Virus record (IMG/VR): IMGVR_UViG_3300006080_000092
Span: 1 to 21,805 of that record
Source: a virus
Length of the DNA stretch: 21,805 bases
Direction: 5' to 3' (one strand)
Part shown: positions 1-21,805 of the stretch, one piece after another
Position numbering within the stretch: position 1 is the first letter of the stretch
Layout: the number at the start of each line of letters is the position of its first letter
Position numbers and translations under genes: made by a program
The notes under the pieces: model-generated
What the model saw: only the letters and a program-made list of their open reading frames with translations
The model's database searches: none
Told to the model about the DNA's origin: nothing

Positions 1-38
1 AGTCACTAGGATGGAAACCAAAGCATAATATTATATGA
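1..38 (+). CDS. 3' end of an upstream gene (partial)
   Basis: The frame beginning at position 3 stays open to a TGA at 36-38 and would end ...GWKPKHNII. It overlaps the ATG of the next gene at 35 in the ATGA arrangement seen at other junctions here, for example 1452 and 16218. A second open frame ends with TAA at 26-28, so the assignment is not certain. Too little is present to identify the product. Confidence 0.35.
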   Translation, partial: SLGWKPKHNII

Positions 39-1093
39 AATTAGTTATATTAAATGATACACATTGTGGTGTAAGAAACTCATCTGAGATCTTCATGGAA
101 TACCAAAGAAGGTTTTACGAAGAGATATTCTTCCCATACTGTAAAGATAATGACATCACACAAGTGTTGCATTTAGGTGATTACTATGATCATAGAAAGA
201 ATATTAACTTCAAAGCTCTTAATCATAATAGAAGAATATTCTTAGATCCATTAAGAGATAATGGCATGACTATGGATATCATTCCAGGTAATCATGATGT
301 GTTTCATAAGAATACTAATGCATTATGTTCACTCAAAGAGTTGTTAGGATACTATACATCTAATGTTAATATCTTTATGAAGCCTACTACCGTTAGTTAT
401 GATGGGGTTAAGATTAACTTCTTGCCATGGATTAGTAAAGACAACTATGAAACATCTATGAGATTCATTAAGGATAATGATGGTATCTTATTTGGTCATT
501 TAGAATTAGAAGGATTTGAAGTACTTAAGGGGTTTAACAATCCACATGGTATGAGTGGTAAATTATTCAAGCATTATGATACAGTTATAACTGGACATTA
601 TCATACTAAGTCACAACAAGGACCTATCAGATACTTAGGCTCTCAAATGGAGTTTACTTGGAATGATGCACATGATCCAAAACACTTCCATGTATTCGAT
701 ACCGATACAGGAAAGATTACACCAATTCTTAATCCAATTACCTTATTTGAAAAGGTATATTATAATGATAATACAACGGACTATCATACCGTTGATGTAT
801 CATATTTAGAGAACAAATTCGTAAAGGTTATAGTTGATAGTAAGACTAACCCCTTTATGTTTGACAAATTTATCGATAGAATAGCTGACATTAACACTCA
901 TGAGTTAAAGATAGTTGAGAACTTCCTGGAGTTCTTGGGTGAGAATGTTAAGACAGATATTGAATCGGTAGAGAACACAACAGAGTTAATGAGTACATAT
1001 GTAGATTCTGTCTTAACAGATCTAGATAAAGATAAGATTAAAGTACTTATGAACTCGTTGTATAATGAAGCAATAAATGAGGAAATACAATAA
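35..1093 (+). CDS. 47: gp47/SbcD-type recombination nuclease subunit
   Basis: This is the calcineurin-like phosphoesterase (Mre11/SbcD) subunit of the phage recombination nuclease. It partners the ATPase gp46 in resecting DNA ends for recombination-dependent replication and host DNA breakdown. The metal-binding motifs are in the usual order: DTH at residues 8-10, GDYYDH at 48-53, GNHD at 85-88, GHLE at 154-157 and GHYH at 187-190. At 352 residues it is close to T4 gp47 (about 340). The start lacks a strong Shine-Dalgarno and overlaps the preceding reading frame. The partner gene 46 follows after one inserted small gene. The family call is firm; exact nuclease specificity is inferred from T4. 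Confidence 0.95.
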   Translation: MKLVILNDTHCGVRNSSEIFMEYQRRFYEEIFFPYCKDNDITQVLHLGDYYDHRKNINFKALNHNRRIFLDPLRDNGMTMDIIPGNHDVFHKNTNALCSLKELLGYYTSNVNIFMKPTTVSYDGVKINFLPWISKDNYETSMRFIKDNDGILFGHLELEGFEVLKGFNNPHGMSGKLFKHYDTVITGHYHTKSQQGPIRYLGSQMEFTWNDAHDPKHFHVFDTDTGKITPILNPITLFEKVYYNDNTTDYHTVDVSYLENKFVKVIVDSKTNPFMFDKFIDRIADINTHELKIVENFLEFLGENVKTDIESVENTTELMSTYVDSVLTDLDKDKIKVLMNSLYNEAINEEIQ

Positions 1094-1455
1094 TGAAGAT
1101 AACACTAACAGCAATTGCTACAACAGTAGCTTTAATGGGCATGGCCGAAGCGTCACACCACACTCGACATGCAGTAAGTTCGCATCAATTTAATATTGAA
1201 GATGCAATGAACAATAAAGAGATAGTACTGATGTCATTAGGTGCAGCAGTATACTATTCACAATACTGTGCAGGATTAACTAGTAGAGGGCAGATGTACT
1301 TGAATAAAGCCGCTAAACTACATAAGATCGACTTTAATACGGTAGAGGATAATAAAGACTTTAAAGTTGGATATAAGACAGCTGAGAGTTACCCAACATG
1401 TGGTAGGCTTAGATTTGCTATTACTGACGCAGGCCTTGGAGCTATGATTCGATGA
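1093..1455 (+). CDS. small predicted exported protein of unknown function
   Basis: A 120-residue protein I do not recognise. It begins with a classical signal peptide: Lys2, a hydrophobic stretch from about residue 3 to 17, and a likely signal peptidase I site after AEA (residue 20). The mature part starts His-rich (SHHTRH) and has two cysteines, in YCAG and PTCGR, that could pair in the periplasm. The ATG shares a base with the stop of gene 47 (TAATG), and its own stop overlaps the gene 46 ATG (ATGA), so it is translationally locked between two nuclease subunits. A GAGG-type ribosome site lies at about 1079-1083. A lipobox is not evident. Export is inferred from sequence only. Confidence 0.75.
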   Translation: MKITLTAIATTVALMGMAEASHHTRHAVSSHQFNIEDAMNNKEIVLMSLGAAVYYSQYCAGLTSRGQMYLNKAAKLHKIDFNTVEDNKDFKVGYKTAESYPTCGRLRFAITDAGLGAMIR

Positions 1456-3155
1456 TTCAATTCGTAAGTATAGAATATAAAAACTTCTTATCGGCAGGAG
1501 CCAATTCAATTAAGATTAATCTTAATAAGAATAAGTCTACGTTGATTGTAGGCCATAACGGCGCTGGTAAGTCTTCTATACTTGATGCATTATCATTTGG
1601 CTTATTTGGTAAGCCACACAGATCTGTATCGAAGAATCAATTAGTAAACTCGGTTAATGGTAAAGGAGCCTTAGTAAATGTTAAGTTTAAATTATCAGGG
1701 CATGAGTTTGAAATCGTACGAGGTATTAAGCCTAATAAGTTTGAGATATGGCAAGATGGATCAATGATAGATCAATCTTCTAATGCTAGAGATTATCAGA
1801 AGTTCTTAGAACAGAATATACTGAAACTCAACCATAAGTCATTTCATCAGATTGTAGTACTTGGATCTAGTTCATTCATTCCATTTATGCAATTGTCTAC
1901 TAACCATAGACGTGAGGTGATCGAAGACTTATTAGATATTAATATCTTTAGTAAGATGAAGAATATACTTAAGGATAGAACATCAGGTGCCAGAAGTGCT
2001 TATAAGGATGCCAAGTCTTTATTAGATATTGAAAAGGTTAGGATAGAACATCAGAACCGATACATTGAGAAGATGGAATCTCTCAATATGGCAGCCGAAG
2101 CTTCTAATGAGGATAGGATACAACTAATTCAAGCTGAATTGTCTAAGCAAAGAAACTTAAAGACTAATCTGATGTCTGAGCTTAGATCATTTCCATTAAC
2201 ATTAAAATCCGATTTAAATGATTTAATGAAGTCTAAATCTGGTTTAGAGACTCAAAGAGGTGAAGTTACTAATACCATTAGTAATATGGTTACAGAAGCT
2301 AAGTTCTTTGATAGTCATGATACATGCCCTACATGTTCTCAAGACATCACTACATCAATCAAAGCTGATAAGGTCCAGACTATTAAGGACTCTGCAACAA
2401 TACTAAGTCAAGTTATGATTGATATTGAAGATGAATTAGAATCAAATACGGAAGGCCAATTAATAGTGGTTAATAGGATTGATAGCCTCAGAACGTGTTC
2501 TAATGCATTGGAGTCAACTGAAGGTCAAATCAAAGCTTTTGAGGATGGTATTAAAGGATTGAGTGTGGTTAAAGATAAGGTAGACTTATCTGAAGCTTAT
2601 GCTGAATTACATACATTAACTATTAATGCTGATGAGATAAGAGATGAATTAGATCATCAAAATGATAAGCTATTGTATAACGGTGTAGCAGGTGAGATGT
2701 TAAAGGATACTGGTATTAGAACGAAGGTTGTAAGAGAGTATTTACCAGCAATGAATATGTTGATTAATCAGTACTTACAAACACTAGACTTCTTTGTGTC
2801 ATTTAATCTAGATGAGAGTTTCAATGAGACTATCAGAAGTAGACACAGGGATACGTTTGTATACGCTAACTTCTCTGAAGGTGAGAAACAAAGGATCGAC
2901 TTATCATTGTTATTTGCTTGGCGTAAGATTGCTCAAATGAAGAACTCAACTAATACTAACTTATTGATATTAGATGAGACATTTGATTCATCCTTAGATA
3001 CAGATGGTGTAGATAATCTTATGAAGATCCTATATAGCTTAGATGATAACACCAATACATTTGTCATATCACATAAACCAGATCTACTTGAATCGAAGCT
3101 AGATGCTAAGATAGAATTCAAGAAACCTAACAACTTTTCGCAAATGATTGAATAA
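1452..3155 (+). CDS. 46: gp46/SbcC (Rad50-like) recombination ATPase
   Basis: An SMC-type ATPase that works with gp47 in end resection. The Walker A motif GHNGAGKS is at residues 34-41, followed by a long predicted coiled-coil region. At the apex is a zinc hook CPTC at 292-295. The ABC signature FSEGEKQR is at 474-481, Walker B with the extended D-loop (LLILDETFDSSLD) at 504-516, and the H-loop as VISHK near 540. At 567 residues it matches T4 gp46 (560). It starts inside the stop of the exported-protein gene (ATGA). Nothing essential is missing. Confidence 0.96.
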   Translation: MIQFVSIEYKNFLSAGANSIKINLNKNKSTLIVGHNGAGKSSILDALSFGLFGKPHRSVSKNQLVNSVNGKGALVNVKFKLSGHEFEIVRGIKPNKFEIWQDGSMIDQSSNARDYQKFLEQNILKLNHKSFHQIVVLGSSSFIPFMQLSTNHRREVIEDLLDINIFSKMKNILKDRTSGARSAYKDAKSLLDIEKVRIEHQNRYIEKMESLNMAAEASNEDRIQLIQAELSKQRNLKTNLMSELRSFPLTLKSDLNDLMKSKSGLETQRGEVTNTISNMVTEAKFFDSHDTCPTCSQDITTSIKADKVQTIKDSATILSQVMIDIEDELESNTEGQLIVVNRIDSLRTCSNALESTEGQIKAFEDGIKGLSVVKDKVDLSEAYAELHTLTINADEIRDELDHQNDKLLYNGVAGEMLKDTGIRTKVVREYLPAMNMLINQYLQTLDFFVSFNLDESFNETIRSRHRDTFVYANFSEGEKQRIDLSLLFAWRKIAQMKNSTNTNLLILDETFDSSLDTDGVDNLMKILYSLDDNTNTFVISHKPDLLESKLDAKIEFKKPNNFSQMIE

Positions 3156-3171
3156 CCCTCTAATTATGATG

Positions 3172-3200
3172 TTGCCATTTTGGTCGTTTTACTATATAAT
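3172..3200 (+). promoter_or_regulatory. sigma70-like promoter for the vWA/metalloprotease gene
   Basis: The -35 is TTGCCA (3172-3177) and the -10 is TATAAT (3195-3200), with 17 bases between. The -10 continues as TATAATATAAT. A 33-base stretch from 3190 to 3222, covering the -10, the leader and the start of the ribosome site, is repeated exactly at 5521-5553 before the AAA+ gene. Confidence 0.85.
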
Positions 3201-3234
3201 ATAATTATAAACAATTGAGAAAAGGCATTACATT

Positions 3235-5295
3235 ATGAATATACAAAGTCAAGATTACCTAGCAAAGTTACTTGCTAAAGAGAACCTTACCGTTCAACAC
3301 GGTAACTATTCAACAGCTTCATTCAACGTTGTAGATAGAATACTTAGTCTTCCATTATGGGCAGATAAAGGTAAAGCTGTTTACGATTTATTAGTTGGTC
3401 ATGAAGTAGGACATGCATTATACACACCTGCAGAGGGGTGGCATGATTCCGAATCTAAGATTCCAGGTGTTCCAAGATCAATGATTAACATCATCGAGGA
3501 CATTCGTATCGAGAAGTTAATTCAAAGAACATACCCTGGTATCGTAAGATCATTTAAGAAAGGTTATAAGATCTTATTTGATGACAACCTATTCGGTACA
3601 GTCGGTAAAGACTTAACTAAATACGGTTTCATGGATAAGTTAAACATCCACTCTAAAGGCAGAGGATATGCTAAAGTTGAATTCGACGATACAGAACAAA
3701 TGTTTGTTGATTTAGCTATGAAAGTTGAGACTTGGGATGATGTGCTTAATGCGTGTTTGGAGATTAATGATTTCTTGCAAAACCGCGATGATTATAAATA
3801 TGAAGATAAGGAGAATGAAGATGAGAACACTGAAACAGGAAGTGCATGTGGTGAAGAGTCAGATGAAACAGGATCCGACATGGGGCAGACTGATGAAGTC
3901 GGCGAAGACACTAGCGATGCACCGTCAGATAGTAAACCAGCTGAAAATGAGTCAGTAACTGATGATGCCCAACGTGAAAACGAGGGTGATCTTTTAGAAA
4001 AAGATGAACGTGGTAAGCAACCAGCTTACTGTGATGGTATTAAAGAAGATACTATTGATCAAATGGTTACTACGTATAAAGATCTTGCAGCTGCACGAGC
4101 TAAATCTGAGGCACGTACAAATTATTCAATATACAACAACGAATTTGTCAGTGCTAATTTTGAAACCTTTATATCTGAGAGCAAGAAAGTCGTGGCTCAA
4201 ATGGCTAAGGAATTTGAACGTAAGAAAGCTGCATTCGAATATAGCCGTAGTCAAACTGCAAAGAAAGGTTCTTTGGATGTTAACAAACTTCACCAGTATC
4301 AATACAGTGAAGATATCTTTCAAACAGTAACTCAGTTAGCGCAAGCTAAGAGCCACGGCATTGTGTCAGTACTTGACTGGTCTGGATCAATGAGTGGCAT
4401 CATCGAAGATGTTGTTAAGCAGTCAATTCAAATAGCAATGTTCTGTAAGAGAGTTAACATTCCATTTGAGTTTTACACTTTCACAAGTGGTGCAAATGAT
4501 GTTGACATTGATAAGCTACCTATGGGCACTATACAGAATGTCGATAGAGTCCGCATTACTGAGATTACTAATAACCGTTTGAGTAAAGCTGACTTCATGG
4601 GATCTATTAAAGCGTTATTTGCAGCAGCTATTATCACTGGTGATTATTCTACACGTACTAGCACAGGCATCTATTATGGAGATTTGTGCACATATGATCG
4701 TATGGGTTCTACACCTCTTATCGAAACTACGATTGCGTTAGCTACATTAGTCTCTAGGTTCCAAGCTAGAAACGCTATTCAGAATACTAACATCATCATC
4801 CTAACCGATGGCCAACCAGATTATCTTTCATTGACACAAGATTACAGTGATAATAATTTGAGTATAGACACATACAATATTGTATTAAACTTTAAAGGTA
4901 AAACTATTAAAGGTTCATCTACCGAAGAGATATACAGTGAGTGTGTTAAAGCCTTGAAAGCTTATACTAACTCAACTGTAATGTGTTTCTTCTTGGCTGG
5001 AGGTAATCAAGATTTCTTAATGGGATTTTACAAGATAGGTGGTTACGTTGATAATTCAATTAAGGATAAGGCTGTTAAAACCTTTAAGGCTGATGGTCTC
5101 CACGTTACTAGCAATGTCAACGGTTATGATAAATTCCTTATTATCAAGGTTGGTGATAAGAATGTTGCAACTGAATTTGAACCTAAGAAGACAGAGAAGA
5201 TTTCAGACATCAAACGTGAATTTAGAAAGTTTAATAAGAACAAGAAGCAAGTTAAGAAGTTAGTTAAAACAATCACAGATGCGGTTGCCGCATAA
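3235..5295 (+). CDS. vWA-domain protein with N-terminal HExxH metalloprotease-like domain (CobT-like)
   Basis: A 686-residue protein in three parts. Residues 1-190 carry HEVGH at 56-60 followed by NIIED at 85-89, the layout of a gluzincin-type zinc peptidase with a possible third ligand at Glu88. Residues 190-270 are a very acidic, Ser/Thr-rich linker. The C-terminal half is a von Willebrand factor A domain with a complete MIDAS: DWSGS at 381-385, Thr at about 493 and TDGQPD from 524. Such proteins are annotated CobT-like and pair with MoxR/CobS-type AAA+ ATPases, and one lies just downstream with a matching promoter. The pair probably forms a metal-dependent remodelling or chaperone machine. 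Cobalt chelation is not implied. The ribosome site GAGAAAAGG (3217-3225) fixes the start. The real substrate is unknown. Confidence 0.85.
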   Translation: MNIQSQDYLAKLLAKENLTVQHGNYSTASFNVVDRILSLPLWADKGKAVYDLLVGHEVGHALYTPAEGWHDSESKIPGVPRSMINIIEDIRIEKLIQRTYPGIVRSFKKGYKILFDDNLFGTVGKDLTKYGFMDKLNIHSKGRGYAKVEFDDTEQMFVDLAMKVETWDDVLNACLEINDFLQNRDDYKYEDKENEDENTETGSACGEESDETGSDMGQTDEVGEDTSDAPSDSKPAENESVTDDAQRENEGDLLEKDERGKQPAYCDGIKEDTIDQMVTTYKDLAAARAKSEARTNYSIYNNEFVSANFETFISESKKVVAQMAKEFERKKAAFEYSRSQTAKKGSLDVNKLHQYQYSEDIFQTVTQLAQAKSHGIVSVLDWSGSMSGIIEDVVKQSIQIAMFCKRVNIPFEFYTFTSGANDVDIDKLPMGTIQNVDRVRITEITNNRLSKADFMGSIKALFAAAIITGDYSTRTSTGIYYGDLCTYDRMGSTPLIETTIALATLVSRFQARNAIQNTNIIILTDGQPDYLSLTQDYSDNNLSIDTYNIVLNFKGKTIKGSSTEEIYSECVKALKAYTNSTVMCFFLAGGNQDFLMGFYKIGGYVDNSIKDKAVKTFKADGLHVTSNVNGYDKFLIIKVGDKNVATEFEPKKTEKISDIKREFRKFNKNKKQVKKLVKTITDAVAA

Positions 5296-5304
5296 GGAGA
5301 AAAT

Positions 5305-5466
5305 ATGTTAGATGGATACCCAGATGCTAAGAAGCATCAAGTAATAAGCTTTATTAAATCAGGATTAAGATTCGTAGGATACTTTGCCTTACCATTTTCG
5401 TTAATGGTAGCTGCTGTATTCTTGATCTTGGCCGAAGTGTTAGGCGTTGTGGAGGAGCTTGTATAA
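5305..5466 (+). CDS. small single-pass membrane protein
   Basis: A 53-residue reading frame that starts at the ATG at 5305, ten bases after the vWA gene stop. It has a good ribosome site, AAGGAG, at 5294-5299. The sequence has a charged N-terminus (about residues 1-19, with KK and K) and then one long hydrophobic span, roughly residues 21-43 (GLRFVGYFALPFSLMVAAVF onward), ending in an acidic tail (VVEELV). It sits between the vWA protein and the AAA+ ATPase, so it could anchor or regulate that pair at the membrane; this is inference. No family recognised. Confidence 0.7.
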   Translation: MLDGYPDAKKHQVISFIKSGLRFVGYFALPFSLMVAAVFLILAEVLGVVEELV

Positions 5467-5498
5467 CCATCTTATTTAGATGAAAAATACATGGTTAT
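5463..5498 (+). promoter_or_regulatory. long stem-loop overlapping the stop of the small membrane protein
   Basis: ATAACCAT (5463-5470) pairs perfectly with ATGGTTAT (5491-5498). Inside, TATTT pairs with AAATA after a small internal loop, leaving a loop of about seven bases. No T-run follows, so it is not a classical intrinsic terminator. It lies immediately before the promoter at 5503 and may protect the 3' end of the upstream mRNA or weaken read-through. Confidence 0.55.
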
Positions 5499-5502
5499 TA
5501 GG

Positions 5503-5531
5503 TTGCCATTATCCACGATCTACTATATAAT
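5503..5531 (+). promoter_or_regulatory. sigma70-like promoter for the MoxR/CobS-type AAA+ gene
   Basis: TTGCCA (5503-5508), 17 bases, TATAAT (5526-5531), extended to TATAATATAAT. It shares a 33-base identical block with the promoter and leader at 3190-3222, so the two partner genes should be transcribed and translated alike. Confidence 0.85.
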
Positions 5532-5563
5532 ATAATTATAAACAATTGAGAAAGGACTATATA

Positions 5564-6736
5564 ATGAAAAATGTAAAACAAGAAGTTTTTGCCAAAGTAG
5601 CAGAGACACACACAAAAAATGATTTCACTGTTAAAGAGATATTAGCAATCGCTGATAACTTCGGTTGGAAACGACAAGCAGTATACAATCAACTTAAGAA
5701 ATTCCCTAAAGTAGGTACTAGATCAGGTGAAGGTGTATATAACCTTGAAGCTGCTTTAATCCCTTTCAGGGCTAAGCCATCACCAACTACTGTTCAACAA
5801 GTAGGTGTTTCATCTGTTTCTAACGATGAGGTATATATCCCTGAAATTGATAAGACATTCGTCGCTTGGGGTAACTTTAAAGATGTCTCAACTATCATTA
5901 ACTCAGGTGCATTTTACCCTACATATGTTACAGGTTTATCTGGTAACGGTAAGACGTTCATGATCGAACAAGCATGTGCTAAGGCTGGACGTGAATATGT
6001 TCGTGTTCAGATCTCTCCTGAGACTGACGAAGATGATTTAATTGGTGGTTTCCGTTTATTAGCTGGTGAAACAGTATTCCAAAAAGGACCTGTTATCAAA
6101 GCTATGGAAGCCGGAGCAGTTCTGTTGATTGATGAGATTGATCGCGGTACTAATAAGATCATGGCCCTTCAAGGTGTTTTGGAAGGCAAGCCTGTTCTAA
6201 TTAAGAAAACTGGTGAGATCATCAAACCTAAGAAAGGTTTTAATGTAATTGCTACTGCTAATACAAAGGGTAAAGGCTCTGATGATGGTCGCTTTACAGC
6301 TGCTACAATCATTGACGAAGCATTCCTAGAACGTTTCACTATTACCATTGAACAAGCATTCCCAGCTCAAAAGACTGAGCAAAAGATTCTTAAGAAGCAC
6401 ATGGAGAAGTTTGATTGTGTTGATGAAGAGTTTGCAACACTATTGACTGGTTGGGCTGATACGATTCGTAAGACGTTTGAAGATGAAGGTATTGATGAGG
6501 TTATTTCAACTCGTCGTCTTTGCCACATCGTACAGACATTCAGTATCTTCGGTCAACGTGAGAAAGCTATCTCATTATGTATTAATCGTTTTGATGATGA
6601 TACTAAAGAAGCTTTCCTTGATCTTTACTCTAAGGTTGATGCAACCATCAACAGTGTTGATGATTATGGCACAGACTGCTATGATGACGTAGCAGAAGAT
6701 AGTGCTCAAGTTCCTTATGCTGATTACAAACTATAA
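5564..6736 (+). CDS. MoxR/CobS-type AAA+ ATPase with N-terminal helix-turn-helix-like region
   Basis: A 390-residue ATPase. Residues about 15-60 (DFTVKEILAIADNFGWKRQ and following) look like a winged or simple helix-turn-helix. The AAA+ core has Walker A GLSGNGKT at 124-131, Walker B LLIDEID near 187-193, sensor 1 ATANT, and an arginine-finger-like FLERF. This is the CobS/MoxR pattern, and such ATPases act with a vWA partner, here encoded just upstream. The ATG at 5564 is chosen because GAGAAAGGA (5548-5556) is the ribosome site; an in-frame TTG at 5546 lies within that site and is not credible. T4 itself lacks this pair, but T4-like marine phages often carry a cobS-like gene. Function in infection is unknown. 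Confidence 0.88.
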   Translation: MKNVKQEVFAKVAETHTKNDFTVKEILAIADNFGWKRQAVYNQLKKFPKVGTRSGEGVYNLEAALIPFRAKPSPTTVQQVGVSSVSNDEVYIPEIDKTFVAWGNFKDVSTIINSGAFYPTYVTGLSGNGKTFMIEQACAKAGREYVRVQISPETDEDDLIGGFRLLAGETVFQKGPVIKAMEAGAVLLIDEIDRGTNKIMALQGVLEGKPVLIKKTGEIIKPKKGFNVIATANTKGKGSDDGRFTAATIIDEAFLERFTITIEQAFPAQKTEQKILKKHMEKFDCVDEEFATLLTGWADTIRKTFEDEGIDEVISTRRLCHIVQTFSIFGQREKAISLCINRFDDDTKEAFLDLYSKVDATINSVDDYGTDCYDDVAEDSAQVPYADYKL

Positions 6737-6748
6737 TCGGAATTGGGG

Positions 6749-6777
6749 TTGACATTCACATCGAAAAGGCGTATAAT
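6749..6777 (+). promoter_or_regulatory. sigma70-like promoter giving a probably leaderless mRNA
   Basis: TTGACA (6749-6754), 17 bases, TATAAT (6772-6777) continuing ATA. This is the best -35 in the window. The first ATG of the next gene is at 6786, eight bases after the -10, close to the expected transcription start. Confidence 0.85.
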
Positions 6778-6785
6778 ATAAACAT

Positions 6786-7070
6786 ATGACAATTAAATAC
6801 AAATACAATGAAAAGGGGTTACTTGACGAGATGCAGGGTTATGTTGATGGTACATACAATGAACATTACTCTGGTCGAGGTGGAGTCCAAGCATTAGATC
6901 TTATCTGCGCAAGTGGTAAGGGCTTGGACTTCACATTAAGTAACGTAATTAAATATGCTGCAAGGTATGGTGAAAAAGACGGGACTAACCGTAAAGATCT
7001 AATTAAGATCATTCACTATGGCTTACTAGCTTTAAATGAACATGACGAGGTTAATAATGAATCTATCTAA
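6786..7070 (+). CDS. DUF3310 family protein
   Basis: A 94-residue protein matching the DUF3310 pattern common in phages: a HYSGRGGVQALDLI-type opening, then FTLSNVIKYAARYGEK and a DLIKIIHYGLLAL helix. The family is sometimes labelled nucleotide-kinase-like, but its biochemical role is not established. Two starts are possible. ATG 6786 has no ribosome site and lies at the predicted 5' end of the transcript. ATG 6831 (residue 16) is preceded by AAAAGGGG at 6811-6818 with a rather long 12-base spacing, and would still keep most of the domain. The 3' end overlaps the clamp gene by 14 bases. Confidence 0.8.
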   Translation: MTIKYKYNEKGLLDEMQGYVDGTYNEHYSGRGGVQALDLICASGKGLDFTLSNVIKYAARYGEKDGTNRKDLIKIIHYGLLALNEHDEVNNESI

Positions 7071-7746
7071 TGAAACAGTCGAGGTCTTAAAGAACTTCGC
7101 AGCAATCAATAGTAACATCGCGTTTACTACTGATAATACATTACGTACGGTAGCTGTATCGCGGAACGTAATGGCTAAGGCATCTGTGTCTGAATCATTT
7201 CCATATGAGTTTGGAGTATATGATTTGCCGGAGTTCTTATCAGCGTTAAGTATGTTTGAAGAACCTAATTTATCATTTGATAATAATAAGAAGTTTGTTA
7301 CTGTAACAAATGCTAATGGGTCATCTTCTATTAAATACTTCTTCTCTGATGTCAGTAATCTGGTAACTGCGAAGAATGATCCTAAGATGCCTGATGTGGC
7401 TGTATCATTTGAGTTAACCGGTTCTCAGTTAAATTCTATTCGTAAGGCATCGGGAGCATTGAAGGCAGACCAATTGGTTATTAAGCCTACTCTGATAGGG
7501 TCCCAAAATGACGCAGGAGTTGAGTTAATTGTAACTGATGTTAAGAATCCAACGTCAAATGAATTTAAACTGTCAGTTAAAACTGATATAAATAATGATA
7601 CTGAGTTTGAGTTTGTGCTAAACATAGGCAACTTTAAATTCAGTATGTGTGATAGTTATAAGTTTGAGATCTCATCTAAGCTTATAGCATCTGTAACCGC
7701 AGTCGATACCCAGTATTGGCTCGCACTTGAAAAATCGTCCAAATAA
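7057..7746 (+). CDS. 45: gp45-type sliding clamp
   Basis: The trimeric DNA polymerase processivity clamp, loaded by gp44/gp62; in T4 it also activates late transcription. The N-terminus, MNLSNETVEVLKNFAAIN, matches the T4 gp45 opening closely (LLKNFATINSG), as do YDLPEFLSALS and the C-terminal end of the second domain. The length is 229 residues against 228 in T4. The start at 7057 is chosen for this alignment and for the GACGAGG site at 7044-7050; an upstream in-frame ATG at 7036 would add seven unsupported residues. It is followed by its loader genes in the T4 order 45-44-62-regA, with three small insertions. Confidence 0.95.
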   Translation: MNLSNETVEVLKNFAAINSNIAFTTDNTLRTVAVSRNVMAKASVSESFPYEFGVYDLPEFLSALSMFEEPNLSFDNNKKFVTVTNANGSSSIKYFFSDVSNLVTAKNDPKMPDVAVSFELTGSQLNSIRKASGALKADQLVIKPTLIGSQNDAGVELIVTDVKNPTSNEFKLSVKTDINNDTEFEFVLNIGNFKFSMCDSYKFEISSKLIASVTAVDTQYWLALEKSSK

Positions 7747-7760
7747 GGAGAAAATACAAC

Positions 7761-7988
7761 ATGTCTGATCAAGATCAAACAACAACAGAAGAAGAAGTAA
7801 CACCAGGTATTGGTATGCAGGATATTGCCGCGTGCGTACAAATTATTGACATTGTAACTAAACGAGGTGCCTTTGAAGGTGCTGAGTTGGCTGATGTCGG
7901 TACTGTTCGTAATAGACTAACTGCATTTTTAGAAGCCAATAAACCGGCTGAAGAAGAAGAAGCTACAGAAGAAACCACTGCGGATTAA
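7761..7988 (+). CDS. small acidic protein of unknown function
   Basis: A 75-residue protein with acidic, low-complexity ends (TTTEEEV near the start, AEEEEATEETTAD at the end) around a conserved-looking centre that reads MQDIAACVQIIDIV and ADVGTVRNRLTAFLE, probably two helices. AAGGAG at 7745-7750 gives good initiation, and the gene follows the clamp by 14 bases. Similar small acidic proteins occur next to clamp genes in other T4-like phages as far as I recall, with no assigned function. It could be a DNA-mimic or adaptor; that is speculation. Confidence 0.75.
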   Translation: MSDQDQTTTEEEVTPGIGMQDIAACVQIIDIVTKRGAFEGAELADVGTVRNRLTAFLEANKPAEEEEATEETTAD

Positions 7989-7998
7989 TTAATCCATT

Positions 7999-8076
7999 GG
8001 GCCTATAGCATAGCGGTTCCAATGCAACCGACTCATAATCGGTTGACCCTTGGTTCGAATCCAAGTAGGCCCACCA
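7999..8076 (+). tRNA. tRNA with anticodon CAT (probably tRNA-Ile2 reading AUA)
   Basis: A complete cloverleaf: acceptor GGGCCTA (7999-8005) with TAGGCCC (8066-8072), D-stem GCAT/ATGC, anticodon stem ACCGA/TCGGT around the loop CTCATAA (anticodon 8034-8036), T-stem CTTGG/CCAAG with loop TTCGAAT, and an encoded CCA end at 8074-8076. It is not an initiator, since it lacks the three G-C pairs below the anticodon and has a paired first position. The arm GACTCATAATCG followed by TTG resembles E. coli tRNA-Ile2, whose C34 is changed to lysidine by TilS to read AUA. Elongator Met is the alternative. It stands alone between two protein genes. Confidence 0.95.
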
Positions 8077-8102
8077 AATTACTTTATATTATGGAGAAAT
8101 AA

Positions 8103-8351
8103 ATGACATTAACATCTCAAGAAAAGAAAGACGTATTACGTGTAATCAAAGATTGTTCCGACTCATTGACCAGAATGGATGGTGAACGTACGTTCATTAA
8201 AGAATCTATTATGGGATTAAATGATAAGCATGGCCTTGATAAGAAACATCTTCGTAAGGTAGTAAGCATTTACTATAAGCAAAATCTGGCTGAAGTTACA
8301 GCAGGTAATAACGATGTGGAAGATCTATATGAAACAATTACTGCATCATAA
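8103..8351 (+). CDS. dsbA: DsbA-like double-strand DNA-binding protein (late transcription)
   Basis: An 82-residue protein that aligns along its length with T4 DsbA, a small dsDNA-binding protein linked to late promoters (unrelated to the disulfide oxidoreductase DsbA). Shared features are the IKDCSDSLTRMDGE helix (T4 IKEASDHKLKISGY), the KHGLDKKHLRKVVSIYYKQN segment (T4 ELGVDGKMFNRLLALYHKDN) and the ending DVEDLYETI (T4 EVVELYDTV). A TATGGAG ribosome site precedes the ATG. In T4 the gene lies near genes 33 and 59; here it lies between the clamp and the clamp loader. The match is by eye and not by a scored alignment. Confidence 0.8.
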   Translation: MTLTSQEKKDVLRVIKDCSDSLTRMDGERTFIKESIMGLNDKHGLDKKHLRKVVSIYYKQNLAEVTAGNNDVEDLYETITAS

Positions 8352-8373
8352 CAATATGTTTTAAGCTTGAAAT

Positions 8374-8390
8374 ACCCGTGACATCCGGGT
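8374..8390 (+). promoter_or_regulatory. inverted repeat overlapping the gene 44 promoter -35
   Basis: ACCCG (8374-8378) and CGGGT (8386-8390) form a perfect five-base inverted repeat around TGACATC. It covers the GTGACA -35 box at 8378-8383. It may be an operator for a regulator, or the remains of a terminator for the dsbA transcript; there is no T-run. Confidence 0.4.
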
Positions 8391-8406
8391 TAATATGATG
8401 TATAAT
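8378..8406 (+). promoter_or_regulatory. sigma70-like promoter for the clamp loader genes
   Basis: GTGACA (8378-8383), 17 bases, TATAAT (8401-8406) continuing ATAA. The same GTGACA hexamer with the same spacing occurs in the internal promoter at 14275. Confidence 0.8.
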
Positions 8407-8431
8407 ATAAATTTTATTATGGAGAAAGTGA

Positions 8432-9367
8432 ATGAATAGAGATGAGTTCTTGTGGGTTGAGAAGTATAGACCAGCTACGGTCGACGAATGTATTTTACCT
8501 AAATCGTTAAAGGATACGTTTAAACAGATTGTAGATACTGGTGAATTACCTAATATGATGTTTACAGGTACTGCAGGTGTAGGAAAGACTACAGTTGCAC
8601 GTGCCTTATGTAACGAACTCAATCTTGATTATATCATTGTTAATGGATCCGAAGATGGAAACATTGACACACTCCGTGGTAAGATTAAACAGTTTGCTTC
8701 GACTGTTTCACTCCAGGGTGGTTATAAGGTAGTCATATTAGATGAGGCCGACTATCTAAACCCCCAATCTACACAACCAGCTCTTCGTGGCTTTATCGAA
8801 GAGTTCTCAAACAATTGTAGGTTTATCTTAACTTGCAATTTCAAAAACCGTATCATTGAACCATTACACTCTAGATGTTCTGTGTATGAATTCAATGCAG
8901 GTAATAAGGCTGTGATGGCTGGTGAGTTTATGGCTAGACTATCTGATATATTACAAGCAGAGAATGTAACAGCCGAAGCACCAGTTATAGCAGAACTCAT
9001 TATGAAATACCTACCAGATTGGCGTCGTGTTATTAACGAGTGTCAACGATATGGTATAGGTGGTACAATTGACTCTGGTATTCTAGTCTCCTTATCAGAG
9101 TCCTCTATTAAAGGCCTTATGGCAGATCTTAAGAAAAAGAACTTTAAGGGTATGCGTAAGTGGGTAACAGATAATATTGATATGGAACCTTCAGTTCTAT
9201 TCCGAATGGTATATGACAATATGATGGATTATGTAGATGTAGGTTACGTACCTCAATTGGTTATCACCCTCGCAGAGTATCAATATAAGAATGCATTTGT
9301 AGCTGATCATGAATTGAACACCGTTGCCTGTCTTACTGAGATCATGGCCCAAGGTAAGTTTAAGTGA
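8432..9367 (+). CDS. 44: gp44-type clamp loader large subunit (AAA+)
   Basis: The ATPase subunit of the sliding clamp loader, which with gp62 opens and places gp45 on primer-template DNA. The start LWVEKYRPATVDECILP is typical of gp44/RFC small subunits. Walker A is GTAGVGKTT at about 47-55, Walker B VVILDEADYL near 100, sensor 1 ILTCNFKNRI, and the SRC arginine-finger motif follows. The length is 311 residues (T4 gp44, 319). GGAG at 8421-8424 serves the ATG. The stop overlaps the GTG start of gene 62 (GTGA), as expected for subunits made in fixed ratio. Confidence 0.96.
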   Translation: MNRDEFLWVEKYRPATVDECILPKSLKDTFKQIVDTGELPNMMFTGTAGVGKTTVARALCNELNLDYIIVNGSEDGNIDTLRGKIKQFASTVSLQGGYKVVILDEADYLNPQSTQPALRGFIEEFSNNCRFILTCNFKNRIIEPLHSRCSVYEFNAGNKAVMAGEFMARLSDILQAENVTAEAPVIAELIMKYLPDWRRVINECQRYGIGGTIDSGILVSLSESSIKGLMADLKKKNFKGMRKWVTDNIDMEPSVLFRMVYDNMMDYVDVGYVPQLVITLAEYQYKNAFVADHELNTVACLTEIMAQGKFK

Positions 9368-9801
9368 CACCTAAAGAATCTTTAAATCGTGGTAAGACTG
9401 ATCTATCTACCAATCCGTTCTCATACTTGAATGCTATCAACAATAACGATTGGTATCATTTCAAGGATGTAACTATATTGAATAAAGATTATCCAGCTTT
9501 TATGATCAATCGTGGTTTATCATACTTCCCCGATACTGTCTTATATGCTAACGAGATGAATATCCACCACCAGATCGATAGTAGACTCCAATTCGATTTT
9601 CTTATAAATATTATTCGTAAGAGGAAAAGGTTCTCGAAGTGGAATAAGACTACAGAGTCTTCTGATATAGAAGCTCTAAAAGCCTATTATGGCTATAGTA
9701 ATGAGAAAGCTCGTAATGTTTTACCTCTTTTAAATATGAATGAATTGAATATTATAAAGGAAAAGGTAAATCATGGTGGATTATCAAGACGAGCTCGTTG
9801 A
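9364..9801 (+). CDS. 62: gp62-type clamp loader small subunit
   Basis: The non-ATPase subunit of the clamp loader. It starts with GTG overlapping the gene 44 stop, so it is translationally coupled. Similarity to T4 gp62 is weak but position-specific: FMINRGLSYFPDTVLYANEMN corresponds to T4 [21 protein letters not shown], and RKRKRFSKWNK to PRGKRYGKWAK. At 145 residues it is shorter than T4 gp62 (187), lacking part of the C-terminus. It overlaps regA by 29 bases. Confidence 0.85.
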   Translation: MTPKESLNRGKTDLSTNPFSYLNAINNNDWYHFKDVTILNKDYPAFMINRGLSYFPDTVLYANEMNIHHQIDSRLQFDFLINIIRKRKRFSKWNKTTESSDIEALKAYYGYSNEKARNVLPLLNMNELNIIKEKVNHGGLSRRAR

Positions 9802-10183
9802 CTGGAGCCCGGAGATTATGTTAGAAGTCACATTAGCACAACCCGACGATTTTTTAAAGATCAGGGAAACCCTAACAAGAATGGGTGTTGCAAGCAAGAG
9901 AGATTCAAAGTTATATCAGTCTTGTCATATACTGCACAAGCAAGGAAGATACTTTATCACGCACTTTAAAGAACTGTTCTTATTAGATGGTAAGCCGTCT
10001 AACTTAACAGAGAATGATGTTGGCCGTAGGAATACAATTGTACAATTGTTATCTGATTGGGGGTTACTAGAAGTAGTATTACCTATTCAAGACACTGCAC
10101 CATTAAGTCAGATTAAGATCATATCACACAAGGAAAAACATAATTGGGAGTTATGCCCAAAGTATAATATAGGCACCAAATAG
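9773..10183 (+). CDS. regA: RegA translational repressor
   Basis: RegA binds the start regions of early phage mRNAs and blocks ribosome entry, including those for clamp and loader genes in T4. The match is strong: FLKIRETLTRMGVA, LYQSCHILHKQGRYFITHFKE and KHNWELCPKYNIG correspond to T4 segments with the same spacing. T4 RegA starts MIEITL, which matches residue 16 here (MLEVTL). The ATG at 9773 has the better ribosome site (AAAGGAAAAGG, 9757-9767), giving 136 residues with a 15-residue acidic extension; ATG 9818 would give the T4-sized form. The gene starts inside gene 62. Confidence 0.93.
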   Translation: MVDYQDELVDWSPEIMLEVTLAQPDDFLKIRETLTRMGVASKRDSKLYQSCHILHKQGRYFITHFKELFLLDGKPSNLTENDVGRRNTIVQLLSDWGLLEVVLPIQDTAPLSQIKIISHKEKHNWELCPKYNIGTK

Positions 10184-10185
10184 GG

Positions 10186-10214
10186 TTGCTTTTTGATTGA
10201 AATTGAGTTATAAT
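10186..10214 (+). promoter_or_regulatory. sigma70-like promoter opening the 7-deazaguanine island
   Basis: TTGCTT (10186-10191), 17 bases, TATAAT (10209-10214) extended to TATAATATAATA. The leader contains ATAACAATTA, a form of the conserved leader motif. Confidence 0.8.
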
Positions 10215-10252
10215 ATAATATTATAACAATTAAAACTATAGGATGATATATA

Positions 10253-11116
10253 ATGGCTAAGATTAGATATTCTGAATACTTTTACTCAGTACAGGGTGAA
10301 GGTAAATGGGTAGGCACTCCAAGTGTCTTTTTAAGAACATTCGGTTGTAATCTCGAGTGTAATGGATTTGGGCAGCCTAGGGATAATCATATGCCCGTTG
10401 AGGATATGCCTTATATGCAAATCGATGTTGATAACTACTCTTCAGTAGAAGAGTTGCCAGTTGTTGATATTGGTTGTGACTCTTCAGCTTCTTGGAGTAA
10501 GAAGTATAAGAAGTTAAGTCCATTCGCAGATACATATGACTTGGCAATGGAACTGGATGGATTACTTCCTGGTTCAACCACATTCAAAGATCATGTACAC
10601 TTAGTCATTACTGGTGGCGAACCTATGTTGGGTTGGCAAAAAGCATACGTTGAAATGTTACAGTATCCCCAATTCGATAACCTAACACATATTACATTTG
10701 AGACTAATGGGTCTAAGATGGTACAACCTGTATTAATTGATTACTTCAATAGTATCAATGATATGAAAACTGAAGTAACTTGGATGGTATCGCCTAAGTT
10801 AACATTGACAGGAGAGGATCAAGCAGTAACTATTCAGCCTGATGTTCTATTAGCAATGAATAAAGTTATGAACTCTTATATTAACTTGAAGTTTGTTATT
10901 AGAGACGAAGAAGATATCGTCGAAGTTCAGAATGCAGTACAAGCATATGAAGACGCTGGAGTGTATATTGAATCAGTATTCTTAATGCCTGAAGGTGCTA
11001 CTATTGAAGGTCAAATGTTAACCGAGAAGAACGTAGCCGATCTCTGTATGGAGTATGGATATAAGTTCTCCCCTAGATTACATATTAACTTATTTGGCAA
11101 TAGCTGGGGTACATAA
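10253..11116 (+). CDS. queE: QueE, 7-carboxy-7-deazaguanine synthase (radical SAM) with displaced third cysteine
   Basis: Converts 6-carboxytetrahydropterin to 7-carboxy-7-deazaguanine (CDG) on the way to preQ0. The N-terminus EYFYSVQGEGKWVGTPSVFLRT is typical QueE, and ITGGEPMLGW is the SAM-binding GGEP motif. The cluster motif is unusual. Cys32 and Cys36 have the normal CX3C spacing, but CX2C is absent (CNGF). The third cysteine is probably Cys75 in GCDSSASW, which corresponds to WCDTKHTW in E. coli QueE. This implies an insertion of about 36 residues (40-73) between the second and third ligands. Length 287 (E. coli 223) fits an inserted form. It overlaps the next gene by one base. Confidence 0.9.
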   Translation: MAKIRYSEYFYSVQGEGKWVGTPSVFLRTFGCNLECNGFGQPRDNHMPVEDMPYMQIDVDNYSSVEELPVVDIGCDSSASWSKKYKKLSPFADTYDLAMELDGLLPGSTTFKDHVHLVITGGEPMLGWQKAYVEMLQYPQFDNLTHITFETNGSKMVQPVLIDYFNSINDMKTEVTWMVSPKLTLTGEDQAVTIQPDVLLAMNKVMNSYINLKFVIRDEEDIVEVQNAVQAYEDAGVYIESVFLMPEGATIEGQMLTEKNVADLCMEYGYKFSPRLHINLFGNSWGT

Positions 11117-11583
11117 TGACTAATTATACATATGATGAATACTTAAGAGATATCCTAGCAATTGAAGATAGATTATTAACCTTGATATCTAGAGGTCATA
11201 AAATTCACTTAATTGGTATATATAGAGGATCACTACCAATGGCTGTTCACTTATCTAATATCTTACCAGCTGAGATGTCTATTATTAAGTTTCAGACCAG
11301 AGATGGTGATGATAAAGTTCCTGAATGGGTATTGGATAATACCAAATTAGGTGATACCTTAATTATATTAGATGATATATATGACTCTGGTAAGACTATG
11401 AAAGTGATTGATAGTTTCTTGAGGGATGATAAACCAGAGTCATACATTGAGAGCCATGTACTGATAGGGTCTGAGAAGGCTGAAGCAGATGGAGTTTTTT
11501 ATTATACTGAACACAACAAAGAATGGATTGTGTTCCCATGGGAGATAGATTATGTTAGTGAAGTCAACGAAAGCGTGGCATAA
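11116..11583 (+). CDS. phosphoribosyltransferase
   Basis: A type I phosphoribosyltransferase, 155 residues. The PRPP-binding signature LIILDDIYDSGKT lies near residues 87-99, and IGIYRGSLPMAVHLSN (about 34-49) is the PPi-loop region. The family attaches purine or other bases to PRPP. Lying between queE and queD and sharing overlapping stop/start codons with both, it may act on a deazapurine base or feed guanine nucleotides to FolE; neither is shown by sequence. The ATG overlaps the queE stop (TAATG). Confidence 0.85.
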   Translation: MTNYTYDEYLRDILAIEDRLLTLISRGHKIHLIGIYRGSLPMAVHLSNILPAEMSIIKFQTRDGDDKVPEWVLDNTKLGDTLIILDDIYDSGKTMKVIDSFLRDDKPESYIESHVLIGSEKAEADGVFYYTEHNKEWIVFPWEIDYVSEVNESVA

Positions 11584-12106
11584 GTTACCATGCGGGCATG
11601 CCCAATGGTTTGATGAAGAGTCAGATGGAAGTGCAGGTGCTTGTTCAGCTGTACATGGATATGATAGAAGTATTAAGATGACATTCGTTGGCGAAGTAGA
11701 TGAGATGGGTTGGATCGTACCCTTTGGAGAGTTAAAGAGTGTTAAGAAGTTCTTAGAATATTACTTTGATCACACAACAGTTATTCCAGCAAACGATCCG
11801 AGGTTAGGTGCATTTCATGAAGTTAATGAAATGACAGAACCTCCAATGTTTAAATTAAGAGTTTTACCATATGGTGTATCTATGGAGATGAGTTCAAGAT
11901 TTATTTGGGAACAAGTAAATCCTTTCATCTTCGCAGTCACCGATGGTAGATGTTATGTTGAGAAAGTAGAATCTATTGAACATGATTCTAACTCAGCATA
12001 TGTAGAAGTAAGTAAAGAAGAAGCGGAGACGCAGGCTTTGATGACAAAAAACGAATTCCTAATCATGAAACCAGAATGGGAATGGCAACCACCAAAGGAG
12101 AAATAA
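11552..12106 (+). CDS. queD: QueD, 6-carboxytetrahydropterin synthase
   Basis: Converts dihydroneopterin triphosphate, the FolE product, to 6-carboxytetrahydropterin. Recognisable segments are AWHKLPCGH (zinc His10), CSAVHGYDRS (catalytic Cys31, His35), GEVDEMGWIVPFGELK, FDH (Asp73, His74) and a late EKVES that holds the conserved Glu140. In E. coli the second motif is CxxxHGH with both His binding zinc; here the second His is Tyr37. At 184 residues it is longer than E. coli QueD (121), with insertions after residue 17 and around 80-105. It begins 32 bases inside the previous gene, with GGGAG before its ATG. The fold call is firm; zinc coordination is in question. Confidence 0.88.
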   Translation: MLVKSTKAWHKLPCGHAQWFDEESDGSAGACSAVHGYDRSIKMTFVGEVDEMGWIVPFGELKSVKKFLEYYFDHTTVIPANDPRLGAFHEVNEMTEPPMFKLRVLPYGVSMEMSSRFIWEQVNPFIFAVTDGRCYVEKVESIEHDSNSAYVEVSKEEAETQALMTKNEFLIMKPEWEWQPPKEK

Positions 12107-12783
12107 TGCACGACAAGGCAAAACAAAACGAACAACTAGGTAGAGAAGTAAATGAATACTTAGTTAAGATGGGTGTGCAAACACCAATGACTGATCAAGT
12201 AGAGGTAGATAATGCTGTTAAATTACTACTAATAGAGGAACAAACAAGAGATATGTTATTAACTCTAGGATTGGATTTAACAGATGATTCATTAATTGAT
12301 ACACCGAAGCGAGTAGCTAAGATGTATGTTAATGAGATCTTCTCGGGACTTAGGGCTGATACATTCCCTAAGTGTACTGCAGTAGACAATAAGATGACTA
12401 GTGGAGATGAGTTTGTATTAGAGAAGAATATTACTTTATTCTCTGACTGCGAACATCACTTACGACCAATCATTGGTAAGTGTCATATTGCATACATCCC
12501 AGGTAAGAAGGTATTAGGTCTATCTAAGATGAATAGATTAGTACATTACTTTGCAAGACGACCTCAGATTCAAGAACGTCTTAATCAACAAATTGCACAT
12601 GCAATGGCTTACATTACGGGATCAGATGATGTTATTGTTATCATCGATGCTGGTCACACTTGTGTGAGTCAACGCGGTGTCATGGATACCAATTCGACCA
12701 CAGCTACTCTCACCGCATTAGGTAAGTTTGGTGAACCGGATTCACCATTGAGACGAGAGGTATTGGCAGCAGCTAATAGCTAA
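12106..12783 (+). CDS. folE: FolE, GTP cyclohydrolase I
   Basis: Catalyses the first step, GTP to dihydroneopterin triphosphate. The zinc ligands Cys115 and His118 lie in SDCEHHL and Cys186 lies in GHTCVSQRG. GLSKMNRLVHYFARRPQIQERL and the STTATLTALG ending are typical of type IA enzymes. The start at 12106 is chosen because AAAGGAG (about 12093-12099) precedes it and the ATG shares a base with the queD stop; an in-frame ATG at 12076 lies inside queD without a ribosome site. Length 225 (E. coli 222). No catalytic residue is missing. It is followed by a terminator. Confidence 0.96.
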   Translation: MHDKAKQNEQLGREVNEYLVKMGVQTPMTDQVEVDNAVKLLLIEEQTRDMLLTLGLDLTDDSLIDTPKRVAKMYVNEIFSGLRADTFPKCTAVDNKMTSGDEFVLEKNITLFSDCEHHLRPIIGKCHIAYIPGKKVLGLSKMNRLVHYFARRPQIQERLNQQIAHAMAYITGSDDVIVIIDAGHTCVSQRGVMDTNSTTATLTALGKFGEPDSPLRREVLAAANS

Positions 12784-12806
12784 ACACTTACAATAATGAT
12801 GTACAT

Positions 12807-12832
12807 AAAAGCAACTTTCGGGTTGCTTTTTT
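12807..12832 (+). terminator. intrinsic terminator after folE, overlapping the next promoter
   Basis: AAAAGCAAC (12807-12815), loop TTTCGG, GTTGCTTTT (12822-12830), then TT: a nine-pair stem that ends in a T-run. The loop is a UUCG tetraloop type. The TTGCTT at 12823-12828 in the 3' arm is also the -35 of the promoter below. Confidence 0.85.
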
Positions 12833-12851
12833 GCTCTAATTATAGTATAAT
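12823..12851 (+). promoter_or_regulatory. sigma70-like promoter for the unknown-GIY-DpdA genes
   Basis: TTGCTT (12823-12828), 17 bases, TATAAT (12846-12851) extended to TATAATATATA. The leader holds ATAAACAATAAAG and then a GAAGGAG ribosome site. The -35 lies inside the terminator stem of the previous operon. Confidence 0.8.
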
Positions 12852-12887
12852 ATATACATATAAACAATAAAGCGAAGGAGCTAACAA

Positions 12888-13139
12888 ATGAAAAACAACT
12901 TAAACAACTTAACAACTCAAATTCAAATCGTAAACAGCCAATATACTTTACCAGCTTGTTTACACTCAGTAATCACTTTATTCAATGAGTCTAAATTAGG
13001 CACTACTCGTAAAAGAGGTAAAGAGTTCTCACCATTAGATCAAGCTATCAATACAGCTGAGTCTATCAGTAACATCAACAAACTTAAGCAATTTGCATTT
13101 AACACTGTAATGAAAGGCGAAGGCCTGGGTGTTCTATAA
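12888..13139 (+). CDS. unknown 83-residue protein
   Basis: I do not recognise this protein. It is 83 residues, N/Q/T-rich at the N-terminus (KNNLNNLTTQIQIVNSQ), with a single Cys in LPACLHS, a basic patch TTRKRGKEF and helical C-terminal half. It has a strong ribosome site (GAAGGAG) and its own promoter at 12823, so it is probably made in quantity. Its stop overlaps the ATG of the GIY-YIG-like gene (TAATG). No membrane span or signal peptide. Confidence 0.7.
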   Translation: MKNNLNNLTTQIQIVNSQYTLPACLHSVITLFNESKLGTTRKRGKEFSPLDQAINTAESISNINKLKQFAFNTVMKGEGLGVL

Positions 13140-13546
13140 TGTATGCAGTTTATGTATTAAGACTGCAACGTGAATTTGCAGATAACAATACCTATGATGT
13201 TTTAAAAGTAGGTATTACTAAAGACTTAGATACACGTATCAACTATAAGGGTTTAGATGAGAAGTGGCCCATATGGAAAGTATGGAGCGACGTTGATATC
13301 TTACATTGTACTGATTATGCATACGATGAAGATACAGCCCTTAAGGTAGAGAAATCTATTATGGATACTATATCTATTAAAAATAATTCATATCACGCAG
13401 ACACAGGTGAACCTAGATTTCATAACTTTAGTGAAACACATATGATATCAGGTATAACCGAGATGCGTAGGTATTATCAAGAGGATGCAGATAAAGCTGT
13501 ATCCGATTTAATTAAACTGGAGGCATATCTTGAAAACGTATCATGA
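13139..13546 (+). CDS. GIY-YIG-like domain protein
   Basis: A 135-residue protein. YAVYVLRL (residues 2-9) stands for the GIY strand, KVGITKDLDTR (23-33) for the YIG strand and catalytic arginine, and Glu71 in KVEKSIM may be the metal-binding acid. This is the T5orf172-like, KVGIT form of the GIY-YIG fold rather than the homing endonuclease form. No zinc finger or DNA-binding tail is visible, so it is not an obvious homing enzyme. It is coupled to the genes on both sides. A role as an endonuclease specific for modified or unmodified DNA next to dpdA is possible but unproven. Confidence 0.65.
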   Translation: MYAVYVLRLQREFADNNTYDVLKVGITKDLDTRINYKGLDEKWPIWKVWSDVDILHCTDYAYDEDTALKVEKSIMDTISIKNNSYHADTGEPRFHNFSETHMISGITEMRRYYQEDADKAVSDLIKLEAYLENVS

Positions 13547-14348
13547 ATCACCACTATCAATATTTAAAGGAGTTCAACAAGTAACTGATGGAGATTATGC
13601 ATTAGTACACTTATTCGAAACTAACCCCGCATACTTCCAGACATTCAAAGATGCAGTTAATAGTGGTAGAGAAGTTATCTTAGATAACTCTTTATTTGAA
13701 TTAGGAGAGAGCTTTGATCCTGATCGGTATGCATATTGGATTGAGGAGTTATTACCTACATGGTATATCATTCCAGATACACTGGGTGATGGTCCAGATA
13801 CTATTAGAAAGTTTGATGAGTGGATGGGTAAGCATGCCGATTCATTACCTGGTAAGACTATAGCCGTGGCTCAAGGCAAGAACATGCAGGAGCTTATTGA
13901 ATGCTATACTGCATTAGTAGAGAACGTAGACATGATTGCAATATCATTCGGTAATGAATGGTTTATTGATAATCATCCTATACTTGAATTTAATAGTTTA
14001 AAGACTACTAAGTATCATTCATATATGTGTGGACGTATAGCCTTAATAGATCATATGGTTAAGTATAACATTATTGATGAAAATACACCACATCACTTAC
14101 TTGGATGTGGATTGCCACAAGAGTTTAAATCATATCATAATTATGATTTTATAAAATCAGTAGATACATCTAATCCTGTAGTGCATGGTATGAAGGGTAT
14201 TAGATATACTGAGAGTGGATTAGAAACTAAAGAGTCAGTGTTACTATGTGACTTAATGGATGCTGCAATTGCCGGTGACAAGTTGGATGATATCATGTAT
14301 AATATACTTATGTTTAGAAAATTTTGCAATGGAGGTGAATTAAAATGA
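13530..14348 (+). CDS. dpdA: DpdA-type 7-deazaguanine DNA transglycosylase
   Basis: A TGT-fold enzyme that swaps guanine in DNA for a 7-deazaguanine base. Phage DpdA hallmarks are VILDNSLFELG (about 49-59), YIIPDTLGDGPDTI (79-92) with Asp83, IAVAQGKN (111-118), LLGCGLPQEF (190-199) and SVDTSNP (210-216). I cannot decide by eye which Asp is the nucleophile. The start is a TTG at 13530, supported by GGAGG at 13519-13523 with ideal spacing and no nearby ATG; it overlaps the previous gene by 17 bases. At 272 residues it is a compact phage form. FolE, QueD, QueE and QueC nearby supply its substrate, which makes the assignment strong. Confidence 0.9.
   Translation: MKTYHESPLSIFKGVQQVTDGDYALVHLFETNPAYFQTFKDAVNSGREVILDNSLFELGESFDPDRYAYWIEELLPTWYIIPDTLGDGPDTIRKFDEWMGKHADSLPGKTIAVAQGKNMQELIECYTALVENVDMIAISFGNEWFIDNHPILEFNSLKTTKYHSYMCGRIALIDHMVKYNIIDENTPHHLLGCGLPQEFKSYHNYDFIKSVDTSNPVVHGMKGIRYTESGLETKESVLLCDLMDAAIAGDKLDDIMYNILMFRKFCNGGELK
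14275..14303 (+). promoter_or_regulatory. internal sigma70-like promoter within the end of dpdA
   Basis: GTGACA (14275-14280), 17 bases, TATAAT (14298-14303) extended to TATAATATA. The -35 hexamer, spacing and extension equal those of the gene 44 promoter at 8378. Transcription would begin near 14310, about 35 bases before the Dcd-fold gene, and could serve dcd-like, amidotransferase, queC and sbmA-like genes. Confidence 0.65.
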
Positions 14349-14836
14349 AACATATTATGGGGCCTAGCTCAAGGTCCGAATTGAGTAACGTTAAAGAAGT
14401 AGATGTACAACCTAATGCAGTAGATCTAAGGATCGGTAAGATCTTTAAGCTTAACAATGCAGAATTCTTCATCGATGAAGATAGAAAGGGTCATCGAGGA
14501 TCTGAAGAACTATTTCCAGATGAGGATGGTTATTGGCTCTTAGCTAAGAGTACGTATGAGGTGGTTATGTTGAATGACATTAAGGTCGGTGTTGATGAAG
14601 CTGGATGGGTTATTACTAGATCAACTTTGAATCGCAATGGTGTATTCTTAACATCAGGATTATATGATTCAGGGTATGATGGATGTATGGCAGCATCAAT
14701 GCATGTTCATGGAGGGCGTATGAAGATCCGACATGGTACTCGCATCGGTCAATACTTATCATTTAATTCTGAATCACTACACTCATATGACGGTGACTAT
14801 GGTCATGCCAAGGAGCATGATAATAAATATGTGTAG
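14345..14836 (+). CDS. dCTP deaminase/dUTPase-fold protein lacking the deaminase glutamate
   Basis: A 163-residue protein of the Dcd/Dut trimer family. It shows QPNAVDLRIG (22-31), RSTLNRNG (92-99), GLYDSGYDG (105-113) with Asp108, and a tail ending in AKEHDNKY like the DAKY of Dcd. In E. coli Dcd the segment after DPGWSG reads CIVLEF, with the catalytic Glu138; here it reads CMAASM, putting Ser118 at that place. Deamination of dCTP is therefore doubtful. The Asp used by dUTPases is kept, but the glycine-rich dUTPase motif 5 is not obvious. It could be a dUTPase, a modified-nucleotide phosphatase or a regulator. GGAGG at 14331-14335; its ATG overlaps the dpdA stop. Confidence 0.78.
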   Translation: MKHIMGPSSRSELSNVKEVDVQPNAVDLRIGKIFKLNNAEFFIDEDRKGHRGSEELFPDEDGYWLLAKSTYEVVMLNDIKVGVDEAGWVITRSTLNRNGVFLTSGLYDSGYDGCMAASMHVHGGRMKIRHGTRIGQYLSFNSESLHSYDGDYGHAKEHDNKYV

Positions 14837-15458
14837 TATATTCGGTAGTTTTAATAGAGTAGTATTATCTGAATTGGTTCATATGAATCAGTTTAAAGGT
14901 ACGTTTTCATATTCATTAACACAAGGTGATCGAACTCATAAAGACTTCGGTACATTTAATCAATCTACTATTGCGTTGATTGGTAAGTCTGATGAGTATA
15001 TGATAGGTCATGTGCAAGCACCCACAGGTGGGATGGTTGAAGATACTACTCGTATCCATCCAACATCTATTGGTAGTTCATTGCTGTGGCATAATGGATT
15101 GATTACCCCTAGAGGTATTACTTACTTACAAACGAAGTTAGAATCCGATGAAGAATTTGATACTAAGCTATTGCATGAATACTTTGTTAAGAATAACTTT
15201 ACAGGCTTAGGTGAGATTGAAGGCTTATTCACTTGTGTATTTAAACATGGTAATGAGTTCTATGTATTTAGAACTAAGCATGGTAAGCTGTATGTGAATG
15301 ATGACTTAGATATATCATCAGAGAGATTTAAGGATTCTAAGTGTATTAACTATGATACGGTTTATAGAATGGACTTCGAGAGAATGAAATTACAACCCGT
15401 AAGTAAGTTTAAGACAAAGAGATTTAACTATATTATTGAAGGAGAAATGGATGATTGA
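14829..15458 (+). CDS. class II glutamine amidotransferase (Gat-like)
   Basis: A 209-residue N-terminal-nucleophile amidotransferase. It starts MCSIFGSF, so Cys2 becomes the catalytic N-terminal cysteine; GHVQAPTGG, WHNGLIT and the NxxF-type elements follow, as in GATase II domains. ATG 14829 is fixed by this cysteine and by AAGGAG at 14811-14816; it overlaps the previous gene by 8 bases. Its own end overlaps queC by 8 bases. In Thermoproteota and phage 9g, a fused Gat-QueC amidates preQ0 to archaeosine. Here the two domains are separate, adjacent genes. Transfer of glutamine ammonia to preQ0 is the inferred role; no synthetase domain such as AsnB follows. Confidence 0.8.
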   Translation: MCSIFGSFNRVVLSELVHMNQFKGTFSYSLTQGDRTHKDFGTFNQSTIALIGKSDEYMIGHVQAPTGGMVEDTTRIHPTSIGSSLLWHNGLITPRGITYLQTKLESDEEFDTKLLHEYFVKNNFTGLGEIEGLFTCVFKHGNEFYVFRTKHGKLYVNDDLDISSERFKDSKCINYDTVYRMDFERMKLQPVSKFKTKRFNYIIEGEMDD

Positions 15459-16221
15459 TTTACCAGAGACTAGTAAGAACGTATGTATTGCATTATCAGG
15501 TGGACTAGACTCCACCGTTTTGGTTCATGCATTAGTAAAGAAGTATGGGTCTGATAGGGTTAAGGCTATATCATTTGACTTTGGTCAAAGACATAACATT
15601 GAATTAGATATGGCTGAAGCTACTGCTGATAAGTTAAACATCGATCATAATGTATATCGACTCGATTACTTAAAGGATATTGCTCAGGAGACATGTGCAT
15701 TGATTGCTGGATCCAATCTTAAACCTAAGACTGCAGAAGAGAATGCAGGTGATCCACAAGTCAATACATATGTGCCATTTAGAAACTTACAGTTCGCTGC
15801 TATCACCGCAGCATATGCAGAAGCTAAAGAATGTGAGATAATCTTTCAAGGATTGAATGCTGTAGATGAATATGGTTATTGGGATACATCACTTGAGTTC
15901 ACTAAAAGAGTTAATGACATACTAGCATTGAATAGACAAAACTTAGTGAAATTCGTCGCACCTTTTGTAGAGCTATATAAAGATGATGAGTTACAATTAG
16001 CCAAAGAGTTATCAACACACTTTGGTTATGATATCCTAGAGAAGACTTGGTCGTGTTATAACGGCTGGTCAGAGGAGTATAACTTTAAAGAATGTGGTGT
16101 ATGTAATACATGCACAGAGAAGTTAACTGGTTATATTCAAGCTGAATATACTAATGAGGTGATTATGAATAAGTTTAATGTTAATGAAGATACAATTGAA
16201 TCGATAAGGTGTAAGTTATGA
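15451..16221 (+). CDS. queC: QueC, 7-cyano-7-deazaguanine (preQ0) synthase
   Basis: ATP-dependent conversion of CDG to preQ0. The PP-loop SGGLDST is at residues 16-22, FDFGQRH follows at about 50, YVPFRN and GLNAVDEYGYWDTS are typical. The zinc site is complete: Cys202, Cys215, Cys218, Cys221 in CGVCNTC. Length 256 (E. coli 231). ATG 15451 is chosen for AAGGAG at 15439-15444; a TTG at 15436 precedes that site and is rejected. It overlaps the amidotransferase gene by 8 bases and the transporter gene by 4, so all three are coupled. Confidence 0.95.
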   Translation: MIDLPETSKNVCIALSGGLDSTVLVHALVKKYGSDRVKAISFDFGQRHNIELDMAEATADKLNIDHNVYRLDYLKDIAQETCALIAGSNLKPKTAEENAGDPQVNTYVPFRNLQFAAITAAYAEAKECEIIFQGLNAVDEYGYWDTSLEFTKRVNDILALNRQNLVKFVAPFVELYKDDELQLAKELSTHFGYDILEKTWSCYNGWSEEYNFKECGVCNTCTEKLTGYIQAEYTNEVIMNKFNVNEDTIESIRCKL

Positions 16222-17189
16222 TAAAGTCATTCTTCTTTGGTCCGTTTAAATCCTATGCTTGGTGGACACTATCATTTCTTGTATTACTAGTTGGATTTCA
16301 AGCATATCTGGTAAGGCAGTTTAATGATTGGTATAAGGTCTTTTATGATGCCTTAGAAGATAAGGATCAAGATGCATTTTATGAAAGTTTCATTAATAGG
16401 GGTGATTTATTATTCTATGATGTGACTACATGGGGATTCATTCCGTTAGCTTTACTAGCTATTATTATGTTTGCTTATACTCAATTCCTTGGTAACAGAT
16501 TCTCTTTTAGATGGCGCGAAGCTATGACATGGCATTATCTCCCAACATGGAAGGCTATGGATAATGTAACTGAAGGTGCTTCACAACGTATACAAGAAGA
16601 TACTAAAAAGTTTGCATGGTTTGTCTGGGTATTGGGTGAAGGTTTGGTTAAGGCTATTATGATCTTAGTATTCTTTCTTCCAGTACTATGGACGTTAAGT
16701 GAAGGCTTTGGTATACCTGGATATCTTATTTGGATTGCATTAGGTGTAAGTGTTGGTGGGTTAGGTGTATCAGCCGTTATCGGACGTAAGTTACCAAAGC
16801 TTGAATATAATAATCAACAAGTAGAGGCTCAATTTAGAAAGCATCTTGTGCGATGCGAGGATGATAGAAAGATTCATAGTCTTGAAGAGCTCTTTGATAT
16901 ATTTAAGCATCTTAAAGTTAATTACTATAACCTATATAACAATTACAAGTATTATTCGTTATGGGAGAACTTATACTTTCAAGCTGGAGTTATTATTCCA
17001 TATATGGTATCGGCACCTCAATTCTTTGTTGGAGCGATTACATTAGGAACACTAGTACAGATTGGTAACGCCTTTGATAAGATACATGAATCTATGAGCT
17101 TCTTTACAGATAACTGGATGACAGTAACAGAACTTAAATCAGTGATAATTCGTTTAAAAGAGTTTGAATCTGATATAAATAAATCATAG
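16218..17189 (+). CDS. SbmA/BacA-like peptide transporter homologue
   Basis: A 323-residue integral membrane protein with about five to six hydrophobic spans (near 15-35, 62-86, 130-160, 165-190 and 250-285). It aligns well with E. coli SbmA: NDWYKVFYDALE, FSFRWREAMTWHYLPTW, GASQRIQEDTKKFAW, FLPVLWTLS, NQQVEAQFRKHLVRCEDD, ITLGTLVQIGNAF and ELKSVIIRLKEFE all have counterparts in order. SbmA (406 residues) is a proton-driven inner-membrane importer of peptides such as microcins B17 and J25. The phage form lacks about 80 N-terminal residues including the first SbmA helices. Like SbmA it has no ATPase domain. Its ATGA overlap with queC ties it to the modification operon. What it carries is unknown. 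Confidence 0.88.
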   Translation: MIKSFFFGPFKSYAWWTLSFLVLLVGFQAYLVRQFNDWYKVFYDALEDKDQDAFYESFINRGDLLFYDVTTWGFIPLALLAIIMFAYTQFLGNRFSFRWREAMTWHYLPTWKAMDNVTEGASQRIQEDTKKFAWFVWVLGEGLVKAIMILVFFLPVLWTLSEGFGIPGYLIWIALGVSVGGLGVSAVIGRKLPKLEYNNQQVEAQFRKHLVRCEDDRKIHSLEELFDIFKHLKVNYYNLYNNYKYYSLWENLYFQAGVIIPYMVSAPQFFVGAITLGTLVQIGNAFDKIHESMSFFTDNWMTVTELKSVIIRLKEFESDINKS

Positions 17190-17206
17190 GATGCTTCGGG
17201 TCCTAT
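17186..17206 (+). terminator. hairpin with C(UUCG)G loop after the sbmA-like gene
   Basis: ATAGGAT (17186-17192) pairs with GTCCTAT (17200-17206), with C17194-G17199 closing a TTCG tetraloop and one G left over. C(UUCG)G hairpins are typical intercistronic elements in T4. No T-run follows, so it is more likely an mRNA stabiliser or processing barrier than a simple terminator. Confidence 0.55.
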
Positions 17207-17210
17207 AGGA

Positions 17211-17230
17211 AGAGTGACAAGAGTTACTCT
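17211..17230 (+). terminator. second hairpin upstream of the Hsp20 gene
   Basis: AGAGTGAC (17211-17218), loop AAGA, GTTACTCT (17223-17230): eight pairs with one G-T wobble, followed by ATAATTTAAA. It may be a weak terminator together with the preceding hairpin. Confidence 0.5.
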
Positions 17231-17262
17231 ATAATTTAAACCTTGCTTAACAGGAGGATGTT

Positions 17263-17697
17263 ATGACATATAACACAAACGGTATCCCAAAGGACCTATT
17301 CTTTGGATTTGATTCATTATTCGATGCAATCAACAAACCCCAAAACAACCAATCGTACCCACCATATAACGTGGTGAAGTTAGACGATACTAATTTTGTC
17401 ATTGAAATTGCAATTGCAGGATTCGATGATAATGAAATTAGTATTGAATTGTTGAAGGGTACATTAACAGTGAGTGGAGTTAAGGGCGGGGATATTCCCG
17501 AACACAACTACATACACAAGGGTATCTCAACCAGATCATTTACACGCACATTTACTTTAGCTGAGACTATTGAAGTTGAAGATGCTGCTATCATTAATGG
17601 ACTGCTACAGATCGGGTTAATTAATACCATCCCGGACGAGGATCAACCTCGAACGATTAAGATTGTTCGCTACGAGCCACAATTATTAACTGAATAA
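17263..17697 (+). CDS. Hsp20/IbpA-type small heat-shock protein
   Basis: A 144-residue holdase chaperone with a central alpha-crystallin domain: YNVVKLDDTNFVIEIAIAGF (about 35-54), ISIELLKGTLTVSG (59-72), the GISTRSFTRTFTL strand and a C-terminal IKI motif in RTIKIV for oligomer contacts. It opens with IPKDLFFGFDSLFDAI, as in IbpA. Small heat-shock genes are common in T4-like cyanophages and other marine myoviruses. The ribosome site AGGAGG (17252-17257), five bases before the ATG, is the strongest in the window and suggests high expression. A terminator follows. The client is unknown; virion assembly is often proposed. Confidence 0.93.
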   Translation: MTYNTNGIPKDLFFGFDSLFDAINKPQNNQSYPPYNVVKLDDTNFVIEIAIAGFDDNEISIELLKGTLTVSGVKGGDIPEHNYIHKGISTRSFTRTFTLAETIEVEDAAIINGLLQIGLINTIPDEDQPRTIKIVRYEPQLLTE

Positions 17698-17702
17698 CAA
17701 TA

Positions 17703-17722
17703 GGGCCGAAAGGCCCGTCTTT
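17703..17722 (+). terminator. intrinsic terminator after the Hsp20 gene
   Basis: GGGCC (17703-17707), GAAA tetraloop, GGCCC (17712-17716), then GTCTTT. The short T-run makes it moderate in strength. The next ribosome site follows within ten bases and no separate promoter is seen, so read-through probably feeds the next gene. Confidence 0.65.
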
Positions 17723-17737
17723 ATAATGGAGAAGTAA

Positions 17738-18022
17738 ATGAAAGACGTATATATCGTAAGACTATCAACCGGTGAAGAACTGCTATGTACCATAGAATCT
17801 GATACTGATACACATCTCACTATTAAACAACCATATGTAATCCTTCCAACCGCCGAAGGTAGCATTCAATTCATGAAGTACATGGGTTATGCAGATTACA
17901 CTACGTTGCCTGTTAAGGTTACTAATGTAATGTGGGTAGTTAAACCGAGTAAGGAAATCACAACAAAGTATAATGAAATGACGGGATCTATAGCTATGCC
18001 TAATAAGAAAATTATAATCTAG
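17738..18022 (+). CDS. small conserved phage protein, possible Sm-like fold
   Basis: A 94-residue protein, mostly beta-rich. YIVRLSTGEELLCTIESDTDTHLTIKQPYVILPT (two runs, residues 5-38) has the pattern of an Sm/Hfq-like fold, strand-turn-strand with a GEE turn, and a helix-like TKYNEMTG near the end. Comparable small proteins occur in T4-like marine phages without known role. The ribosome site is ATGGAGAAG. It lies between Hsp20 and DNA polymerase. The fold suggestion is inference; RNA binding is not shown. Confidence 0.7.
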   Translation: MKDVYIVRLSTGEELLCTIESDTDTHLTIKQPYVILPTAEGSIQFMKYMGYADYTTLPVKVTNVMWVVKPSKEITTKYNEMTGSIAMPNKKIII

Positions 18023-18029
18023 AAACCCG

Positions 18030-18058
18030 TTGCCATTTGACTTGAATTACTATATAAT
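18030..18058 (+). promoter_or_regulatory. sigma70-like promoter for DNA polymerase, probably leaderless
   Basis: TTGCCA (18030-18035), 17 bases ending TACTA, TATAAT (18053-18058). It shares TTGCCA and the TACTA before the -10 with the promoters at 3172 and 5503. The polymerase ATG is at 18065, six bases after the -10. Confidence 0.85.
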
Positions 18059-18064
18059 AAATAC

Positions 18065-20629
18065 ATGATGAAACAATTTTATACTTCAGTACAACAGCTG
18101 GGATCGAATATCCTTGTTCGAGGATACGAGAACGGCAAGGCTGTACAACGCAAGGTCCCATACGGACCTACCTATTACGAGGCTTCACAGAATCCAGATT
18201 CTTTATGGAAATCACTTCAAGGTGAACCATTGGAGCCTATTCAATTTAATTCAATTAAAGCCGCAAAAGACTACTATAAGCTATATAGTGGCGTATCCGG
18301 TAAGAAAGTGCATGGAATGAATAATTTCGTAGCACAATATATCAATGAGGTATATCCCGGCCAGATCGAGTTCGATCGCAGCCTGATCAATGTGACTTCG
18401 ATTGATATCGAGGTACAATCCGATGAGGGCTTCCCATTTCCAGAAGATGCGAAGTTTCCTATCATCTCTATAGCTATGAAAAACAACATAGATAATACAT
18501 ACTATGTTTGGGGCTTGAAAGAATATGATGTTCATAAGTCTATTATCGATGTAGAGAGATTAGTGTATCGTCATTGCAAAGATGAAGAAGCATTACTCGC
18601 TAGCTTCGTGGATCACTGGAAGAATAACTGCCCTGACGTAATTACTGGTTGGAATGTTAAGTTCTTCGATATACCATACATCGTTAATCGTATAACCAAT
18701 ACCACAGGCATTAAGTTAGCCAAGGACTTATCACCATTCAAGTTCATTAAGGCTGGAACGATTAAGATGATGAATAGGGAAGATCAGTATTGGGAGTTAT
18801 TTGGTGTGCAAACATTAGACTATATGGATCTATTCAAGAAGTTTGGATATTCATTTGGACCTCAAGAATCATATTCATTAGATCATATCTCAAGTGTTGT
18901 ATTGGGTGAACGTAAATTATCTTATGAAGAGCACTCTAATCTGTATACACTATACAAAGAAGATCATCAAAAGTTTATTGACTATAACATTCGAGATGTT
19001 GAGTTGATTGAACGGTTGGAAGATAAGATTGGCTTGATTACTCTTGCAATGGTTGTAGCTTATAAGGCTGGAATCAATTACAAGGATTGTATGGGAACTG
19101 TAGGTGTATGGGATTCTATTATCTTTAGGGACTTGCATATGCAGAACATAGCAGTACCGCCGAATGAACATGATATGAAAGAGAAGTATCCTGGTGGTTA
19201 TGTTAAGGAACCTCAAGTAGGATTACATAACTGGGTTTGTTCATTTGACTTGAACTCTCTATATCCATCTATCATTATGCAATACAATATGAGTCCTGAG
19301 ACTATAATAGGTGGTCCGAGAGATCCTCAATTATCGTTTAGAGGTGATGACTACATTAAGAATGTTGATAATATATTAAAGGGTGGTATTACAAATACTG
19401 TTCGTGATACAGCCTTGGCTACTAATGGAGTTAGGTATAGCACTAAACGTGTTGGTGTAATTCCTCGTATCATTGAAGATCTATATGCTGAACGAGTTGG
19501 CATTAAGAAAGAGATGTTACATGCTCAACAAGAGAAAGAGGGTGTGGATAAGAATAATAAGCAAGCTATCTATAACATTGAGAAGAAGATTGCTATTGCT
19601 GAGAATAGACAGATGGCTATTAAGATTCTACTAAACTCTTTATATGGTGCTCATGGATCTCAATACTTCAGATACTTCAATATGAATACTGCTGAAGCTA
19701 TTACTACTACTGGGCAAGCCACCATTAGATGGGCTGAACAAGCTATCAATGGATATCTTAATAAACTACTGGAAACTGATCATGATTATATTATTGCTAT
19801 TGACACTGACTCTATTTACGTTGACATGGCCGAACTCGTTTTACGTGTTAAGCCTAATAACCCTGTTGCTTTCCTGGATAAGGTTTGTGCAGAAACACTT
19901 GAAAAGGTACTAGAAAGGGCGTATAATATATTATATGAATCACTTGGTGGAAGATCTAATAAAATGGTAATGGCTAGGGAAGCAATCGCTGACCGCGGTA
20001 TATGGACTGCAAAGAAGAGATACATTCTTAATGTACATAACAATGAAGGTGTGCAATACAAAACACCCAAGTTAAAGATTATGGGTATTGAAGCTGTTAA
20101 GTCATCTACGCCAGCACCTTGTAGACAAGCATTACGTGATATCTTTAAGACAATCATAGCCGGATCTGAAAGTGACACTCAAGATGAGATTGCAACGTTC
20201 AAAGCACACTTTAAGAGTTTGCCTGCACATGAGGTTGCATTCCCACGTGGAGTATCCAATATCACTAAATGGATTCCTAAGTCTGCATCAGACTTAAGTC
20301 AAGGTCTGTATGGCTCTGAACTATATATGAAAGGTACACCTATTCATGTGCGGGGTACTATACTATACAATAATGCAATCAAGCAGTATAAGAACTTAGC
20401 TCCAATCAATAATGGTGAGAAGATTAAGTTCTTATACATTATGAAGCCTAATCCGATTCATGAGAATGTTATATCATTCCAAGACTATCTTCCTAAGGAA
20501 TTGAAGTTAGATGAATATGTTGACTATGAGTTGCAGTTTGAGAAAGCTTTTGTTAAGCCAATCAAACCAGTACTTGATGCTATCGGATGGGATGTTGAAG
20601 CATCTATATCATTAGAGGATTTCTTTTGA
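18065..20629 (+). CDS. 43: gp43-type family B DNA polymerase
   Basis: The replicative polymerase with 3'-5' proofreading. Exo motifs: SIDIEVQSD (Asp114, Glu116), GWNVKFFDIPYIVNR, and YNIRDVELIERL. Polymerase motifs: FDLNSLYPSIIMQYN (motif A), KILLNSLYGAHG (motif B), IAIDTDSIYV (motif C) and KKRYILNV. The C-terminus SISLEDFF resembles the clamp-binding tail of T4 gp43. Length 854 (T4, 898). ATG ATG at 18065/18068 opens the gene with no ribosome site, and the promoter -10 lies only six bases upstream, so initiation is probably from a leaderless mRNA. All catalytic aspartates are present. The primase-like gene starts one base after its stop. Confidence 0.97.
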   Translation: MMKQFYTSVQQLGSNILVRGYENGKAVQRKVPYGPTYYEASQNPDSLWKSLQGEPLEPIQFNSIKAAKDYYKLYSGVSGKKVHGMNNFVAQYINEVYPGQIEFDRSLINVTSIDIEVQSDEGFPFPEDAKFPIISIAMKNNIDNTYYVWGLKEYDVHKSIIDVERLVYRHCKDEEALLASFVDHWKNNCPDVITGWNVKFFDIPYIVNRITNTTGIKLAKDLSPFKFIKAGTIKMMNREDQYWELFGVQTLDYMDLFKKFGYSFGPQESYSLDHISSVVLGERKLSYEEHSNLYTLYKEDHQKFIDYNIRDVELIERLEDKIGLITLAMVVAYKAGINYKDCMGTVGVWDSIIFRDLHMQNIAVPPNEHDMKEKYPGGYVKEPQVGLHNWVCSFDLNSLYPSIIMQYNMSPETIIGGPRDPQLSFRGDDYIKNVDNILKGGITNTVRDTALATNGVRYSTKRVGVIPRIIEDLYAERVGIKKEMLHAQQEKEGVDKNNKQAIYNIEKKIAIAENRQMAIKILLNSLYGAHGSQYFRYFNMNTAEAITTTGQATIRWAEQAINGYLNKLLETDHDYIIAIDTDSIYVDMAELVLRVKPNNPVAFLDKVCAETLEKVLERAYNILYESLGGRSNKMVMAREAIADRGIWTAKKRYILNVHNNEGVQYKTPKLKIMGIEAVKSSTPAPCRQALRDIFKTIIAGSESDTQDEIATFKAHFKSLPAHEVAFPRGVSNITKWIPKSASDLSQGLYGSELYMKGTPIHVRGTILYNNAIKQYKNLAPINNGEKIKFLYIMKPNPIHENVISFQDYLPKELKLDEYVDYELQFEKAFVKPIKPVLDAIGWDVEASISLEDFF
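19899..19927 (+). promoter_or_regulatory. possible internal promoter inside DNA polymerase
   Basis: TTGAAA (19899-19904), 17 bases, TATAAT (19922-19927) extended to TATAATATA, like the intergenic promoters. It lies within the thumb-side coding region of gene 43 and would make a transcript for the last 700 bases and the primase-like gene. Confidence 0.5.
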
Positions 20630-20630
20630 C

Positions 20631-21563
20631 ATGATTGGTTTAACGATATTCAAGAATCTATTTGATAATACCACTGATAAGTCTATGCAGTTTGATGACT
20701 TTGATCGGTTTGAAGCTTTCATGTATAAGCTATCAGAGATTGAATATCGAGATAAGAAGGATGCTTCGTTAATGACGCCTGCTTCATTCTTACCTGATAC
20801 TACTAGGGCTAACGTTAATGTAATTGAATGGCAATCTTGGGCTGCAGTAGATGTAGATGATCAAGTGTATGATGGTGATTTAAAAGAAGAGCTTATTGAG
20901 TTGTATGGTCAATATAGATTCATATGTTACTCTACGGCATCTTCTACAATAGCCAAGCCTAAGTTTAGATTGATATTTCCTTTATCAGCGCCGGTTAAGC
21001 AAGCTAAGATTAAACATTTCTGGTTCGCCCTTAATAAGGAGTTAGGTGACATTGGAGATCCACAAACTAAGGATTTAAGTCGCATGTATTTCGTACCTGG
21101 TAAATACATAGGCTCCAACGCGTTTATCTTCTCAAATACAGGCGATTTAATGGATCCTAGTATACTAATGGGTAAATACGAGTACGCAGTTAAAACAGGC
21201 AATTCGTTCTTGGATAAGTTACCGGCATCAGTGAGAGAACAATTGATTAAGCATAGAAAGGAACAAATGGATAACACATCTATTGCATGGAGTAACTACC
21301 ATAACTGTCCATTTATAAACCGGAGATTAGTAGTAGAGTATCAAACCATCAACGAGACTGGTTGGTACTCAAAGATGTATGCTATAATGGTATCAATAGC
21401 TATTAATGCTATTAGACAGAAGTACCCTATTAACAGTATGGAGATAGCGGACTTATGTACGCAGATTGATAATGATAATGGTGGGTGGTACAAAAACAGA
21501 CCTCTTACACGAGAGGCGGAAGGAGCAATTAAATTTGCTTATGAAAATACGGTTGACATCTGA
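20631..21563 (+). CDS. AEP (archaeo-eukaryotic primase)-like protein
   Basis: A 310-residue protein resembling the catalytic part of plasmid and phage AEP/PrimPol-type replication proteins. WAAVDVDDQ (70-78) holds the hhhDhD motif (Asp74, Asp76). ICYSTASSTIAKPKFRLIFPL (98-118, residues in two runs) matches the Y-T-SHT-x-RxRxxxPL strand, and DPQTKDLSRMYFVPG (143-157) the third motif. The histidine of the usual sxH motif is replaced by Thr106. A helical C-terminal part (about 200-310) could be a PriCT-like region. T4 uses the unrelated DnaG-type gp61. Adjacent to gene 43, a primase or primase-derived role fits. The ATG is one base after the polymerase stop. Confidence 0.65.
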   Translation: MIGLTIFKNLFDNTTDKSMQFDDFDRFEAFMYKLSEIEYRDKKDASLMTPASFLPDTTRANVNVIEWQSWAAVDVDDQVYDGDLKEELIELYGQYRFICYSTASSTIAKPKFRLIFPLSAPVKQAKIKHFWFALNKELGDIGDPQTKDLSRMYFVPGKYIGSNAFIFSNTGDLMDPSILMGKYEYAVKTGNSFLDKLPASVREQLIKHRKEQMDNTSIAWSNYHNCPFINRRLVVEYQTINETGWYSKMYAIMVSIAINAIRQKYPINSMEIADLCTQIDNDNGGWYKNRPLTREAEGAIKFAYENTVDI

Positions 21564-21581
21564 CGGTAAATGATGTATAAT
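21553..21581 (+). promoter_or_regulatory. sigma70-like promoter for the small downstream genes
   Basis: TTGACA (21553-21558), 17 bases, TATAAT (21576-21581) extended to TATAATATA. The -35 lies within the last codons of the AEP-like gene. The leader has ATAACAATTAGGAG, joining the conserved motif to the ribosome site. Confidence 0.85.
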
Positions 21582-21607
21582 ATATTATATAACAATTAGG
21601 AGTAACT

Positions 21608-21697
21608 ATGCATCTTAAAGAAAAGATTAAGTTTTTATTAAATGGCAAATCCATTGAGGAACTAACAGCTAAAGAAGTTAAGTTCAGAGGATTTTGA
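21608..21697 (+). CDS. 29-residue small ORF
   Basis: Reads MHLKEKIKFLLNGKSIEEL and on to KEVKFRGF. It has a proper ribosome site (AGGAG, 21598-21602), its own promoter at 21553 and tight linkage to the next gene, one base before that ATG. It could be a real micro-protein or a leader peptide coupling translation. No family recognised. Confidence 0.6.
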   Translation: MHLKEKIKFLLNGKSIEELTAKEVKFRGF

Positions 21698-21698
21698 T

Positions 21699-21805
21699 AT
21701 GTTAGTTAGAGAAGAAAAAGAATTAGTAGCAGTAAAAATAGTAGATGCAGTTGATGCTATAATTGGCAATGACACACCATTAGTCTTACTAGGGCGCGAC
21801 AAAGA
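21699..21805 (+). CDS. 5' end of an unidentified gene (partial)
   Basis: Open from the ATG at 21699 to the end of the window (35 codons), after an AGAGG site at 21686-21690. It begins MLVREEKELVAVKIVDAVDA and includes VLLGRDK. Too short to assign. Confidence 0.6.
   Translation, partial: MLVREEKELVAVKIVDAVDAIIGNDTPLVLLGRDK

Follow-up and report, generated by a model that had tools for sequence, protein, structure and literature searches.

The window analysed here, a stretch of 21,805 bases that comes from virus record IMGVR_UViG_3300006080_000092, carries an intact gene, maintained by selection, for an inner-membrane transporter of the SbmA/BacA family. The gene is one of a group that many marine phages possess and that has no fixed association with the neighbouring DNA-modification genes. 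Newly seen in the clade of the window protein is an apparent change of the SbmA proton path, in which glutamate E203 is replaced by tryptophan and a new glutamate is present one helical turn on. The gene probably codes for a working proton-coupled importer of the SLiPT family and serves as an auxiliary gene; the coupling or the substrate of the importer may be altered.

Identification of the transporter gene and its predicted fold

16218..17189, + strand: sbmA-like gene, short (TM0-less) SLiPT-type transporter of 323 aa (PF05992, PDB, Foldseek, NCBIfam)
17188..17230, + strand: two predicted hairpins between the sbmA-like gene and the Hsp20 gene (weak fold signal)

The reading frame is uninterrupted, and its product matches the Pfam family SbmA_BacA (PF05992) over positions 6-314 of the 315-position profile (E 3e-77), with a score of 260.6 bits against a gathering score of 24. 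The best solved relative in a phmmer search of the PDB was E. coli SbmA (7p34, E 3.2e-48), residues 5-321 of the query being aligned with SbmA 76-394. These two matches bear out the initial annotation, which had recognised the phage gene as one for an inner-membrane transporter similar to SbmA/BacA; the segments FRWR, GAxQRxQED and ELxS, which it had listed as retained, are indeed found (FRWR at 97-100, GASQRIQED at 120-128 and ELKS at 305-308). A match to ABC_membrane_2 is weak (1.6e-16), and the protein contains no nucleotide-binding domain, all matches stopping at the end of the membrane domain. Among the NCBIfam models the best was the short "putative transporter" NF009036/PRK12369 (6.5e-89; 298.5 bits, below its cut-off of 385 bits; model positions 1-323 of 326), followed by the SbmA model with 220 bits.

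The AlphaFold model computed with 60 viral sequences reached a pLDDT of 85.7 and a pTM of 0.77, while an earlier, poor run with 10 close sequences (pLDDT 50.4) was set aside. The top five PDB matches obtained by Foldseek with this model were SbmA chains in four conformations (TM 0.69-0.86), the best being 9g3g (TM 0.86), and Rv1819c ranked after them; the predicted model and its PDB matches thus display a SLiPT fold with the TM1-6 core. No SbmA-like entry was found in BFVD. The two hairpins behind the gene fold with -20 kcal/mol (z -1.74), a weak signal equalled by 13 of 200 shuffled sequences.

Short length and cellular relatives

E. coli SbmA has two additional N-terminal helices, TM0a and TM0b (PMC13316013), which are absent from the window protein together with about 76-80 N-terminal SbmA residues; since the alignment to 7p34 begins at SbmA 76, the loss of some 80 residues reported in the initial annotation is correct. 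The short start is real, because in-frame stops are situated 0-6 codons upstream of it in 15 of the 15 viral relatives read, which excludes a wrongly called start codon as the cause of the shortness. A phage-specific truncation is excluded as well by the identical short build of cellular proteins. The suggestion that the short length reflects a dominant-negative truncation was not upheld either, as many bacteria normally have SbmA-like proteins of 319-351 aa without TM0. The short gene was detected in 84 of 99 genomes of a family with small genomes (G369, 0.7-1.6 Mb), in 14 of 40 genomes of one gammaproteobacterial family and in at least 9 of 63 of an order. Judging from its small genomes, low G+C content and SAM-V riboswitches (above the cut-off in 11 of 21, none in the controls), G369 is probably SAR11. 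In this family a small gene, about 93-102 aa long, often precedes the sbmA-like one (L118, L119, L126, L127). In the loci read, the cellular short forms stand alone, with no ABC ATPase gene directly alongside, except for L125, where the gene adjoins one for a separate 618-aa protein of no assigned family.

Recent capture from a host was rejected, the closest cellular relatives in the sampled genomes (up to 400 per group, so that a closer cellular parent may exist) being just 46-48% identical to the window protein, although the host may be unsampled. A pattern scan of genome contigs, with patterns that were overly specific, yielded five matches, all of them long proteins of ~590-600 aa with 29-30% identity.

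Viral relatives and selection

Two scans of IMG/VR with different patterns, the second a profile of the clade alignment, led to the same 17 loci, 79-87% identical. The initial annotation had reserved accidental capture for a gene absent from all relatives, a case that these 17 viral loci exclude. All viral relatives are metagenomic contigs. The pairwise dN/dS values within the window clade, 0.03-0.11 where dS is unsaturated, denote strong purifying selection. Moreover, the sbmA-like gene is 79-83% identical across phages whose replication genes are 30-57% alike or unrelated, which argues for its repeated transfer and retention.

The degenerate pattern EGAxQR[IV]QED was matched by at least 120 stretches in IMG/VR. 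The motif was readable in 76 of the 79 new loci fetched (L132-L210), whose complete proteins are mostly 316-353 aa long and nearly all, as far as read, TM0-less. Next to them lie, among others, genes for tail sheath, virion structural, head maturation protease and baseplate proteins, and these loci are therefore phage contigs. Like the window protein, they encode short phage-borne forms; unlike the window clade, they retain E203, and their closer affinity is either with E. coli SbmA (41-50%) or with the SAR11-like short forms (56-66%). In the maximum-likelihood tree of 82 sequences, some branches of which are long (YddA 2.66), the phage sequences form at least three groups: the window clade is a deep branch of its own (86/98), its placement relative to the root not being firm, one viral clade (100/100) lies on the SbmA side, and further viral sequences fall inside the SAR11-like short clade. 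Since a gammaproteobacterial form is found inside that clade too, some of its viral-record sequences could be cellular.

Three "phage" records with SbmA at 33% (two 254-kb Acinetobacter records and an unannotated one of 7.5 kb) were left out. The records OR850887.1, CAKLQH020000002.1 and CAKLQF020000003.1, filed as phages, carry a bacterial-type sbmA and are probably bacterial DNA. None of the papers searched contains both "SbmA" and "auxiliary metabolic genes", and phages are not mentioned in a survey of the family (PMC12003926).

The glutamate ladder

16596..16598, + strand: codon of E127 (SbmA E193), a retained ladder glutamate (alignment; coordinate from the ORF start)
16626..16628, + strand: codon of W137 at the position of SbmA E203 (alignment)
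16638..16640, + strand: codon of E141 (SbmA position 207), the new glutamate one helical turn from W137 (alignment)
17130..17132, + strand: codon of E305 (SbmA E378), a retained ladder glutamate (alignment)

The proton path of SbmA involves E193, E203, E269, E276, E287 and E378, and the loss of any of these glutamates inactivated or severely impaired transport by the E. coli protein (PMC13316013). In an alignment referred to E. coli K-12 SbmA, E193, E269, E276, E287 and E378 are retained in 10 of 10 members of the window clade; in the window protein itself the middle three correspond to E196, E203 and E214. With five of the six ladder glutamates in place, the window protein was therefore classed as SLiPT-like, its ladder being altered, and not as a standard SbmA. 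Column 203, around which the alignment is free of gaps, holds tryptophan in all ten clade members as against glutamate in 158 of the 159 other relatives (cellular short, cellular long and other viral sequences), the lone exception being a glutamine; E203 is present in 71/71 other viral sequences and in 53/53 cellular short forms. As the ten sequences of the clade share descent, the loss of E203 counts as one event, not ten. All ten have a glutamate at SbmA position 207, i+4 from 203, and the equivalents of both residues share one helix (121-164) of the AlphaFold model. Among 34 cellular long forms a glutamate at 207 is confined to two, both of which also have E203, so a history in which E203 was lost after the gain of the glutamate at 207 appears possible.

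Taken together, the window protein resembles E. coli SbmA and rhizobial BacA (7p34, 9g3d-9g3g) in its TM1-6 core, fold, QR[IV]QED and ELxS motifs, five ladder glutamates and the lack of an ATPase domain, and differs from SbmA by a sequence identity of 32-34%, the missing TM0a/TM0b, the residues at 203 and 207 and a Phe at gate Y368. The short cellular forms (NF009036/PRK12369, 326 aa; the SAR11-like family and some gammaproteobacteria) are similar to it in length, TM0-less build and 42-48% identity, but keep E203, whereas the window protein scores under the model cut-off and occupies a separate tree branch.

Genomic context

10253..12783, + strand: queE, phosphoribosyltransferase, queD and folE, neighbours (profile matches)
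13530..14348, + strand: dpdA-like DNA guanine transglycosylase gene, neighbour (48.7% to "DNA guanine transglycosylase" of Flavobacterium phage immuto)
14826..15458, + strand: putative class-II glutamine amidotransferase-like QueC partner, starting with MCSIFG, neighbour (phrog_12378, 8.9e-27)
15436..16221, + strand: queC, neighbour, not part of the transporter (PF06508, 3.2e-47; TIGR00364 above the cut-off)
16218..16221, + strand: ATGA, in which the queC stop overlaps the sbmA-like start (sequence read)

The window is part of a T4-like genome, with gp46/47-like proteins, sliding clamp, clamp loader, regA-type repressor and a family-B polymerase that shares no more than 49% identity with any phage record compared. 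By their predicted products, the queE, queD, folE, dpdA-like, amidotransferase-like and queC genes indicate a 7-deazaguanine DNA modification. Vibrio phage relatives of the amidotransferase-like gene overlap features annotated as 7-cyano-7-deazaguanine synthase. In the window this gene and queC are two overlapping genes and not a fused Gat-QueC, and because the two parts are separate here, dG+ is putative. The phosphoribosyltransferase gene inside the que cluster (11116-11583) is 75% identical in a related contig, L014. The dpdA-like gene of that contig (L014:17187-18008) is 24% identical to that of the window while the rest of the que clusters share 75-86%, suggesting that the transglycosylase may have been replaced between the two. 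Elsewhere in the window, a 686-aa protein annotated as a peptidase (3235-5295, phrog_459) adjoins a MoxR-like AAA ATPase (5546-6736, AAA_5), a pair conserved in relatives.

An AAGG lies ~8 bases ahead of the ATG of the sbmA-like gene, and translational coupling of queC and sbmA at the ATGA overlap is possible. The initial annotation had described the transporter as coupled to queC: the adjacency is real, with queC confirmed and the ATGA overlap present, whereas functional coupling finds no support in the 14 of 15 distinct loci where queC does not adjoin the gene. Nor was any QueC match obtained on seven contigs that carry the gene, of which three measure 60-78 kb, though such contigs are fragments and do not prove absence from the phage. 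Consistent linkage with que/dpdA genes was thus not seen, and the link was rejected as a rule. The gene follows regA in L002, L003, L009-L012, L014, L017 and L018 and gp46 in L004, L005 and L016. It is also carried by quite different phages, L006-L008 (family-A polymerase, DnaB-like helicase) and, likewise different, L013/L015. The order in L010-L012 is regA, sbmA, one small gene and polymerase, and in L003 Hsp20 and a small gene stand between sbmA and polymerase. From these gene orders, the position after queC is seen as a local feature of the window, at a site of variable gene content between regA and the gene for the DNA polymerase.

Most relatives have no transport gene alongside. In three of them, however, the neighbour is tctA, which overlaps the sbmA-like gene by 4 bases:

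L002:3611-5185, L009:6178-7065, L014:10963-12531: tctA, large subunit of a tripartite tricarboxylate transporter, overlapping the sbmA-like gene

The TctA match in L014 has an E-value of 3e-87. The gene is followed there by one for a secreted 353-aa protein that resembles a secreted binding protein; it is not named TctC, as Pfam, NCBIfam and the PDB gave no match. On viral contigs of SUP05, tctA was once mentioned as a potential auxiliary gene (PMC4164917). A gene for a PnrA-like (Bmp) substrate-binding protein (PF02608, 2e-43) comes after the sbmA-like gene in L143, L144, L183, L191 and L198, and in L191 the next gene codes for a 2OG-Fe(II) oxygenase. Both kinds of neighbour occur within related phages and do not amount to many independent events. 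In another phage group (L145, L146, L147, L151, L168, L170, L174, L175, L177, L190, L204) a cassette upstream of sbmA encodes a MotA/ExbB-like protein (PF01618, 1.5e-05 in L151) and a one-helix membrane protein of no assigned family, often with further small membrane or secreted proteins.

Proposed function

The best supported interpretation is a phage-made importer that would be driven by the proton-motive force and take up a peptide-like substrate. During infection the phage would make the short, TM0-less SbmA/BacA importer as an auxiliary uptake gene; the transporter would form a homodimer and couple proton influx to the uptake of a peptide or another bulky hydrophilic compound, and in the clade that lost E203 and has a Glu one turn on, coupling or substrate may have shifted rather than activity been lost. 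The whole-profile PF05992 match, the SbmA-like fold, the spread of the gene, purifying selection and the five glutamates speak for an importer, as do the other short SbmA-like genes beside virion genes in many viral contigs; the tctA and PnrA-like neighbours of some relatives appear to fit uptake better than exclusion. Against it stand the Trp at a position kept as glutamate by nearly all relatives and the lack of adjoining transport genes in most of them. Of the two guesses of the initial annotation, import of a nutrient or precursor seems the better one.

The other guess, a transport-dead phage subunit that joins or displaces the host SLiPT, closes this route and shields the cell from peptides, is considered unlikely. 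It stays in view because a ladder glutamate is lost in the whole clade and such losses impair SbmA; SLiPTs are dimers (PMC13316013), and a conserved blocker could show purifying selection as well. However, the five other ladder glutamates are retained and a Glu is present at i+4, the short length, shared as it is with cellular forms, does not count as evidence, and an identity of ~45% to the nearest cellular forms makes mixed dimers doubtful. Given the full ladder of the other phage groups, phage SbmA genes as a whole are not dead.

Still less probable is a split ABC transporter of which the window protein would be the membrane half and which would use a host ATPase for ATP-driven export or import. 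Besides the weak ABC_membrane_2 match, this reading draws on the descent of SbmA from YddA-type ABC transporters, some of which have split ATPase and membrane genes (PMC13316013). Nevertheless, the window protein retains E269 as well as E287, the latter being a residue that YddA and 5 of the 6 sequences over 480 aa (mostly ABC-type) lack, and no ABC ATPase domain or gene was found in the protein, in its neighbours or adjoining the viral and cellular short-form loci read (the family of the 618-aa neighbour in L125 being unassigned). BclA, mycobacterial BacA (Rv1819c, 6tqe) and YddA, which possess an ATPase domain, are only distantly related to the window protein in sequence and fold, whereas the latter has none and retains the SLiPT-type glutamates.

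The import of preQ0, preQ1 or a related precursor for 7-deazaguanine DNA modification is quite improbable: the reading frames overlap with queC in the window and que genes occur on L014 as well, but queC adjoins in this one locus only and was absent from the seven carrier contigs (fragments), the preQ0 transporter in a survey of phages with such modification was YhhQ (PMC6884629), and the window, which encodes its own folE, queD, queE and queC, therefore makes preQ0. A passenger gene retained by chance at a hypervariable spot, for which the differing gene content between regA and polymerase in related phages could be cited, is very improbable and already contradicted by the low dN/dS over long divergence and by carriage in several unrelated phages.

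A broader reading, in which marine phages have their own SLiPT branch with a rewired proton path and a coupling or substrate unlike that of cellular SbmA, feeding or protecting the infected cell, is put forward tentatively. SbmA-type importers have been investigated as routes by which antibacterial peptides enter cells. Should short versions of them be widespread in phages, the uptake repertoire of an infected marine bacterium would change. The TM0-less forms also bear on the proposal that TM0 is merely a scaffold (PMC13316013), and the natural exchange of E203 for Trp, with a Glu at i+4, offers a test of how the glutamate ladder works.

Follow-up and report, generated by a model that had tools for sequence, protein, structure and literature searches.

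In bacteriophage T4, the DNA polymerase gp43 is the textbook case of translational autocontrol through an mRNA leader. The protein represses its own translation, and its operator comprises a hairpin and the ribosome site within that leader (PMC3014915). A different situation is met in the window analysed here, a 21.8-kb fragment of a T4-like phage (positions 1 to 21,805 of IMG/VR record IMGVR_UViG_3300006080_000092), and the question it raises is how gp43 is transcribed and translated when the short gap in front of it is taken up by a promoter that ends just before the start codon.

The window carries gp47, gp46, gp45, gp44, gp62, regA, and gp43 (Table 1), where gp44 to gp47 are names that we assigned by eye from their sequences. 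The family B polymerase and exonuclease domains of gp43 are full-length, with phrog_262 matched over residues 1–854. No near DNA relative of the window was found in the phage collection. Among its other features, the window encodes a phage-borne SbmA/BacA-like peptide transporter at 16218–17189 (PF05992, E 3e-77), in a region of replication and nucleotide metabolism; a search of genome contigs with this gene, as a clue to the host, gave no match and no close genome relative. A GGGCC-GAAA-GGCCC hairpin with a short T-rich stretch (17703–17716) lies between an Hsp20 gene and the 94-aa ORF; it is terminator-like and near the Shine–Dalgarno sequence (SD) of that ORF. At 7999–8076 there is a phage tRNA with a CAT anticodon and an encoded CCA, which is probably not of the initiator type, given that its first pair is G-C, and may be tRNA-Ile2 or an elongator tRNA-Met.

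Table 1. Positions of the features of the window discussed in the text
Feature	Position	Strand	Details
Sister promoter	3172..3200	+	TTGCCA-N17-TATAAT, same TACTATATAAT as the gp43 promoter; 34 nt from -10 to ATG, holding AAAAGG
Sister promoter	5503..5531	+	TTGCCA-N17-TATAAT, same TACTATATAAT as the gp43 promoter; leader holds GAAAGG
Second near-leaderless candidate	6749..6788	+	TTGACA-N17-TATAAT-ATAAACAT-ATG; phrog_480 protein, ORF 6786-7070
RegA translational repressor	9773..10183	+	PF01818
Upstream 94-aa ORF	17738..18022	+	phrog_527; own SD; 42-nt gap to gp43, filled by the gp43 promoter
gp43 promoter, -35 box	18030..18035	+	TTGCCA, 5/6 to TTGACA; 17-nt spacer to -10
gp43 promoter, -10 box	18053..18058	+	TATAAT, 6/6
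Predicted transcription start	18065..18065	+	A of ATG1, by inference; C/A step, 7 nt downstream of the -10 box
Tandem start codons ATG ATG	18065..18070	+	18065-18067 and 18068-18070; ATG2 corresponds to the M-x-FYT start in relatives
gp43, family B DNA polymerase	18065..20629	+	854 aa; PF00136, PF03104; phrog_262, E 2.9e-301
Primase-like gene	20631..21563	+	directly after the gp43 stop, without promoter

Promoter and start codon of gp43

The two boxes of the gp43 promoter together match the consensus at 11/12 positions, and AAATAC is all that separates the TATAAT from the ATGATG. Bacterial leaderless (TA-led) genes are recognized by a -10-like signal located some 10–12 bp upstream of the start codon (Zheng et al., 2011; PMC3160421), the classical phage example being lambda cI (PMC3160421, PMC9031893). 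Their mRNAs start at the 5′ AUG, mostly bind 70S ribosomes, and respond differently to initiation factors (PMC9031893). The gp43 gene of the window has in common with TA-led genes and lambda cI an AUG start (ATG ATG at 18065), a -10 box at the same distance (the TATAAT begins 12 nt 5′ of the ATG), and no SD, as no GGAG/AGGA/GAGG-type motif is present upstream of the ATG. The first-pass annotation had put the end of the -10 box at 18058 and ATG ATG from 18065, with no SD before it; both positions are exact on the sequence, and the motif search bears out the missing SD.

The start codon itself is well defined by homology. The window protein begins MMKQFYTSV, and its relatives begin M-x-FYT (the N-terminus of RB6 gp43 is ATGAAAGAATTTTATATC); M2 aligns with the initiator of T4 gp43. 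Since homologues begin in this way and no other in-frame ATG lies near the gp43 start, translation starts at ATG1 or ATG2. When the 100 nt upstream of the gene were subjected to 20,000 dinucleotide shuffles, a TATAAT 5–9 nt from the ATG with a -35 box of at least 5/6 arose in only 0.015% of them (1.5e-4).

The A of ATG1 is the seventh base after the -10 box and is preceded by a C, a distance and an initiator context that are typical of sigma70 starts. Host sigma70 RNA polymerase would thus be expected to start at A18065, or no more than about 2 nt away from it, and the resulting gp43 mRNA would begin AUGAUGAAACAA, with the AUG at its 5′ end. Ribosomes would initiate at this terminal AUG by the leaderless route, without an SD interaction and probably by 70S binding. 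Polymerase output would then be set by promoter strength and the state of ribosomes and initiation factors, not by leader-mediated autorepression. From the sequence and the comparison with relatives, we put at about 0.8 the probability that the 42-nt gap is a bare sigma70-type promoter abutting gp43, which would give a leaderless mRNA with ribosomes loading at the 5′ AUG.

Other promoters in the window

Eleven promoter-like sites scoring at least 10/12 were found on the plus strand of the window. Two of them are sisters of the gp43 promoter (Table 1), and precede a 686-aa gene at 3235 and an ATPase-like gene with a likely ATG at 5564. Each sister promoter is followed by an SD-bearing leader, ATAATTATAAACAATTGAGAAAAGG or ATAATTATAAACAATTGAGAAAGG, so the gp43 promoter has the same core minus the leader. 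Both sisters thus give rise to SD leaders, and only gp43 lacks one among the three. The window differs in this respect from the TA-led and lambda cI cases, in that its genome also has promoters that yield SD leaders; moreover, lambda cI is a prophage repressor, whereas gp43 serves a T4-like phage as its replicative DNA polymerase.

A second candidate, the phrog_480 gene at 6786, has perfect promoter boxes and a TATAAT 8 nt before its ATG; this near-leaderless layout is not kept in relatives, and the closest homologue has an SD-like AAGG. At 21553–21610, a perfect consensus TTGACA-N17-TATAAT is followed by an SD leader (TTAGGAG) and an ATG at 21608. We also considered a late promoter upstream of gp43. 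AATAAATA at 18056–18063 has one mismatch to TATAAATA, and a T4-style start from it would fall past both ATGs; this reading was rejected, and TATAAATA-type matches are not enriched in the window. AACAATT, considered as a conserved 5′ element near several early mRNA starts, did not occur above chance.

Polymerase loci in related phages

We fetched 110 gp43 loci from IMG/VR, together with those of public phages; 97 were left without near-duplicates and fragments. Three layouts were found, namely a leaderless promoter (25 loci), a promoter followed by a longer leader (about 15), and coupling to the ORF before gp43 (about 51, almost all cyanophage-type); a few loci fit none of the three. The main spacing count was made on the 43 loci, window included, in which gp43 is preceded by a gap and sufficient sequence is available upstream. 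The polymerases of the leaderless class are 37–69% identical to the window protein and include that of the complete phage C48C1.

A TATAAT lies 5–9 nt before the ATG in 25/43 gapped loci, as against a mean of 0.19 and a maximum of 3 in 500 shuffles, which places the arrangement beyond chance. Three of the 25 (L003, L013, and L015) are near-identical, so there are about 23 distinct leaderless loci. Nearly all 25 have 17 nt between the -35 and -10 boxes, and the gap from the upstream stop to the gp43 ATG is often 31–42 nt, the length of one promoter. A pyrimidine stands just before the ATG, as for an RNA polymerase initiator, in 24/25 leaderless loci, and also in 12/16 leadered ones (p = 0.07). 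Among the 43 loci, the distance from promoter to ATG is bimodal, at either 5–9 or 24–46 nt, with 10–23 nt empty. Such a distribution is expected if a message has either room for an SD or no leader at all.

An SD is present in 0/25 leaderless and 12/15 leadered loci (Fisher 8e-8), a contrast that is partly forced because at a spacing of 5–9 nt the -10 box occupies the place of the SD. On independent pairs of the tree, 6–7 go in the expected direction and 0 in the opposite one (median p 0.03). The informative parts are the fixed spacing, the empty 10–23 nt range, and the SDs in most loci with a farther promoter. All 25 leaderless loci start with ATG, compared to 11/16 leadered loci (p = 0.006), a difference that is not significant on independent pairs. 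In L029 (2405–5162) and L030, the gp43 frame ends after 488 codons, and the region matched is about 70 codons longer than the protein; the gene may be split or carry an insertion.

On a quick maximum-likelihood tree of gp43, the leaderless class needs 12 changes and occurs on several branches. Within a well supported group of 35 rows, window included, it is the commonest state, and it is also seen in four basal rows on the cyanophage side. The first-pass annotation had called such an arrangement unusual for this phage group; on the contrary, it is the commonest layout among gapped gp43 relatives. The promoter anatomy and the comparison across relatives lend good support to its proposal of a leaderless gp43 mRNA, with the 5′ end itself being a prediction. 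No prior report of a leaderless gp43 was found in the open-licence literature searched.

Outside the leaderless class, T4 gp43 has a leader, and in the cyanophage type gp43 is mostly coupled to the gene before it. The T4 gene 43 unit (T4, RB69, and RB6) resembles the window in its homologous polymerase, its own upstream promoter, and the presence of regA in the replication cluster, and differs in its leader with operator hairpin and SD (in RB6, ...TAATAACTCGGGCTATAAACTAAGGAATATCTATG), which is absent in the window. The polymerases of marine cyanophages (P-TIM68, S-SM2, and relatives) are 43–47% identical to that of the window. Their loci mostly lack a gp43 promoter, and translation there is probably coupled, because the ATG overlaps or abuts the stop of the upstream ORF (as also in P-TIM68).

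Predicted leaderless starts in other genes

Among the fetched loci, leaderless starts were found for 5/23 primase genes, with one more at 10 nt, and for 1/40 helicase genes, so that a leaderless helicase class was rejected as resting on a single locus. None were found for the clamp-loader gene gp44 (0/11) or the clamp gene gp45 (0/8), all of which have an SD. The gp45 and 95-aa matches in L141 and L039 had been leaderless candidates and were discarded as SD-led, since GGAG precedes a second in-frame ATG. Over 13 contigs, TATAAT-N5-9-ATG is only slightly above a reversed-pattern control. We consequently rejected a general leaderless habit of these phages and regard the arrangement as selective.

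The complete phage C48C1 (OQ984149, Kyanoviridae), whose polymerase is 49% identical to that of the window, has the same promoter-adjacent gp43 ATG (TTGACA-N17-TATAAT-N7-ATG) without an SD. At 30980–34380 of this genome, gp43, a DNA methyltransferase, and primase follow in succession, with their own near-consensus promoters 6–7 nt before the ATG. For the methyltransferase, between the other two, the layout holds if the start is the ATG at 33486. The promoter stands at 6 nt for primase and methyltransferase, leaderless starts that the window does not have. Four of 200 annotated C48C1 starts have a promoter (score at least 9) within 12 nt, including gp43 and primase, and only these two of the four show near-consensus -35/-10 boxes without an SD.

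Alternative readings of the gap

The promoter may be real and the start a few nt off, giving a leader of 1–5 nt or an end inside ATG1 with ATG2 (18068) translated. We regard this as possible, if the less likely course. YR steps occur 7 nt and also 9 nt past the -10 box, the spacing of 9 in L036, L040, and L046 allows a 3-nt leader, and the tandem ATGATG seen in the window, L003, L005, L013, and L039 would tolerate wobble. Against this, the commonest start distance of 7 nt lands exactly on A18065 after C. Such a message would functionally still be near-leaderless, and the reading overlaps with that of a leaderless mRNA.

It is rather improbable that gp43 is made mainly from upstream read-through transcripts, on which the AU-rich, unstructured 42-nt gap would serve as an SD-less leader for S1-aided or 70S-scanning initiation. 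In its favour, the gene before gp43 runs in the same direction and ends 42 nt short of it, and a search for a terminator from 18022 to 18065 found none. The gap forms only a weak fold (-3.0 kcal/mol), and a TATAAATA site resembling a late promoter occurs at 17174. In the cyanophage type, gp43 is coupled to the preceding gene. However, read-through leaves unexplained both the near-consensus promoter fixed 5–9 nt before the ATG in 25 loci and the gap lengths that match one promoter. Read-through from upstream genes may nevertheless add leadered, SD-less gp43 transcripts. That the TATAAT is an accident of AT-rich phages and not a working promoter is very unlikely, even though the last 7.8 kb of the window show no overall excess of promoter-like sites and the spacing pattern over 13 contigs barely exceeds its control, given the 25/43 loci, the 1.5e-4 for the window alone, the properly spaced -35 boxes, and the near copies of the promoter before two other window genes.

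Consequences for gp43 regulation

If the gp43 mRNA is leaderless, its clearest consequence would be the loss of the leader operator. The known control of T4 gp43 is leader autorepression, and that is therefore what a leaderless transcript must lack. A T4-type operator, in which a hairpin and a ribosome site occupy the leader, is absent here; the predicted transcript has neither a 5′ leader nor an SD, and so no T4-style operator would be present on a transcript from this promoter. The fold of 18023–18100, gap included, is weak (-3.0 kcal/mol, z +1.07), without a stable hairpin. We find no support for the suggestion that gp43 may escape RegA; the window has a regA gene, and its product might bind around the 5′ AUG of the gp43 mRNA.

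Taken more widely, and only tentatively, expression of the DNA polymerase may have shifted to leaderless mRNAs in a marine T4-like lineage, as may that of primase, methyltransferase, or helicase in some of its members, with the clamp and clamp-loader genes keeping their SD leaders. If so, catalytic replication genes would be translated under ribosome and initiation-factor conditions unlike those of the rest of the phage, and the leaderless state would replace the classical leader autorepression of gp43. A clade without a gp43 leader, with the promoter kept at an exact distance from the AUG, would imply that leader autocontrol is dispensable or has been replaced. Close relatives with leaderless and SD-led polymerase genes would provide natural pairs for the effect of leader type on phage replication.
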